Positions 1 to 64,000 of a stretch of 64,000 bases of DNA are shown here, piece after piece. Source of the DNA: Candidatus Brocadia pituitae (GTDB lineage Bacteria > Planctomycetota > Brocadiia > Brocadiales > Brocadiaceae). The first letter of the stretch is position 1. Each line of letters opens with the position of its first letter. The position numbers were made by a program, and so were the translations under genes. The stretch spans positions 2,054,613-2,118,612 of the forward strand of contig AP021856.1 in the NCBI GenBank assembly GCA_017347445.1, read 5' to 3'. Below the pieces are notes generated by a model that worked only from the letters and a program-made list of their open reading frames with translations, was not told the DNA's origin and made no database searches.

Positions 1-108
1 GTAAGAATCCATTATTATGGGAGTTATACCAAAGAATCAATTTCTTGAGGAATTTTATACAAGACACATGATAAAGTCAAGTGATTTATATCTTTAAAAC
101 ATAATTCG

Positions 109-136
109 TTGACAGAGGTATAAATTGTGATATACT
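109..136 (+). promoter_or_regulatory. Sigma70-type promoter upstream of ligA
   Basis: A perfect -35 hexamer TTGACA at 109-114 is followed after 16 bases by TATACT at 131-136. It points at ligA, whose ATG lies about 130 bases downstream. The left edge (1-108) shows only short open stretches that could be the tail of an upstream gene but cannot be identified. Confidence 0.6.
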
Positions 137-266
137 ACTCTCCGTTTATAAAGTTACCGTAATAGTACAAAAAAGCAGGATTATGTACAAACCAAACATT
201 TTTGTACTTTTCAGCAAGCCATGGTAGGTTATAAAGGTATCTGATTGTGGCTGTACTATACTCTTT

Positions 267-2282
267 ATGATATCCATTAAAGAAAATATTGAAAAGCTTC
301 GTGACACAATACGATACCACGACAGAAAGTACTACGTAGAAAATAACCCAGAGATTACTGATTACGAATATGATCAACGTATAAAAGAATTACAGCAACT
401 CGAAAAGGCATACCCACACCTTATTACATCTGATTCTCCTACCCAGCGAGTAGGGGGAGAACCCCTTACGCAGTTTTCCACGATTAGCCATAAAATTCCC
501 ATGCTGAGTATCGACAATACTTATTCAGATAAGGAATTGAGAGAATTTGATCAGCGCATAAAGAGAATGGCAGGTATTGATGTTCATCAGGATATTGAAT
601 ACGTTGTTGAATTAAAGATTGATGGAGTTGCGGTCACGCTTTGGTATGAAAAGGGCTTGTTTGCGTGGGGGGCCACCAGGGGTGACGGTTTTAGGGGTGA
701 TGAAGTAACGGCAAATTTAAGAACGGTTCGGCAAATTCCACTGAAATTAAAACCTGCTGACAGAAGGCAGGAAATCCCGCCTGTTTTAGAGATTCGGGGA
801 GAGATTTACCTGCCTAACAAAGAATTCCAGAGGCTGAATGAGGAACGGGAAGAAGCGGGCGAGCCGCAATTCGCCAATCCCCGAAATGCTGCCGCAGGTA
901 CCCTGAAACTGCTCGACCCTCGCGTTACAGCGAAAAGACGTTTGCGTATATTTGCTTATGCGGCTGGATATGTTGAGGGCTGTGAACTCAAAACTCACCT
1001 GCAGTGCCTGGAACTGATTCACTGTTTTGGGCTGCCTGTGAATCCGCATACCCGCGTATGCGAGAATATCGCATCGGTTATTCAGTATTGCAACGAGTGG
1101 GACAAGAAGCGCGACGGTCTTGATTATCTGGTAGATGGCATGGTTATCAAGGTTAATTCTCTTCTCTTGCATGAGCAATTAGGCGCTACGAGCAAGGCTC
1201 CGCGCTGGGCGATTTCTTACAAATATCAGCCAGAACAGGCGGTTACAAATATTGAGGAGATTGTCACGCAGGTTGGGAAGACCGGAACGATAACACCCGT
1301 TGCAAATCTTTCCCCGGTTCTTCTTGCAGGCACGATGGTCAGCCGTGCTACGCTTCATAATTTTGAAGAGATTTCCCGAAAGGATATACGGGCAGGAGAC
1401 CATGTGATAGTGCAAAAGGCCGGAGAGATTATTCCACAGGTCGTCTCCGTAGTAAAAGAAAAACGGAATGGTACGGAACGGATTTTTCAAGAGCCAGCGT
1501 TTTGTCCTGAATGTAAGGGCGTCGTCCGGAAAGATGGTGTATACCTGCGCTGCCATAATCCTTTTTGCCGGGCACAGGCGAAAAGGCGTATTCAATACTT
1601 TGCAAGCCGCCACGCCATGGATATAGAAGGGTTTGGTCCAGCACTTGTTGAACAATTGGTTGACAAAGGATTTTTAAAAGATTATGCTGATATCTACTAT
1701 CTCCGGCACCACGATTTGGTGAATTTAGAACGGATGGGCGAAAAATCAGCCTCAAACGTGATGGGTGCTATAGGGGAAAGCAAACAACGGAATTTAGAAC
1801 GATTAATTTGTGGCCTGGGGATACCTAATGTAGGTATCCATACGGCAGAAGTCTTGTCGGAACACTTCGATACACTCGATACGTTAGCACAGGCAACTCT
1901 GGAAGAATTGGAAGGGATTTATGAAATAGGGCCGGTAGTTGCCAAGAGCATCCTTGAGTTTTTTCAGGACAAACACACGCAGGGAATTATCGAAAGACTG
2001 AAGGAGTCTGGTGTTAATGTCAGAAAACAAACCATTCAGCAATCAGGAAAAAACACAAAAATTTCTGGAAAATCTTTTCTCATTACCGGCACCTTGCAAA
2101 ACTATTCCCGCAAGGAAGCGGAGACGCTCATCAAACAGCAGGGAGGCCGGATCGTATCACAGATAAGCAAAAAAACCAATTATCTTATCGTAGGAGAAGA
2201 CCCTGGCTCCAAACTTGATAAGGCCCGAGTGTTCAATGTCCCGATCCTGGATGAAGAAGCCTTTGAAAAAATGATACAATAA
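267..2282 (+). CDS. ligA: NAD-dependent DNA ligase LigA
   Basis: Joins nicks in duplex DNA during replication and repair using NAD+ as adenylate donor; cytoplasmic. The 671-residue length is typical of the family. The adenylation motif KIDG places the nucleotidyl lysine at K117. An N-terminal Ia-type region, the adenylation and OB domains, a four-cysteine zinc finger (CPEC...CHNPFC, around residues 415-437), helix-hairpin-helix repeats and a C-terminal BRCT domain (about 595-671) follow in the canonical order. The ATG at 267 gives the expected family N-terminus, although no good Shine-Dalgarno precedes it. tldD starts 64 bases downstream on the same strand, so co-transcription is possible. 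Confidence 0.97.
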   Translation: MISIKENIEKLRDTIRYHDRKYYVENNPEITDYEYDQRIKELQQLEKAYPHLITSDSPTQRVGGEPLTQFSTISHKIPMLSIDNTYSDKELREFDQRIKRMAGIDVHQDIEYVVELKIDGVAVTLWYEKGLFAWGATRGDGFRGDEVTANLRTVRQIPLKLKPADRRQEIPPVLEIRGEIYLPNKEFQRLNEEREEAGEPQFANPRNAAAGTLKLLDPRVTAKRRLRIFAYAAGYVEGCELKTHLQCLELIHCFGLPVNPHTRVCENIASVIQYCNEWDKKRDGLDYLVDGMVIKVNSLLLHEQLGATSKAPRWAISYKYQPEQAVTNIEEIVTQVGKTGTITPVANLSPVLLAGTMVSRATLHNFEEISRKDIRAGDHVIVQKAGEIIPQVVSVVKEKRNGTERIFQEPAFCPECKGVVRKDGVYLRCHNPFCRAQAKRRIQYFASRHAMDIEGFGPALVEQLVDKGFLKDYADIYYLRHHDLVNLERMGEKSASNVMGAIGESKQRNLERLICGLGIPNVGIHTAEVLSEHFDTLDTLAQATLEELEGIYEIGPVVAKSILEFFQDKHTQGIIERLKESGVNVRKQTIQQSGKNTKISGKSFLITGTLQNYSRKEAETLIKQQGGRIVSQISKKTNYLIVGEDPGSKLDKARVFNVPILDEEAFEKMIQ

Positions 2283-2346
2283 TGGGCCGTAATGAAAAAA
2301 GAGATTGTTTTTAACACGTGATTTATAATACAGAGGAATAATTCCC

Positions 2347-3708
2347 ATGGAAAAACTCATAAAAGATGCCCTGAAATCGGTAAAGGCTGATTATGTTGAA
2401 ATAAGAGTTCAGGAAGGTGTTAACACAGGAATTACGTACGTAGGGAAAGAACTTGAAAATATCGGTGAAAATAATACCTTTGGCGGGTGTGTGCGGGCAT
2501 CGGTTAGAGGAGGCTGGGGATTTGTAGCCTTTAATGATATTGCGAATCTTTCAAGATATGTGGAAATAGCTTGTGAACAAGCCCAATTTGTCGGGAAGGA
2601 GAAGAGCCTGCTTGCTCCCGTACCGGTAATCCATGATTTTGTGAAGACAAAGGTGGAAATAGACCCTGCCGATATCTCTTTAACGGATAAACAGGCTATT
2701 TGTAATGGCTATAACAATATAATCCTCTCGTCGAAGCAGATACAAACCTCGAATGTGCGGTATCTTGATTCTCACGGAACGGTATATTTTGCCAATACGG
2801 AAGGCAGTTTTATTGTGCAGGAAACGATTTTTTGTGGCATTTCATTGCTTGCTATGGCGAGGGACGGTATGAATATACAACAGGCCTATCATTCGGTTGG
2901 TGATTTGCGCGGGTTCAGCAATGTTCAGCATATGGAAAATAGATGTCAGGAAGTAACAAAACGTGCGATTGATCAGCTTACTGCAAAGCCGGTAATAGGG
3001 GGCAAATATACCGTTATTGTCGATCCAAAACTTTGTGGTGTCTTTGTTCATGAGGCGTTCGGACATCTCAGCGAGGCGGATTTCATTTATGAGAACAAGA
3101 AGATGCGGGAGATTATGACACTCGGGAAACGCTTTGGAATTGACGCCCTTTCCATTGTGGATGATGGGTCTCTGGTGGGTGAAGCGGGGTACAATAAATA
3201 TGATAATGAGGGTACCCCGACGCAAAAAACATATCTTATAAAAGATGGTGTCCTGGCGAGTCGCCTTCATTCGCGGGAAACAGCTGCAAAGATGCAGGAA
3301 AAGCCGACTGGCAATGCGCGGGCAATAGGGTATGGCCATGCGCCCATAGTCCGCATGACAAATACCTACATGGAACCCCGTGATTGCGCCTTCCAGAAGA
3401 TGTTATCAGAGGTTGACACCGGTATTTATGCCATCGGCGCATTAGGAGGACAGACGAACATGGAAATGTTTACCTTCAGTGCAGAAGAGGCTTATATGAT
3501 AAAAAACGGAAAATTGCAGGAACAGATACGAGACGTCGTGCTTACGGGAAATGTGTTTGAGACGCTGATGAACATAGATGCTATTGGCAATGATCTTGCA
3601 ATACATGGTGGCCTTGGGGGCTGCGGTAAGGGTGGGCAATCGCCGTTACGCGTGAGTGATGGCGGTCCGCACGTTCGTATACGGAACGTTGTTGTCGGGG
3701 GGAGATAA
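2347..3708 (+). CDS. tldD: TldD-family metalloprotease
   Basis: TldD is the catalytic half of the TldD/TldE zinc peptidase, which in enterobacteria degrades unfolded peptides and matures microcin B17 and CcdA-type substrates. The signature HEAFGH (H235, E236, H240) provides the HExxxH zinc site. Its 453 residues are close to the usual length (about 450-480). A GAGG lies upstream of the ATG. The stop codon abuts the start of a pilT-like gene with no spacer, and the inactive partner tldE is found 2.7 kb downstream beyond the two ATPase genes. The substrate in this organism is unknown. Confidence 0.93.
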   Translation: MEKLIKDALKSVKADYVEIRVQEGVNTGITYVGKELENIGENNTFGGCVRASVRGGWGFVAFNDIANLSRYVEIACEQAQFVGKEKSLLAPVPVIHDFVKTKVEIDPADISLTDKQAICNGYNNIILSSKQIQTSNVRYLDSHGTVYFANTEGSFIVQETIFCGISLLAMARDGMNIQQAYHSVGDLRGFSNVQHMENRCQEVTKRAIDQLTAKPVIGGKYTVIVDPKLCGVFVHEAFGHLSEADFIYENKKMREIMTLGKRFGIDALSIVDDGSLVGEAGYNKYDNEGTPTQKTYLIKDGVLASRLHSRETAAKMQEKPTGNARAIGYGHAPIVRMTNTYMEPRDCAFQKMLSEVDTGIYAIGALGGQTNMEMFTFSAEEAYMIKNGKLQEQIRDVVLTGNVFETLMNIDAIGNDLAIHGGLGGCGKGGQSPLRVSDGGPHVRIRNVVVGGR

Positions 3709-4764
3709 ATGGAAATTTTAGAACTTCTTGCATTTGCTAAAAAAGAGAATGCCTCGGATATTCATATTAGTTCAGGTGAACCACCCATAATACGTATCCA
3801 TGGGGATATCAGAAAACTTGACATTCCTCCACTGAGTAACCATGAAGTACACAATATACTTTATGGAATTCTAACTGATCGGCACCGGAAAGACTTTGAA
3901 GAACACCACGAGCTTGACTTTTCTCTTCAATATGGTGAGATGGGACGCTTTAGGGTAAATGCCTTTATACAAAGCAGGGGAGAATCTATCGTCTTCAGGA
4001 CGATACCTACCGTTATCCCCACACTGGAACAGCTTAATATGCCGAAAATAGTTGGCGAATTAACAAAAAAAGAGAAGGGGCTTATCCTCGTTACCGGACC
4101 AACCGGGAGCGGGAAGTCGACTACCCTTGCTGCAATGATCGATCTGATCAACCGTGATGAAAAATGTCATATTCTCACGGTAGAAGATCCTATAGAGTTT
4201 CTTCATCGGTCAAAGACCTCACTTGTCAACCAGAGGGAATTGGGCCCTCATACCCATAGCTTTGCAAACGCCTTGAGGTCAGCGCTGCGGGAAGACCCTG
4301 ACATTATTCTGGTCGGCGAAATGAGAGATTTGGAGACCATTTCTCTTGCACTTACCGCAGCGGAGACGGGCCACCTTGTTTTTGGCACGTTGCATACATC
4401 CAGCGCACCAAAAACAGTAGACAGGATCATTGACGTTTTTCCGCCTAATCAGCAGGAACAGGTACGGACGATGTTTTCTGAGTCGTTACAGGCGGTGATT
4501 ACTCAACAGCTTGTCAAGAAAAAGGACGGAACGGGACGGGTCGCCGCATTGGAGATAATGATAGGCACACCGGCGGTAAGAAACCTGATACGGGAAAATA
4601 AGATAGCCCAAATTCCTTCATCGATACAAACGGGACGGCAGCACGGTATGCAGACGATGGATCAGTCATTGTTAGAACTCTGCCAGAAAGGTTTGATTGC
4701 AAAGGAAGCGATAGAACCTCTGGTCAGTAGTCCAAGCGTTTTGAGCAGCCTTAACAAGACATAG
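3709..4764 (+). CDS. pilT: PilT-like secretion/retraction ATPase
   Basis: A hexameric ATPase of the GspE/PilT superfamily that would power type IV pilus retraction and twitching at the cytoplasmic membrane. Its 351 residues match PilT. Visible are the N-terminal SDIHIS element, Walker A GPTGSGKST (130-138), Asp box/Walker B DPDIILVGEMRD (about 196-207) and the His box GHLVFGTLHT (221-230). The ATG follows the tldD stop immediately, with the GGGGGGAG ribosome-binding site inside the end of tldD, which indicates translational coupling. No pilin or pilus assembly genes are in the window, so its partners must lie elsewhere. Confidence 0.93.
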   Translation: MEILELLAFAKKENASDIHISSGEPPIIRIHGDIRKLDIPPLSNHEVHNILYGILTDRHRKDFEEHHELDFSLQYGEMGRFRVNAFIQSRGESIVFRTIPTVIPTLEQLNMPKIVGELTKKEKGLILVTGPTGSGKSTTLAAMIDLINRDEKCHILTVEDPIEFLHRSKTSLVNQRELGPHTHSFANALRSALREDPDIILVGEMRDLETISLALTAAETGHLVFGTLHTSSAPKTVDRIIDVFPPNQQEQVRTMFSESLQAVITQQLVKKKDGTGRVAALEIMIGTPAVRNLIRENKIAQIPSSIQTGRQHGMQTMDQSLLELCQKGLIAKEAIEPLVSSPSVLSSLNKT

Positions 4765-4818
4765 GCAAGAAGGAGTTGCCTCATGCCGGCAAAAGAGAAG
4801 GTAGTCTGACCAGAACGA

Positions 4819-5020
4819 GCACTGGAGGAGTTCGTTACGAATGTTGTCATAGAGTTTAACAAACTTTACAACTCTCAGATGCGTACCGGGGCCGAAATCA
4901 GGGATTTTAAAAATGAGATTGGGCAAGAAGGTCGTAGGCATCATGGCAAGTCTTTCGGTAGACGAAGGTGTGGTAAAGTCTGCAGAAAAGTCAGGAATGT
5001 TCGTGCTTGCAAGTGGGTAA
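4819..5020 (+). pseudogene. Decayed C-terminus of a coiled-coil/PD-(D/E)XK-like protein
   Basis: The gap between the two ATPase genes is not random. Frame one from 4819 reads ALEEFVTNVVIEFN and on through a charged helical stretch. After a frame change the ATG at 4913 reads MRLGKKVVGIMASLSVDEG and continues with an AEKSGMFVLASG ending at the TAA 5018-5020. That closing motif (hydrophobic beta strand, acidic helix, AEKxGxFVL) resembles the C-terminus of the DUF3782-type predicted nuclease proteins. I read it as a frameshifted and 5'-truncated remnant. The family assignment is from memory of the motif and is tentative. Confidence 0.5.
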
Positions 5021-5077
5021 TATGGTAATGGAGATTAAGAACACAAGGGGAGTTTAGGCCGAAAGAGTGGTGAAGAC

Positions 5078-6181
5078 ATGGAAATAAAAGAACTCTTACA
5101 GGAAATGGTACGCCTTGATGCGTCGGATATCTATATTACGGTTGATCTTCCCCCCATTTTCCGCAAAGAGGGAACAAACTCTCCTATGGATGTCAAAAAG
5201 CTTACTTCAGAAGATACTCGTTTGCTGGCAGAACAGTGCATGAATGAAAAACAGCGGAAAGAGTTTTATGAAAATATGGAAATGAATCTGGCCTTGTATT
5301 ACCAGGAACTGGGTCGCTTTCGGGTAAACATCTTCTTTCAGCAAAGAAACATTGGTCTTGTTATTCGGCAAATAAAAATCAAAATCCAGACGGTTGATGA
5401 TTTATGCCTTCCCCAAATATTTAAAGATATAGCGATGACAAAGAGGGGGATGGTAGTGGTTGTCGGCGCAACGGGCTCCGGAAAATCAACTACCCTTGCG
5501 GCTATGATCGATTACAGAAATGCCAATAACCCGGGGCATATCATTACGATAGAAGACCCTATTGAATTTGTGCACCAGCACAATAAATCGGTTATTACGC
5601 AAAGGGAGGTTGGCATTGACACGTTATCATTTGCAGATGCTTTAAAAAACACTTTGCGACAGGCTCCCGATGTTATCCTCGTTGGTGAGATCCGCGATAC
5701 GGAAACTATGGAATCAGCTATAAATTTTTCGGAAACCGGGCATCTCTGCCTTGCGACACTCCATGCCAATAATGCCAATCAGGCAATAGAACGTATCATC
5801 AATTTTTTCCCTGCAGAACGTCATGAGCAGATATATTTGTTGCTTTCTCTTAATCTCCGGTCTATTGTTTCACAAAGGTTAGTGCCTGCAAAGGATGGGA
5901 AAAGGGTCGCAGCCTTCGAGACATTGCTTGATACACCAAGGGTTAAAGACCTTATCCTGAATAAACAGATCGATTGGTTAAAAAAAACTATGGCCCAGGG
6001 GAATCGAGAAGGCATGATGACTTTTGATCAATCATTATTTAACCTTTATAAAGAAGGCAGGATTAGTTACGAAAATGCTGTTGCCTATGCTGACAGTGCC
6101 AATGACCTGCGTTTGCGAATAAAGACGGAAGGGCTTGGAGAAGGAAAGGAAGACAAGGCTGCGAGTTTTCGGCTGAAGTAA
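5078..6181 (+). CDS. Second PilT/PilU-like ATPase
   Basis: Paralogue of the ATPase at 3709: both share the SDIxI start and identically placed motifs, here Walker A GATGSGKST (130-138) and Walker B-like APDVILVGEIRD (about 196-207), then GHLCLATLHANNA. At 367 residues with a charged C-terminal tail it resembles PilU, the accessory retraction ATPase that needs PilT, though the sequence alone does not settle PilT versus PilU. It follows the decayed ORF and precedes tldE, so the order is tldD-pilT-(remnant)-pilU-like-tldE, all on one strand. Confidence 0.9.
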   Translation: MEIKELLQEMVRLDASDIYITVDLPPIFRKEGTNSPMDVKKLTSEDTRLLAEQCMNEKQRKEFYENMEMNLALYYQELGRFRVNIFFQQRNIGLVIRQIKIKIQTVDDLCLPQIFKDIAMTKRGMVVVVGATGSGKSTTLAAMIDYRNANNPGHIITIEDPIEFVHQHNKSVITQREVGIDTLSFADALKNTLRQAPDVILVGEIRDTETMESAINFSETGHLCLATLHANNANQAIERIINFFPAERHEQIYLLLSLNLRSIVSQRLVPAKDGKRVAAFETLLDTPRVKDLILNKQIDWLKKTMAQGNREGMMTFDQSLFNLYKEGRISYENAVAYADSANDLRLRIKTEGLGEGKEDKAASFRLK

Positions 6182-6215
6182 TTAAGAAACGTAATAAAGT
6201 AGTTTTTGGAAAAAG

Positions 6216-6293
6216 TAGGGACGAAGCATTTGCTGTAATAGTTATAAACGCATTCATACCATAACGGAATGGGCAAATGCTTCGCCCCTGCCC
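6216..6293. repeat. MITE-like inverted repeat, copy 1
   Basis: Arms GTAGGGACGAAGCATTTGC and GCAAATGCTTCGCCCCTGC flank a short spacer containing ACGCATTCATAC. A second copy lies at 12326-12404 with the same arms and the same central motif. It sits between the second ATPase gene and tldE and is probably a dispersed non-coding element. Confidence 0.75.
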
Positions 6294-6450
6294 TGCACAG
6301 CAAATATCGCAGTTATTGAAAATTTCCAAGAAAAGAGAGATTTTATAAGGTAACACTATATCGGTGGCGAATGTTTAGAGGGAAAGGATGTCAATATCGG
6401 TAAATTCCTTAACATAGGTGTTCTCATGGAAACAAAACGAGGTCAAACTG

Positions 6451-7764
6451 ATGAATAAAGTTGAAGAAAAAATCCTGGAATTGGCTTTGAAACAGACCCC
6501 TTCTGCAGAGGTTCTTTATGATGAAGGTAAGTCACGGTCGGTGAGTTTTGAAAACAACAAGTTAAAATATGTCAGTACAAAATCGATACGTGGTATCGGT
6601 CTCCGGGTAATTAAGGATGGAAGGATTGGTTTCTCCAGTACGACCGATTTCAGAAAACCGGATGAACTGGTTGCTCATGCCATAGAGAGCGCTAAATTTG
6701 GACAGATCGCCGCCTTTGAATTTCCTTCGAAGAATCATTTCCCAAAGATTGCGGTCTTTGATCAGCAGGTCATAGACTATCCGATTCACCAATGTGTAGA
6801 CATTGGGAAAGAGGCTATTGCAAAGGCATTGTCGGTGAATTCTGGTTACGAATGTGGTGTGAGTATGGGAAAAGGGCACGGGATGCGGAGACTCATCAAT
6901 TCAAAAGGACTGGATATTTCTATTGCGTCCACATCATTTAGCTTTGGCATAGAGATATTAGAAGTGAAAGGACAGAGCCTGCTCTGGATCGGGGAGGGGG
7001 AAAGCTCCAGGGGTCTTGTGACCGATCTCAATAAACATCTTGATAAAGCTTTGCAGAGTTTAACGCTTGCTCAAAAAGAACTGAAACTGAAAACCGGCGT
7101 TTACCCGGTCGTGGTTACTGCAAAGGCCATGGGCAACTTGCTTGCGACATTTGAAAGCGGCTGCAACGGAAAGCTGGTGCAAAAAGGCGCATCACCTCTT
7201 ACCAATAGGTTGGGTGAAAAGATACTCGATGAACGGGTGAGTATCTATGACGACTCCACGATTGATATGGCCGATTCCAGCTATCCATGGGATGGGGAAG
7301 GTGTGCCTTCACAGCGTACGCCATTGTTTGAAAAGGGTGTTTTGAAAAATTATATCTTTGACTTGCAAACGGCAGGAATTATGAAAGCAAAATCCACCGG
7401 GAATGGCGGAAGAAGTTTTGGCTCTCAGCCATCGCCTGGCAATGCAAACGTTACGGTGGAACCTGGCAATATGACGTTGGAAGCCATGATAAAAGATATC
7501 AAATATGGTGTACTCGTGGATCAGGTACTCGGTGGTGGTCAGAGCAATATCCTTGCGGGTGAATTTTCTGTTAATATCGACCTTGGATACCTGATTGAGA
7601 ACGGGGAAATTATCGGCAGGGTAAAGGACTGTATGATAGCGGGCAATGCCTTTGAGGTATTTAATAACATCGTAGCGATCGGGGATAAGGCTGAATGGCA
7701 CGGATCAACAAAAGTGCCTCCCTTTTACTTTCAGGCAATGAACATTGCGGGAAATGCCGAATGA
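6451..7764 (+). CDS. pmbA: TldE/PmbA, inactive partner of TldD
   Basis: Structural partner that forms the heterodimer with TldD; it lacks the HExxxH zinc site, as expected for TldE. The ORF is open from a GTG at 6418, but GAGG at 6439-6442 sits 8 bases before the ATG at 6451 and the product then starts MNKVEEKILELAL, the normal family N-terminus, so 6451 is preferred (437 residues, near the usual 440-450). Conserved blocks include RSVSFENNKLK near the start and GGRSFGSQPSPGNANV toward the C-terminus. It closes the tldD-ATPase-ATPase-tldE cluster. Confidence 0.92.
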   Translation: MNKVEEKILELALKQTPSAEVLYDEGKSRSVSFENNKLKYVSTKSIRGIGLRVIKDGRIGFSSTTDFRKPDELVAHAIESAKFGQIAAFEFPSKNHFPKIAVFDQQVIDYPIHQCVDIGKEAIAKALSVNSGYECGVSMGKGHGMRRLINSKGLDISIASTSFSFGIEILEVKGQSLLWIGEGESSRGLVTDLNKHLDKALQSLTLAQKELKLKTGVYPVVVTAKAMGNLLATFESGCNGKLVQKGASPLTNRLGEKILDERVSIYDDSTIDMADSSYPWDGEGVPSQRTPLFEKGVLKNYIFDLQTAGIMKAKSTGNGGRSFGSQPSPGNANVTVEPGNMTLEAMIKDIKYGVLVDQVLGGGQSNILAGEFSVNIDLGYLIENGEIIGRVKDCMIAGNAFEVFNNIVAIGDKAEWHGSTKVPPFYFQAMNIAGNAE

Positions 7765-7871
7765 TTTTTCAATGGTATTGAAGTATATCCTTTTGAGAAG
7801 CCTTTCCGCCTTGAATACCTGAACCACATACCATGATCCTGCCGGTACAATATGCCAATATTATGTAGTGG

Positions 7872-8714
7872 TTAAGGGCTTTGCAATTTTCCACCACAGA
7901 ATTTACAGAAGTGGGCATCGGCGTCATGCCCCTCTTTGCCGCATGAAGGACAACTGTGGGTAGATTTGACATGCGTTGTCTTTGCAAATTTTACCAATTC
8001 GGCAGTTACTATTCCTGTAGGGACTGCTATAATGCCGTAGCCTAAAAGCATAATGAGGGATGCAAATAATCTGCCTGCGGGTGTTTTTGGTGCAATATCG
8101 CCATAACCTACCGTAGTAATGGTTACAATTGCCCAGTAAATGCTTTGGGGGATATTGTCAAAGCCATGTTTCTCGCCCTCAATAAGGTGCATAAGGGAAC
8201 CTATGATAACGACAAGCACCAGGAGAAAGAGCAGGAAGACACCGATTTTGATGGAACTGATATAAAGAGCCCTTGTTAAGTGGTGAGAAGCCTCGATAAA
8301 ATTCCACATCTTCAGGATTCTGAAAACCCTCAATATACGGAATGTCCGGATGACGACGAGATATTTTGTCCCAGTAAAAAAATAACTGAGATACAAGGGA
8401 AGAATGGACAGGAGATCGATCATGCCCATGAAGCTGAAAAGATATTTCAGGGGTTTCTTTACGCAAGTGATCCTGAGTGCAAATTCAATACTGAAAAGGA
8501 TCGTTATGGCCCATTCAGTATATAATAATATTTTTCCATAGCGAATACTCATCCTCTCGATGCTATCAAATGATACAATGAGAACGCTGATTATGATGCA
8601 AAAAACAAGGGTGATATTGAAGCTTTTACCCCCGAGGGTATCAGATTCATAGACAACACGAAAAAGTTTTTCCCTGAAAGTTTTTCCAGATATTTGTTGT
8701 TCAATCTTTTTCAT
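7872..8714 (-). CDS. Kv-type voltage-gated potassium channel with C-terminal zinc ribbon
   Basis: A six-transmembrane potassium channel in the inner membrane. The voltage-sensor S4 is explicit: arginines at 123, 126, 129 and 132 every third residue. The selectivity filter is TVGYGD (201-206), followed by the S6 helix GYGIIAVPTGIV. The cytoplasmic end carries CPSC...CKFC (C255, C258, C270, C273), a treble-clef/zinc-ribbon tail often seen on bacterial membrane proteins. Length 280 is normal for prokaryotic Kv channels. It is transcribed opposite to its neighbours and stands alone. Whether the ribbon is regulatory is unknown. Confidence 0.93.
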   Translation of the reverse strand: MKKIEQQISGKTFREKLFRVVYESDTLGGKSFNITLVFCIIISVLIVSFDSIERMSIRYGKILLYTEWAITILFSIEFALRITCVKKPLKYLFSFMGMIDLLSILPLYLSYFFTGTKYLVVIRTFRILRVFRILKMWNFIEASHHLTRALYISSIKIGVFLLFLLVLVVIIGSLMHLIEGEKHGFDNIPQSIYWAIVTITTVGYGDIAPKTPAGRLFASLIMLLGYGIIAVPTGIVTAELVKFAKTTHVKSTHSCPSCGKEGHDADAHFCKFCGGKLQSP

Positions 8715-9134
8715 TGTCTTTGAAAAAATATCTTTTAACTGCTCACTCCCAAATAGGAGTTTGGGAGCGTAAGGGACGAGAAACTCAGTTTCTCTGCAAT
8801 GGTGTTCCCATACAGGAGTTTGGAAACAAGCAGGAGTAGTTTATTGAAAGGCAATTTTTAAAACAGCGAAAATGTTACAAAGCTCTAATACTGTAAGATA
8901 TCAGGTAATTTTTCGCAATTTAATTCTTTTTCAGGATTCTTACCTCTTTTCTCAAAAACAGACTACAATATTTAATAATGATGGTTAATTACTTTTTGTT
9001 TGAATTTCATCCGGATATTTTTTATATATAGAAAATAACTAACCCAGTCAGGGTTTAAAACCCTGACTGGGTTAACTCATACATTTTGTACTTAGGATTT
9101 TGTCTTTTTTAATCTGTTTGATTTAGGAGGAAAC
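8715..9134. other. Intergenic region with hairpins between channel and bacterioferritin genes
   Basis: No gene seen. It contains a short hairpin around CTCCCAAATAGGAGTTTGGGAG near 8746, an imperfect second copy near 8806 (TTCCCATACAGGAGTTTGGAAA), a hairpin GAGAAACTCAGTTTCTC between them, and a perfect 33-base palindrome listed separately. An AGGAGG for the downstream gene is at 9125-9130. Confidence 0.55.
9041..9073. repeat. Perfect 33-base palindrome, copy 1
   Basis: Sixteen-base arms AACCCAGTCAGGGTTT and AAACCCTGACTGGGTT separated by a single A. The related copy is at 16985-17017. As RNA it would form a very stable hairpin upstream of the bacterioferritin gene. Confidence 0.9.
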
Positions 9135-9605
9135 ATGGGAAAAATAAACGAGAAAATTTACAAGGTGTTATGTGACATATACACGGCTGAAATTGGTGCA
9201 GTAGGTATCTACATGGACCAGCATACGAAATGTACAGATATGGGATATCAGAAACTCGCTGACACGCTAAAAGCCGACGCAATAGATGAAATGAAGCATG
9301 CAGAGATCCTGGCTGAGAGGGTGTTGATGCTGGGCTCAACGGTGAAATATCAGAAACATCTGTTGCCGGAAGAGAAACAATGTGATATTGTTGCCATGCT
9401 AAAACTGAATATCAATATAGAGATTGAAGCAATCGAACGCCTCAATACTGGCATTACCCTCTGTTTTCATGAAAAAGATCACGGAAGCAGAATGCTGTTA
9501 GAGGAAATTCTGAAATCAGAAGAAAAGCATTTGAGTGATTTGCAAACAAAGGTAAATAATATCGAAAAATTCGGCAATCAGTATATTGTAAGCCATCTGA
9601 TATAA
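9135..9605 (+). CDS. bfr: Bacterioferritin-like diiron protein
   Basis: Iron storage/detoxification protein forming a 24-mer in the cytoplasm. Diiron ligands are in the expected places: E19 in the first helix, E52 with H55 (DEMKHAE), an acidic residue at 96/98, and E129 with H132 (SEEKH). M53 within DEMKHAE aligns with the methionine that binds haem between subunits in Escherichia coli Bfr, so haem binding is predicted. The 156-residue length matches. A strong AGGAGG lies 5 bases ahead of the ATG. No bacterioferritin-associated ferredoxin is adjacent. Confidence 0.88.
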   Translation: MGKINEKIYKVLCDIYTAEIGAVGIYMDQHTKCTDMGYQKLADTLKADAIDEMKHAEILAERVLMLGSTVKYQKHLLPEEKQCDIVAMLKLNINIEIEAIERLNTGITLCFHEKDHGSRMLLEEILKSEEKHLSDLQTKVNNIEKFGNQYIVSHLI

Positions 9606-9615
9606 ATCGAAATGG

Positions 9616-9642
9616 CTGGCTCAATCTGCAAGATTGAGCTAG
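9616..9642. repeat. GCA-loop palindrome, copy 1
   Basis: CTGGCTCAATCT, loop GCA, AGATTGAGCTAG: 12-base arms, one mismatch. The same architecture and loop recur at 25690-25716. Located just after bfr, it may act as a transcription terminator, although no T-tract follows. Confidence 0.7.
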
Positions 9643-9964
9643 CATAGGTAAGCGCTTAAAGAAAGTTGTCATTCGAGCGCATAGTGGATAATTTGTGTGG
9701 AGGGTGGTTGAATGAAATGGCTGGGAACGGTTTACCGTTGAACGGAGTGTTGCAACGGCGAGAACGTGCTTACGTTGTGCGGAATTTGATGTGGCAGGCG
9801 ATGCCATGCCCTATCGTAGTCTAGAGGGTGAATTTGAGGTGTATGCCTTTTCGCGCCGAATCGTTCGACTAAGCTCACGACGAAGTCCACCATTGTGAAT
9901 GTATCCGTATTTTCAACATTTAAAGAAGTTGAAATACCGGTATTTGTATTGTTTTATAAAAGCG

Positions 9965-10207
9965 ATGCCGTTCAATTGCAATTTGGAGTTTATCAACAGT
10001 TCTCAGAAAATATTAAAAGAGGTATTGACACTTCCCATCAAGGAACGGGCGTTTCCTGTTGATGATCTTTTGGCTAGCCTGGACCAACCAGACAAACAGA
10101 TAGACAGTTTATGGCGTAAAGAGGTTGAAGAGAGGATTGCTGCATATCAGGCCGGCGAGATCAGGACTGTAGCACTTGACGAAGTTCTGTCAAAATACCG
10201 GACATAA
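9965..10207 (+). CDS. Addiction-module antitoxin-like protein (RelB-related, solitary)
   Basis: The stretch LTLPIKERAFPVDDLLASLD followed by LWRKEVEERIAAYQAGEI and a C-terminal DEVLSKYRT is the hallmark of the short 'putative addiction module component' antitoxin family (about 75 residues). The open frame extends upstream to 9899, but that part does not look like the family, and the start (ATG 9965, or TTG 9980) is uncertain because no ribosome-binding site is seen. The partner RelE/ParE toxin normally found next to it is missing: the next gene is an unrelated protease fusion. It may be a relic or act on a toxin elsewhere. Confidence 0.7.
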   Translation: MPFNCNLEFINSSQKILKEVLTLPIKERAFPVDDLLASLDQPDKQIDSLWRKEVEERIAAYQAGEIRTVALDEVLSKYRT

Positions 10208-10231
10208 TGCAGAGTAAAGGAGGATAAGTCC

Positions 10232-12208
10232 ATGGCAAAAAGGAAGAAAGAGAAGCGCGTTCTGGATGCGCGTCCTGATACGCTCGATTTTCGTGATAAG
10301 ATGTATGTACCCACCCTGATGGAAGTACCAACCTGCATTGATCTTGATGACTATAGGAAATTGTGCGTCCCTGTCCTTAACCAGGGTGCCGAGGGGGCCT
10401 GTACCGGCTTTGGTTTAGCGACGGTGGCGAATTATCTCCTCCGTAAGCGTAAGGTGGTACCGGAAACTACCTCGGTAAGTCCACGGATGTTTTATGAAAA
10501 TGCCAGGCGCTATGACGAATGGGTGGGAGAAGAGTATGAAGGTTCGAGCGCCAGAGGGGCAATGAAGGGTTGGCATAAACATGGGATTTGTGCAGAAACG
10601 CTCTGGCCATACAACCCGCTCAAACAAGATCGGCATCTGACCTATGAGCGATTGAAGAATGCAGCAAAACGTCCTTTGGGCGCCTATTTCAGGGTGAACC
10701 ATAAGGATCTCGTTGCCATGCATACCGCACTGGCAGAAGTAGGGATCCTTTATGCAACCGCCCTTGTCCATGACGGCTGGGATAAAATTGGTGACAATGG
10801 AGTAATTCCTCTTCATGATGAGATTCTCGGTGGACATGCTTTTGCTATTGTAGCCTTTGATGATCGGGGTTTTTGGATTCAGAATTCCTGGGGGGATACA
10901 TGGGGGAAAGACGGATTTGCCTTAATTCGGTACGATGATTGGTTGAAACATGGCACCGATGTCTGGGTAGCCCGGTTAGGCGCCCCGGTTATCTTGCAAA
11001 CACCGGAGGCCGTCGCTACGAGTCAGTCGAGTATAGCAATACAAACGAAAACGTATGCCTATCAGGATATCTATCCTCATATCATAAGTATCGGCAATAA
11101 TGGTTTACTCAGAGAAAGCGGTACCTATGGCACATCAGAAGCAGAGGTTGCCGCCATCTTTCGTGATGATTTTTTACGGATTACCAGGGATTGGAGCAAG
11201 AAAAGAATCCTTCTTTACGCCCACGGAGGGCTTACCAATGAACAGACTGCTATACAGCGTGTTGCAGATTACCGCACCGAAATGTTGGGAGCAGAAGTGT
11301 ATCCGCTTGCATTTATCTGGAAGAGTGACTTTTGGACGACATTGACCAATTTATTGAAGGATGCGGTGAGCAGGCGACGACCTGAAGGGTTTCTTGATGA
11401 TGCAAAGGACTTTATGCTCGACCGGCTTGATGATGCATTAGAGCCACTTATTCGAATGCTGGGCGGCAATCTCATATGGGGTGAGATGAAAGAAAACGCC
11501 ATGGGCGCAACAGTAGCATCGCAGGGCGGTGCGCATATTGCCATGAAATATCTCGCTGAATTGTTGTCAAAAGACGCATCTGTTGAGGTTCATATCGCAG
11601 GACATAGTGCCGGAGCCATATTTCACGCCCTTCTTATCCAGATATTGACTGAGACAGGGAAGATAACCTCAGGACCGTTGCAGGGAAAAAAAGGCTATGG
11701 ATGCAGGGTCTCCTCATGCAACCTCTGGGCCCCGGCATGTACGATAGCATTATTTAAACAAACCTATTTGCCCGCAATTCAAAACGGAGGCATTGGGAGA
11801 TTTGCCCTTTTTACCCTTACGGACCATGCTGAGCAGGATGATCATTGCGCATCGATCTATCATAAATCGCTTCTTTATTTGGTCTCCAATGCCTTTGAGG
11901 AAAAAACGCGTATTCCTTTGTTCCGTGACGGAGAGGCGATTCTTGGCATGGAGAAATTTGTAAGAGCCGACCGTGACATAATGAAGCATATCGTCAAAAA
12001 AAAATTCGAGTGGGTTCTCTCACCGAACAATGCCCGCGAGGGTTCTCCAAATCATTCGACGGCAAAAAGCCATGGTGATTTCGATGACGACGAGGCAACG
12101 CTGCGCGCTACCCTTGCCCGTATCCTGCAGAAATCAGAGGTAAAGGTCCCATTTCCTATTCACCGTTCCGCATCTTCTTTGCAAAATAAGAGACAGAGAT
12201 TGGCGTGA
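10232..12208 (+). CDS. Papain-like (C1) peptidase fused to an alpha/beta hydrolase
   Basis: A 658-residue two-domain protein. Residues about 1-255 form a C1-family cysteine peptidase: Q51 and C57 in NQGAEGACTGFG, H202 in GGHAFAIV and N218 in QNSWGDTWG make up the papain oxyanion glutamine and catalytic triad. Residues about 320-560 look like an alpha/beta hydrolase: strand RILLYAHGGL (325-334) and nucleophile elbow HIAGHSAGA with S459. A linker (255-300) separates them, and the C-terminus is basic and disordered. No signal peptide or membrane segment is seen, so it is probably cytoplasmic. A strong AAAGGAGG precedes the ATG. The substrate is unknown. Confidence 0.82.
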   Translation: MAKRKKEKRVLDARPDTLDFRDKMYVPTLMEVPTCIDLDDYRKLCVPVLNQGAEGACTGFGLATVANYLLRKRKVVPETTSVSPRMFYENARRYDEWVGEEYEGSSARGAMKGWHKHGICAETLWPYNPLKQDRHLTYERLKNAAKRPLGAYFRVNHKDLVAMHTALAEVGILYATALVHDGWDKIGDNGVIPLHDEILGGHAFAIVAFDDRGFWIQNSWGDTWGKDGFALIRYDDWLKHGTDVWVARLGAPVILQTPEAVATSQSSIAIQTKTYAYQDIYPHIISIGNNGLLRESGTYGTSEAEVAAIFRDDFLRITRDWSKKRILLYAHGGLTNEQTAIQRVADYRTEMLGAEVYPLAFIWKSDFWTTLTNLLKDAVSRRRPEGFLDDAKDFMLDRLDDALEPLIRMLGGNLIWGEMKENAMGATVASQGGAHIAMKYLAELLSKDASVEVHIAGHSAGAIFHALLIQILTETGKITSGPLQGKKGYGCRVSSCNLWAPACTIALFKQTYLPAIQNGGIGRFALFTLTDHAEQDDHCASIYHKSLLYLVSNAFEEKTRIPLFRDGEAILGMEKFVRADRDIMKHIVKKKFEWVLSPNNAREGSPNHSTAKSHGDFDDDEATLRATLARILQKSEVKVPFPIHRSASSLQNKRQRLA

Positions 12209-12325
12209 TGCTCATGAAGGATAAAAAAACTTCAGAAAAAAGAAAGATTTTACACAGTAAATGTAATCATTAAACGGATTTATTTTTTTGAAAAATTTAA
12301 TTAATGGTGTTGTTTACCGCGCAAG

Positions 12326-12404
12326 GTAGGGGCGAAGCATTTACTATCGTTGGTATATATGCGTTCATACACAAGTCAGCAAATGCTTCGCCCTTACTTT
12401 TTTT
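12326..12404. repeat. MITE-like inverted repeat, copy 2
   Basis: Arms GTAGGGGCGAAGCATTTAC and GCAAATGCTTCGCCCTTAC around a spacer containing GCGTTCATAC; homologous along its length to the copy at 6216-6293. Lies in the 234-base gap between convergent genes. Confidence 0.75.
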
Positions 12405-12442
12405 CATGGTAAAAAATGAGCACTTGAAACAATCCGGTTGCA

Positions 12443-13225
12443 CTACCGGTTGTGAATATTAACCCTTTCCCCGGTTTTCAATATATCTATTTTTCCGAAA
12501 TCTTCCATTTTGTTTAATTCTGTTGTATTAAATACCGGTCCATCAATACATACCCGCTGGCCGCTACAGTCACACTGTCCGCAGATACCAAAGCCACATT
12601 TCATATACCGGTCCAGAGATACTTCGCACTCGATCTGCTGTTTTTTGGCTAAGTCAACGATCTTGTACATCATCTTCTCCGGACCACACGTATAGATTTT
12701 GCTATAAGTTTGTGTGTTTAACAATTCCATTAAGAAATCGACGGTTGTTCCTTTAAAGCCAGCGGTACCATCTTCGGTACACAATTTCATTCCGGGAAAA
12801 CGTTTTCGGTAGATTATTTCAGAAACAGTACGTGCCCCCTGTATAATAGTTGCGTCAGTTAATCTGTCCACAAGGGTTGTCAGGGACGCCATGCCAATAC
12901 CACCCCCGACCACACATGAATTTGAGTTTGCCTGTAAATTAAACCCCTTGCCATAGGGACCACGTATTCCAATGAGATCCCCGGCTTTTTTCTTGTGAAG
13001 GGCATGAGTAAATACCCCTCTCTTTAAAACGGAAATCCCCACAATATCCTTTTGAATATAAGATATGGTAAAGGGTTTTTCATCGATGAGAGGTATCCAG
13101 ACCATGATATACTGCCCCGGGACAAAATCCAGGTCGGATTTAAAAAAAAAGGTCTTTACACCCGGAGATTCTTCTACAACGTCACATATTTTCACCATCC
13201 TTGGTTGTTCAATCATGGACAGCAC
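12443..13225 (-). CDS. pyrK: Dihydroorotate dehydrogenase electron-transfer subunit PyrK
   Basis: Passes electrons from the PyrD flavin to NAD+ through FAD and a [2Fe-2S] cluster in pyrimidine synthesis. The order is FAD-binding (FVPGQYIMVWIP near residue 34, then EKPFTISY), NAD-binding, and a C-terminal cluster site with cysteines in MKCGFGICGQCDCSGQRVC. 260 residues is normal. The annotated start is GTG at 13225; ATG at 13216 (MIEQPRMVKI) is an equally good start. Its 5' end overlaps the 3' end of pyrD by 17 bases, so the two are translationally coupled and should form the PyrD2K2 complex. Confidence 0.94.
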   Translation of the reverse strand: MLSMIEQPRMVKICDVVEESPGVKTFFFKSDLDFVPGQYIMVWIPLIDEKPFTISYIQKDIVGISVLKRGVFTHALHKKKAGDLIGIRGPYGKGFNLQANSNSCVVGGGIGMASLTTLVDRLTDATIIQGARTVSEIIYRKRFPGMKLCTEDGTAGFKGTTVDFLMELLNTQTYSKIYTCGPEKMMYKIVDLAKKQQIECEVSLDRYMKCGFGICGQCDCSGQRVCIDGPVFNTTELNKMEDFGKIDILKTGERVNIHNR

Positions 13226-14129
13226 CTATAATCTTATTGACCTTATCAAAACCGTTTTCTTCCATCCATTGTGCCATTTCTTCGCACACTTTTTTAAAAA
13301 CCTCAATACCGCGGTAATAAACACCTGTCCCTATGCCCACGGCGGACGCTCCCGCCATCATCATCTCAATCGCATGCCGGCCCGTAGAAATTCCTCCCAC
13401 ACCGATAATGGGGATTTTTACGGCCTTGTAGAGATCAAATACGCATCGCACGGCAATGGGTCGTAAGGCATCACCGGTTACACCACCTACTTTAAAGTCC
13501 AAAACAGGCTTTTTGGCTTCAATATTGATGACCATGCCTGGTCCCATGGAGTTTACGGCCGTGATGGCATTGGCGCCGGCATCTTCCGCGGCTTTTGCAA
13601 TTGTACAGATTTCAGGAATGTTGGGTGATAGTTTAACAAATATGGGTAATTGTGTTATCTTTCTCACCTCAGAAGTTATGGCAAACGTGGCTTCAGGGGT
13701 TCCCTGCCCAGCGAGAAGCCCAAATCCCGGGGTATGCGGGCAGGAAAGGGGTATTTCGATCGCTGAAAATTTTGCTCCGGAAAGACCTTCGACAACCCGT
13801 GCAAAATCTTCTTTCTGTGTGCCAATAACACTAGCAATTACCGGTGCATTTACCTCCTGAAGACAGGAAAACTCTCTGGCTGCCGCATCTACACCAGGAT
13901 TTGAATAACCCACCGCGTTCAGCATGCCTCCCTCAAAGGTGATAACCGTGGGATTTTTGTGGCCTTCCCTGGGTTCTCTGCTGACAGATTTAATCGTTAC
14001 TGCGCCTGCGCCATTCCCGGCAACCCTCTTAAGGAGCGCCTTCGTCGTGCCCAAAATACCGGATGCCAGGATAGTGGGATTTCTTAATGTTAAATTACAT
14101 AATTGAATAGATAAATCTACACTTGTCAT
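13209..14129 (-). CDS. pyrD: Dihydroorotate dehydrogenase, class 1B catalytic subunit
   Basis: Oxidises dihydroorotate to orotate using FMN. The class 1 catalytic cysteine is C130 in IPLSCPHTPGFG. FMN/substrate motifs include KSVSREPREGHKNP near residue 47, NSMGPGMVINIE and GVGGISTGRHA with a C-terminal phosphate-binding GASAVGIGTGVY. 306 residues matches class 1B. The presence of pyrK directly downstream in the same operon confirms the NAD-linked 1B type rather than a membrane quinone enzyme. Confidence 0.96.
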   Translation of the reverse strand: MTSVDLSIQLCNLTLRNPTILASGILGTTKALLKRVAGNGAGAVTIKSVSREPREGHKNPTVITFEGGMLNAVGYSNPGVDAAAREFSCLQEVNAPVIASVIGTQKEDFARVVEGLSGAKFSAIEIPLSCPHTPGFGLLAGQGTPEATFAITSEVRKITQLPIFVKLSPNIPEICTIAKAAEDAGANAITAVNSMGPGMVINIEAKKPVLDFKVGGVTGDALRPIAVRCVFDLYKAVKIPIIGVGGISTGRHAIEMMMAGASAVGIGTGVYYRGIEVFKKVCEEMAQWMEENGFDKVNKIIGAVHD

Positions 14130-14237
14130 GGGAATTATTAAGAACGGAAATTATATTTTTTAACCTGTAAAATAAACGGCTTTTATTATATAGGCAAAAA
14201 TGAAAAATCAAAGGGTAAAAAATATGAAGATTTCCTA

Positions 14238-14265
14238 TTGACAAATAAAAAAACTCATATACTAT
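14238..14265 (+). promoter_or_regulatory. Promoter for ruvC
   Basis: TTGACA at 14238-14243, 16 bases, then TACTAT at 14260-14265 (an overlapping TATACT at 14258 gives a shorter spacer). It lies about 90 bases before the GTG start of ruvC in the gap between divergent pyrD and ruvC. Confidence 0.5.
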
Positions 14266-14354
14266 TTTCCAAAAGGCCTGCATGAATAAACTATGTTCCC
14301 GTATCTGTCGGGTTTTGTCTTTTTAGGCTTGTTTGCATTAGGAGGTGTTTTGAG

Positions 14355-14828
14355 GTGAAAATTCTTGGAATTGATCCTGGCACACAAATCGCTGGTTATG
14401 GGGTAATCGAACAGACAGGTTCAAGCATAAGAACCATTGAGTATGGTTCCATTCACGCCAACAAAAACCAAACTTTCCCCCAACGACTTCACACGATCCA
14501 TATGAAAATCATGGATGTCATAGCAAATCATCGGCCAGATGAGATGGCAATCGAGGAGGTCTTTTACAGTAAAAATATCAAGTCGGCTATCCGGATTGGT
14601 GAGGGAAGGGGGATTGTCTTTTTGTGTGCTGCGCTGGCAAATATTCCCATTACCGAATACGCTGCTACCGTTATCAAGAAGGCGGTTGTAGGAAATGGTA
14701 ATGCACACAAGGAACGGGTACAGGAAATGGTAAAGATCATCCTTGGACTGCCTGAAATCCCGGAGCCCAGGGATGCATCAGATGCCCTTGCCATTGCAAT
14801 CTGTCACAGTCATAATCTCAGATACTAG
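14355..14828 (+). CDS. ruvC: Holliday junction endonuclease RuvC
   Basis: Resolves four-way junctions with RuvAB at the end of homologous recombination. The four catalytic acidic residues are visible: D7 (LGIDPGT), E67 (AIEEVF), D140 and D143 (RDASDALAIAICH). 157 residues is slightly short of the 160-175 norm but complete. The start is GTG, supported by GGAGG at 14340-14344 (the spacing is long, so a nearer GAG at 14351-14353 may help). ruvA and ruvB are not adjacent. It converges on murC, with 25 bases between the stops. Confidence 0.95.
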   Translation: MKILGIDPGTQIAGYGVIEQTGSSIRTIEYGSIHANKNQTFPQRLHTIHMKIMDVIANHRPDEMAIEEVFYSKNIKSAIRIGEGRGIVFLCAALANIPITEYAATVIKKAVVGNGNAHKERVQEMVKIILGLPEIPEPRDASDALAIAICHSHNLRY

Positions 14829-14853
14829 CACGATGGTGCTGGTGGGGAATGAT

Positions 14854-16251
14854 TCAGTTTGCGCTTTGCAGTGCATGCAAAATATTTTGAGCAAACACGG
14901 TGAGGGTGTTATCCCGTGCACCCATAACAAGAATACCGTCGCCAGTCAGGGCAAACTTTTTCATTGCAGGAATAATATCATCCCGGTTTTCACTGAAAAA
15001 GGCCTTTTTGCCGCCTTCACGTACCCGGGTGATAAGATCGGCGGAAGAGATGTTCCGCCGGGTTGTGCCACCAGCATAAAATATTTCAGGCATAAAGAGG
15101 ATATCTTCAGGAGAAAGTACGCTGAGAAAGGCATGGACCAGTTCCTCTTTCATAAAGCTCGTGGGACCATAGCCGTGTGGCTGAAAGACGGCTATTACGC
15201 GTTTGCATCCTAGTTTTACCGCCGTTATTGCTGCTATGATTTTTTCAGGATTATGGGCATAGTCGTCTATTACCCTTATTCCATGAACTTCCCCAACAAC
15301 ATCCATCCGGCGTTGGACGCCCTTGAATTGTCTAAGCGCTGCGGATGTCGTGTCGTTTGCTATCTTAAGACTTCTCGCTACTGCAATCGCTGCAAGTGCG
15401 TTCGAAATATTATATCTGCCAGGCAGGTTGATGTGAAAAGGATACCCATCTACGGTGAAAGTGGATTGAAATGGTTGTGTAACGATGTCTTTTGCTTGTA
15501 GGGCAGCAGGGTTCTGGAGTCCATACGTAATCATGTTCTTGTGGTTAAAATCGGTCTTTTTCAGATAGGGGCAATCAGCATTGACAATAAGGGTGTCTCT
15601 GGTATTCTGTGCAAAGACAAGAAACATCCTGGAAATCTCTTCTATCGTTTTGTGATCTTTTGAGACGTTTGTGATCACGGATATGCACGGGGTATAGGAA
15701 ACAATGCTGCCGTCACTTTCGTCAGCCTCGATAGAAATAATATTCGACGTGCCCGTCTTTGCGTTGCCTAGAGAGGAATCACCTGCGTAATTTTTGATAC
15801 AACCACCCACGATAATCGTAGGTGACAACCCGGCGTAATCAAGGAGGAAACCCACCATACAGCTTACCGTAGTTTTTCCATTTGTTCCGCCGATAGCTAT
15901 CCCATGCATGGGATTAAAGATCCCTGCCAGGAGTGTGGCGCGTTTCAGAATTGTCTTGTTCAGAATACGCGTTTTTTTAATATCCGGGTTATCTTCTTCA
16001 ATTGCCGTAGAGACGATTACATAGTCAGTCTGTGCATCAATACCAGAACCATCCTGAAGGTGAAGCGAGATGCCCTGGTCTGTAAGTTTGGAAAATACAT
16101 CAGTGGTAATGTTTTTGTCAAAGTTTCTATCTGACCCGCTGACACGATGTCCTTGCTCTTTGAGCACCTGGGCAATGGCACTCATGCCAATACCACCTAT
16201 ACCGGTAAAATGATATGAAAATTTTCTTACATCATCAGAATTTTTTGTCAT
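14854..16251 (-). CDS. murC: UDP-N-acetylmuramate--L-alanine ligase MurC
   Basis: Adds L-alanine to UDP-MurNAc in peptidoglycan precursor synthesis. The Rossmann-like start GIGGIGMSAIAQVL (17-30), ATP loop GGTNGKTT (121-128), EADESDGS and the C-terminal DDYAHNPEKI are all in place, over 465 residues. The ATG is preceded by AAAGGA. The gene is single, not in a dcw cluster within this window. Its presence supports a peptidoglycan-synthesising organism. Confidence 0.95.
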   Translation of the reverse strand: MTKNSDDVRKFSYHFTGIGGIGMSAIAQVLKEQGHRVSGSDRNFDKNITTDVFSKLTDQGISLHLQDGSGIDAQTDYVIVSTAIEEDNPDIKKTRILNKTILKRATLLAGIFNPMHGIAIGGTNGKTTVSCMVGFLLDYAGLSPTIIVGGCIKNYAGDSSLGNAKTGTSNIISIEADESDGSIVSYTPCISVITNVSKDHKTIEEISRMFLVFAQNTRDTLIVNADCPYLKKTDFNHKNMITYGLQNPAALQAKDIVTQPFQSTFTVDGYPFHINLPGRYNISNALAAIAVARSLKIANDTTSAALRQFKGVQRRMDVVGEVHGIRVIDDYAHNPEKIIAAITAVKLGCKRVIAVFQPHGYGPTSFMKEELVHAFLSVLSPEDILFMPEIFYAGGTTRRNISSADLITRVREGGKKAFFSENRDDIIPAMKKFALTGDGILVMGARDNTLTVFAQNILHALQSAN

Positions 16252-16408
16252 ACCTGTTAATCCTTTACCTTATGGGAAGAATGAGTCAATTTCGATGAGT
16301 GCAGCGGGAGTGCCCGGAGCGTGGATCATGCGACATCCTTTGTTTCATAAGCGCTAAGACTATACAGAATGAAATTTTAAAAGTCAAATATTTCTTCTGT
16401 ATTCATTC

Positions 16409-16437
16409 TTGACAAGTAACATGAATCATTCTAAAAT
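16409..16437 (+). promoter_or_regulatory. Promoter for speD
   Basis: TTGACA (16409-16414), 17-base spacer, TAAAAT (16432-16437): a near-consensus sigma70 promoter about 110 bases before the GTG of speD. It is the only clear signal in the 296-base gap between divergent murC and speD. Confidence 0.65.
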
Positions 16438-16547
16438 CTGGCTTTTATTTTATTGATACCGGCCATGCGTTTTTTCGAGATATGGATCTTAACGAAAAGG
16501 GAAAAAGTGAAATTGTTGAAATACAAAGGAACGGGGGCAGATAGCAC

Positions 16548-16976
16548 GTGAATACCTTAGGCAGACATCTTATCCTGGAGGCGTGGGGATGCTGTAAGGA
16601 GATTATTGACAGTGTTGATGCCGTAAAGGGCATTCTGATTAAAGCTACCGAATCTGCAAAGGCAACCCTGGTGGAAGTGGTGTGCCACCGGTTTAGCCCT
16701 TATGGCGTCACCGGTGTGGCCATTCTTGCAGAATCACATATTTCGGTTCATACCTGGCCTGAGTATGGATACGCTGCTGTGGATATCTTTATGTGCGGCA
16801 ACACTATTAATCCACAGAATGCCGCTTCTTTTATCACGCAGGCATTTCATGCACAGGAAACGTCCCTCATGGAGCTCAAAAGAGGATGTTCCTTACCGAA
16901 ACATCCACACAAGAGAAAACTGGCGAAAAAGCCGGTCATGCGAAAAAGAAAGTTTTTGGCGGTTAAACATTCATGA
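16548..16976 (+). CDS. speD: S-adenosylmethionine decarboxylase proenzyme
   Basis: Makes decarboxylated SAM, the aminopropyl donor for spermidine. It is the short bacterial/archaeal class that self-cleaves to a pyruvoyl enzyme: the cleavage site E62/S63 lies in AESHISVHTW, with H68 and C83 at the family positions. The C-terminal 30 residues form a very basic tail (KHPHKRKLAKKPVMRKRK) beyond the catalytic core of about 115 residues. The start codon is GTG. speE follows 103 bases later, separated by a perfect palindrome. Confidence 0.94.
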   Translation: MNTLGRHLILEAWGCCKEIIDSVDAVKGILIKATESAKATLVEVVCHRFSPYGVTGVAILAESHISVHTWPEYGYAAVDIFMCGNTINPQNAASFITQAFHAQETSLMELKRGCSLPKHPHKRKLAKKPVMRKRKFLAVKHS

Positions 16977-16984
16977 GTAAGATT

Positions 16985-17017
16985 AACTCAGTCAGGGTTT
17001 TAAACCCTGACTGAGTT
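16985..17017. repeat. Perfect 33-base palindrome, copy 2, between speD and speE
   Basis: Arms AACTCAGTCAGGGTTT and AAACCCTGACTGAGTT around a single T. It differs from the copy at 9041 by one C-to-T change and the matching G-to-A change in the opposite arm, so perfect pairing is kept. It may attenuate or process the speD-speE message. Confidence 0.9.
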
Positions 17018-17079
17018 GACTTGCGTATTCGTGCTTCTTATTTATTCTTTAACGGCTCGTACGGGTTAGGAACAACTTT

Positions 17080-18027
17080 ATGGAAAAAGCACAGATAAAC
17101 TGGGTTGATGATTATTTTAATAACTATGAGGTGCATAAGCTTGCCATTAAGAATGTCGTATGTGAGGTACAGTCGGAGATTCAAAAAATCATCATTGCGG
17201 ATACCTATAATTATGGACGATGTCTTATCCTTGATAACGAGTTCCAATCTGCAGAGATGGATGAATTTATTTACCACGAGGCGCTTGTGCATCCCTCCCT
17301 TGTCTTACATCCCGGGGCAGAGAGTGTTCTCATTTTAGGTGGCGGTGAAGGGGCGACGCTACGTGAAGTACTCCGGCATACGATGGTAAAGAAAACGGTA
17401 ATGGTTGATATTGACAAGGAAATGATTGCCTGTTCGAAAAAATTCCTTCCTTCTTTCCATGACGGTGCCTTTGATGATAGTCGTGTGGAACTCGCCTTTG
17501 AAGACGGAAGAAGATACGTAGAACGTACACAAGATCGCTTTGATGTGGTTGTTATAGATGTAAATGACCCGCTAGAGGGGGGGCCATCGTACCTGCTTTT
17601 TACGATGGAATTTTATCAGATCATTGCAGAAAAATTGAAAGCAAATGGAATCCTTATTGTACAGTCTGGCGCTGCCTCCATTTTTGAGAATGATGCATTA
17701 ACGAGTATTTACAACACGCTTAGCAAAGTTTTTTCCCATGTATTTCCTTATGTTGCCTATATTCCTTCCTATGCATTGCCATGGGGTTTTTCTCTTGCAA
17801 CACATAATCCATCGAACCTCGATATTTCTGGTGATGAAATTGACGCAAGGATTCATTCAGGAATCACCGGCCAACTTCGTTTTTATGATAGCATTACCCA
17901 CCACACCTTGTTTAATTTGCCAAAGTATTTACGGGCCGATATTCAAAAACAGCAGCGTATCATAAGGGATAAAGACCCACTAAAAGAACACTATCCTGGT
18001 ATTTCCACGGAATCCACAAGCTCTTAG
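17080..18027 (+). CDS. speE: Polyamine aminopropyltransferase (spermidine synthase)
   Basis: Transfers the aminopropyl group of decarboxylated SAM to putrescine or a related diamine. The SAM fold is marked by LILGGGEGATLRE (GGGEG 87-91), the VDIDKEM loop (109-115) and the catalytic-loop DVNDP (160-164; usually DSTDP or DxTDP), with the early QSAEMDEFIYHE. 315 residues is somewhat long because of the C-terminal tail. A TAGGAA precedes the ATG. The last 14 codons are the target of a site-specific integration: the present tail (ending HYPGISTESTSS) lies within the left direct repeat of the element at 18.0-24.05 kb. Confidence 0.94.
   Translation: MEKAQINWVDDYFNNYEVHKLAIKNVVCEVQSEIQKIIIADTYNYGRCLILDNEFQSAEMDEFIYHEALVHPSLVLHPGAESVLILGGGEGATLREVLRHTMVKKTVMVDIDKEMIACSKKFLPSFHDGAFDDSRVELAFEDGRRYVERTQDRFDVVVIDVNDPLEGGPSYLLFTMEFYQIIAEKLKANGILIVQSGAASIFENDALTSIYNTLSKVFSHVFPYVAYIPSYALPWGFSLATHNPSNLDISGDEIDARIHSGITGQLRFYDSITHHTLFNLPKYLRADIQKQQRIIRDKDPLKEHYPGISTESTSS
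17986..18026. repeat. attL-like direct repeat in the 3' end of speE
   Basis: The 20-base stretch beginning GAACACTATCCTGG is identical at 24009, and after a four-base diverged patch ten more bases (GAATCCACAA) are identical, then CTTA. The repeat covers the last codons and stop of speE, a classic arrangement for tyrosine recombinases that integrate into a gene end and restore it. Confidence 0.85.
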
Positions 18028-18085
18028 ATTTCCGTTAGTTACAGAACACATACCTTCCTTGTGCCGTACTTGCGCCGTACCTTTT

Positions 18086-19242
18086 TTATTGCGCTACGGC
18101 TAAACCTGCATTATTGCCCACAGCCAAAACATGGTCGGTTAATACCTGAATAGCCTTCTTTTTGCTGTCTAGACCTGTGTGTGAGTAGCGTAACGTCATA
18201 TTAAGGGTAGAATGCCCCCCAGGATGTCTTTGGTTATCACAGCACCCGTCCCTAGCTCAGCTTGTAAACTAGAAAATGTATGTCGTAGATTATGGAAAGT
18301 GAAGCTATGAATCCCTAAGCCTTTAAACAAATGGCTAAAGTGCATGCTATACTGTTTGACAATGTCCTTTGTTGTATCTCTGGCCTCAAATACTTTGTCC
18401 CCGGAATTGTCGCCACGGTAGCTTTGTAGTTCCCCTTTTAGGTAGCCTGAAAGCGGTATAGTTATAAGTTTTCCTGTTTTGCTCTGAGTAAACGTTATTA
18501 ACCCCTTAACAAGCTCAATATCCGTCCACTTTAAACTTAAAAGCTCATTTTACCTCATTCCTGTAAACAATGACGTTAGAATCATCATCCGGTCTTTACC
18601 TTGTGGTAATTCAAGCATCAGTTTTATTTCATCAGAAGTCAATATCCGATCTCTGGTCTGAGCTACCTTCAAACGCTTGATCTCTTTGCATGGGTTCGTG
18701 CCAACAATGTCCTCTTGTATGGCTATGGTAAAGATATGGCTTAAAAATTTAACATCATCGTTAGTTGTGCTGTCTTTTACCTGGTCTTTCTCTTTACGAT
18801 CAACCCTGAACCGCTCAACAATGAATGCCGTTATCTTATCCAGCCGGTAATTACCCAAATACCGAAGCAGATTATTGACAGCAACCGTCCTGGCACATCG
18901 GGTATTTTCCTTCTCGTTCTTACGTAATTTCAAATACGTTACGGAATACTCTGCCAGAGTCGGAACAACCTTCTTCTTAGGTAGATTCAGTTTACCCCGC
19001 TCACGATCACCAATGAACATAGCTAACCTTTTCTCTGCTTCCGGTCTGTTCTTTATGTCCTTAAAGGTAAGCGATTGCCAGGTCTTGCTATCGTCAAAGA
19101 ATTCAATACACCATACGCCACAATCTTTGAATTCACCATTTGACCGCTTGGGCCGTTCAGCAGGACAATAACTTTTGCCTGGCCTGCCACTGCAAGGGAT
19201 AAGCTTGCAGTGTGGGAAATACTTCCTGTACCTTACCGACAT
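18086..19242 (-). pseudogene. Tyrosine recombinase/phage integrase, two inactivating lesions
   Basis: The intact N-terminal half (18550-19242, 230 residues) has a Cys-rich start, a basic arm-binding domain and a core-binding SAM-like domain, ending ...SLFTGMR. A TAA at 18551-18553 then interrupts the frame; reading through gives NELLSLKWTDIELVKG, so the catalytic R is present and the stop replaces one codon. The frame continues to the HNLRHTFSS box. In a run of six G near 18218 it shifts, and the next frame supplies the conserved GGHSTLNMTLRYSH with the final tyrosine, ending at 18086. Thus a full-length integrase is broken by one nonsense codon and one homopolymer frameshift. It is the integrase of the surrounding element. 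Confidence 0.9.
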
Positions 19243-19486
19243 ACAATCACCGTCCCTTCAATAAAAAAGGCAACAAGCTAACATGTGACAGCATGCCAGC
19301 CGTTGCCCTTCTCTGCCTGACTTCTCAGGCATATATACTCAAGCGTCTGTCACCGCTTTACTATTCCAGTACGTACTACCGTACCTTTAAAACATTGTCA
19401 AGTGTTTTTACCTGTTCTCGCCTGTCTTTATCTAATCCTTTTTCTTTTGACCTGTTTTGATGAAATTGGTATTATTCTGTAAGGTT

Positions 19487-19678
19487 ATGACTAAGAAACA
19501 AAGAGAAAGCACCGCCAAATATCTGTATGACGTTAGTAAAGGGATTACCCTTGTTGCTATTGTCGGAAATTTTATAAAAGACAAATGGGATATTCCCGTT
19601 ATAATTCCTGGGCTTCTTGCAACTATTATCTTTTTCTTTTGGGCATATAGCCTGGAAAGGGAAATCAAACATGAGTAG
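19487..19678 (+). CDS. Small membrane protein (63 aa)
   Basis: Starts MTKKQRESTAKYLYDVSKG and has two hydrophobic segments (ITLVAIVGNFI and VIIPGLLATIIFFFWAY), ending in a charged tail. The open frame begins at 19457, but the ATG at 19487 gives a clean polar N-terminus. It is similar in layout to the small DUF6722-type membrane proteins, an assignment from memory. Its last codons overlap the next small ORF, suggesting a three-gene operon in the mobile element. Function unknown. Confidence 0.6.
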   Translation: MTKKQRESTAKYLYDVSKGITLVAIVGNFIKDKWDIPVIIPGLLATIIFFFWAYSLEREIKHE

Positions 19679-19772
19679 CCTTGCCATACTCTTTGCTGTT
19701 CTTTGTGTAATTGGGTTAATCGGTATTTTTTGGACATATTACAGCCAGAAGCATTCTAAGCATCCATCGTGA
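19671..19772 (+). CDS. Tiny single-span membrane protein (33 aa)
   Basis: Begins MSSLAILFAVLCVIGLIGIF and ends in a short basic tail (SQKHSKHPS). Its ATG overlaps the end of the preceding gene by 8 bases, and its stop TGA overlaps the GTG of the next ORF. Too short for standard ORF calling; the overlaps and hydrophobic pattern are the support. Function unknown. Confidence 0.45.
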   Translation: MSSLAILFAVLCVIGLIGIFWTYYSQKHSKHPS

Positions 19773-19858
19773 ACGAAACCAACCTTTTAATAATCTTCGG
19801 TGCAAGAATTGTTGCCTTATGGATAACATATTTTTACATAATGAGACAGGAAAAATAG
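19769..19858 (+). CDS. Tiny single-span membrane protein (29 aa), GTG start
   Basis: Reads VNETNLLIIFGARIVALWIT followed by YFYIMRQEK. The GTG start is within the GTGA overlap with the previous ORF, which suggests coupled translation. Third in a row of small hydrophobic peptides. Function unknown; it could alternatively be non-coding. Confidence 0.4.
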   Translation: MNETNLLIIFGARIVALWITYFYIMRQEK

Positions 19859-19879
19859 CATAAATACGGATAAACAACT

Positions 19880-20137
19880 ATGAGCGTATACGAACAAGTC
19901 AAACAAGCATTGCAGGACGTTGTTGCTCCTGAATTAAAAGCCCTTCAGGTGGAAATCAAATCCTTAAGGTCTGAAATGACCACAGAAATAAAATTCTTAC
20001 GGTCTGAAGTAGCCACAGAAATAAAAAGACTGGATTCCAAAATTGACTCCCTTGAAGATAAGATTGACGTTGCTATCCAGATAAGGGAACGCCTCGCAGC
20101 CCTCGAAGCAAAACTAGCGGCTTTAGGACATAGTTAA
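19880..20137 (+). CDS. Coiled-coil protein of the mobile element (85 aa)
   Basis: MSVYEQVKQALQDVVAPEL is followed by heptad repeats rich in E, K, L and R (KSLRSEMTTEIKFLRSEV and on), ending LAALEAKLAALGHS. It is predicted to be almost entirely one oligomerising helix. Such short coiled-coil proteins are often found near mobile or defence genes. No enzymatic motif. It follows the three small membrane ORFs by 21 bases and may belong to the same transcript. Confidence 0.6.
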   Translation: MSVYEQVKQALQDVVAPELKALQVEIKSLRSEMTTEIKFLRSEVATEIKRLDSKIDSLEDKIDVAIQIRERLAALEAKLAALGHS

Positions 20138-20213
20138 TTACCATTGCACACCCGTGCAGACCATCCAGGAAACAAACCTGACTATCTCAAAGGCCATTAT
20201 CCACAACAAGAAG

Positions 20214-20627
20214 TCATTCCAGTATATATTCACCTGCTTCAATTCCTGCAAATAAAGTTCTCTGCCCCTTCGGTTCAAAGTTACAATACAAGACCTCTAC
20301 GGCTTTTGGCTTTGATTCACCTGCCGATTTATAACCGCCCTTGAAGCTTGAATACTCGTGCCGATGCCAGCCCCGATACAGTTCATCATATACGCTATTT
20401 TGATAGTGTGAAATCTAACTTTCCCCTTTATGCCATGAAGCAATCCGGAAAGCTTAAAATGGTCATCCTGGCTAAAGGAATCCTTGCTATAATAATATTC
20501 ACTACCATAATACGGACAATCAACACAAAACAGACTGTCTTTTGAATCATACCGTTTGACGCAATCTGCATAATCTAAATTCTCAATGGTAACATTTCGC
20601 AACCTTCTGGCTACATCCTCAAAGGTA
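20214..20627 (-). pseudogene. C-terminal remnant of a D12-class DNA adenine methylase
   Basis: The frame from the IS edge reads TFEDVARRLRNVTIENLDYADC, then DCPYYG, the DPPY-type catalytic motif with C in second place, and GLLHGIKGKV. It then shifts frame near 20417 and continues as ISHYQNSVYDELYRGWHRHE and VEVLYCNFEP to a stop at 20214. The SAM-binding N-terminal half is missing: the IS630-type element abuts this fragment at 20628-20629. So the gene has both a truncation and a frameshift and cannot be active. It may once have been the modification gene of a restriction or phage system on the element. Confidence 0.78.
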
Positions 20628-20629
20628 TA

Positions 20630-21719
20630 GTAAGTAACATTGTTAAGTAGACTATTTTAGGAAAAACGATTTAATTTTCTTGGGGCGTTTTTGCAGGGAA
20701 CGTAAAGCCCCAAGGACAGAAGACTGAAGCTCGGATTTATTGTTCATGGGTTTGGCGTCCAGACGCTTGGTTTTTTGCGAAGTTCCAAACTTCTTCGTCG
20801 GGGTTGAGTTCGGGGGAATACCCAGGCAAATAGTGAAGCGACAACCAGGAAGCATTGTCGGCAGCAAATTGTTTAACTGCTTTGGCTCTGTGAGCCGGTG
20901 CGCCATCGATAACAAAGAAAAGCTTGTATTTTTCAAAGTGTCCATGCAAAGACTTCATGAATCGAATCAAGGTGGAGGCATTAAAATTCCCCTGAGAGAG
21001 TTGAAAAAGAAGGTGCCCTTGTGGGCTGACCGCCGATGTAACGCCAACATGAACACCGCGCTTTCCTGAAACCCGAACAATCGGCTTGATGTCCGGAAAC
21101 GTCCAGGTCTTGCCAATATGAGGAATCAATACAAATAAAGCCTCGTCTCCATAAAGGATCAAACCATGACATTCGGTAGCAGATCGCTCTATCCGGGGCA
21201 AAAGGTGTCTCTTCCATCGAGCCACTGCTTTGTGGTCTTGTTCCAGCGCCCGTCGCTCCGGTGTTTTCCGCACCAATCCGAGCCGAGCCAGGAACCGTGG
21301 CATATGTTTGGGATGGAGCTTAACCCCAAACTCCCTTTTAATCAGAACCCGCACGCGGGGGCCTGTCCAGAGGTCAGATTCGAATCCAAAATCCATCGCG
21401 GGTTTCAGAAGAAGGGCAATCAGCTTCATAATCTCCGGTTGCTTCAACTTGGGGCGCGCTCCTGGTGCTTTTGTAGATTTCAAGACGGACAAACCTCCCA
21501 GCCGATATTTCCGTACCCATCCGAAAACAGTGGAGCGATTCAACCTCATCCCAGAAGCAATGTCTTCGACCCGGATGCCTTGGTCGACCAGCCTCACGGC
21601 AATCATACGCAGCTCCTCCAGCGTCTCGTGGCTGATGGAATAACCCTTCTTTCGAAATCTGTCCACACATCAAATATAGCATGTTGGGAGAGTAAAGTCT
21701 ACTTAATAATGTTACTTAC
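20630..21719. mobile_element. IS630-family insertion sequence (1090 bp)
   Basis: Terminal inverted repeats GTAAGTAACATTGTTAAG (left, from 20630) and, reversed, GTAAGTAACATTATTAAG (right, to 21719), about 25 bases with few mismatches. Both ends are flanked by TA (20628-20629 and 21720-21721), the target duplication of the IS630/Tc1 group. It separates the methylase remnant from the ORF at 21712-22095. Confidence 0.88.
20652..21666 (-). CDS. IS630-family transposase, frameshifted at an A6 tract
   Basis: DDE transposase with an N-terminal helix-turn-helix (GIRVEDIASGMRLNRSTVFG), winged segment and catalytic acids D in LYGDEALF, D in FVIDGAPAHR and E in LNPDEEVWNF. The first frame ends early at 20737 (309 residues). 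The expected family C-terminus, KRLDAKPMNNKSELQSSVLG and beyond to 20652, is in the next frame. The switch point is a run of six A (T6 at 20771-20776 on the plus strand); five A would restore NFAKTKRLDAKP. Either a one-base expansion or slippage at the tract makes the full product. Confidence 0.88.
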
Positions 21720-22095
21720 TATAAACTACCCGGGAATTTAAAATGCGTTTCGTTCCTTTATCATCTTTGCCACTGAATGAGTGGACATTGAGCGCTGTAT
21801 GACCTCTTACACAATACACATAACTCCCAACCGCCTCCAGCAACCTAATGCCCTTACCTGTAATCAAAATGTATCTGCCCTTTAGAGTATTTACTTTATT
21901 CTGTATGCCAGCATTAATTTCAATTTCCAGATTTCTGATAATACCGTCAAGAGTTTTCTTGCCTTCTTTTGCCAGGTCTATGATTTCATCATTATAACGA
22001 CAAACCATCGTTTCTTTTCCGGCAACGGCTTTGTGGATATTTACATTATCTAAAAGTATTTGTAAAGCAGGATGTGATATATTAGGTATGTTCAT
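21712..22095 (-). CDS. Hypothetical protein adjoining the IS element
   Basis: 127 residues starting MNIPNISHPALQILLDNVNI; contains KTLDGIIRNLEIEIN and GRYILITGKGIRLLEAVGSY. No family recognised. Its final residues (SK) and stop are supplied by the IS right end, so the native C-terminus was probably displaced by the insertion. The direction is the same as the methylase remnant on the other side, but no single frame spans the junction. Possibly a phage-derived gene of the element. Confidence 0.45.
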   Translation of the reverse strand: MNIPNISHPALQILLDNVNIHKAVAGKETMVCRYNDEIIDLAKEGKKTLDGIIRNLEIEINAGIQNKVNTLKGRYILITGKGIRLLEAVGSYVYCVRGHTALNVHSFSGKDDKGTKRILNSRVVYSK

Positions 22096-22204
22096 TGTTA
22101 CCCCTTTCGTAACCCTTGAGAAAAATTTAAGGGCAGGCCGTCAAGGTCACGGCTTTTCGCTTCGTCAAGCTATCCCTTAATTATCAATTCTGGTTTCGGT
22201 GGTA

Positions 22205-22393
22205 TCATAGGTGTACCGCCGGTAATTCCTCATCCGGCAATGATGCAATATCCTGAGCAAACTTACTCGCACGCTCGTCCAGGCCAAGTTCAGATAAGGT
22301 AGGAATTTGTTCTTTTATTGGCGGTACGCTTGATGTACCACCAATAAGACCTCTGCCTGCTAATCGTCCTTTTATTCCTTCATTCTTTGTAAT
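22205..22393 (-). pseudogene. Fragment of a phage-like protein
   Basis: An open frame without a convincing start reads RLAGRGLIGGTSSVPPIKEQ, then IPTLSELGLDERASKFAQDI and ASLPDEELPAVHL before a stop. The L.ELG...S..Q.IASLP.EE pattern resembles the end of DUF3102/ParB-like plasmid and phage proteins. A stop lies directly upstream in frame, so this looks like a 3' remnant. Confidence 0.4.
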
Positions 22394-22452
22394 TCATTAT
22401 TACTGCAAGACGCCTTCCCTGAATACTTAATTTCTAACATAGTGTACAAATT

Positions 22453-22500
22453 AAAAAAGGCCAACTGCGGAAGGTTACGGCTTCCACAATCAGCCTTTTC
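22453..22500. repeat. Long hairpin inside the element
   Basis: AAAAAAGGCC...ACTGCGGAAG pairs with CTTCCACAATCA...GCCTTTT. Read on the minus strand it ends in GGCC followed by six T, so it may be a terminator. Comparable hairpins lie at 22116-22170 (TTTAAGGG/CCCTTAA, also containing an AAGCCGTGACCTTG core like the AAGCCGTAACCTTC here) and at 19263-19310. Confidence 0.55.
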
Positions 22501-22579
22501 CTTGGATGTTGCCATCCAAAATCGTCCAGTAATGCCCGTAACGCATTGTCTGGCTATATTTGACTATGTTCAACGAATA

Positions 22580-22975
22580 CTATGGTAACCGATATTGCTC
22601 TAAATCAATCGGGTCAGCGTCCACATAGCCATAGATATTCGCATTGAAATTCAGGTTCTTCTTAGGCTCAATACGATCCTGTTGCCCCTCAATGATCCGC
22701 ATCGCTGCCTTAACGCACAAGGTTTGTATTGCAGGATCATCCCTACGCCCCTTCAAAGCATCCTCGGCAATTTCAAGGACATGTTTCGCCACTTTCTTTG
22801 AGATTTTCAAAAGCTTAGGGTCAGTCAAGGCATGTTGCTTGATATTTCCCTCAACCTTATACGGCGCACTCACGGAATTCCCCTTGAATCCAGCCAGTTT
22901 ATAAGCATCGTGTAAGGACTTGCCAGAATTGCGAAGTATTTGGAATGCCTCTGCTTTTTTTGATATTTTGCCCAT
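22580..22975 (-). CDS. Phage-like protein, possibly terminase small subunit-related
   Basis: 131 residues: MGKISKKAEAFQILRNSGKS begins a helix-turn-helix-like segment (LHDAYKLAGFKGNS), followed by helices with KVAKHVLEIAEDALKG and a C-terminal AAMRIIEGQQDRIEPKK. The layout, a short DNA-binding N-terminus then helical body, resembles phage small terminases, but no definite signature is visible. The next gene in the same direction upstream is hicB. Confidence 0.5.
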   Translation of the reverse strand: MGKISKKAEAFQILRNSGKSLHDAYKLAGFKGNSVSAPYKVEGNIKQHALTDPKLLKISKKVAKHVLEIAEDALKGRRDDPAIQTLCVKAAMRIIEGQQDRIEPKKNLNFNANIYGYVDADPIDLEQYRLP

Positions 22976-23072
22976 GTCTTATACCTCTTTTCTGCCTCAA
23001 AGATTCACTATTTTGTATTAAATTACTGTATAGTATTTGTGTAGTTTTCAAGAAATATTATTATGCAGGTAG

Positions 23073-23414
23073 TTAATTTTTATGTGCTAATTCTTTTTCT
23101 ATGGCCTTTTGTACAAGCTGATTTAGTGACAGTCCCATTCTGGTAGCCTTTTCCACAACCTTCCTGTGTGTTTCAGGGGATATACGAACATTAAAACTGC
23201 CTTTATATGACCTCGCCGGTTCTTTACCCATATCTTCGCAAAGTTTTATATAGTCGTCTGCTTCATCATGGAATGCCTTTAAAAGTTCATCTACGCTACG
23301 GCCTTCAAAAGTTACCAGATCGTCTATCGCTTCTATCTTCCCATGAAAGACCTTGTCCTCAGCGCTGAAATGAACGGACCCTACAAAACCCTTATACGTT
23401 AATACATCTTTCAT
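23073..23414 (-). CDS. hicB: HicB-family antitoxin
   Basis: 113 residues. The N-terminal partial RNase H-like fold starts KDVLTYKGFVGSVHFSAEDK with GRSVDELLKAFHDEADDYI. The C-terminal domain FNVRISPETHRKVVEKA is a ribbon-helix-helix DNA-binding motif that usually autoregulates the operon. It follows hicA, overlapping it by 4 bases (ATGA), so translation is coupled. Neutralises the HicA RNA-cleaving toxin and probably helps maintain the element. Confidence 0.92.
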   Translation of the reverse strand: MKDVLTYKGFVGSVHFSAEDKVFHGKIEAIDDLVTFEGRSVDELLKAFHDEADDYIKLCEDMGKEPARSYKGSFNVRISPETHRKVVEKATRMGLSLNQLVQKAIEKELAHKN

Positions 23415-23671
23415 TGTATTACTCCCTTGTTTCTCAGTGTATCTTCAATATCGTCCAATTGATACCGTTTCAGCTCAGGTTTTGGGTGTGGCTTATGCAA
23501 TTTGACAATATGCCTGGTCTGGGGGTTTACAAAAGCCACTCTTGACCCTGCCGTCTTACCTGTAACTACCTTCTTATAACCAAATCCTGCCAAAAGCCTT
23601 GCAAGCTCGTCATAGGTAAAATCCCTCGGCTTGGATAAAAAACGTTTCAGGAGTTTTTCAAACCTACTCAT
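23411..23671 (-). CDS. hicA: HicA-family mRNA interferase toxin
   Basis: 86 residues with a dsRBD-like fold: TYDELARLLAGFGYKKV, then the toxin core GSRVAFVNPQ and the HxP-type segment VKLHKPHPKPELKRYQ, slightly longer than minimal HicA. The catalytic histidine would be the H of KLHKPHP; the usual GSHxxF is here GSRVAF, so the canonical active-site histidine position is replaced by R. Upstream gene of the hicAB pair on the minus strand. Confidence 0.88.
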   Translation of the reverse strand: MSRFEKLLKRFLSKPRDFTYDELARLLAGFGYKKVVTGKTAGSRVAFVNPQTRHIVKLHKPHPKPELKRYQLDDIEDTLRNKGVIQ

Positions 23672-24008
23672 CTTTTAATAATAACATCAAAGCTCCAGAA
23701 TGCAACCGTATTTTAGTTACAATCATTATCTTTATCTTTTCCCTTTCCTGGTTTATCAAGCCGATTCCAAAAAAATTACCCGCATTTTAGAAGGCCTCTA
23801 ATAATACATATCAGGCAGGGGGTAGCCAATAGGGGGTGGGGGTATCTGTCCATTCCCCTGTTCCATGTCGTACTTATGTCGTACCTGATTATCCAAAAAT
23901 ATCAAAACAGGTCAAAACAGATAAAGAATGATTTCCCTTGCATGCCTTGAGAATACTGGACAAATCAAAGAATATCAAAAGAGATACAAACACAGCAAAG
24001 AAGCCTGA

Positions 24009-24048
24009 GAACACTATCCTGGTATTTCAGCAGAATCCACAAATACTT
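24009..24048. repeat. attR-like direct repeat with relic speE tail
   Basis: Second copy of the repeat at 17986. It is preceded by AAAGAAGCCTGA, and from 24009 it reads in frame EHYPGISAESTNT then TAA, parallel to the live SpeE ending EHYPGISTESTSS. This looks like the displaced 3' end of speE, marking the right boundary of the element. The rest of the gap 23672-24212 holds the inverted 16-base site at 23902 and the repeat at 24078. Confidence 0.85.
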
Positions 24049-24077
24049 AATGCAAATACTTACAATCAGGAATTTCT

Positions 24078-24135
24078 ATCGTATCCATAGTTATCTCTCA
24101 ACTGGTTGAAAACAAGGGATAAGTTCGAGCCAGGC
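24078..24135. repeat. 58-bp dispersed repeat, copy 1
   Basis: Aligns without gaps to 43613-43670 at 46 of 58 positions; both contain CGTATCC.TAGTTATCTCT, GAAAACAAGG and GAGCCAGGC. Origin unknown. It lies between the right boundary of the element and thiC. Confidence 0.7.
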
Positions 24136-24212
24136 TTTTAAGACTGCCTGACCGCTGCACTCTGGTTCAGCGAAAATTCCTCCCCGTATTAGCGAAGAAT
24201 TCACATCTCATT

Positions 24213-25544
24213 TTAAAATCCTACGGGAGTTGCGCTCCTCTTGCGGCTCTTCTTGAGGTCTTGTTCGTAGTATTTCATCACACCCTTTAATGAACACAGG
24301 CTGCCGCACATGGTGCAGGTATCCTCGTCCATAGGGGGACGGCTATTGCGGATCTCTTGGGCACGTTCTTTGGTAATGGCTGTTTCGTACTGAGTCTTCC
24401 AGTCCAAATCCCTACGGGCGATGCCCATCTTGAGGTCTAAATTCTTTGCCTTGTCTTTTAGCTTTACCATATCACCAACATGAGCGGCAATGCGGGCGGC
24501 CATAACGCCTTCACGGACATCGTCAGGTCCGGGGAGCGCCAGGTGTTCCGGTGGTGTGACATAGCAGATGAAATCAGCTCCGTAACATGATGATAATGCT
24601 GCGCCGATGGCCGACGAGATGTGGTCGTATCCGGGAGCTACATCGGTGGTAATCGGTCCAAGCATATAAAACGGGGCGTTGTTGCTGAGTCGTTTTTGGA
24701 TAAGCACGTTGGCCTCAATCTCGTCAATGGGTATGTGTCCCGGCCCCTCTACGATAATTTGAACTCCTTTGCTTTGGGCATATTCAGCGATTTCCGAGTT
24801 GATAATGAGTTCCTGTATCTGGGCGCGGTCGGTGCTGTCGTGGATGGCGCCTGCCCTCAGTCCGTTTCCGAGGCTCAGGATAACATCGTGCTTTTTCATG
24901 ATGTCGATGAGGCGGTCAATCTGCTCATAGAGTGGGTTCTCTTTTTTGTTGTGGTTCATCCATGCCGTTAAGAAAGAGCCGCCACGGCTGACGAGTCCGC
25001 CATAACGGTATCCTTGTTTTTTCAATCGCTCGAGTGTTATGAGATTTATGCCGCAGTGGATGGCCATAAATCCAATCCCCTCTTCCGCCTGTTGCTCAAT
25101 GACATCAAAGAGGAAATCGGCTTCCATGTGTACCACAGAGCCCTTTTTCTTGTCGGTCTCAATGGCGGCCTGATACAGCGGTACGGTACCCACGGTGAGA
25201 GAGATGGAGTCGAGCACGCGTTTTCTGATCCTGGTCAGGTCTCCGCCGGTTGAAAGCTCCATCAGGGTGTCTGCTCCATATTTCTCTGCGGTTTGTGCCT
25301 TTTTTACCTCCATATCGATATCAACGATATCAGGCGAGGTGCCAATGCTGGCATTTACCTTTGTCTTGAGTCCCTTTCCAATACCGACGACGCGGGCCTT
25401 TCTGTTTGGGTTTCCATAGATGACGATCTGTCCTTTCGCAATGCCTTCGCGGATGAATTCCGGGGAAACGTCGTCATAGGCGGCTGCCTCTTTCATGGCT
25501 TCTGTTATAATACCATCGCGTGCAAGTTCTAACTGCGTTTTCAT
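24213..25544 (-). CDS. thiC: Phosphomethylpyrimidine synthase ThiC
   Basis: Radical SAM enzyme that turns aminoimidazole ribotide into HMP-phosphate for thiamine. 443 residues, the compact bacterial form. Conserved elements include NASIGTSPDI, MELSTGGDL, HCGINLITLE, EGPGHIPIDE and the C-terminal cluster motif CTMCGSLC, which binds the [4Fe-4S]. GGAG precedes the ATG. No TPP riboswitch could be recognised in the leader on this strand. The gene stands just outside the element's right end. Confidence 0.97.
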   Translation of the reverse strand: MKTQLELARDGIITEAMKEAAAYDDVSPEFIREGIAKGQIVIYGNPNRKARVVGIGKGLKTKVNASIGTSPDIVDIDMEVKKAQTAEKYGADTLMELSTGGDLTRIRKRVLDSISLTVGTVPLYQAAIETDKKKGSVVHMEADFLFDVIEQQAEEGIGFMAIHCGINLITLERLKKQGYRYGGLVSRGGSFLTAWMNHNKKENPLYEQIDRLIDIMKKHDVILSLGNGLRAGAIHDSTDRAQIQELIINSEIAEYAQSKGVQIIVEGPGHIPIDEIEANVLIQKRLSNNAPFYMLGPITTDVAPGYDHISSAIGAALSSCYGADFICYVTPPEHLALPGPDDVREGVMAARIAAHVGDMVKLKDKAKNLDLKMGIARRDLDWKTQYETAITKERAQEIRNSRPPMDEDTCTMCGSLCSLKGVMKYYEQDLKKSRKRSATPVGF

Positions 25545-25689
25545 TATAGTTTACTCCGAATTAAACTGACATTTTTAACTAAATACAAATGGCATGAGTC
25601 GCTGGTTCACTCGTCCACGATTGAACCGAAACGTTTGGTAATTTTCATAATTTAGTGCTCGTTCAAAACGCACAGCATAGCCAAAACGT

Positions 25690-25716
25690 CTGGTTCAAAC
25701 TGCAAGTTTGAACCAG
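25690..25716. repeat. GCA-loop palindrome, copy 2
   Basis: CTGGTTCAAACT, loop GCA, AGTTTGAACCAG: a perfect 12-base stem, same architecture as 9616-9642. Lies in the 387-base gap between bioD and thiC, which otherwise holds only a short gene stub and a sequence containing GCGAAGCAATCTC-type repeat on the minus strand. Confidence 0.75.
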
Positions 25717-25724
25717 CTTTAGAT

Positions 25725-25784
25725 TTAAATGACTTTCATCTGTTTTTTGGCATGCCTGCTAAAATATATTTCAAGGTCTGCCAT
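25725..25784 (-). pseudogene. 19-codon stub of a DUF4258/RelE-like toxin gene
   Basis: MADLEIYFSRHAKKQMKVI then stop. The 'FSRHAKKQM' pattern is the start of the small DUF4258 toxin-like family, which normally continues for 60-70 more residues. A GGAG lies upstream of the ATG, so the original start signals remain while the body is gone. Confidence 0.5.
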
Positions 25785-25931
25785 TATCTCCAACCACCAG
25801 TCGAGTAGGTTGGGTTGAACGTAAGTGAAACCCAACATCAACCTCCGTGAAGCAACCAATAGGTGAGATTGCTTCGCTCCTCGCAATGGCAATTTTTTGT
25901 CGTTGTTATAGCACAAATTGCTCATAATGCA

Positions 25932-26642
25932 TCATATTATAATATCTTTGTCTACATTATCACGAAAAATTTTAAGCAATGCCTCTTTATCGAATCTGTT
26001 TACATCCAGCCTTTTATCAAAGGGGATCATGCCCAATAGGGGAAGATTGGTGAGCCTTTTTATTTCATCGGCATTTGTCTTTTTGAGGACATCATCACAT
26101 TTTTCCGTAGATTCATTCATAATAATGCCTTTCACGTCGAGTCCGTGTTCGCGCGCATACGATACGGTCAACAAGGTGTGATTTATGGTGCCGAGGTTAG
26201 GCCGACACACCACAATGAGCGGCAACTCCATTTCGTTGGCTAAATCCACAACAAAATAGTATTCATCAATAGGAACAAGTAATCCGCCAATACCTTCGAC
26301 AATAAGATACCCATGTCTTTCGCATAAGGAGTCATAGTCCATGCGTATTTTCTCGAGGTCTATTTTTGTATCGCTGAGACGTGCCGCTACCGTTGGGGCA
26401 AAGGGTTGCTCAAGGCTGACGGGGTTGATGAGTTCGTATTCATCGTCAGATTCCGCTGCACGTTTTAAAAAGACGGCGTCATCGGATAGAAGGGTGTCAT
26501 TTACCCTCTTACAGCCTGTGGCGACCGGTTTCATAACGCCGACATCAAGACCCCTGCTTTTATAGAGCGCGGCTAATCCTCCGGCAACAATGGTTTTCCC
26601 GACACCCGTGTCCGTCCCGGTTATAAAATATCCTCTTCCCAT
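25932..26642 (-). CDS. bioD: Dethiobiotin synthetase BioD
   Basis: ATP-dependent ring closure of diaminopelargonic acid, the penultimate biotin step. P-loop FITGTDTGVGKT (residues 6-17), substrate lysine in GVMKPVATGC, EGIGGLLVPI and the C-terminal NLPLLGMIPFD are present; 236 residues is normal. GGGGAGAG precedes the ATG. bioA lies on the same strand 2.3 kb upstream, separated by a decayed STAND gene cluster. Confidence 0.95.
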   Translation of the reverse strand: MGRGYFITGTDTGVGKTIVAGGLAALYKSRGLDVGVMKPVATGCKRVNDTLLSDDAVFLKRAAESDDEYELINPVSLEQPFAPTVAARLSDTKIDLEKIRMDYDSLCERHGYLIVEGIGGLLVPIDEYYFVVDLANEMELPLIVVCRPNLGTINHTLLTVSYAREHGLDVKGIIMNESTEKCDDVLKKTNADEIKRLTNLPLLGMIPFDKRLDVNRFDKEALLKIFRDNVDKDIII

Positions 26643-26678
26643 AACGATCTCTCCCCTTTCTGTAATTGGAATAATAAG

Positions 26679-27853
26679 TCAATTCATTATAAATCTCGAC
26701 TTGAGATATCTTTTAAACGTTGGCATACTATCGTGACACTGCCAGCAACCATTTGTGGCATCAGCAATGATGCGATGCATCTTGCAGCTATTGGTTGCCT
26801 GATGCTTCAGTAACCAGCCGGTTGCGCTGAGCGCCTCCATGGTCTCAGAAAATATATCGTCTTTGTTTGCTGCTTCGGGCGCTATCAATGCCATTAAGAG
26901 GTCATAAGGGTGGAATTCGGGCGGCAGGCAGGCAAATTGCCTAAGCAGCCACATTTCGTTGCCGGTTAATTTGCTGAGAGTAAAGATAGAGTTTAAATAC
27001 GAGGTTACTTTTTCAATTTTATTGCCTCTGTGGGCGACATAGACGTGGGTCTTTAGATCGTCTTTGATCGCACGTTTCAATATGCCTATCCCGGTGCGCT
27101 GGGTTTGGGCGGCCTTGGCCAGTATTTCAATGGTCAGGGTGTGTAAATCAACGGTTCTTACGAGTTCCTTTGCCTCTTCTGGCGGTATCTTGCCGATGGT
27201 ATAATGGCTTAAAAATAATTTAACGGCCTCAGGTTCAGACAAAAAACCCAGTTCTTTAATATCAAATCTTTCTATCTTTTTGCAGGACGTTACCAGGATA
27301 TGCCACAGGAGGTTTGGGGTAGATAATCATAGATGCTGCCCAAAGTGACATCGGCATTGTCAGTGATCAGCAAATTGGGCTGGTCGTCCATTTTTTTCAG
27401 GCCGGTCATGATATTGATAAACAGGTCTTTGGCTTCTTGTATGCCGCTGGCGCGGATGTTTAAGCTGTCTAAAAGCCCTTCTGTATTGACAAAGTCATTG
27501 ATCACGTCCTGAGAAACCTGGCTTACCCAGACGACGTGACGGTATTCATCCCAGTATTTTGCGGTATAGACCTGTGCCAGGGTGGTCTTGCTAATGCCAC
27601 CCATCCCGTTTACCAGCACCACTTGTTTGTTGTCGAATAACCAGTGGTGTAAATCGTCCAATTCGGCATCGCGACCAACGATCTTGTCGGGTGCGGTTTT
27701 CGGGATTCTTGCGGTAAGTTCTTTGGGAAATTTTTGTTCGGGAGCGGCGTGTTCGATATAGGTAGAACCGGATCCCTGGATGATCTGACGTTCAATCTTG
27801 GTCTGGTCGCCTGTGACGTTGTCACCGGTGCCGGAGTGGCGTTGGTTTGGCAT
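26679..27853 (-). pseudogene. STAND/NB-ARC NTPase, frameshifted
   Basis: Two open frames form one gene. The first (27290-27853) begins MPNQRHSGTGDNVTGDQTKI, has the GDNVxGD linker typical of STAND proteins, GRDAELDDLHHWL, a Walker A region VNGMGGISKTTLA (G replaced by S in the usual GGIGKTT) and Walker B-like NLLITDNAD. It ends ...LPQTSCGISW. One base earlier or later the frame reads WHILVTSCKKIERFDIKELG and joins the second ORF (26679-27242) at LSEPEAVKLFLSHY, the NB-ARC helical region. A one-base deletion near 27300 explains it. No C-terminal TPR or WD repeat sensor remains. Likely a dead defence or signalling ATPase. Confidence 0.82.
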
Positions 27854-28273
27854 AAGCGTTATCCTCCATGGTATTGCCCTGCAAAAAGGTCTTTTTTATA
27901 GTACCAGCTTGGATGTTTCGGTGAGTCCTCTCACCGAAACAAGAATCAATCCGCCACACCGAAACATCAGAAAAAGGTAGCGCCGATCCAGCCCACCTGG
28001 CCGGCAGGCAGGTGTGGTCGGCTTGTGCGGTGGATATCCACCCCCTAACCCCCGCCAGCGGGGGACAGTCAAGTATCGTTTATTGAGAAGGTGCGGATAT
28101 ATTCCGTTTGTTGTCCGAAAAAGCACTCATGATAGAGTCCATGACGCGCTAAAAACCGCTTAACAACATATCTGAAATCCTCCTTAATAAAAGGGGACTC
28201 AAGGAGGTTGTTCTCCAGTCCTCTTTGTGGAGTATCTGCGTTAATGACTATTTTCGTTATAGGTGGAACCGAG
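27854..28273. other. Degenerate linker between the STAND fragments
   Basis: On the minus strand the end of the upstream ORF (RQIIQ-stop) is followed by LGSTYNENS in frame, matching RQIIQGSGSTYIEHA of the downstream ORF, so it is a decayed duplicate of the same linker. The rest holds a hairpin CGGTGAGTCCTCTCACCG near 27918 and a CCCCCGCCAGCGGGGG palindrome near 28049. No gene. Confidence 0.55.
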
Positions 28274-28861
28274 TCATTGGATGATCTGGCGTCTGATTTT
28301 TATCTGATTACCTGCCACATTGTCCCCATGACCGGTATGCGACTGCTGAACGGCTGGTCTGGCCTCTGGTTCATGGGTATCAGCCGTTGCCAACAATTTT
28401 TCCAGTTGTAATTTGAATTGATATTTCAAATCATCGGTATTTTTATACATCGTGGGGAAGTGTCCGATTTCCTGCAGGTGTTTTTTAAAGTTCAATAAAG
28501 ACAATATGCCTTCATTGATCTCGCTCATGTTCACCTGCCCCTCTTTAAAATAGGTATAAATCTGAGGTTTGCCCGTTTCCCGAAAGCTTTTTAAAGCGGC
28601 ATCAAATTCTTCCTGGGTATATTTTCCTGCCCTGGTAAAAAACAGGTTCACGACAATATCGCACGCCTTAAGGGCATTGTTATACTCGTCTTGTAAACGG
28701 GTATCGGAAATAGCATCTAAAAAATACTCCCACTGCACTTGTTCAAGGTAAATGCCTTTTTTGTGTAAGCGGTCGTTTTCGACGCTCAGGAATATTCTGA
28801 ACGCATCCCTGTCTTCCTTTAATTCAGAGGATGAGGCGAGGAAGATTTTGCTGGTTTTCAT
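28274..28861 (-). CDS. TIR/deoxyribosyltransferase-like domain protein, STAND N-terminal half
   Basis: 195 residues. MKTSKIFLASSSELKEDRDA starts an alpha/beta domain with ACDIVVNLFFTRAGKY and EEFDAALKSF, an arrangement seen in the N-terminal effector domains of many bacterial STAND proteins (TIR-like, inferred). The C-terminus is HTGHGDNVAGNQIKIRRQI, the same linker that opens the NB-ARC ORF downstream; a TGA directly after RQIIQ replaces a glycine codon. So this is probably the effector half of an STAND gene cut off by a nonsense mutation. It may still be expressed as a free effector. Confidence 0.65.
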   Translation of the reverse strand: MKTSKIFLASSSELKEDRDAFRIFLSVENDRLHKKGIYLEQVQWEYFLDAISDTRLQDEYNNALKACDIVVNLFFTRAGKYTQEEFDAALKSFRETGKPQIYTYFKEGQVNMSEINEGILSLLNFKKHLQEIGHFPTMYKNTDDLKYQFKLQLEKLLATADTHEPEARPAVQQSHTGHGDNVAGNQIKIRRQIIQ

Positions 28862-28916
28862 AATGGAGAAGTTTCCTTCATTTCTTCCCGGACTTCACGC
28901 TATCGTCAGCCAACCT

Positions 28917-30275
28917 TCATGGTAAAACTACGACCAGAGATTTGTAAATTATATCAAGCATCCTGTCTAACTCGATATTCTTGATACTTAATGGCGGCAT
29001 GATAACTATGATATGCCCAAGTGGTCGTATAAGCAAGCCTTGTTTCCTGGCTTCAAGGCAGACCTGAATGCCTATCCGTTCTTCCCAGGGGTAAGGTTCT
29101 TTCGTGGTTTTGTCCTTCACCAGTTCAATGGCAGCGATAAGACCGCGTTGTCTTACCTCGCCAACATGCTCTAACAATTCGAAGCGTTTAAGGTTGGTTT
29201 GCAAATGGTTAATCTTTGATTCCAGATTTTCCAGGATACGTTCTTTTTTAAATAATTCCAGACTGGCCAGCGCAGCCGCACATCCCAGGGGATTTCCCGT
29301 GTAGGTGTGTCCATGAAAAAAAGTTTTTAACTCAGCATAGTTGCCTAGAAAGGCGTTATATATCTCTTCCGTAGCAAGCGTGGCGGCCAGGGGCATATAA
29401 CCTCCATTAATACCCTTGGACAATGCCATAATATCCGGGGCGACGTCTTCATGAAGGCAGGCGAACATCTTTCCCGTTCGACCAAAGCCGGTAAGCACCT
29501 CGTCCAGAATTAAGAGCACATTATATTTCCTGCACAAGGCACGCACCCCTGATAGATAGCCTGTCGGGTGAATGATCATCCCGCCGGCCCCCTGAACAAG
29601 GGGTTCCATGATCATAGCGGCAATTTGGGCAGCATGGTTCTTTAAGATATTTTCTAATTCTTCAAGACATGCCATTGAACAATTTTCGGCCTGTTTTTCG
29701 AGGAGACATCGGTAGCAATACGGCGCCGGTGCAAGGTGTGTCTTAAAATAGAGCGGTTGAAAGACCTTGTGGTAGATATCAATGCCGCCAACACTCATGG
29801 TTCCAATGGTATCTCCATGGTAGCCATATTGTAAAGCCACAAACTGTGTCTTATCTTTCAATCCGTTATGCTGCCAGTATTGAAAAGCCATTTTTAAGGC
29901 AACTTCGTTTGCAGTAGAACCGTTATCTGAATAAAAGACCCTCGTCAGGCCCTTCGGTGCAATTTCTACAAGACTTTTCGCCAGTTCGATAGCCGGTATG
30001 TTCGACGGACCCAGGAGTGTGGTGTGAGCGATCTTGTCGAGTTGTTGTTTTATAGCATCGTCAATCTCTTTTTTGCGGTGACCATGCAGATTGCACCACA
30101 TGGAGGAGATACCATCGATGTATTCTTTGCCATCAGCATCTCGCAGATTTATTCCCTGTCCTTCTTCAATAATTAAAGGCGTTTCTTTGAGATAGTCCTG
30201 CATCTGGGTAAAAGGATGCCAGAGATACTCTTTGTCCCAGGTTTGTAATTGCTCTTGATAAGTTTTTCGAATCAT
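28917..30275 (-). CDS. bioA: Adenosylmethionine-8-amino-7-oxononanoate aminotransferase
   Basis: PLP enzyme making diaminopelargonic acid from KAPA with SAM as amino donor. 452 residues. Features: WHPFTQMQDY near the start (BioA-specific), the SSMWCNLHGH segment, GYHGDTIGTMSVGG, LDEVLTGFGRTG and the PLP lysine in LSKGINGGYMPLA, then FFHGHTYTGNPLGCAAA. Its product is the BioD substrate; the two genes are on one strand but separated by the STAND remnants. No birA or bioB is seen in the window. Confidence 0.96.
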   Translation of the reverse strand: MIRKTYQEQLQTWDKEYLWHPFTQMQDYLKETPLIIEEGQGINLRDADGKEYIDGISSMWCNLHGHRKKEIDDAIKQQLDKIAHTTLLGPSNIPAIELAKSLVEIAPKGLTRVFYSDNGSTANEVALKMAFQYWQHNGLKDKTQFVALQYGYHGDTIGTMSVGGIDIYHKVFQPLYFKTHLAPAPYCYRCLLEKQAENCSMACLEELENILKNHAAQIAAMIMEPLVQGAGGMIIHPTGYLSGVRALCRKYNVLLILDEVLTGFGRTGKMFACLHEDVAPDIMALSKGINGGYMPLAATLATEEIYNAFLGNYAELKTFFHGHTYTGNPLGCAAALASLELFKKERILENLESKINHLQTNLKRFELLEHVGEVRQRGLIAAIELVKDKTTKEPYPWEERIGIQVCLEARKQGLLIRPLGHIIVIMPPLSIKNIELDRMLDIIYKSLVVVLP

Positions 30276-30662
30276 CTATTTTGGGCCTTTGAAAACCAGA
30301 TATTAAAGAGGATATTTCTTCAAAAAATATGCATAACGTAGAACAAGCAGCAAAATTACAACCAAGTCCCCTTCTCAAAAGAAGGGGGTAAAAAACTCGC
30401 TTAAATAAAAAGATTTTACACGATGATGCTATACATAGTATTAAGTGCATACATTTTATGTCAAGCGAAAATACGCTATTAGATGAGGAATACCAAGAAT
30501 GCGTTGAAACAGTTGCAATGATATAATATATTTGATTGTAATATTTCTTGATATATAATAATGGACTCCTTCGCTGGGGTTATTTTTATTCACGGACAGT
30601 TGAGAAAAGATGAAGGGAAAATTGATTTTTAACCATATAATTTAAGTAAAAAGGAGAAAATC
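30276..30662. other. Divergent intergenic region between bioA and katA
   Basis: AT-rich, no gene. A hairpin CCCCTTCTCAAAAGAAGGGG near 30369 and a promoter facing katA (listed separately) are the only signals. Confidence 0.5.
30532..30559 (+). promoter_or_regulatory. Promoter for katA
   Basis: TTGATT (30532-30537), 16 bases, TATAAT (30554-30559). A second TATAAT at 30521 lacks a well placed -35. The RBS AAGGAG is at 30651-30656, 7 bases ahead of the ATG. Confidence 0.5.
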
Positions 30663-32120
30663 ATGAATGACGAAAAGAAACTCACGACCACTGCCGGATC
30701 GCCCGTTCCTGATAACCAGAATGTCATGACCGCCGGACCTCGTGGTCCGATGTTGCTGCAAGATGTATGGTTTTTGGAGAAACTTGCCCATTTTGACAGG
30801 GAGGTGATTCCTGAACGCAGGATGCATGCCAAAGGTTCAGGCGCCTACGGCACGTTTACGGTTACTCATGATATTACCCGTTATACGAGGGCAAAAATCT
30901 TTTCTTATGTGGGAAAGAAAACGGACCTCTTTGTCCGGTTCTCTACGGTAGCCGGAGAGCGCGGCGCTGCTGATGCCGAGCGTGACATCCGCGGATTCGC
31001 CATCAAGTTCTATACGGAACAGGGCAACTGGGACCTTGTGGGCAATAATACACCGGTGTTTTTCCTGCGCGACCCTCTTAAGTTTCCCGACCTGAATCAC
31101 GCCGTCAAGCGTGATCCCCGTACCAACATGCGCAGCGCTAAAAACAACTGGGATTTCTGGACATCTCTGCCTGAGGCGCTTCATCAGGTTACCATTGTTA
31201 TGAGCGATCGTGGCATTCCCGCCACCTATCGCCATATGCATGGTTTTGGCAGCCACACTTTCAGCATGATGAATGCCAGGAACGAGCGGTGCTGGGTTAA
31301 GTTTCACCTGAAAACCCAGCAGGGAATCAAGAATCTCACCGATGAGGAAGCGGAAGCAATTATCTCAAAAGACCGGGAAAGCCATCAGCGCGACCTGTAT
31401 GAAAGCATCCAAAATCGTGAATTCCCCCGCTGGACTATGTACATCCAAATAATACCGGAAAAGGATGCGGCATATTGCCCCTATAATCCGTTTGATCTTA
31501 CGAAGGTGTGGTTCCACGCGGACTACTCTTTAATCGAAGTGGGTGTACTTGAACTGAACCGTAATCCGGACAACTATTTTGCTGAGGTCGAATTATCTGC
31601 ATTTAATCCCGCCAATATCGTGCCAGGCATCGGTTTTTCACCGGATAAGATGTTACAGGGACGCCTCTTTTCTTACGGCGATGCTCAGCGCTATCGGCTT
31701 GGCGTGAATCATCATTTGATCCCGGTCAATAGACCGCGTTGCCCCGTACGCAGCTATCATCGGGATGGCGCTATGCGGGTTGATGGGAATTATGGAGGCA
31801 CGCCCGGATATGAGCCAAATAGTTACAGCGAATGGCAGGAGCAGCCGGAATTTGCAGAACCGCCACTTGACCTGGAGGGTGCCGCCGGCCATTGGAATCA
31901 TCGCGTTGACGACGATTACTACTCCCAGCCCGGAAAGCTGTTCCGCCAGATGACTACAGAACAGCAGAAGGCACTGTTTGGCAATACCGCCCGTGCCATG
32001 GGAGATATCTCCCAAGAAATCAAGATCCGCCACATTCGCAATTGCCTCAAGGCCGACCCGTCTTATGGCGAAGGGGTGGCTCAGGCAACAGACGTTCCGA
32101 TGAGTGAGATTTCGAAGTAG
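30663..32120 (+). CDS. katA: Monofunctional haem catalase KatA
   Basis: Dismutates hydrogen peroxide. 485 residues, the small-subunit clade. The distal histidine H55 lies in [13 protein letters not shown], the distal asparagine in GNNTPVFF (about 128) and the proximal haem tyrosine in [20 protein letters not shown]-binding clade features such as [11 protein letters not shown] are present. Codon composition is more GC-rich than the flanking spacers but similar to other housekeeping genes. It stands alone with its own promoter. Confidence 0.97.
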
Positions 32121-32153
32121 AGGTATTTATTTCACCTGAAAATAACAACTCAC

Positions 32154-32236
32154 GTCATTCTGAGCCCTTCGCTTTTTGTCATTCTGAGCGAAGCGAAGAA
32201 TCTGGTCTTAAAGAGACCTTTCGCTTCGGCTCAGGG
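32154..32236. repeat. TCATTCTGAGCGAAG-type repeat cluster
   Basis: Contains two GTCATTCTGAGC units (32155 and 32178), one continuing into GAAGCGAAGAATCT, and a partly inverted AGACCTTTCGCTTCGGCTCAG. Repeats of this sequence are scattered in intergenic regions of many bacterial genomes. Located between katA and ettA. Confidence 0.65.
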
Positions 32237-32336
32237 GGAAATTTTTAGTATCTTCTGTGAATCAGAGGCTCATGGATGTTTCATAACACCTTGATCTGAA
32301 AAATAATTTTAAAAACTTTTACAAGAGGAAGACTCC

Positions 32337-34022
32337 ATGAGTAATCAAACGGACAAAATTATCTATTCCATGTTCAAGGTAAGCAAACATTATGAAAAAA
32401 AACCGGTATTAAAGGATATCTCCCTTTCATATTTCTATGGCGCCAAGATTGGCGTCCTCGGCCTGAACGGGTCGGGAAAGAGCTCTCTCTTGCGTATTCT
32501 TGCCGGAGCAGATAAGGACTTTAACGGGCAGGTAACCCTTTCACCCGGCTATACGGTGGGATTTTTGGAACAAGAACCACACCTGAACGAGACAAAAACG
32601 GTGCGGGAAATAGTGGAAGAGGGCGTTCAGGAGCTGGCAGACCTCCACAAAGAGTACAACCGGATCAATGAACGATTTGCCGAGCCAATGTCAGAAGACG
32701 ACATGAGCAAGCTGATAGAACGACAGGGAGAGGTACAGGAAAAGATCGATGCGCTGGGTGCATGGGACCTGGATGCCCGTCTGGAAATGGCGATGGACGC
32801 ACTCCGCTGCCCGGAAGGAAATACGCCGGTGAAGGTGCTATCCGGTGGAGAACGCCGCCGTGTCGCACTCTGCCGGCTGTTACTCCAAAAACCGGATATT
32901 TTACTGCTCGACGAACCGACGAACCACCTTGATGCTGAGTCGGTTGCCTGGCTTGAGCACCATTTACAAAGTTACGAGGGAACCGTTATTGCCGTTACCC
33001 ATGATCGTTATTTTCTTGATAACGTAGCTGGCTGGATCCTGGAACTGGACAGGGGATATGGAATCCCCTGGAAGGGGAATTATTCGTCATGGCTTGAGCA
33101 AAAGCAAGAGAAGTTACAACAGGAAGAGAAGCAGGAGACCGAGCGGCAAAAGACCTTGCAACGTGAGCTTGAATGGATCAGAATGACCCCCAAGGGCAGG
33201 CATGCAAAATCGAAGGCACGTATCAAGTCTTACGAATCCCTGCTTGACCAACAGGGTGAAAGCCGGATAAAGGATTTGGAAATCTATATCCCGCCAGGGC
33301 CGAGATTGGGGAATTTGGTCGTTGATGCAGATAAGGTTACCAAGGCATACGGAGACTGTATTTTAATAGAGGGGATGACGTTTTCCCTGCCGCGCGGAGG
33401 GATTGTCGGAATTATTGGCCCGAATGGTGCCGGGAAAACTACACTATTCCGCATGATTAACCATCAGGAAAAACCGGATGCAGGCTCCATTCGGGTGGGA
33501 GAATCGGTTAAGCTTGCGTATGTTGACCAGAGCCGCACAACCCTTGACCCTAAAAAGACAATCTGGGAGGTAATTTCAGGCGGCCGTGACATTATCAGGC
33601 TTGGCAGCAGGGAGGTGAATTCGCGCGCCTATGTGGCACGATTTAATTTTTCCGGTGCAGATCAGCAAAAACCAGTGAGTGCTCTTTCGGGAGGTGAGCG
33701 AAACAGGGTACATCTTGCCTGTATCCTGAAAGAGGGTGCTAATGTGCTTTTATTGGATGAACCTACGAACGATCTCGATGTGAATACCATGAGGGCACTG
33801 GAAGACGCCCTGGAAAATTTCTCTGGCTGTGTGTTGGTGATCAGCCACGACCGCTGGTTTCTGGACCGGATTGCCACCCATATCCTTGCGTTCGAGGGAG
33901 ACAGCAAGGTCTTTTGGTTTGAAGGCAACTATTCTGAGTACGAGGCGGATAGGAAAAAACGTCTCGGCGTTGCAGCCGATCAACCTCATCGTATCAAATA
34001 CCGGCATTTGACCAGGGCGTAA
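32337..34022 (+). CDS. ettA: ABC-F translation factor EttA
   Basis: Energy-dependent translational throttle: binds the ribosomal E site and couples initiation to ATP/ADP. Two tandem ABC domains: Walker A GLNGSGKSS (about 42-50) and GPNGAGKTT, signatures LSGGERRRVALCRLLL and LSGGERNRVHLAC, Walker B LLLDEPTNHLD and LLLDEPTNDLD. The linker between them has WIRMTPKGRHAKSKARI, the P-site tRNA interaction motif of EttA. 561 residues against 555 in Escherichia coli. The start follows AAGAGGAAG. Confidence 0.96.
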   Translation: MSNQTDKIIYSMFKVSKHYEKKPVLKDISLSYFYGAKIGVLGLNGSGKSSLLRILAGADKDFNGQVTLSPGYTVGFLEQEPHLNETKTVREIVEEGVQELADLHKEYNRINERFAEPMSEDDMSKLIERQGEVQEKIDALGAWDLDARLEMAMDALRCPEGNTPVKVLSGGERRRVALCRLLLQKPDILLLDEPTNHLDAESVAWLEHHLQSYEGTVIAVTHDRYFLDNVAGWILELDRGYGIPWKGNYSSWLEQKQEKLQQEEKQETERQKTLQRELEWIRMTPKGRHAKSKARIKSYESLLDQQGESRIKDLEIYIPPGPRLGNLVVDADKVTKAYGDCILIEGMTFSLPRGGIVGIIGPNGAGKTTLFRMINHQEKPDAGSIRVGESVKLAYVDQSRTTLDPKKTIWEVISGGRDIIRLGSREVNSRAYVARFNFSGADQQKPVSALSGGERNRVHLACILKEGANVLLLDEPTNDLDVNTMRALEDALENFSGCVLVISHDRWFLDRIATHILAFEGDSKVFWFEGNYSEYEADRKKRLGVAADQPHRIKYRHLTRA

Positions 34023-34307
34023 TGTATCTAAAAATTTGCCTTTCCACAGATGATGCTAAGAACATAAAGTGGGGTATAACCGTAACAAATAAGATTACGG
34101 TAAAATGCATCCCGTTTTTTTCTCTTTTACTTATCTTTCATGTTCAAAACGTCTGAAAGAATGAAAAAGGCTTGCTATCTGCTTTGCTTTTTTTTAGTAT
34201 TTCTTTGTAATGTAAAAAATAACTTCCTATCACCAAGGTCATGGAGTTGGTCTCCCCAACAGAGAAAAGGAATTGTTTGAAACTTGGTTTCATACAATGT
34301 GCGTGTT

Positions 34308-34505
34308 ATGACAGTAAATAGTGGTAAACCCGCCGGACTTAATGCATTTGAAACAAAATTCCGCCAGTGGCGCGCCCTGCACAAAACACCGGATACGGTT
34401 ATTGCCGCTCATCGGGAAGTCATGCTGGAGCGAGTGGTACAATCAATGACATTCGAAGGTGAACCAATTACACTGACGCGTCTTAAAACTTTATTAGATC
34501 AATGA
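34308..34505 (+). CDS. Fic antitoxin with inhibition motif (VbhA-like, class I)
   Basis: 65 residues from the ATG at 34308 (the frame opens at a TTG 34284). It carries SMTFEG at 46-51, which fits the (S/T)xxxE(G/N) inhibitory helix that blocks ATP binding in Fic enzymes, followed by EPITLTRLKTLL. Its stop overlaps the fic start (ATGA). In class I Fic systems this helix is on a separate small protein, as in VbhA/VbhT. The sequence otherwise is not one I recognise, so the assignment rests on the motif and gene order. Confidence 0.75.
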   Translation: MTVNSGKPAGLNAFETKFRQWRALHKTPDTVIAAHREVMLERVVQSMTFEGEPITLTRLKTLLDQ

Positions 34506-35113
34506 GACCAATGAACGAAGAAGCTGGACAGACAGGATCGACCCGTTCGTTTGAGACGACCGAAGGCGTGTTTAACTATCCGGAAATCTCAGAGAAGCTT
34601 GCTATCTCGCTTGCCAGGATACTTGATCAACTTTTGCAAGACCTACCCGGCAACATCATTATAACGCCCGAGTGGCTTTGCCAGAAACACCGGGAACTCG
34701 CCGGACACCTTTTCCCCGAATGGGCTGGCCGGTTTCGTACGACGGACGTGAAGGTCGGAACATTGGAGCCTCCGGTTTACTATAAAGTGCCGATTCTTGT
34801 GCGGTCTTTCTGCGACGATTTAGCCGAGCGGTTGCGGCATGTGGACGATAGCAATCTGTCCGAGATAGCGGAGTTTCTCGCCTGGGTTGACTGGCGATTT
34901 CAGTGGGTTCATCCTTTTAAAGATTTCAACGGTCGCATTGGTCGTTTGGTACTGGCCGCACTTCTTTACAAGCTTGCCCTGCCGCCTGTCGAAACTGCAC
35001 CCACGGACGCAGAGAGACGTCGTGAATATCTCGATGCCCTGCGAGCCGGTGATGCGGGAAATCTTGATCCGCTGCAAAGATTATGGATCCGGAGACTCGG
35101 AGAAGCGATCTAG
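34502..35113 (+). CDS. Fic-domain AMP transferase (toxin)
   Basis: Transfers AMP (or another phosphate-containing group) from a nucleotide onto target protein hydroxyls. The Fic motif HPFKDFNGRIGR (137-148) holds the catalytic H137, and the N and R that bind the phosphates; F replaces the more usual G before NGR, a variant seen in the family. The beta-hairpin flap around KVGTLEPPVYYKVP precedes it. 203 residues is the size of single-domain Fic. Coupled to the small antitoxin by a 4-base overlap. Two ATG (34502, 34511) could start it. Confidence 0.9.
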   Translation: MRPMNEEAGQTGSTRSFETTEGVFNYPEISEKLAISLARILDQLLQDLPGNIIITPEWLCQKHRELAGHLFPEWAGRFRTTDVKVGTLEPPVYYKVPILVRSFCDDLAERLRHVDDSNLSEIAEFLAWVDWRFQWVHPFKDFNGRIGRLVLAALLYKLALPPVETAPTDAERRREYLDALRAGDAGNLDPLQRLWIRRLGEAI

Positions 35114-35304
35114 CCAATGTCGTTTTCCGTGGAGATACCCTCTTCAGAGGTGTTGAGACAAAAAGAACCCGGCATGAGAAAAAAGAGAGACCGAACCTCG
35201 TCTTCAGTATAGCCGGAATACTGAAAATAGCTTGCAATCTTCTTTGTTTTTGTTAAGCTATCACCGCAATAGGAAAAGACGATTTCCAGCCACGTTTCTG
35301 ACAT
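35110..35304 (-). CDS. Small hypothetical protein, convergent with fic
   Basis: 64 residues from ATG 35304 (TTG 35316 is preceded by AAAGG): MSETWLEIVFSYCGDSLTKT, then KKIASYFQYSGYTEDEVRSL and a short tail. The stop overlaps the end of fic by 4 bases. No family recognised. Composition is protein-like and it is divergent from the OmpA gene, but it could be a chance ORF. Confidence 0.35.
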   Translation of the reverse strand: MSETWLEIVFSYCGDSLTKTKKIASYFQYSGYTEDEVRSLFFLMPGSFCLNTSEEGISTENDIG

Positions 35305-35335
35305 CTTATTTATCAACCTTTTATTGAGGAACGTT

Positions 35336-36526
35336 ATGCGAATAATTCATCTCGTAGCATGGTCTCTTGTGGCCTCTCTCCCATTTCTCACAGGTTGCGC
35401 GCAGCTCAAATCTCTAAAAAAGCCACTTGCACCCCTTGAAGCTTTCTCTCCTCAGGATTTAAATTCACAATTTCAAAACGTGGAATATGTGCCTAAAATT
35501 GAGAGTTTTGTGATTATTTTAGACGCATCGGCATCTATGGAAGAAAAATATACCGGTACCGTTAATAAGGGACATCCCAAATTTACTGTGGCCAAAGATA
35601 TTCTAATGAGAATGAATAATACCCTGCCGGAAATTGATATAAAAAGCGCCTTGGTAACTTTTGGCCACAGATTTTTTACGCCATTAAACAAGACATCAAT
35701 TGTTTGTGATCTCACGAAACACTCACGAGACCATTTAGCAGATGCATTGAACAGGACTAATCCTCCCCAGGGCAGCAGTCCTGCAGGTGACGGTATCGAA
35801 GATGCATGGAACCTGTTGTTGACGTCAGGCGGGCAGAATGCAGTAATCCTTGTCAGTGATGGTAAAGAGCTAATCGGCAGTCCCATGGAAAAGATAAAGG
35901 ATTTAAAGGACACGTACGGAGACAGGGTGTGTCTTTACACGATCTTTGTGGGAAATACTCCTGAAGATGAAATGGCGCTTCGGGAGCTTGTGCGGATTGC
36001 AAAATGCGGTTTTTCGGTGACTGCTGATGAAATTGCGTCCAGTGACAACATGGCGGATTTTGTCAAAAAGGTGTTTTTGGACGCTGTTCCAAAACAGGGC
36101 CGCGATATTGATAGCGATGGTGATGGCGTTGCTGACAAGGATGACGAATGTCCGGATACTCCGAAGGGGGCCATGGTGGATGCCCGGGGATGCTGGGTGG
36201 TGAAAGGCATTAATTTTGATTATAAGAAATGGGATATCAAGGAAAAGTTTAACTCAAATCTCAGTAATATTGTCGATATTTTACAACAAAACCCGGACAT
36301 GCACATCCGGATAGAGGGGCACACGGATAATATCGGTTCTCTGAAATACAATATCGGCCTTTCCCAAAAGAGAGCACAGGCAGTAAAGAATTATCTGGTG
36401 GAGAAAGGTATCCAGGAATCGCGCATCTCAACCGAAGGTTTTGGATTTAAAAAGCCGATCGCTTCCAATGATACGGAAGATGGCCGTGCCTTGAACAGAA
36501 GGGCTGAGATTGTTCCCATAAAATAG
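35336..36526 (+). CDS. vWA-OmpA lipoprotein
   Basis: An outer-membrane-anchored lipoprotein. From the ATG at 35336 (GAGG at 35326) it has a signal peptide with lipobox LTGC, cysteine 21. A von Willebrand A domain follows with the MIDAS start DASASM and SDGKEL strand. A thrombospondin-3-type calcium repeat DSDGDGVADKDDECPDTPKG connects to the C-terminal OmpA-like peptidoglycan-binding domain (IEGHTDNIGS...LSQKRAQAVKNYL...GFGFKKP). The likely role is linking a protein-binding vWA sensor to the wall. The fusion is unusual. No partner gene (such as a MoxR ATPase) is adjacent. Confidence 0.87.
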   Translation: MRIIHLVAWSLVASLPFLTGCAQLKSLKKPLAPLEAFSPQDLNSQFQNVEYVPKIESFVIILDASASMEEKYTGTVNKGHPKFTVAKDILMRMNNTLPEIDIKSALVTFGHRFFTPLNKTSIVCDLTKHSRDHLADALNRTNPPQGSSPAGDGIEDAWNLLLTSGGQNAVILVSDGKELIGSPMEKIKDLKDTYGDRVCLYTIFVGNTPEDEMALRELVRIAKCGFSVTADEIASSDNMADFVKKVFLDAVPKQGRDIDSDGDGVADKDDECPDTPKGAMVDARGCWVVKGINFDYKKWDIKEKFNSNLSNIVDILQQNPDMHIRIEGHTDNIGSLKYNIGLSQKRAQAVKNYLVEKGIQESRISTEGFGFKKPIASNDTEDGRALNRRAEIVPIK

Positions 36527-36585
36527 GAAGAGTGGCAACAATTTGTTGTAAAGGAATTGCAAGATATGTTTCTTTTTCATTCTTG

Positions 36586-37503
36586 TCACGAGGACACCAA
36601 GGTGACTATGATGTGATTACCTCTGTCTACCTTAAAATATTTTTTGGCATTTCCCTGATTGACCGAGATCTCCAAAAAACCAGCGCTTCCTAAAAGAAGG
36701 AGCGGTTCCCCTTGCTTTACATCGGTATAGGTTTTCTTCAACCCAAGGATCTTCTTCCTTCCAAGGATTGTTTTTATCGTATTATCCTGTGTGGGTATCT
36801 CGTTTTTGGAAGTGTTTTCTAATGTGTCCGGTGTCTGGTTTCTGTCTCCTTGCTCCTTGCTTTTAATTCCCGATCTTGGAGCCCTATATTGTGTATAGTT
36901 GCTGATATATTGGGCAAGGTGTTCCCTTGTAATATTAGTAATAAGGTTTCCAAATCGGTCGATATAGATGATCTGACCTTTCAATTGCCCTGCTTTTGTA
37001 TGAAACGGTTCTGGCAGATCGAGTTGGGCCAGTTGTCCGGTCGCATCGCCGAGTTGAAGTGGTTGTACACCAAGCGACAGATGTGCCGCTACGGAAGCAA
37101 ATAGATCACGGCCGTGAAAGGTGTGACTGAGTACAGGCAGGAAGTATTTGCTGTTCGTTACCTGCACAATCCTTTTTGGATTTTCTTCCTGAACAATGAA
37201 ACTGAGAATGCCGTTGTCAGGGACAAGGAAAAGGCAATTCCTGATTTCAACGCAGACGATATCTCTTTTACTCCCCACACCGGGATCAACAACAGCTACA
37301 TGAATAGTGCCTGTGGGAAAATATTTATACGATGTGGAGAGAAGATAGGCGCCGATGAACACATCTTGTGGTGGAATGCTATGGCAGAGATCAATAATAT
37401 GTGCGGCAGGATTGATGCCGGCGATCACGCCTTTCATAATGCCCACGTATGCGTCTTGGTTACCAAAGTCCGTCAACAGGGTGATTATCCGTGATTGGCG
37501 CAT
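36586..37503 (-). CDS. S-adenosyl-L-methionine hydrolase (DUF62 family)
   Basis: SAM hydroxide adenosyltransferase, giving adenosine plus methionine. The family start TLLTDFGNQDAYVGIMKGVI, DLCHSIPPQDV, HVAVVDPGVGS, VPDNGILSF and the C-terminal IDRFGNLITNIT are clear. At 305 residues it is longer than usual because of a low-complexity insertion (about 210-245, APRSGIKSKEQGDRN onward) between catalytic fold and C-terminal beta barrel. AGGAG supports the start. It follows a Cys-rich small ORF by 23 bases. Confidence 0.9.
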   Translation of the reverse strand: MRQSRIITLLTDFGNQDAYVGIMKGVIAGINPAAHIIDLCHSIPPQDVFIGAYLLSTSYKYFPTGTIHVAVVDPGVGSKRDIVCVEIRNCLFLVPDNGILSFIVQEENPKRIVQVTNSKYFLPVLSHTFHGRDLFASVAAHLSLGVQPLQLGDATGQLAQLDLPEPFHTKAGQLKGQIIYIDRFGNLITNITREHLAQYISNYTQYRAPRSGIKSKEQGDRNQTPDTLENTSKNEIPTQDNTIKTILGRKKILGLKKTYTDVKQGEPLLLLGSAGFLEISVNQGNAKKYFKVDRGNHIIVTLVSS

Positions 37504-37526
37504 CGTTGGGCGATCTCCTGCAAGAT

Positions 37527-37706
37527 TTATTTCTCATCCTTTTTCGAATTGACAGAGGTCGCTTGGCCCAAAAAGAACGGGCAATAAGTCCAGCAATTGA
37601 TATTTACGATTCGATGTTGGCCACAACACCCGGGGCATAACCAGTCTCCAAGTTCGATACACAAGCGTTCACCATTCTGGTGGGCACATATCTTGCAAAA
37701 TACCAT
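37527..37706 (-). CDS. 59-aa cysteine-rich zinc-ribbon-like protein
   Basis: Starts MVFCKICAHQNGERLCIELG and has CKIC and CPGCC knuckles spaced as in a zinc ribbon, followed by CWTYCPFF and a KKDEK tail. It is too short to appear in many annotations. Encoded just upstream of the SAM hydrolase gene on the same strand, hence likely in one operon. No family recognised; a four-cysteine metal site or redox role is inferred. Confidence 0.6.
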   Translation of the reverse strand: MVFCKICAHQNGERLCIELGDWLCPGCCGQHRIVNINCWTYCPFFLGQATSVNSKKDEK

Positions 37707-37933
37707 TTTTCAAAACAGGCTATTATATATATCAGTCTAAAACAGGGTGATAAATTATAGTATAGTAATGACAAGATATTTCAAATTCAAGGGTTTTTTA
37801 GATGGTATATTCAAGATGAAAATAGATAGGAATCAAAAATGTAGGTTTGATTATAAGAATCCACATAGACAGATTATGGCCAAGGAGAATTAGAAAGAAG
37901 ATGTAAAACAGGCATAAAAAAATTTTATTTTTC

Positions 37934-37966
37934 TTTACATCATTTTCTATATTTTGGTATTATACT
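37934..37966 (+). promoter_or_regulatory. Promoter of the csp leader
   Basis: TTTACA (37934-37939) and TATTAT (37958-37963, 18-base spacer), overlapping TATACT at 37961-37966. It points to a start near 37973 and a leader of about 135 bases before the cold-shock gene. The upstream part of the gap (37707-37930) shows nothing else. Confidence 0.5.
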
Positions 37967-38028
37967 GCTGTATGGTGCGGTTGTATTGTTACGTCAGCGT
38001 TATGTGGAATTATGCAAAAAAAACTAGC

Positions 38029-38068
38029 AAGGCTACAAGGTATATAAATCACCGTGTAGCCTTTTTTT
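38029..38068 (+). terminator. Terminator hairpin inside the csp leader
   Basis: AAGGCTACA (38029-38037) pairs with TGTAGCCTT (38055-38063) and is followed by seven T (38062-38068). It lies between the promoter and the RBS of the csp gene, so it could be an attenuator or the end of a roughly 95-base small RNA. Confidence 0.8.
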
Positions 38069-38107
38069 GTTTCAAAAAATTTTTATGAATAAAAGGAGGT
38101 GATTTAT

Positions 38108-38308
38108 ATGGCAACAGGAACAGTGAAGTGGTTCAATGATAAGAAGGGATATGGTTTTATTTCCCAGGATGGGGGGCAGGATGTTTTTGTACATCAAACC
38201 TCTATCCAGTCGGAAGGGTTTAGATCTCTTGCAGAAGGAGATAAGGTCGAGTTCGAGGTTATCAAAGACGAGAAGGGTTATAAAGCCACGAAAGTCGTTA
38301 AATTATAA
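38108..38308 (+). CDS. csp: Cold-shock protein (CspA family)
   Basis: A 66-residue RNA chaperone: [20 protein letters not shown] with RNP1 KGYGFI and RNP2 [11 protein letters not shown] 38099 is in frame, but the ATG at 38108, after a near-perfect AAGGAGGTGA, gives the family start. Preceded by a long leader with a terminator and followed by a strong terminator. A single-gene unit. Confidence 0.97.
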
Positions 38309-38419
38309 GGTTATGAGAAAGACACACTCTGATATTTTACAGGATAATCAATTGCAATAGCTCTGGTATATAAAAATATGGAGTAGTCACTGAAAGTATA
38401 ATTATAATTGCGACGTGAA

Positions 38420-38456
38420 AGCCCCAATATTCCGGAAAAGGGTATTGGGGCTTTTT
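38420..38456. terminator. Bidirectional terminator between csp and hemB
   Basis: AGCCCCAATA (38420-38429) and TATTGGGGCT (38443-38452) form a perfect stem with A/T flanks on both sides (GAAA before, TTTTT after), serving convergent csp and hemB. Confidence 0.88.
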
Positions 38457-38469
38457 GTTTGGAGTAAAA

Positions 38470-39468
38470 TCAAACGTATTTTTTTAACCACCCCGCAGCA
38501 TCTTTTGCCCAATAGGTCAGGATCATATCTGCACCGGCACGTTTGATGCCTGTGAGAATTTCCAGGGCAACGCGTTTTTCATCTATCCAGCCCTTTTCCG
38601 CAGCGGCCTTGACGACAGAAAATTCACCGCTGACATTGTAGGCGGCAACAGGGTAATCGAATGTGTCCTTTATGCGCCGGATGATATCAAGATAGGCCAA
38701 CGCTGGTTTTACCATCACAATATCCGCACCCTCGTCTATATCCAGAGATACTTCACGAAGTGCCTCTGACGCATTGTGCGGATCCATTTGGTATGATGAA
38801 CGATCTCCAAATCCCGGTGTGGATTCAGCAGCCTCTCTGAAAGGGCCGTAAAATCCGGAGGCATATTTGGCAGAATATGCCATAATGGGGGTCTGTTCAA
38901 AACCATGCTCATCAAGTCCGTCACGGATTGCCGCTACCCGGCCGTCCATCATATCACTTGGGGCTATAATATCTGCACCTGCCTTTGCATGGGAAACGGC
39001 CTCTTTTACCAGGAGTTCTAAGGTCATATCATTATCGACATCAAAATGGCCTGTCCTGTCGTCTCTCCTGACAAATCCACAGTGTCCGTGATCGGTATAC
39101 TCACACATACAAACATCTGTGATCACGAGGATATTTTTTGCAGCTTTTTTTATAGCGATAATTGCCTGTTGAATGATGCCGTCGTCTGTATAGGCGCCGG
39201 AACCCATCTCGTCCTTCTTCTCCGGAATTCCAAAGAGGATGATGCCAGGGATTCCCAGTCCTTCCAATTCCTTTGCCTCTTCAGTAATCATGTCAACAGA
39301 CATCTGGTAATTTCCCGGCATGGATGGTATCGGTTGTTTTGTGCCTTTTCCAGGCCGGACAAATAAAGGCATTATCAGGTCATCGACGGACAGATTCGTT
39401 TCTCTTATCAGTCTTCTGATATTTTCACTCTTTCGTAATCGGCGTAAACGTAGTTTTGGAAAGCTCAT
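38470..39468 (-). CDS. hemB: Delta-aminolevulinic acid dehydratase (porphobilinogen synthase)
   Basis: Condenses two aminolevulinate molecules to porphobilinogen for haem and corrinoids. 332 residues. The [14 protein letters not shown] segment has the cysteines of the zinc-dependent type. The Schiff-base lysines are in [16 protein letters not shown] and [22 protein letters not shown] precedes the ATG. A single gene, no other hem genes adjacent. Confidence 0.97.
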
Positions 39469-39918
39469 AGGTATTCCTTGTAAAATGGTTAAAGAGTTAA
39501 TAATCGTTCACCACAGAAAGCACGGGGAGGTCAAAGAACACAGGCGTCGGCACTTAAGTCTCCTTATCCTTGTTATGCCTTCTGTGAGCCTTGCGGCGAG
39601 CTAAACGGTACAAAATATACAATTCAGCTTGCGGTGATATATTACCACAAAAGCGGATTATTACATATTTATTTAACTGACAAATTAATTGACCGGCTTT
39701 AGTTCTATTTCGATAGCGAATACGATCAAAGTTCAATATTTTATTATTGGAGATGTCTATTTAAACAGGTGTATCAACGTAACTCACATGAAACTATCAC
39801 GCAGATAGCATGGTAAACGATCATTAAACGTAAAATCATATTGATAAAAAGAAAATATCACAATAGAATAACCAAAAATATGAGTTAGTGGTAGGAAAAT
39901 ATTCTCTAGGAGGAAAGA

Positions 39919-39963
39919 ATGCCAATTCAATTAGGGGGATTAAAATTATATGGTGATGATTAA
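39919..39963 (+). pseudogene. 14-codon gene stub with a strong RBS
   Basis: TAGGAGGAAAGA immediately precedes ATG, and the frame reads MPIQLGGLKLYGDD then TAA. The LGGxKLY start resembles small helix-turn-helix excisionase-like proteins, whose body is missing. The start signals are much better than chance. Confidence 0.4.
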
Positions 39964-40261
39964 TTTTAAATACTAATGAATAAATATACAATAATTGGAA
40001 TTTTTGCAATAACTGTAGAAACCTTATTAATGACTCAATTGATTAAAGAGCTATTCACTACTTTAATAGAGCATCAAATAATTAGGTGTCATTGCAACTC
40101 GTTAGACATATGCATAAAAACATCCTTACTATAAGTGGTCCGATGTGTTCTTGTTAAAATATTGTGCTATCATCTCCTCATTTGACTTCAATAAAAATAA
40201 TTGCTAGAATTCTCTGCCATAACAATGATACGCCAGAGAATTTTGGAATAATACTTCAGTA

Positions 40262-40341
40262 TGGGCAGGTTTCAAACATGTCCTTATCATGCAAGTACAA
40301 TATTATTATCATCGGGATTTTTCAGAATACTAAATTGTTAC
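40262..40341. repeat. Degenerate copy of the 136-bp MITE
   Basis: Contains GGGCAGGTTTCAAACATGTCC and ends in ACTAAATTGTTAC, matching in order and spacing (79 versus 81 bases) the right part of 43879-44014. Confidence 0.6.
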
Positions 40342-40367
40342 ACTCGTTTTAACGGGATAATCGCATT

Positions 40368-41171
40368 ATGAACACATCTGCAGATAAATTTACTTCACTA
40401 TTTCATGATTTGGTTGAGTTGATGCGGAAATTGCGCAGCAAGGACGGGTGCCCATGGGATAAGGAACAGAGTCATGCATCCTTAAAACCGCATCTGGTGG
40501 AAGAAACATATGAGGTCATTGATGCGATAGATTCAGGTGATCCTCTTAAAATTAAGGAAGAGCTGGCAGATCTCCTTTTTCATATCATTTTTCATTGCCA
40601 GATTGCAACGGAAAAGGGGACATTTGATATTGGCAGTGTCATAGCGCTCTGTCTTGATAAGATGACGCGCCGTCATCCCCATGTCTTTGGGGATGCCTCG
40701 GCATCCACCCCCGAAGAGGTAATTCATCAATGGGAAGAGATCAAGAAACAGGAAAAAGGAAACGAGGAAAGGAAGTTCATTGTGGACGGCCTGCCCAAGC
40801 ACCTTCCGGCTCTCCAGAAGGCACAGAAATTACAAAAAAAGGTGGCCAAGGTGGGTTTTGACTGGACGAACATACAAGACGTGATTGCCAAGGTAGACGA
40901 AGAATTGGGAGAGGTTAAGGAAGCAATCCGGGAAAATAAGCCAGGACATATTGAAGAAGAAGTGGGGGATCTCTTATTCTCTGTCGTCAACTTGTCCCGG
41001 TTTCTGAAGCTCGATACCGAGAATGTGCTCCACAAGACCATCTATAAGTTTGTCGACCGTTTTAAAAAAGTTGAGATGGAACTCGCATCCGTGGGGAAGG
41101 ATATCGAAAAATGCACCTTAGAAGAAATGGATGCCATGTGGAATAAGGTAAAGGGTGATATTGCAAGATAG
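40368..41171 (+). CDS. mazG: Nucleoside triphosphate pyrophosphohydrolase MazG
   Basis: Hydrolyses dNTPs/NTPs, cleaning abnormal nucleotides and modulating ppGpp signalling. Two MazG domains: the first with CPWDKEQSHASL and LVEETYEVIDAI...EELADLLFHI, the second with KVDEELGEVKEAI and EEEVGDLLFSVVN, each supplying the ExxE...ExxD magnesium set. 267 residues is typical. No good RBS is seen before the ATG. Confidence 0.95.
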   Translation: MNTSADKFTSLFHDLVELMRKLRSKDGCPWDKEQSHASLKPHLVEETYEVIDAIDSGDPLKIKEELADLLFHIIFHCQIATEKGTFDIGSVIALCLDKMTRRHPHVFGDASASTPEEVIHQWEEIKKQEKGNEERKFIVDGLPKHLPALQKAQKLQKKVAKVGFDWTNIQDVIAKVDEELGEVKEAIRENKPGHIEEEVGDLLFSVVNLSRFLKLDTENVLHKTIYKFVDRFKKVEMELASVGKDIEKCTLEEMDAMWNKVKGDIAR

Positions 41172-41298
41172 ATGTTCTTGTTCTGTCATTTCTTTGAGCA
41201 TAGAAAGCTACGCCCTTTTTATCTGGATGCCCGTTTATATTGAACTAAAATATTTATCATAATTCTGTCTCGCTGGGTGACCTGATATCAGGAGTACC

Positions 41299-42078
41299 AT
41301 GCACAGATATGGAACACTCTGCGAGGCTGAGCCTGCCTTGGAGGAAAGTGATGTGAACCGGCCTGTGATAGATGGTGTGAAAACTGCCCATAGTATTATC
41401 CAAAATGCCTTGCTCCAGAAGCGGTACGAATTACTTGAACCGGAGGCCAAGGACTACATTGAGGCCTTTGGCATAAAAACGACTAAACAGAGAGTTGCGT
41501 CTTCTTGTGAAGAAGCAATTCAAGCGGCGAGATCCCTTGGTTATCCTGTGGTCCTCAAGATCATCTCGCCTGATATAAGCCATAAAACCGATGTAGGTGG
41601 GGTAAAGCTCGATATAAAGGATGAGAACGGCGTTGACCATGCCTATGATGAGATCATGGGAGACGTAACAAAGAGGCAACCAGATGCACGGATTTACGGT
41701 ATCCTTGTTCAGGAAATGGCAACACCTTCCACTGAAGTTATTGTAGGAGGGGTGAAAGACCTTCAATTTGGTCCGGTAGTGATGTTTGGACTGGGCGGTA
41801 TCTTTATTGAAGTGTTTAAAGACGTTTCCTTCCGCATCGCACCGGTAGAGGAATATGAGGCGCTCGATATGATTCATCAGATAAAAGGCGCCGAGGTGCT
41901 AACGGGTTTTAGAAATAGGGCGGCAGTGGATATTACCGCAGTGGCTCAAACTATTGTAAAGGTATCGGACATTATGATTGCTACAGAGGAGATTAAGGAA
42001 ATTGACCTGAACCCTGTCCTTGTTTATCCAAAAGGCCTAAAGGCTGTGGATGCACGGATTATTTTATGTCAATCCTAA
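41299..42078 (+). CDS. ATP-grasp protein, acyl-CoA synthetase (ADP-forming) beta subunit-like
   Basis: ATP-grasp_5 domain: KDYIEAFGIKTTKQRVASS, GYPVVLKIISPDISHKTDVG, and QEMATPSTEVIVGG, matching the beta subunit of ADP-forming acetyl-CoA synthetase, which makes ATP from acyl-CoA. 259 residues is a normal beta-subunit length. AGGAG lies four bases before the ATG. No alpha subunit (CoA-binding) gene is nearby, so it acts with one elsewhere or has another acyl-CoA substrate. Confidence 0.82.
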   Translation: MHRYGTLCEAEPALEESDVNRPVIDGVKTAHSIIQNALLQKRYELLEPEAKDYIEAFGIKTTKQRVASSCEEAIQAARSLGYPVVLKIISPDISHKTDVGGVKLDIKDENGVDHAYDEIMGDVTKRQPDARIYGILVQEMATPSTEVIVGGVKDLQFGPVVMFGLGGIFIEVFKDVSFRIAPVEEYEALDMIHQIKGAEVLTGFRNRAAVDITAVAQTIVKVSDIMIATEEIKEIDLNPVLVYPKGLKAVDARIILCQS

Positions 42079-42216
42079 CTCAACAAATTTTGAACAAAAT
42101 ATCTTGTGCACGGGATAGGGGAAACCCTATCCAGATCCTCTACGTGAACGGAGAGGGCAGCAGCTTTTCTCTATTTACAGGGAGAGGAATAAAATACTTC
42201 TTGAAAAGAGGTTTCA

Positions 42217-43515
42217 GTGAAACTCAAAGAAACTGCATTTACGGTAAGGGCTGAACGCGCCATTCTTTTTCGGGTTATGCTGTCCGGAGATCGGGGTGAG
42301 GGTGAAGCGCCACTGGAAGAACTCCGGCGGTTAGCAAAGACTGCCGGTGCAAATGTTGTCCATACGATCGTGCAAAAGAGACCGCATATCGATCCGGTGT
42401 ATTATATTGGAAAAGGAAAAGCCGCTGAATTATCGCAAATTTCAAAGGATTTTGGCGCTGATGTGCTTATTTGCGATGACGACCTTACTCCGGCCCAGGT
42501 CAGGAATCTTGAAAAGGTTATCGAAAAGAAGGTTGTTGACAGGAGCGAACTCATCCTGGACATATTTGCTACCCGTGCCAAGACATTTCAGGCAAAACTG
42601 CAGGTAGAACTGGCCCAGTTGGAGTACACACGCCCCAGATTAAAGAGGATGTGGACGCACCTTTCCAGGATCGAGGGTGGCATTGGAACCAGGGGTCCCG
42701 GTGAAAAACAGCTGGAAGTCGATAAGCGCATTGTGCTAAGAAAAATTCACGAGCTGAGAAGGAAACTGCATGAAATTGAAAAGAGGCAGGAACGGCTCGT
42801 TGCCTCACGGAAGGAATTTTTTACCGTATCTATTGTGGGGTACACCAATGCCGGAAAATCGACGTTAATGAATGCCCTGACGAAGATTGATACCTTTGTA
42901 GAAGACAAACTCTTTGCGACCCTTGACACCAAGACAAGTATCTGTAAACTGGAAAACGGGAAAAAGGTATTGGTAAGCGATACCGTGGGTTTTATCCGGA
43001 AATTGCCGCACCACCTGGTCTCTTCCTTCAAAGCAACGCTTGAAGAGGCCAGACATGCAGATCTTCTGCTGCATGTTGCAGACATCAGTTCCCCTCTTGT
43101 CCAGAAACAAGTTGAAGCGGTAAATACCGTGTTGAAGGAATTAGGATGCGGCAATCAACCGACGATTATGGTATTCAACAAAATAGATGCCTTAAAAGAT
43201 TTGTCGGTGGTCCCTCTACTTCAGAGTTATTACCGGGATGGTATTATGCTCTCCGCAAAGACTTCCCAAGGAATAGAAGATCTGAAACGAAAAATCCGGG
43301 AAATGCTGGAAGAACGGTTTATAGACGTGGAGCTTACGTGTAGTCCGGCCAGTGGGAGATTGATTGCATACCTTCATGAACATGCCCATATTTTAAACAG
43401 CCGTTTTGAAGATCTGCGAGTCACATTCAGGATGCTTATGGACGAAAGGCTTATTCAGAAATTGTGGATGCTGGATGATACTATTCAAATAAAAGAAATC
43501 TCCGATTCACCTTGA
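42217..43515 (+). CDS. hflX: Ribosome-associated GTPase HflX
   Basis: Splits stalled or heat-damaged 70S ribosomes. 432 residues: the N-terminal nucleotide-binding domain, GGIGTRGPGEKQLEVDKR helical hairpin, then the G domain with G1 GYTNAGKST, G3 DTVGF and G4 NKID. The start is GTG with AGAGG upstream. It follows the ATP-grasp gene by 138 bases. Confidence 0.96.
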   Translation: MKLKETAFTVRAERAILFRVMLSGDRGEGEAPLEELRRLAKTAGANVVHTIVQKRPHIDPVYYIGKGKAAELSQISKDFGADVLICDDDLTPAQVRNLEKVIEKKVVDRSELILDIFATRAKTFQAKLQVELAQLEYTRPRLKRMWTHLSRIEGGIGTRGPGEKQLEVDKRIVLRKIHELRRKLHEIEKRQERLVASRKEFFTVSIVGYTNAGKSTLMNALTKIDTFVEDKLFATLDTKTSICKLENGKKVLVSDTVGFIRKLPHHLVSSFKATLEEARHADLLLHVADISSPLVQKQVEAVNTVLKELGCGNQPTIMVFNKIDALKDLSVVPLLQSYYRDGIMLSAKTSQGIEDLKRKIREMLEERFIDVELTCSPASGRLIAYLHEHAHILNSRFEDLRVTFRMLMDERLIQKLWMLDDTIQIKEISDSP

Positions 43516-43612
43516 GCTTTTTGTCGCTGTCCGAAAAGATTGCATTCATAAAAACCCTTTGTCCTAAAGATATCTGGTTGTTCCCGTTCTCTGGACGGAG
43601 CGAAGATTTTCT

Positions 43613-43670
43613 GCCGTATCCGTAGTTATCTCTTAACCTGTCGAAAACAAGGAATGAATATGAGCCAGGC
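43613..43670. repeat. 58-bp dispersed repeat, copy 2
   Basis: Ungapped match of 46 of 58 bases to 24078-24135. Sits just after hflX. Confidence 0.7.
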
Positions 43671-43803
43671 ATTACAGATGGTATTCCGCCGTGAACCGCC
43701 TGATCTCGCCAGCCCGTAGCGACAGTGGGTAAAAATGGCTGAATAGTTATCAATTATGAAGATAATAGGGCAAAAACCCTATGGATGTATGGACCAAAAG
43801 TGA

Positions 43804-43890
43804 ATAAGGGAATTACGAATGGTGATGCTGGTGGCTGAAGGGTGGACAAATAAACAGATTGCACGTCATAAAAAAATCGTAACAATTTAG
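43804..43890 (+). pseudogene. LuxR-type helix-turn-helix fragment
   Basis: In frame after a TGA it reads IRELRMVMLVAEGWTNKQIA then RHKK and stops at a TAG inside the MITE. The RELxVxxLxAEGxxNKxIA pattern is the first half of a LuxR DNA-binding domain. The MITE (from 43879) appears inserted into the recognition helix region. No effector domain is visible upstream. Confidence 0.6.
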
Positions 43891-44014
43891 TTTTTTGAAA
43901 AACAATATCCATGTATCATCGACATTACGGTAGGGGCAGGTTTCAAACCTGCCCCTACATAACGACGGCATACCGTTGTCATTGTTGAAATTTTTCAAAA
44001 AACTAAATTGTTAC
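43879..44014. mobile_element. 136-bp MITE-like element with nested palindrome
   Basis: Terminal inverted repeats GTAACAATTTAGTTTTTTGA and, reversed, the same at 43995-44014, about 25 bases. The centre holds GTAGGGGCAGGTTTC/GAAACCTGCCCCTAC, a perfect palindrome (about 43931-43960). Non-coding. A degenerate copy lies at 40262-40341. Confidence 0.8.
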
Positions 44015-44220
44015 AAAAAATCAATAAATGGACAGTCTCAACCTATCTGGGCGTATCTTTGCTAAACTAAACGTGGATAGTCGTGCAGCCATGGTATATC
44101 GGCATAAACCAACATACTAATGTGGTATATTTACAACCACATACGTTCTGCCTCTGCTCCCTTATGCACAGGAGAATATTTTTGTGGATCATAAACTTTT
44201 CGAAACATTTACATCATTTA

Positions 44221-46440
44221 TCAAGCCTTTTCAATCTTCAGGATTTCGTATACAGATTCCCCTTCCGGGAGTTTGATGGTTACCGTTTCTCCTGCCGTTT
44301 TGTGAAGCAGCCCTTTTCCAATTGGTGAAAGGTAAGAGATGACGCCCTTTTCGATATCGACATCCCAGGGGCCTAATATCGTATAAGTCTCTAATTCTGT
44401 CTTTCCCTGGTGCTTTATCGTAACCCTGGTGCCTGGTAAGGCAGCGTCGGGATGAATAGCATGCAGGTCCAGGATAACCACCCGCTGCAGTTCCGCCTTC
44501 GTGCGCTCAGCTTTTTCCACGAGCATTGCCTGTTTTTCCCGGGCCGCTTTATATTCGGCATTTTCCCGCAGGTCACCCCGGCTAATAGCCTCTCCAAGGT
44601 CACGTGCGTTTTCCGGGAATTCCACGTTCATGAGGTGGTCAAATTCTTTCTTTTTTCTGTCATACCCTTCTTTGGTAACGTAAATTTTGTTTTCATCAAG
44701 CTTCGGATGCCCTGGTTTTTCAAACAGATCCGGGTAACGGTCCTGAATAACACTTTCGATAGAGACTTTGAACCAATCCTCCAGACCCTTGCTACTGGAA
44801 ACAACCGAAAAGATGCTTTCCGCGTTCGCATCATTCAGAATATGGATCGCGTAATCAGTTCCCTTATCCTCCAGAAGATTTTTAATCTTGTTTACCATGG
44901 TTTTGAAATCTCCATCACGGCCTTTCTGTATCTTAAAGTAGAGATTATCCAGTAATTCAATGAGCCGGTTGAACATGATCGCCGGATCGACATGTTTATA
45001 AAGTTCAGGATATCGGCCATGCATGCCATTTTTGCAAAACCAGATATAATGTTCCGGATATGCATTGAAGTGATTAAATGCCTTTAGAGCCACCTCTTCG
45101 ATGGAGTGCTGTTTGTTTTCAGTAATAAGTTCCTTGATGATGAATTCCCAGAGATTGCCGCTGTTCACAAAAAAGAGACGGGCAAATTCCTCCTGCCATT
45201 TTTCAGGTCTGACCTTTTTTATCACATCAAGGACGTATTTCTTGTACTCTAATATACCAATGGCTTCAACAAGTTCCGCGAGATTGTTGTTGGTGCTGAT
45301 ACACATTTCAAATTCGTTTTTATATTTACCCGGTTCTTCTTTGAGAATGTCTTGTAGTTCTTCCAGGAGGATAAGGCATTCTACCGCCACCGCCGGGTTT
45401 GTTTCATGCCATTGATCCGCTTCTATTTTAAATACATTGCTCAGCTGGATGAGGGTTTCTTTGCACGCTTCTGTAGTTTTCATTTCTGAAACATATTTTT
45501 TAGTAATTTCTATCTTTTTATCGAGGTCTTTTGTCCCGTTTAATCTTTCGAGTATCTCTTGGTGATGGGTCATGGGAGCAGTTCGGAGTTCCAGAAAGGA
45601 GGTGGTGGGGGTACCTTCGGAAAGTTTTATGTATGGGTCTTTTTTGAGCAATTTCTTTGTGCTTGTCCACCATCTGCTCCAAGCTTCAGGTGGTATGACG
45701 CCAGTAATCAGACGATTTTTTACCTGAGAGACAGATGCCTTTCCCTTGAAATATTTTAATGTGAGTTTAATCAAGTCTACGGGTTTTTCATCTACTATTT
45801 TCTGTAATTCATCTTTTCGGGCAAAGATCAATACCAACAAATCATCGTTGCCCAGTTTCTGTAATATGTCCGGGGCAATATCTATGGCAACGCTATGGTT
45901 GCTCTTTTTTTCAAAATTGATATGCACTTTTTCACTGGAGGTATCAATGGAGACTACCTCTCCGACACCCCAACTCTTGTGAAAGACATAATCGCCACGG
46001 TCGAGATAAAAGTGCCTTTCTATCATTTTCATGGCATTTTTAATGTCGTCCGTTGTCTCCGGACAGGTTTTTTCAATAAGGTCCTTCGCATAGGGTCTGT
46101 CTTTGTAAATATTTAAATAGCATTCGGCAATCTCTTTTGCCAGTTCCTTTTTTTTGGGGTTGTATTCCAGCAATTTTTTTAATATCTCCAGGACGTCTTG
46201 ATAGCGACCTTTTTGTTTATAGTGAGGTGTGAGTGTCATGAGGAAATCATGGGCACGGTTTTTTTCTTCACGCTTTATAAGAAGATCTACTACCTCGAAC
46301 AGCGCGGACAGATTGTTATTATTGGATTCGATAAGTCCAAGCCACGCATCTTCCAGTTTTTGGTATTGTTCCGAATTAACAAATGATATCAGCTCATTTA
46401 CGCTGGATGTATTCCCATTGATAAAACACGCATTCGACAT
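44221..46440 (-). CDS. greA: GreA transcript-cleavage factor with long N-terminal extension
   Basis: The C-terminal 160 residues are GreA: a coiled-coil (KIYVTKEGYDRKKKEFDHLM) with the acidic tip RDLGEAISRGDLRENAEYKA, DLRENAEY being the RNA polymerase secondary-channel finger, then an FKBP-like globular domain ending LPEGESVYEILKI. The first about 575 residues are helical, TPR-like, with a KOW/Tudor-like insertion (DYVFHKSWGVGEVVSID). Fusions of this size occur in Chlamydiae and Planctomycetes. The ATG at 46440 is 7 bases after AGGAGA (46446 is also in frame). The role of the extension is unknown. Confidence 0.93.
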   Translation of the reverse strand: MSNACFINGNTSSVNELISFVNSEQYQKLEDAWLGLIESNNNNLSALFEVVDLLIKREEKNRAHDFLMTLTPHYKQKGRYQDVLEILKKLLEYNPKKKELAKEIAECYLNIYKDRPYAKDLIEKTCPETTDDIKNAMKMIERHFYLDRGDYVFHKSWGVGEVVSIDTSSEKVHINFEKKSNHSVAIDIAPDILQKLGNDDLLVLIFARKDELQKIVDEKPVDLIKLTLKYFKGKASVSQVKNRLITGVIPPEAWSRWWTSTKKLLKKDPYIKLSEGTPTTSFLELRTAPMTHHQEILERLNGTKDLDKKIEITKKYVSEMKTTEACKETLIQLSNVFKIEADQWHETNPAVAVECLILLEELQDILKEEPGKYKNEFEMCISTNNNLAELVEAIGILEYKKYVLDVIKKVRPEKWQEEFARLFFVNSGNLWEFIIKELITENKQHSIEEVALKAFNHFNAYPEHYIWFCKNGMHGRYPELYKHVDPAIMFNRLIELLDNLYFKIQKGRDGDFKTMVNKIKNLLEDKGTDYAIHILNDANAESIFSVVSSSKGLEDWFKVSIESVIQDRYPDLFEKPGHPKLDENKIYVTKEGYDRKKKEFDHLMNVEFPENARDLGEAISRGDLRENAEYKAAREKQAMLVEKAERTKAELQRVVILDLHAIHPDAALPGTRVTIKHQGKTELETYTILGPWDVDIEKGVISYLSPIGKGLLHKTAGETVTIKLPEGESVYEILKIEKA

Positions 46441-46734
46441 GCACATTCTCCTAATTTGTTATGCAGGGAAAATAAAATATGCTATTATCATGCAAAACCA
46501 CAATTATAAAACTATTTTGTTGATAAGAAAAGTAAGAAATGGTGTTTTGGTAAAAGAAGGTCAGATTTTCTGAAAATGGTATGGCCTTTATTGGTTTTTT
46601 AATTAATTTAATGAAAAGATAAATTTTTTTACTATAATTTCTGTAATATGAAGACAATTTTTGTAAAAATTGTTATTGTCAAAGGTTGACATACAGAGCA
46701 GATAAGGATCTTTTTACGTTCAGAGGTTGCAGAT

Positions 46735-48207
46735 ATGAGAAAAATACCAAGGACGATGAGTACCCAGCATCCTGATAATATAACGATGCCGTTCTTTACT
46801 GAAGGAACGTGTTTTTCCGGTGAAGACGAAATCAAAGAGGCCTATTATGTGTTTTCGCATCTCCGGTGTGATGAACAGATGTGGGACTGTGAGGGAAAGG
46901 AAGTCGATGAGTTTGTCGTTAAGAAACTACTTACCCGGTATGACAATTATTTCAGGAAATACCGCCTGGGAAAAGATTGCTTTATTACGTTACGAGTGCC
47001 CAATCCCATGGTAGAAAAGAGCGAAGCGAAGATTCTTCTGGAGACACTCGAGAGTACGCCAAGGTCGTATGATACTGCAAACCAGTTTTACCAGGAAGAT
47101 AACATACCGCCAATTTTTGAGGTGATACTTCCTATGGCAACGAGTACAGAGGCGATTAATCGTATCTACTATTATTACCGTGATTTTGTGGTGGGGAAAC
47201 AGCACCGGCGGTGTTTTGAAAATGATATTACGATCAAGGAATGGATTGGTGAATTTAAACCTGAAACGATTGAAGTTATCCCTTTGTTTGAGGATATTCC
47301 GTACATGCTCTCAGCGGATACGATGGTGCAGAATTATCTCAGGGATAAAAACGTTTCCTATCAAAGGGTGTTTCTTGGTCGTTCTGATCCTGCATTAAAT
47401 TACGGGATGCTGTCTGCCATACTCGTGGTTAAAATTGCCTTACAGCGTCTGCATATGTTAGAGGAAAAGATCGGGGTTCCCATCTATCCTATCCTGGGAT
47501 TGGGTTCGAACCTTTTCCGTGGCAATCTGTCACCTCTGAGTGTGAATGAGTGTCTGAAAGAATATCCCAGTGTTCAGACGTTTACAATCCAATCAGCATT
47601 TAAATATGATTATGATGAAGGCTTGGTGACAGAGGCAATTCAGAAGATTAATACTCATGCAAGAACGGCCCCTGTTTCTCTTCATGAAGAAGCAGCACTG
47701 GATATTACGGAAAGATTGGCATCGGCTTACCGGGGGCAAATGAAGGAGCTTGCGTCTCTGATTAATGAAATAGCCAGGTTTGTCCCGCAGCGGAGGATGC
47801 GGAAACTCCATATTGGACTTTTTGGCTACTCAAGGAGTATCGAGGGGATTACTTTGCCACGGGTCATTTCCTTTTGTGCCTCGCTTTATTCAATTGGACT
47901 TCCGCCAGAGTTGCTGGGTTTACACATTTTAACGGAAAAAGACCTTCTGTTCCTCAGGACAGCGTATCCGTCATTTCTGGAAGACCTTTCACTGGCAGCA
48001 TCATATTACAACGGGGATGTCAGAAAATTATTATCTCCGAAGATTATGAAGGATATTGAAAAGGCGCTCGGTATGATAAAATACACAGAAAATCTTCTGC
48101 ACAGTGAATATACATCACAAATCATTCAGGCAATTCTTTCTGGAAAGAAAGAGACCGTAATGGAAAATGTGATTGCTGCGGGAAAGGTCAGAAGATTCTT
48201 AGGTTAA
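46735..48207 (+). CDS. ppcA: Archaeal-type phosphoenolpyruvate carboxylase
   Basis: Carboxylates PEP to oxaloacetate, an anaplerotic or CO2-fixation step. 490 residues is about half of the usual bacterial PEPC and matches the archaeal class: start RKIPRTMSTQHPDNITMPFF, QMWDCEGKEVDEF, LGRSDPALNYG and VPQRRMRKLHIGLFGYSRS. In bacteria this type is restricted to few groups, among them Clostridia and anammox planctomycetes. Its own promoter is not obvious (TTGACA at 46687 with no matched -10). Confidence 0.95.
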   Translation: MRKIPRTMSTQHPDNITMPFFTEGTCFSGEDEIKEAYYVFSHLRCDEQMWDCEGKEVDEFVVKKLLTRYDNYFRKYRLGKDCFITLRVPNPMVEKSEAKILLETLESTPRSYDTANQFYQEDNIPPIFEVILPMATSTEAINRIYYYYRDFVVGKQHRRCFENDITIKEWIGEFKPETIEVIPLFEDIPYMLSADTMVQNYLRDKNVSYQRVFLGRSDPALNYGMLSAILVVKIALQRLHMLEEKIGVPIYPILGLGSNLFRGNLSPLSVNECLKEYPSVQTFTIQSAFKYDYDEGLVTEAIQKINTHARTAPVSLHEEAALDITERLASAYRGQMKELASLINEIARFVPQRRMRKLHIGLFGYSRSIEGITLPRVISFCASLYSIGLPPELLGLHILTEKDLLFLRTAYPSFLEDLSLAASYYNGDVRKLLSPKIMKDIEKALGMIKYTENLLHSEYTSQIIQAILSGKKETVMENVIAAGKVRRFLG

Positions 48208-48239
48208 TTTCAGGGGCGGGTACGGAAAAATATACCATA

Positions 48240-49835
48240 ATGCATAACATATTCAGGCATACCACACTTCAACGATACTTTCTGAGGGAATGGTTCAGGA
48301 TGTTTTTGCCGTCGTTAGCGTGTTTTGAGCTGTTGATGTTCTTAGGGTTTGCTATTCAACTATTACATAAGGGACTCGATATTGTTACCCTGCGGGTACT
48401 CATTCCTCATCTCTTTATTCAGGCATTGCCTTATTCTATTCCCGCGGCATTGCTAACTGCTACTTCCATGACATACGGGCGTATGAGCGCTGATCATGAA
48501 ATTGTGGCTGTGCAGACGGGTGGTGTGCATATCATGAATATAATTACCCCTGTTGTAGTTACTGGATGTGTCTTTTGTCTGATAACATTGTTTTTAGTTT
48601 CCGAAGTTTTGCCACGGTCATGCTACCGGATACTCTCGCTTCAGGAACGTGCTCTCAATAATGTGCTGGCGGGGCGTTTAGCAAGCTTTCAGAGAAAACT
48701 GGATTTGCATCCATACCAAATTTATGTGGGAAGTGTGGAAAATAACGTGAATAAAGATATTGTAGTGCTTGAGTATGCGGATGACTACGTGACAAATGTG
48801 ATCCTCGCTGAAGAAGGATTGATCGCCATGGATGAGACTGAAAATAAGATACTGCTCACCCTGCGTCGGGGTGAGTTTCTTAAGCCAAATTATAAAAAAA
48901 TGGAAGAAATCCCCCGTCTGGGAGTGTTCGATGAAACGACATTCGAGATTTCCCTGAAAGAAAAGAAACGGGAGACTTCTACCCGGTATATGACGGTCTT
49001 TCAATTGCGCAGGCATAACAAGGATATAGCGATGGACATGGTCAGGAGCAGAGAATTGTCATTGAACGCAGGAAAAAGCAAGGACAAGGCAATGAAAGAA
49101 CTTGCCATGTATCGGGAGGAATTAAACGCCCTGTCAAAAAAGCGTGAAAAACTTTTGTTGGAATTGAAACGGTCGAATGAAACGGTAACACGGCAGAAGA
49201 CAAAGATTGAGGGATTGGAAAATGAGAGTAAACTTGCCAAGAACTATATCCTCGTTGCCAATGAAAACTTAATCCAGGTCAAAAGAGAAAATAAGCCGGG
49301 CAGCTCAATGAGTGAGGATCGGGACAAAAAAATCATGCAAATCAAGGAAACGATCGAAAGAGAAAAACAGCGGATTTATAGTATCGAACAAAAAGTCGCT
49401 GCTGCTCGTGAAATAAAGGCTGAAGAAACAAAGAATATTGCTTCATTATCTCAAACCCTTGCGGATACAAATATCCGGAGAGAGGTCTTGCTGAAAAATA
49501 TTGAAGTTGCGGAAGATGAGTCGGGCATTGCTGAAAAAATGGAAATAAGACGGAAAAATGACGTTTCTATACATAAGCGGTTGTCTCAGGCACTCTCATG
49601 TATCCCTTTTATCATTATTGGTATTCCCATGGGTATCATGCTGCGGAGCGGGCATCTGATTATAGGGGTTGGTGCGAGTTTTATGGTGATTCTGTTCTTC
49701 TATTATCCGTTGGTGGTAACCGGTATTGTGCTGGCAAAAGATACCTCCGTTCCAGTGGTGCCTGCCATATGGGGTGCTGATATCATCCTGTTTCTTGGCG
49801 GTATGTTTATCTTTAGAAAATTGTTTGTCAGATAG
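48240..49835 (+). CDS. LptF/LptG-type permease with coiled-coil insertion
   Basis: Inner-membrane component of the LPS transporter (YjgP/YjgQ family). Three N-terminal membrane helices (FLPSLACFELLMFLGFAIQL; IPHLFIQALPYSIPAALLTA; VVVTGCVFCLITLFL), a periplasmic domain, then a helical coiled-coil of about 140 residues (RSRELSLNAGKSKDKAMKEL onward, 270-425), then three helices at the C-terminus. Ordinary LptF/G is about 360 residues; the insertion accounts for the 531. No lptB or partner gene is adjacent. Confidence 0.88.
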   Translation: MHNIFRHTTLQRYFLREWFRMFLPSLACFELLMFLGFAIQLLHKGLDIVTLRVLIPHLFIQALPYSIPAALLTATSMTYGRMSADHEIVAVQTGGVHIMNIITPVVVTGCVFCLITLFLVSEVLPRSCYRILSLQERALNNVLAGRLASFQRKLDLHPYQIYVGSVENNVNKDIVVLEYADDYVTNVILAEEGLIAMDETENKILLTLRRGEFLKPNYKKMEEIPRLGVFDETTFEISLKEKKRETSTRYMTVFQLRRHNKDIAMDMVRSRELSLNAGKSKDKAMKELAMYREELNALSKKREKLLLELKRSNETVTRQKTKIEGLENESKLAKNYILVANENLIQVKRENKPGSSMSEDRDKKIMQIKETIEREKQRIYSIEQKVAAAREIKAEETKNIASLSQTLADTNIRREVLLKNIEVAEDESGIAEKMEIRRKNDVSIHKRLSQALSCIPFIIIGIPMGIMLRSGHLIIGVGASFMVILFFYYPLVVTGIVLAKDTSVPVVPAIWGADIILFLGGMFIFRKLFVR

Positions 49836-50004
49836 CCTGACGCTGTGTACGTTCCTGTGCTTTTCTCATCAGGGCAACGGGGAAACTGTCTGCGGTTTTT
49901 TTGTCTGCATAACTTCTTGACTTTTTACGGAAAAGGATTAGTATTAACAGAGGCATTTTTGGTTTAAGTCGAATATTTGTCGTCCTTACACGATAGATTC
50001 ATAG

Positions 50005-50892
50005 ATGAATAACAGACTCAACTTCGGCATAAATATTGGGAGCAAATGGACGCGCATCATTATGGTGCTGATTATTGCCAATGTGAGCGTGTTTATGCTT
50101 CAGTTGCTCTTTTCCACGGTGAGTTTGCAATGGTCGTCTCAATTGATGAATGTCCTGACAGATGAGCAATTAAGCGGTTCATCAGCATACCCATGGCATT
50201 ATCCGGCCGCTGATAAATTTACCAAGCTGTTCTGGCTGTATCCGCCCGATGCACTGGGGCACTTGTGGCTCTGGCAGTTTTTTACTTATATGTTTCTGCA
50301 CAGCACCACGGATCCCTGGCATTTGGTCTTTAATATGCTGGGTCTTTGGATGTTTGGAAGTGAGGTTGAGCGGGTACTCGGGCCAAGACGATTTTTAACG
50401 CTTTATTTTACGGCGGGGATATTTGCCGGGATATGTTGCTGTGTGTTTACCCCGGGAACTCCTATTCTCGGGGCTTCTGGAGCTATCTTTGCCATTGAAG
50501 TGGCTTTTGCCATGTATTTTCCGAACAGCATTGTAATTTTCTATTTCTTTCCCATAAAGGCAAAGTATCTGGTCATGATCTTTGCCGGACTTACAATCTT
50601 TAGCTGCGCAATTCCGAAGTCTGATAATGTGGCGCACTTTGCGCATTTGGGGGGGCTTCTTTACGGATTTTTGTTTGTTCGGTATTTCCACCGGGTAGAG
50701 GTGTATCTCAGAAAGTGGCGGGTTCATCAACAAGGAAAAGAGATGATGAAAGACCACGAATTACGTGCAAAAGTTGATGAGATCCTCGATAAGGTGAATC
50801 GTGAGGGTTTAAGAAATCTGACATGGAGGGAACGGAGTTTCCTCAAGAGTGCTAGTAAAAGGTATAAAAAGAATAAAGAGTTAAAGAGTTAA
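50005..50892 (+). CDS. Rhomboid-family intramembrane serine protease
   Basis: Cleaves membrane-spanning substrates. Catalytic serine in GASGAIFAIE and histidine in HFAHLGGLLYG, plus the WR-like loop (HLVFNMLGLWMFGSEVERVLG). Six membrane segments. The N-terminal extension of about 80 residues includes a PDALGHLWLWQFFTYMFLHS segment characteristic of the family, and a basic cytoplasmic tail of about 60 residues. No evident partner; dapB follows 59 bases later. Confidence 0.93.
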   Translation: MNNRLNFGINIGSKWTRIIMVLIIANVSVFMLQLLFSTVSLQWSSQLMNVLTDEQLSGSSAYPWHYPAADKFTKLFWLYPPDALGHLWLWQFFTYMFLHSTTDPWHLVFNMLGLWMFGSEVERVLGPRRFLTLYFTAGIFAGICCCVFTPGTPILGASGAIFAIEVAFAMYFPNSIVIFYFFPIKAKYLVMIFAGLTIFSCAIPKSDNVAHFAHLGGLLYGFLFVRYFHRVEVYLRKWRVHQQGKEMMKDHELRAKVDEILDKVNREGLRNLTWRERSFLKSASKRYKKNKELKS

Positions 50893-50951
50893 AGAGTGGG
50901 AACGCAGTTGTATACCCTATACTATTCCCTTTACAAACTTTGGAGCAAATG

Positions 50952-51743
50952 ATGTTTAAAATTGCAGTAAATGGTGCCTGCGGAAGGATGGGGGCGCGGA
51001 TTATTGCCCTTGCCTGGGAAGATCCCGAGATAAAACTGGTTGCCGCATTGGAAAGGCCTGGGCACCTGTCGATTGGCAAGGAAGTAGGTTCTGTTTTTGG
51101 GTGCGGAGATACGGGTATTAAAATTACCCCATCATTAAATGTGAAGGCGGACGTGTTAATTGATTTTTCATCACCAGAATCGGTGGTAGCTATCGCCGAA
51201 GCATGTGCAAAGGAGAAGATAGCCCTTGTTGTCGGAACCACAGGATTAAACCCCAGACAGCGCGAGGAACTTCTGCATTTCTCTCACGTAATCCCCTGTT
51301 TAGTTTCTCCCAATATGAGTGTTGGGGTTAATATCATGTTTGAACTTGTTGCCCAGGTTGCAAGGATGGTAAGAAACGAGTTTGATATAGAAATTGTAGA
51401 AACTCACCATCGGTTTAAGAAAGACGCGCCCAGCGGAACGGCCTTGCGGCTTGCCGAAAGGATATGTGAAGCAACAGGTCGTGAAATGGCAAATGACGTT
51501 GTTTATGGCAGGTCTGGGATTACCGGAGAGCGTCCCGGCGATCAGATTGGTATTCATGCGGTGCGCAGTGGAGATGTTGTCGGTGATCATACCGTTATCT
51601 TTGGCAGTTTGGGAGAACGTATAGAGATTACTCATAAAGCACATACCCGCGATACCTTTGTGAGAGGTGCGATCCGTGCAGCAAAGTTTATTGCTAAAAA
51701 ACCTCCGGGGTTCTATAGTATGTCAGACGTTCTGCAGATGTAA
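50952..51743 (+). CDS. dapB: 4-hydroxy-tetrahydrodipicolinate reductase
   Basis: Reduces HTPA to tetrahydrodipicolinate in lysine and diaminopimelate synthesis. NAD-binding VNGACGRMGARI (near 6-17), VVGTTGL, SPNMSVGVN and the catalytic ETHHRFKKDAPSGTA. 263 residues. The frame opens at TTG 50940; the ATG at 50952, 6 bases after GGAG, gives the standard MFKIAVNG start. It supports a DAP-containing peptidoglycan, along with murC. Confidence 0.95.
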   Translation: MFKIAVNGACGRMGARIIALAWEDPEIKLVAALERPGHLSIGKEVGSVFGCGDTGIKITPSLNVKADVLIDFSSPESVVAIAEACAKEKIALVVGTTGLNPRQREELLHFSHVIPCLVSPNMSVGVNIMFELVAQVARMVRNEFDIEIVETHHRFKKDAPSGTALRLAERICEATGREMANDVVYGRSGITGERPGDQIGIHAVRSGDVVGDHTVIFGSLGERIEITHKAHTRDTFVRGAIRAAKFIAKKPPGFYSMSDVLQM

Positions 51744-51778
51744 CAGTCGGAAATTTTACAGCATAATACGATAAAATT

Positions 51779-54388
51779 ATGAGATTTGATAAATTTACCA
51801 TCAAGGCGCAGGAAGCGGTACAGGAAGCCCAGGAACTTGCTGAATCCAAAAGGCAACAGCAGATACTGGCCGTGCATTTATTAGAAGTCCTCATTACTCA
51901 GGAGCAGGGCATTGTAATGCCGCTTCTGAAAAAATTAGGGATTGATACGAATGCCGTTCTCGACAAGACGATGAGTGCAGTTAACAAATTACCCCAAGTA
52001 GGAGGATCGGGGGCTCCAGGTCAGGCTTATGTGAGCGCTGAACTCAGGGACACCTTTAATCTCGCCTGGGAAGAAGCAAGCAAACTGAAGGACGAATACG
52101 TAAGTACAGAACATCTGCTCCTGGCGCTCGCAGGTCAAAGGAACATCTCTGCGGGGAGGATACTCAGTGAGGCTGGTCTTACCAAGGAATCCATTTATAC
52201 AGCATTGAAGGAGATCAGAGGCAGTCAAAGGGTTACCGACCAGAACCCGGAAGGAAAGTATCAGGCGCTTGAGCGGTATAGCAAAGATCTTATCGAATTG
52301 GCGCGGAAGGGAAAGCTAGATCCTGTTATTGGGCGTGATGATGAGATACGGCGTGTCATACAGGTTTTATCCCGCAGGACGAAGAACAATCCTGTGCTGA
52401 TCGGTGAACCCGGGGTAGGAAAAACCGCCATTGTTGAAGGTCTGGCACAGCGTATTGTAAATGGTGATGTGCCGGAGAGTCTGAAAAACAAGAGGGTCAT
52501 GTCGTTAGATATGGGTGCCTTGATTGCAGGGACAAAATACCGGGGCGAATTCGAAGACCGCCTCAAAGCGGTGCTGAAGGAGGTAAGTGAGAAGGAAGGC
52601 CAGATAATCCTCTTTATTGATGAATTACATACGGTGGTGGGGGCGGGAGCGGCAGAAGGCGCAGTTGATGCATCAAATTTATTGAAACCGGCGCTTGCCC
52701 GTGGCGAGCTGCGCTGTGTAGGGGCTACCACCCTGGATGAATACCGGAAACATATTGAAAAGGATGCTGCATTGGAAAGGCGTTTCCAGCCGGTCTATGT
52801 GGGTGAGCCATCGGTAGAGGATACGATTGCAATTCTGAGAGGGCTGAAGGAGCGTTATGAACTGCACCATGGGGTACGTATTAAAGACTCTGCAATTGTT
52901 GCTGCGGCCACGCTTTCCCATCGATATATTTCTGACCGGTTTTTACCCGACAAGGCGATTGATCTGATTGATGAGGCAGCATCGAAGCTGAGGATAGAAA
53001 TTGATAGCATGCCTGTCGAACTTGATGAGATTGAGCGAAAGAGCATGCAATTAGAGATTGAAAAAGAGGCGCTGAAGAAAGAGAAAGATACCGCATCAAA
53101 ACAGCGTATGGAGAAGATCGATAAGCAGCTGTCAGATTTAAAGGAAGAATCGGGTGCACTCCGTGCGCAATGGGAAAATGAGAAAAGAGCCATTAAGGAG
53201 ATACAGGAGATTAGCGCAAAGATTGAACAAGCCCGGATTGATGAGCATGCAGCGCAGCGAGAGGGAAATTTAGGAAAGGTGGCGGAGATACGGTACGGAG
53301 TGGTCAGGGAATGTGAGCAGAAACTGAAACTCAAACACCAGGAATTACAGGAATTACAAAAGAACAAGTCACTCCTGAATGAAGAGGTGGATGCAGATGA
53401 TATTGCCACGGTTGTCTCTAAGTGGACTGGTATTCCCGTGACACGGATGCTGGAAGGGGAGAAGGAAAAGCTTTTAAAGATGGAAGATCGGCTCAGGGAA
53501 CGGGTCGTTGGTCAGGATGAAGCCATTCATGCTGTTTCAAACGCCATCCGGCGCGCGCGTGCCGGACTTCAGGACCCTAATCGCCCTATAGGCACTTTTT
53601 TGTTTCTTGGTCCTACGGGTGTCGGAAAAACCGAACTGTGCAAGGCGCTTGCGGCTTTTCTCTTTGACAATGAAGATGCAATGGTCCGTATCGATATGTC
53701 GGAATTTATGGAACAACACTCCGTGGCGCGACTCATTGGTGCGCCTCCTGGTTATGTGGGATATGAAGAAGGGGGACGCCTGACTGAGGCTATCCGGCGG
53801 AGGCCATATTCTGTTATTTTATTCGATGAGGTAGAAAAGGCTCATCGTGATGTATTTAACGTCTTATTGCAGGTCTTTGATGACGGGCGTTTAACTGATG
53901 GTCATGGCAGAACGGTTGATTTTAAAAATACCATCATTGCCATGACCTCAAACATCGCAAGCCAGTGGATACAGGATCTTACTGGCCCTGAGAATGAAGA
54001 TGAGTTGAGGAAGCAGGTGAAACATGCGTTGAAAGAGGCATTCAGACCAGAATTTCTTAACCGCATCGATGAGACGATCATATTTCATGGATTGTCAAAA
54101 GAGATGATACGGCAGGTTACTGAAATACAATTGAAAGAACTCCAGAAACGGTTGTCTAAAAACAACTACCATTTAGCGGTGGCTGACGGGGTGAAGGAAC
54201 GGTTAGTCCAGGAGGGTTTCGACCCACACTTTGGTGCGAGACCACTGAAGCGTACCATCCAGCAGATGATTGAAAATCCGCTTTCTCTGGAGATCCTTGC
54301 GGGTAAGTATGGGGAGGGATCGGAGATCCGGGCGGATATTCAAAATGGGAAGATAATTTTTACCGCTCATGATTTGGTTGCGGGCTAG
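51779..54388 (+). CDS. clpB: ClpB disaggregase
   Basis: Hexameric AAA+ chaperone that dissolves aggregates with DnaK. 869 residues. N-domain ([14 protein letters not shown], 1-145), D1 with Walker [10 protein letters not shown] and [11 protein letters not shown]-type pore loop ([11 protein letters not shown]), a long M-domain coiled-coil (about 395-525), D2 with GPTGVGKTE and the pore loop GYVGYEEGG. No heat-shock promoter was recognised in the 35-base gap to dapB, so it may be co-transcribed. Confidence 0.98.
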
Positions 54389-54473
54389 AACAAAGAGGAT
54401 ACCTTCTTCTGCAAATACCTGAAATTTCAGGTAGTGAATTCTCGTATGAATAAATTACTCAAGGTTTTTTAGA

Positions 54474-54977
54474 ATGGAGTCTGTGGTGAATAAAAAAAAC
54501 GTTATCTATTCGGTATGGCTTTCTGTTTTTTTTGCTATAATTCTTTTGGTAGCCTCTGGAATATCGTATGCGGGAGATTCAGTAAACAAGATAAAACTCG
54601 ATGAGTTAAATGCACTAATTCAGAATAACAAAGGAAAGGTGGTGGTCGTTGATCTCTGGGCGACATGGTGTCCACCCTGCCGGAAGGAAATACCGGGGTT
54701 CATTAATTTGTATAATAAGTATAAGAGTAAAGGGGTAGAAATTATCGGTATTGCTTTTGATGAAAATGGGCCGGAAGTGGTTCCTCAAGCCGTAAAAAAA
54801 ATGGGTATCAATTACCCTGTTTATCTTGGTGGCGGTGATATCGCCCAGGCGCATGATCTCCAGGCATACCCAACAACCATTATCTATGGTAAGGACGGTG
54901 AGATTGCCAACAAACATGTTGGTTATGTATCGGAAAAAGAATTTGATAATGAGATCGGTATCTTATTAAAGAAATAA
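54474..54977 (+). CDS. TlpA/ResA-type periplasmic thioredoxin
   Basis: A 167-residue thiol-disulfide oxidoreductase. Signal-anchor segment NVIYSVWLSVFFAIILLVAS, then a thioredoxin fold with active site DLWATWCPPCRKEIPGF, the WCPPC pair. The cis-proline is in LQAYPTT. The role may be cytochrome c maturation or reducing periplasmic cysteines. It stands after clpB in the same direction. Confidence 0.92.
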   Translation: MESVVNKKNVIYSVWLSVFFAIILLVASGISYAGDSVNKIKLDELNALIQNNKGKVVVVDLWATWCPPCRKEIPGFINLYNKYKSKGVEIIGIAFDENGPEVVPQAVKKMGINYPVYLGGGDIAQAHDLQAYPTTIIYGKDGEIANKHVGYVSEKEFDNEIGILLKK

Positions 54978-55098
54978 AAAACATATTCTCTGGATTTCAG
55001 TTTTTGATACGCTATGAAATTCATCAAAATACCAATTTGATGTAAACATATCTTCAGATTTCCTTCTAAAGTTCCTGCTTTTTTATCATCAACAATAA

Positions 55099-55146
55099 TG
55101 TGACATGACACACTTATGTATCGGCATAAAAGTGTGCCATGTCACA
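55099..55146. terminator. Hairpin with 17-base arms after the thioredoxin gene
   Basis: TGTGACATGACACACTT (55099-55115) and AAGTGTGCCATGTCACA (55130-55146) pair with a single mismatch, followed by CTTTTT. It could terminate both the thioredoxin gene and the convergent hypothetical gene. Confidence 0.7.
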
Positions 55147-55256
55147 CTTTTTCTGCTCCCTTTTCAGTCATCATGTTGCCCTTGTAACACCCTGAAACGA
55201 TGAAAATATGCCTGGTACTTGAATAATCATTTTTACCATAGTATATTCCTTTTTTA

Positions 55257-56060
55257 TTAAGCGGCGGAATAAAGTCGATTTTTCAGTGGAGCGTAAAGCC
55301 TGAGAATCAGTCTGACTTGGATATTGCGTGGAACCCGTAACTGTTGCCAAACGTGGTAGGAATTCTTTGATAAAGCATGGCTGAGAGATTGAAGTTCATA
55401 AAGGAAGCTATCTGACGGACTCGTTATTATCGGAGAACACCAGTGCGACAGAAGTTCTTTTTTTAAAGTCACCGTTCCACTGAAAAGAGCCTTTATGTGA
55501 TACGGAATCAACCAGGGTGTGAACTTTGTGTCCATAGGAGTACTTGCCGTGTTTTGCGGTAAACGAGGCATAGACATCTTCAGTTGCCCACCTGGCAGGG
55601 TGAAAACAGGTTTCAGCATATGGGCATGTTTTACAATGCCCTGTGAAGGGTTTGCGTGACTGCCAGGAATCAACGAATCGATGGCAGTCAGATACGAATC
55701 AACGATGTTATGGGTAATGACAACGGTCACGATGTAGTAAAAAACCGCAAGCAGTTGAATGGGGATAATTCCTTGATTCTTAAAGCGGTTCAACTGGGAT
55801 TCATGAGGTATTGCCAGGGGGTAGTGTTTTTCGAGTTGCCGGGAAGAATGGAAAAATTGTCTAAGCCATGAGTCGTCTTCTTTGTCGTTAAAGGTGCATT
55901 GTCTGTATGGTGAGCGGAAGTTTTCGAAATCGAACGGTGGGCGGGAAAGAAACGATTCGGGAATCTTTTTGAGTATAGACTCGATTTCGTGGGCAGTTTG
56001 TGAAAGGGTAGCGTCCTCACACGCAGAGAGGTTAAACCATTCATTTGATAATTTTAACAC
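55257..56060 (-). CDS. Hypothetical protein, 267 aa
   Basis: No family recognised. The sequence starts MLKLSNEWFNLSACEDATLS, has a polar N-terminal region, a hydrophobic patch (PIQLLAVFYYIVTVVITHNI, about residues 96-115) and a basic C-terminus rich in R, L and Y. No signal peptide or catalytic motif can be named. It may be a decayed transposase-like or lineage-specific protein. It sits alone between convergent and divergent genes. Confidence 0.45.
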   Translation of the reverse strand: MLKLSNEWFNLSACEDATLSQTAHEIESILKKIPESFLSRPPFDFENFRSPYRQCTFNDKEDDSWLRQFFHSSRQLEKHYPLAIPHESQLNRFKNQGIIPIQLLAVFYYIVTVVITHNIVDSYLTAIDSLIPGSHANPSQGIVKHAHMLKPVFTLPGGQLKMSMPRLPQNTASTPMDTKFTPWLIPYHIKALFSGTVTLKKELLSHWCSPIITSPSDSFLYELQSLSHALSKNSYHVWQQLRVPRNIQVRLILRLYAPLKNRLYSAA

Positions 56061-56243
56061 ATTGATTTGTATGTCTTACAAAGGTTCACTACTCTTCCTG
56101 GTGCGTATCTTCTTTATTCATGCACGATCATAAACCATATCAAAGCAAATAAAAAGATATGAGAATGAAAATTCCCTTGAACGCCCTGAAAATGCTGGTA
56201 AGATACACATAGTAAACCACCTGATAAAAGAGAGATAAAGCTT

Positions 56244-57707
56244 ATGAATATACTCTTAATGTCCATGCCCGATTGTGCCCCCCACTTTAACGCAAGGCGG
56301 TGGAAGTCGCCAAACCTTGCGATCTCATCCATTGCAGGTAATATTGAAGGCCATAACGTCTTCCTGGCAGACCTTATTCTCCGGAGGGATCGGATTCCTG
56401 AAACCGTCAGGGAACTGATGGTAAGATACCGGCCTGATGTGGTAGGGTTAACAGCGATGAGCTTCCAATTTGCAACTGCCCGGAGGATTGCAAGTCTCAT
56501 AAAGTCTCTCAATAACGATATCAAAACTGTTCTGGGAGGCTATCATGCCACACTTATGTACAATGAAATATGCACAAGCGATGAGTCTGCCCCGTTTGAC
56601 TTTCTTATTCGAGGGGAAGGGGATTTGTGTTTTAATGAATTATTAGAGGCTATAAACACTAGGAGAACCATAGAAAGTGTCCTGGGGGTTTCATTTCGGG
56701 ATGGCGGTAGTTTTGTCCACAATCCTGCACGTCCTCTGGAAGACTTGTCTAAGATAAAAATACCTGATCGTTCCAGAAGGATATGGAATGGATATCAATA
56801 TTATGGCTTTACCCTCGATATCGTGGAATCCTCCCGTGGATGCGTCATGCCCTGTAATTTTTGCAGTATGGACAAGATGTATGGCAAGACTTTCCGGAGA
56901 TTTAGTGTGGAAAGGATACTTGCCGATATTTCCAACGCAAAGCAACAGGGCGCAAACTTTATTGTCTTTTCAGATGATAACTTTACGTTGGACATCAAAG
57001 GATTTGAGTCTATCTGTGATGCGATCGTTGATGCCGGACATAATGATATTCGATATATCATCCAGGCAAGCAGTTCAGGCATTGCTTCTTCTCAAACCCT
57101 CGTGGAAAAGATGGCCAGGGCCGGTTTCCGGATCGTTTTCCTGGGGATTGAGAATGTTTCAGAAGAAAATTTGCGGCTTATGAAGAAGGGCAACATTATT
57201 GAAAAGACAAAACTCGCCGTTAAGCGATTGCATGAACAGAACATCATGATCGTCGGTGGTATGATTATTGGCAACCCGAATGATAAGGAAGAGGATATTG
57301 CGAGAAATTATGAATTTTTTGTGGATTTGCAAATAGACTTTTTTGCTGATCAGATACTGACTCCTTATCCCAAAACAGGTATGCGGGATGAGTTGTTAAA
57401 CGCCGGGTTGATAACAAATATCGGTGATTATAGCCGGTACAACTGCTTTTGGGCGAATATCAAGACAAACTATTTAGGACCGGAAGACCTCCAGTTTCTC
57501 AGATGGAAATATAACAAGAAATACGCCAATTATATTTGCACAACTCCTGCCTTTATCAAAAACTATCCTCTTGCCTATTATTACCGGCATTATTTCAGGA
57601 GGCCATTTTTACGGTTAAAAAACAAATTCTTCGGTAATAATGTGGGTGAAGTGGAGTTGTACAAGAGGGATATGGCAAGCGCGGAAGCCATGAACAAATT
57701 TTTTTGA
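56244..57707 (+). CDS. B12-binding radical SAM protein
   Basis: 487 residues. An N-terminal cobalamin-binding Rossmann domain (MNILLMSMPDCAPHFNARRW, then VVGLTAMSFQF and LGGYHATL) precedes a radical SAM domain with CVMPCNFCS at about 204-212, the CxxxCxxC cluster site, and a C-terminal domain YFRRPFLRLKNKF. Such enzymes methylate or rearrange unreactive carbon. The family includes genes in hopanoid, bacteriochlorophyll and ladderane-candidate clusters of anammox bacteria. The substrate cannot be told here. DUF362-ferredoxin follows 120 bases later on the same strand. Confidence 0.88.
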   Translation: MNILLMSMPDCAPHFNARRWKSPNLAISSIAGNIEGHNVFLADLILRRDRIPETVRELMVRYRPDVVGLTAMSFQFATARRIASLIKSLNNDIKTVLGGYHATLMYNEICTSDESAPFDFLIRGEGDLCFNELLEAINTRRTIESVLGVSFRDGGSFVHNPARPLEDLSKIKIPDRSRRIWNGYQYYGFTLDIVESSRGCVMPCNFCSMDKMYGKTFRRFSVERILADISNAKQQGANFIVFSDDNFTLDIKGFESICDAIVDAGHNDIRYIIQASSSGIASSQTLVEKMARAGFRIVFLGIENVSEENLRLMKKGNIIEKTKLAVKRLHEQNIMIVGGMIIGNPNDKEEDIARNYEFFVDLQIDFFADQILTPYPKTGMRDELLNAGLITNIGDYSRYNCFWANIKTNYLGPEDLQFLRWKYNKKYANYICTTPAFIKNYPLAYYYRHYFRRPFLRLKNKFFGNNVGEVELYKRDMASAEAMNKFF

Positions 57708-57827
57708 GTATTTTGTTGTAATATTATGTTGCTTTGCTATAGTTATTTCGATGGTATGGGAATTATGATTTTATTGAAGTAGATTTCCTGACAGTATGAA
57801 GCATAAAAATTTTTAAGAGGTCATTCT

Positions 57828-59018
57828 ATGCCCACCGTATCAGTTGTTAAATGTCATGATTATGAATTAGAAAAGGTCTACCATGCCATTCATAAATCTT
57901 TGAGTTTGCTCAATGGTATTGACAAATTGGTTAAGCCTGGCATGAAGGTGCTTTTAAAGCTCAATCTCCTCTCTTCTTCGCAACCGCCGGAAAGGGCTGT
58001 CAACACGCACCCCGTGGTAGCCAGAGCGCTCGTCAATATATTTCAAAAAGACTTCGGATGTGAGGTCTATATTGGAGACTCGTCCGGCAGCGTAAAGAAC
58101 GCTTCCACCTTTAATGCCTTTCGAGTTACCCGTATCAATGAAATTGCCGAGGATACCGGCGCGCGAATCGTTAATTTTGATAAGGATGAGTACATTGATG
58201 TTCACAACAAAGATTACGAAGTGTTAGATAAATTCCGGATTGCCAGGACCCTGCGAACGGTGGATTTTATTGTTTCGGTTCCCAAACTGAAAACCCATGG
58301 TCTGACGCAATACACCGGTGCCATAAAGAATATGTTAGGGAGTATCCCTGGTAATGGGAAAAAGAATGTACATCTCATTGCGCCAAAACCAACGGTATTT
58401 GCAAAAGCATTGGTAGACATCTATCATATGGTGCCGCCGCACCTTATTATTATGGATGCCATTGTGGGCATGGAGGGAAACGGGCCTAATGCCGGTCAAC
58501 CAAAAAAAGTTGGTTTGATTTTAGCCAGTCAGGACAGTGTAGCCATGGATGCAGTAGCGAGCAGTATTATCGGGTTTGAACCTATGGCTATACCGACCAT
58601 CCGGTTTGCACATCAGCGTGGCCTGGGTATTGGAGAACTAGATACCATTAATGTTGTCGGTGAAACCATTGATAACGTATCCGTTCCGGATTTTCAAAAA
58701 CCTTCCAGCGGTGCCCAAGATTTTGCCGGAAAATATCTCCCTGATTTCCTATTAGCCATGATGTTTGACAGCACCTGTTCTACCTTTTCTACGGTAAACC
58801 ATACGAACTGTACACGGTGTTACGAGTGTGTAAGGAATTGTCCTGCCGGCGCAATGTCAAAAGAAAGTGGCAAGGTGATTGTTGATAAGAAGAAATGCAT
58901 TGGATGCTTTTGTTGCGATGAGGTGTGCGATTTTCATGCAATTGAAATGAAGCGTTCCTTGCTGGGAAGGACACTCCTGGGTATGGCAAAGGCTCTGGGA
59001 GTAGAAAAAGTTGAGTAA
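57828..59018 (+). CDS. DUF362 protein with C-terminal 2x[4Fe-4S] ferredoxin domain
   Basis: 396 residues. The DUF362 domain (VLLKLNLLSSSQPPERAVNT, IGDSSGSV, VSVPKLKTHGLTQYTGAIKN) is followed by two ferredoxin cluster motifs, CTRCYECVRNCPAGA and CIGCFCCDEVCDFHA. The C-terminal CxxCxxCxxxC arrays hold two clusters. DUF362 proteins are of unknown function and often near radical SAM or archaeal-like redox genes; electron donation to the neighbouring radical SAM enzyme is a plausible inference. Confidence 0.88.
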   Translation: MPTVSVVKCHDYELEKVYHAIHKSLSLLNGIDKLVKPGMKVLLKLNLLSSSQPPERAVNTHPVVARALVNIFQKDFGCEVYIGDSSGSVKNASTFNAFRVTRINEIAEDTGARIVNFDKDEYIDVHNKDYEVLDKFRIARTLRTVDFIVSVPKLKTHGLTQYTGAIKNMLGSIPGNGKKNVHLIAPKPTVFAKALVDIYHMVPPHLIIMDAIVGMEGNGPNAGQPKKVGLILASQDSVAMDAVASSIIGFEPMAIPTIRFAHQRGLGIGELDTINVVGETIDNVSVPDFQKPSSGAQDFAGKYLPDFLLAMMFDSTCSTFSTVNHTNCTRCYECVRNCPAGAMSKESGKVIVDKKKCIGCFCCDEVCDFHAIEMKRSLLGRTLLGMAKALGVEKVE

Positions 59019-59105
59019 ATGATGTTGTAACACAGCATGGCCGCAGCAAGTTCTTCCTCGTAGTTTTAAGAATGAGATATAAAAAACTCACAAAATATAT
59101 TCAAA

Positions 59106-60470
59106 ATGGAACTACAGTGGACGAAGATATTTCTTCCTGAAATAAAGGAGATTATCGAAAACAAGGATTTCAAGGGGCTGCGCGATTTTCTCCGGGAGCG
59201 CCATCCTGCCGACATTGTTGATATTCTCCGCCAGCTTGATCCTACTGAGCGTGTGATGGGATTCAGACTGCTTGACAAACACAAGATTTCCGAGGTCTTT
59301 GCCCTTGTTGAACCCATAGAGCAGGAAGAACTTCTCAAGCAGTTTACCGAGCAGCATGCGAAAGAAATTCTGGTGCAGATGCAGCCGGATGACCGGACGC
59401 AACTCTTTGATGAATTACCTGCCCATGTAGTCGAAAAACTTCTGAAACTTCTTCCGCCCGCAGCACGCAAGGAAGCTAACGAACTCCTGAATTATCCTCA
59501 CAACTCTTCCGGACGTATCATGACGCCGGAATATGTAGACCTCCAAATGGACATGACCGTAACAGAGGCATTGGAACATATTCGTAAAACAGGACCGAAC
59601 CGTGAAACGATTTATATTTGCTATATTGTCGATGAGACCAAAAAGCTTCGTGGAGTTGCTTCTTTGAAGAATATTATCCTTGCCAACCCTGGTCAGCTCA
59701 TTAAGGACATCATGAACGAAAATGTTTTTTATGTTCACACCACAGATGATCAGGAAAAGGCTGTCCAGGTAGTGCAAAAATATGATATCCTGGCGGTGCC
59801 TGTGGTGGATAACGAAGACAGGCTGGTAGGCATTGTTACCGTCGATGACGTGTTAGACGTTGTACAGGAAGAGGTAACTGAAGATTTTCAGAGGATGGCC
59901 GGTATTCAAACTACAGAGGAAGAATATTTCCGGGTGGGATTTTTAAAGCGAATTATCAATCGTGTTTCATGGCTTGTTATCCTGGTTATTGCCGCAACGA
60001 TATCGCAAACCATACTGAAAAATTATTCCGGCGTCCTTAGTTCCGTGATTGCCCTTGCGTATTTTATTCCTATGCTTACGGGTTCCGGGGGGAATACGGG
60101 GTCGCAGTCCTCTACGTTAATCATTCGTGCGCTGGCTACGGGGGAAATTAAAGCGGGAGAATGGTGGCGGATTTTATTGCGCGAATTTAAGGTGGGTGTT
60201 TCCCTGGGACTTATTATGGGCATTATTGCCTTCATGATTGCCGCAATATCCTTGGGACAGATAACGGTTGCCGCAACGGTAGGTGTTTCTTTGTGTATTG
60301 TAGTAAGTGTTGGCAATATTGTCGGCCTTGCTATCCCTTTATTCTTCAGGTTTATTAAACTGGACCCCGCCTTTGTCTCTGCACCGCTCATTGCTACGTT
60401 ATTAGACGCTACCGGCCTGGTGATTTACTTTGAGATTGCCAGCAGAATGCTCTCAAGGGCAGTTTCATAA
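59106..60470 (+). CDS. mgtE: Magnesium transporter MgtE
   Basis: A Mg2+ channel gated by cytoplasmic magnesium. 454 residues: N-domain with superhelical repeats (LRDFLRERHPADIVDILRQL), two CBS domains (VTEALEHIRKTGPNRET and VQKYDILAVPVVDNEDRLVG), a connecting plug helix and five transmembrane helices with the conserved TGSGGNTGSQSSTLIIRAL and SAPLIATLLDATGLVIYF. Follows the DUF362 gene by 87 bases. Confidence 0.96.
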   Translation: MELQWTKIFLPEIKEIIENKDFKGLRDFLRERHPADIVDILRQLDPTERVMGFRLLDKHKISEVFALVEPIEQEELLKQFTEQHAKEILVQMQPDDRTQLFDELPAHVVEKLLKLLPPAARKEANELLNYPHNSSGRIMTPEYVDLQMDMTVTEALEHIRKTGPNRETIYICYIVDETKKLRGVASLKNIILANPGQLIKDIMNENVFYVHTTDDQEKAVQVVQKYDILAVPVVDNEDRLVGIVTVDDVLDVVQEEVTEDFQRMAGIQTTEEEYFRVGFLKRIINRVSWLVILVIAATISQTILKNYSGVLSSVIALAYFIPMLTGSGGNTGSQSSTLIIRALATGEIKAGEWWRILLREFKVGVSLGLIMGIIAFMIAAISLGQITVAATVGVSLCIVVSVGNIVGLAIPLFFRFIKLDPAFVSAPLIATLLDATGLVIYFEIASRMLSRAVS

Positions 60471-60670
60471 AAAACAATCAGCACAGAGGCTTTCCTGAAA
60501 TGTGATTCCTGTAATGAGTTGCCAGCAGTACTTCCGAACAAAGCGATTTATAGAGTACCTCCGGATAGGGTATATTAACTTGACATTTTTCAGGTGGAAT
60601 GGTATTCTCTGATTAAGTTACAGACAATCCATAGCAATCGACACTCAATCCGGCAGAAAGGAGTAAGGCA

Positions 60671-60952
60671 TTGGATAATCTGAATAAATCTTTTAATGAG
60701 AATGCAATTCTTTATGGGATTGCTTTTGGCAATAAAGATAATCATAAAAGAATTACGACCGGCGATGGTTTTTACATTGTAGGGGGGTCTGCCAAAACCC
60801 ATGAAATCCTTGTTGAAGGTGTGCTGGAGTTCAGTGAGACGGTAAAAAAATACGGTAAAAAATTGGACGATATTTCTGAATCTGAATTTTATGCGATTGC
60901 GAAAGAAGTTTCTTCCAAGGCTGAAAAGGCATGCTGGTTTTTTCACTCCTGA
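60671..60952 (+). CDS. Small hypothetical protein, TTG start
   Basis: 93 residues starting at TTG 60671 with AAAGGAG (60657-60663) just ahead. Begins MDNLNKSFNENAILYGIAFG and ends VSSKAEKACWFFHS. No family recognised; no signal peptide. It is 12 bases from the TPR protein gene and starts the 3-kb cluster of small secreted proteins. Confidence 0.6.
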   Translation: MDNLNKSFNENAILYGIAFGNKDNHKRITTGDGFYIVGGSAKTHEILVEGVLEFSETVKKYGKKLDDISESEFYAIAKEVSSKAEKACWFFHS

Positions 60953-60964
60953 TGGCAAACGTAT

Positions 60965-61762
60965 ATGAAAAATATTTTTTTTACGGGTCTATTTTTTGTA
61001 ATTCTTATCTGTGCCGTTACTACATACGGCAGGGATGAGTTTGATGACTTTGATGTTCATTATCAAATGGGAAATGAATATAATAATCGTGGTTTGATTG
61101 ACTTGGCGATTACCGAATATAAAAAAGCCATTGAACTAAACAGATATTCTCCAAAGTTGTATAATAATTTAGGCGTAGCCTATAGCAAACGGAAGATGTT
61201 TGATGAGGAAATTGCAGCATATAAAGCGGCGATAGAGTTGGACCCGAGGTATACTGACGCATACTTTAATCTCGGTATCGCTTATGGCGCCAAAGGGATG
61301 GTTGATGAAGAAATCAGACTCTATGAAAAAGTTGTTGAACTTGATTCAAAGAATTTTGAGGCATTCTATAACTTAGGAGATAGCTATCGCGAGAAAAAAA
61401 TGTATGATGAATCAATTACCGCGTATAAAAAAGCGATCGAAATTGACCCTCAATCAGTTAATACCCATTTTAATTTAGGGGTTTCGTATGGTAAGAAAGG
61501 TTTGCTGGATGATGAAATCTTGCAATATAAGAAGGTATTAGAACTGAATCCCAACAGTGCCGAGGCCCATTTTAATTTGGGAGTTGTGTACGGCGAAAAA
61601 AAGATGTATGACAATCAAATCAGCGAATACAAAAAAGCCATAGCTATTAATCCGGGATATGCAAAGGCGCATAAAAATTTGGAATCCATATATCGTGAAA
61701 AAGGTTTGAAAGAAGAGGCTGACAGGGAATTATCAATGTATCATGACTTAGTAAAGCATTAA
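60965..61762 (+). CDS. Exported TPR protein
   Basis: A signal peptide (MKNIFFTGLFFVILICAVTT) and six tandem 34-residue TPR units (pattern AxxxLGxxYxxKxxxDEAIxxYKKAIELxPxxxxAHxN). Each unit has variants of YKKAIELN and FNLGVSYG. TPRs mediate protein-protein contacts; with no catalytic domain this is a scaffold. It is probably periplasmic. 265 residues. Confidence 0.88.
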   Translation: MKNIFFTGLFFVILICAVTTYGRDEFDDFDVHYQMGNEYNNRGLIDLAITEYKKAIELNRYSPKLYNNLGVAYSKRKMFDEEIAAYKAAIELDPRYTDAYFNLGIAYGAKGMVDEEIRLYEKVVELDSKNFEAFYNLGDSYREKKMYDESITAYKKAIEIDPQSVNTHFNLGVSYGKKGLLDDEILQYKKVLELNPNSAEAHFNLGVVYGEKKMYDNQISEYKKAIAINPGYAKAHKNLESIYREKGLKEEADRELSMYHDLVKH

Positions 61763-61861
61763 GGCTGGTGAAGCTTAAATGTCTGCGAGAATCTCCTGTA
61801 TTGCTGTGAAATGCTTCTATGGCATTGTGAATCATAAAATAATGAGAAGGAGAATAGGAAG

Positions 61862-62137
61862 ATGATTGACAAATTAAATCAAATAATTACTGAAAAATCG
61901 GAAAAGATTATGGCCAACCAGAAAGTAGAAGGAATGGTAAATAATCTCGGTGGGGTTTTATGTTTTGCTGGCGCTGTTGTCTTTGGCATTATGTTTATTG
62001 TATGCGGTGCGAGTCTGATGAAGACCGGAAAAAATTATGTCGTGAAACCATCAGCAGAGGAGAAAAAAGAAGCGGAAGCATCATCCGAACCAGCCCACGA
62101 AGAGGAAGCTGCAGCAACAGAACAGAGCGCCGAATAA
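61862..62137 (+). CDS. Single-span membrane protein with acidic tail
   Basis: 91 residues: amphipathic N-terminus (MIDKLNQIITEKSEKIMANQ), one membrane helix (about 29-51, LGGVLCFAGAVVFGIMFIVC) and a C-terminal tail nearly all E, A and S (EKKEAEASSEPAHEEEAAAT). No known family. It could anchor the neighbouring exported proteins. It precedes the next gene by 30 bases. Confidence 0.6.
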   Translation: MIDKLNQIITEKSEKIMANQKVEGMVNNLGGVLCFAGAVVFGIMFIVCGASLMKTGKNYVVKPSAEEKKEAEASSEPAHEEEAAATEQSAE

Positions 62138-62167
62138 TGTCAAAATATAATTTGCGAGAGTGAAATA

Positions 62168-62770
62168 ATGATGATAAAAAACGTATTTTCGCTAATACCT
62201 GCCTTTTTCCTGATACTATCTTTTCTTATTACAAAACCAGCGCATGCCGTTTTTTTAGAGTTGTCCGCGGAACAGATCGAAGAGGCTGCTGAATATGGGA
62301 AAAAAAACAAAAGTATAGAGATGTCCGAGTTTGCAAAACCATGGACCGTCCGTAAGGAAAAAGGCATGGGGTCAGCAACCTTATTTACGCCTTTTCACAA
62401 TATTGCGTATAAGGCGAGAAAATTTGCTGTGGAACGCAGAGATTTTACTCAAAAGAATATTTTGAATGCAGTGGAAATTGGTGATGCCTTTACCTTTTCG
62501 GTCACCATTTATGGTGAGGAGTATGATTTTTGTACTAATTACTCCGCGAAGCTCTATTATAAAGATGAGGTAGTACAGCCAGAGTATGAGTTTATTCCTG
62601 ATATTGCTGAAGCCAGTGAATTCTGGCCTGATCCTCCCAGTCACGCAGCCCGGCTGGTATTTAAATTCCCAACGAAAGACATTGATTCGAATGCCCTTGT
62701 TTCGCTGGCTGTTGTTGCCCCCGGCGGGGAGGAGAATGTGTTTGATTTTGACTTATCAAAGATGAAATAG
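62168..62770 (+). CDS. Exported hypothetical protein, 200 aa
   Basis: A signal peptide (MMIKNVFSLIPAFFLILSFL, cleaved after the AHA at about 29) precedes a 170-residue domain with SAEQIEEAAEYGKKNKSIEM and a C-terminal beta-rich region (RLVFKFPTKDIDSNALVSLA). No family recognised; beta-sandwich is a guess. Periplasmic or secreted. Confidence 0.65.
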   Translation: MMIKNVFSLIPAFFLILSFLITKPAHAVFLELSAEQIEEAAEYGKKNKSIEMSEFAKPWTVRKEKGMGSATLFTPFHNIAYKARKFAVERRDFTQKNILNAVEIGDAFTFSVTIYGEEYDFCTNYSAKLYYKDEVVQPEYEFIPDIAEASEFWPDPPSHAARLVFKFPTKDIDSNALVSLAVVAPGGEENVFDFDLSKMK

Positions 62771-62813
62771 ATTTCTTTTCGATACATCCAAAATAACACA
62801 ATAGGGATACGGT

Positions 62814-63557
62814 ATGAAAAAATATAGAAGAATGGCTTGCTTCGCATTAGGTATAATTGTTTTATTTACCGGATGTAGTGGAGCTCCTAAAAAATCACAA
62901 CAGGTGCAAACTGATCAAGGGGGGGTGATTGATCGAAAAATTCAGGAGCTTGAAAGGGCATTGTCGGATGTAAACTCTTCAGCGCGGGATCTTGGCAAAC
63001 ACGTTGAAAAGCTTATGCAAAAAACCTCAGATACGGATACCAATTACACAAACCTTCTTGATAGCCTGAATAAATTACAGTCTAAATTTGAGCTTAAGGA
63101 CGCTTCATTTGAGACCATCCTTGCAGAAACCCAAAAAGAAATAAAAGACCTCGAAAAGAAGATTGCTGAAATTGATAAGGGAAAAACTGATTTGCAAAGT
63201 CAGCTGATGACTCTCCAGGCGCAAAGATCTCGTTTGATGGGTACGAAGATCGAACAACCTAAGGAGTCTATGAAAGAAGCAAAGCAGATGATGGAGCAGG
63301 GACGGGAGATGATGATAGATGCAAGCAGTGAGATAAAACCGGAGGAAGGCCAAAAAATAAAAGCAATAGCTGCAAGCCAGGAGAAAGAAGCATTGCAAAA
63401 ATTGCTGGATGAAGCACTGATGTTGTACCGGGACGGGAATTATAAGGGAGCTATCAGAAAATGGGAAGAAGTCCTTGTCCTTGAGCCAGAGAATCTTGAG
63501 GCGAAGTTTAATATCGAAATTGCAAACGAAAAAATGAAATCCATTTCAGAACAATAG
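62814..63557 (+). CDS. Coiled-coil/TPR lipoprotein
   Basis: 247 residues. Lipobox LFTGC, cysteine 21, then a disordered segment, a coiled-coil (about 40-150, KIQELERALSDVNSSARDLG and onward), a Met/Lys-rich linker and a C-terminal TPR (LLDEALMLYRDGNYKGAIRK). Likely outer-membrane anchored and facing the periplasm, similar in design to YbgF/CpoB-like organisers, but not the same family by sequence. Confidence 0.75.
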   Translation: MKKYRRMACFALGIIVLFTGCSGAPKKSQQVQTDQGGVIDRKIQELERALSDVNSSARDLGKHVEKLMQKTSDTDTNYTNLLDSLNKLQSKFELKDASFETILAETQKEIKDLEKKIAEIDKGKTDLQSQLMTLQAQRSRLMGTKIEQPKESMKEAKQMMEQGREMMIDASSEIKPEEGQKIKAIAASQEKEALQKLLDEALMLYRDGNYKGAIRKWEEVLVLEPENLEAKFNIEIANEKMKSISEQ

Positions 63558-63711
63558 GTTGTTGTCCTACCCACTCACAAGGCTGATAATTTCAAAACAG
63601 ATCTCTCGTGGCAAGGTAACATTGTCACAACTCTATGCATGTAGCAGGAGGTCTGACTGTTTTTACCTCACCAATCCTCCTCTTTGACAAAAAAAATATA
63701 CCGGTTAATTT

Positions 63712-64000
63712 ATGCGTTGTCGTTCATATCTGTTTTTCTTTCAATTGATCTTATTAACCACGATCCTCATGCACAGAAGCAAGTTTGCCCTTTTGTCTTT
63801 TTCCCTTCTTATCCCTCTTTCCACCTCTCTTGGACAGGATATTGAATCTATGGGGAGATCATTGGTTAATGAATATCTTATGAGTACGAGTGGAGAAGAA
63901 CGAGAGAATATCGTCAAAACCCTGGATCGATTACAATTCCGTTTTGATCAAATGAAAAACTGGGTTACAGTATCCGCTCATTATGCGCCTCATCAGCCTG
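63712..64000 (+). CDS. 5' part of an exported protein, cut by the window end
   Basis: Open frame from ATG 63712 to the last base (96 codons, no stop). Begins MRCRSYLFFFQLILLTTILM; an alternative start at the internal ATG 63769 gives MHRSKFALLSFSLLIPLSTS, which looks like a cleaner signal peptide ending SLGQ. Then helical: IESMGRSLVNEYLMSTSGEE. The rest is outside the window. Family not recognised. Confidence 0.55.
   Translation, partial: MRCRSYLFFFQLILLTTILMHRSKFALLSFSLLIPLSTSLGQDIESMGRSLVNEYLMSTSGEERENIVKTLDRLQFRFDQMKNWVTVSAHYAPHQP

Follow-up and report, generated by a model that had tools for sequence, protein, structure and literature searches.

A leaderless papain-type protease fused to a predicted alpha/beta-hydrolase: a candidate envelope effector family of Candidatus Brocadia pituitae and its relatives

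A 658-residue reading frame of Candidatus Brocadia pituitae raises the question of what a papain-type protease and a serine hydrolase would do in one chain that carries no export signal. The frame lies in a stretch of 64,000 nucleotides (the window) from contig AP021856.1, part of a genome of 4.08 Mb in a single contig. A first-pass annotation of the letters had proposed the reading frame and a strong ribosome-binding site, and both are found where it placed them (Table 1). Full-length orthologues with 74-84% identity to the fusion occur in the Brocadiaceae. The ten neighbouring genes of the window are housekeeping by Pfam and encode T2SSE-type ATPases, a PmbA/TldD protein, an ion channel, a ferritin-like protein, dihydroorotate dehydrogenases, RuvC, a Mur ligase, and a spermidine synthase. 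No description of a papain/hydrolase fusion was found in the open-access literature, PADLOC gave no match to the gene, a search of E. coli DNA for the fusion gave no match, and NCBIfam holds no fitting model for the family. The sampled plasmid homologues are named 'C1 family peptidase' in RefSeq/GenBank records.

Table 1. Positions in the window of the fusion gene, its predicted domains and sites, and the gene upstream of it.
Feature	Residues	Positions	Strand	Basis
Solitary Unstab_antitox gene (PF09720)		9965-10207	+	E 5.8e-14 from likely start 9965
Shine-Dalgarno GGAGG		10219..10223	+	8 nt before ATG, read from sequence
Whole gene, 658-aa papain/alpha-beta-hydrolase fusion		10232..12208	+	ORF and translation
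N-terminal segment (PDTLDFRDKMY..P), possible pro-like segment	9-33	10256..10330	+	aligns with xylellain N-terminal segment
Papain (C1) domain	34-250	10331..10981	+	PF00112, fold match, conservation
Papain catalytic codons	Q51; C57; H202; N218	10382-10384; 10400-10402; 10835-10837; 10883-10885	+	conservation in 81 rows
Variable interdomain linker	251-274	10982..11053	+	lower pLDDT near 251-280, variable alignment
Predicted alpha/beta-hydrolase domain	275-632	11054..12127	+	predicted topology, conservation, weak DUF900 in relatives, viral fold matches
Predicted hydrolase sites	HGG 331-333; S459 (GHSAG); D531; H614	S459 11606-11608; D531 11822-11824; H614 12071-12073	+	
C-terminal tail motif FxxHRSASSLxxxR, on variable linker	641-654	12152..12193	+	conservation

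By sequence and model, the N-terminal half is a xylellain-type papain (C1) domain, for which proteolysis is predicted. Pfam Peptidase_C1 (PF00112) scores 36 bits on it (cut-off 20.7) and also matches 67 of 67 full-length homologues. The Gln-Cys-His-Asn residues are present in papain order, as had been read from the letters, and in an 81-row alignment Cys57, His202, and Asn218 are invariant while Gln51 is kept in 80 rows. Among solved structures xylellain comes closest (3ois, phmmer E 1.2e-15), and the papain fold was confirmed against the same structure (Foldseek E 7.2e-16, VIA Z 28.5) with an AlphaFold2 model of the whole chain, which was built on an alignment with 81 homologues and has a pLDDT of 88.3 and a pTM of 0.87. 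The phmmer alignment begins at residue 4, ahead of the N-terminal segment, in which Asp16, Asp19, Arg21, Asp22, and Pro33 are nearly invariant among the homologues.

The C-terminal half has, in the model, the canonical order of an alpha/beta-hydrolase, with the GxSxG elbow, the acid, the histidine, and the HG(G) loop all present. The modelled elements run from strand 325-330 with the HGG loop through strand 356-363, strand 452-458 with the Ser459 elbow, and helix 461-473 to strand 493-499, strand 521-529 with Asp531, and strand 592-597, followed by His614. The GHSAG serine had been assigned correctly in the first-pass annotation, but the rest of its site was missing there; Asp531 and His614 complete it, and Asp537 is also invariant. 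In the 81-row alignment Ser459 and the HGG oxyanion loop are each kept in 80 rows, Asp531 in 79, and Asp537 and His614 in all 81. Both predicted active sites are thus complete and nearly invariant, which argues that the fusion is not a product of chance. A C-terminal half without a hydrolase fold had been named as the outcome that would speak against the annotation; a whole-model query of a viral predicted-structure library instead returned an alpha/beta hydrolase (E 2.1e-3, probability 0.99) and adenovirus ORF19 (E 5.1e-3, probability 0.98), a group of proteins that we take to be lipase-like. A profile search of the PDB with this half alone gave no significant hit, and in the whole-model PDB fold comparison (VIA-align) papain fills the rows, so that missing hydrolase rows carry no meaning. 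No Pfam family scored above its cut-off in this half of the window protein (Lipase_3 reached 11.9 bits against 22, and Abhydrolase_6 fell below its gathering cut-off). The label 'lipase' follows only from the predicted fold and from the pairing described below, and lipid is a putative substrate.

By sequence similarity, the hydrolase half has kin among stand-alone hydrolases whose genes lie beside caspase-like genes. The B. pituitae genome itself has a second, stand-alone relative of this half, a protein of 511 aa that the hydrolase profile matches with E 3.4e-25 and that belongs to a three-gene set (G000:C1:3396414-3400469; L018 5915-9970, minus strand) with a 363-aa caspase-like protein and a 494-aa protein. 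The caspase-like protein has GHG and DCC motifs and no Pfam match. The same order of hydrolase, caspase-like, and third gene is found in another planctomycete (G117, L139). On a Mesorhizobium plasmid the hydrolase is followed by a 'caspase family protein', with phospholipase D-like and trypsin-like genes, and in Sinorhizobium meliloti ml28 the order is phage-type lysozyme, hydrolase, caspase, and pYEATS. Divergent members of the fusion family occur in such surroundings as well: in S. meliloti M162 the order is a CHAP gene, a divergent papain-hydrolase, and a GDSL-lipase/caspase fusion gene, and in R. leguminosarum 248 a divergent member lies near trypsin, YEATS-associated, and caspase genes. 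The GDSL-lipase/caspase gene (L199 6963-8879) directly follows the papain-hydrolase gene on pSymA of M162. Caspase-like genes near the fusion gene are rare, being found at 3 of the approximately 93 loci scanned.

The proposed search for the same domain pair was run over 84,980 species genomes, in which 578 candidates, some of them perhaps papain-only, passed tblastn. The two-domain chain was found at no fewer than 80 full-length loci (at least 80) in about ten phyla, namely Planctomycetota, Pseudomonadota, Bacteroidota, Nitrospirota, Chloroflexota, Acidobacteriota, Thermodesulfobacteriota, Verrucomicrobiota, Cyanobacteriota, and one MAG labelled Myxococcota. The two domains are inherited together. 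The distribution is patchy, with a high-scoring hydrolase half in 9 of 199 sampled Planctomycetota genomes. A phage origin of the full chain was considered and rejected; phage records give only papain-like pieces with about 25-42% identity. IMG/VR holds one full-length locus (L145, 46% identity) and a papain half alone (L144 1139-1912, 257 aa, 57% identity) between phage-like genes.

An N-terminal peptidoglycan hydrolase precedes the papain domain in 16 of 67 full-length homologues, as GH19 (PF00182) in 13 and Amidase_2 (PF01510) in 3, and two more homologues have a short helical extension. A quick tree places the GH19 fusions in one group with a support of 98, consistent with one gain; the amidase fusions require two changes on the best tree, and a single origin is also possible. 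Relatives on Paracoccus and Roseivivax plasmids are trypsin-papain fusions, and their genes adjoin a divergent hypothetical protein of more than 2,300 aa (L147 1-9638, L151 1-7788, L152 1-7608). The hydrolase has decayed in some members. In L010 (1336-3513, minus strand; genome G027, same order) GHSAG has become GNGAG (S459G) and HGG has become PGC, while the papain site is intact, so some lineages can do without hydrolase activity. The S. meliloti M162 protein and the Paracoccus trypsin-papain proteins likewise lack the hydrolase signature and keep a recognisable papain part. What stays constant is thus the protease, and the hydrolase can decay. The L010 protein has a C-terminal tandem repeat of the GGPSTWPGRR type, and a caspase-like ORF is found further upstream of this family member (L027 2033-4189).

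The chain ends in a motif with the family consensus FxxRSASSLRxRR, set behind a linker of variable length. The motif has a relative entropy of 19.1 bits, compared with 5.9-6.4 bits in shuffled tails, and lies within 20 residues of the C-terminus in 65 of 67 homologues. A divergent clade (L011, L036-L038) has another ending with a shared DLxY; in two of its loci (L036 and L037; family f76) the gene immediately after the divergent fusion gene is a conserved one of about 600 aa (MNGSLILFGI...). The tail was considered as a shared sorting tag and rejected, with no convincing copy on other ORFs of the loci and other high scorers that look like shadow ORFs. It was also rejected as an encapsulin loading peptide. 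In a test that covered PF04454 only, this family was found in 6 of 8 planctomycete carriers of the motif and in 0 of the 8 carriers that were sampled from other phyla. The tail may act in cis as a latch or may be a docking tag, and both readings stand.

The fusion gene is usually solitary. In the main clade, the window included, it stands alone among unrelated genes, neither a sensor nor an immunity gene nor a defence island lies beside it, and no recurring family was found among 110 adjacent genes of relatives at 80 loci. Single loci have suggestive neighbours: an upstream PG_binding_1 gene at a distance of 11 bp (L063), an upstream patatin-like ORF, recognised by a GGGAHG motif, at 65 bp (L119), a divergently adjacent PG_binding_1/CHAP-like gene (S. 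fredii), and an upstream caspase (L022, same genus). In two genera a conserved three-gene set of small proteins with no assigned role is located close to the fusion gene (L019 3285-4765, L021 10362-11866).

The absence of a signal peptide had been noted from the window protein, and it extends to the family. None was detected by hydrophobicity in the first 40 residues of the window protein and 80 homologues; the proxy used here, which is not SignalP, was a mean Kyte-Doolittle value of at least 1.8 in 12-residue windows, which was never reached, compared with 2.24 for a PhoA-like control. The added remark that this is unusual for C1 peptidases was overstated, as leaderless prokaryotic C1A peptidases have been described (PMC10380794).

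Our main reading, to which we give a probability of roughly 0.4, is that the protein is a leaderless two-enzyme effector that acts on the cell envelope, in which a xylellain-type protease and an esterase/lipase-like hydrolase form a single-chain version of the caspase/hydrolase pairing. The conserved predicted sites, the co-inherited domains, the missing leader, the wall-hydrolase fusions, and the caspase-linked hydrolase kin are the observations that support it, together with the PG_binding_1 and CHAP genes next to the fusion gene at single loci. Its solitary setting in the main clade, the rarity of caspase-like genes near it, and the dead hydrolase of L010 speak against this reading. A leaderless wall hydrolase reaches its substrate only through a breached membrane or an exit, so the simplest coherent picture is a chain that also contains a hydrolase able to attack the membrane. 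The chain would be made in the cytoplasm and kept latent by the N-terminal segment, the C-terminal tail, or both. A trigger or cell breakage would activate the protease, which would cleave or license the hydrolase, other targets, or both, and the hydrolase would then attack envelope lipids; in the GH19 and amidase lineages the same chain would also cut the wall. The purpose may be lysis or antagonism, with the producer or a neighbour as the target.

A digestive or recycling enzyme, released by lysis or non-classical export to degrade the protein, lipid, and (with GH19 or amidase) wall of dead cells, is a rather unlikely alternative. It would suit the carriers, which are versatile soil and sludge bacteria, and some degradative neighbours: an M36 fungalysin with a P-domain (L019), an astacin with a fungal-type lectin (L068), an astacin with a patatin (L028), and alpha-amylases identified by Pfam (L024, L134) or by sequence similarity or reading (L021, L022, L025, L062). 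However, these neighbours are not conserved across the 110 adjacent genes, none of the 81 proteins has a signal peptide, and the partners of the related hydrolases are caspase-like proteases, a kind that has no digestive role.

The first-pass annotation had guessed at a self-processing effector or a stress enzyme. The contexts favour an effector-like protein with an envelope role, in which self-processing would be a putative step, and an intracellular stress or protein-quality enzyme appears unlikely, although the gene is leaderless, solitary, and equipped with its own strong ribosome-binding site. Its patchy occurrence, including its absence from several congeners, does not fit such a role, and a fused peptidoglycan hydrolase would be pointless in the cytosol.

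Delivery as an interbacterial effector by a type VI or extracellular contractile injection system is quite improbable. The missing leader, the wall-hydrolase fusions, and VipB (T6SS) genes in the genome of the window would agree with it, but two related genomes that were compared (G001, G006) have only a phage/eCIS-type sheath, four (G002, G005, G013, G027) have neither T6SS nor eCIS genes, three others (G004, G009, G010) have a sheath without the fusion, and no adjacent immunity gene recurs. Among 25 relatives, some of them drafts that could miss genes, presence of the fusion was not seen to track T6SS or eCIS. The B. pituitae genome has two VipB genes about 10 kb apart (G000:C1:1902276-1912973), and several congeners carry a phage/eCIS-type sheath instead.

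That the fusion is the toxin of a toxin-antitoxin pair with the PF09720 gene upstream is scarcely credible, despite the 24-nt spacing and shared strand, because tblastn with the antitoxin-like gene found nothing in 90 relative loci and five other PF09720 genes lie elsewhere in the genome. The upstream gene is as solitary as first described, and no toxin gene was seen next to it (its annotated start at 9899 is probably too early), but the suggested link to the fusion did not survive the neighbourhood comparison, and the antitoxin-like neighbour is incidental.

The envelope-effector reading can be extended to a single-chain lysis machine, in which the hydrolase would open the membrane, the wall hydrolase, where fused, would cut peptidoglycan, the protease would act as the gate, and the tail would serve as a latch or docking tag. 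Such a machine would add a papain branch, fused in cis, to the protease/hydrolase death effectors of bacteria, and we regard it as a doubtful proposal. If the envelope-effector reading is true, a family filed as 'C1 family peptidase' is a protease-gated lipolytic and sometimes wall-cutting effector in about ten phyla, and papain-type proteases join the caspase/hydrolase pairings of bacterial conflict systems. The coupling of protease and lipase in one chain would then be directly testable, with the dead-hydrolase variants and the conserved tail as handles. The wall-hydrolase fusions, the caspase-linked hydrolase kinship, the degenerate hydrolases, and the family-specific C-terminal motif are new here.

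Xylellain (PDB 3ois), a C1A peptidase from Xylella fastidiosa, resembles residues 2-251 of the fusion with 29% identity over 240 residues, the N-terminal segment included. Xylellain is a single-domain protease, whereas the fusion chain continues into the hydrolase and the C-terminal tail motif, and some fusion homologues, unlike xylellain, bear an N-terminal wall hydrolase. The DUF900 (PF05990) alpha/beta-hydrolases show a weak profile likeness to 28 of 37 hydrolase halves of the family (best E 7.8e-7), but the window protein itself is unmatched at the thresholds used, with no match at E 0.1. In MoxR-vWA/VMAP conflict systems the caspase domains are always accompanied by an adjoining alpha/beta-hydrolase gene (Kaur 2020, PMC7159879), and such hydrolases have been read as hydrolysing membrane lipids (PMC8195603). 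These pairs likewise couple a cysteine peptidase to an alpha/beta-hydrolase; the peptidase of the fusion, however, is papain-type and joined in cis, and Kaur's hydrolases may be of another clade. No MoxR, vWA, or VMAP gene was found among the ten window neighbours, nor a recurrent partner among the 110 adjacent genes. The nuclease-protease pairs (Hachiman, AVAST, canu), in which a pro-nuclease is activated by its partner protease (PMC12799240), share the logic of a protease that activates a destructive partner. That partner is a nuclease there and a hydrolase in the fusion, and activation by cleavage would hold for the fusion by analogy only. The architecture is a variation on a known protease/hydrolase theme, and its spread is wider than a single sequence could show.
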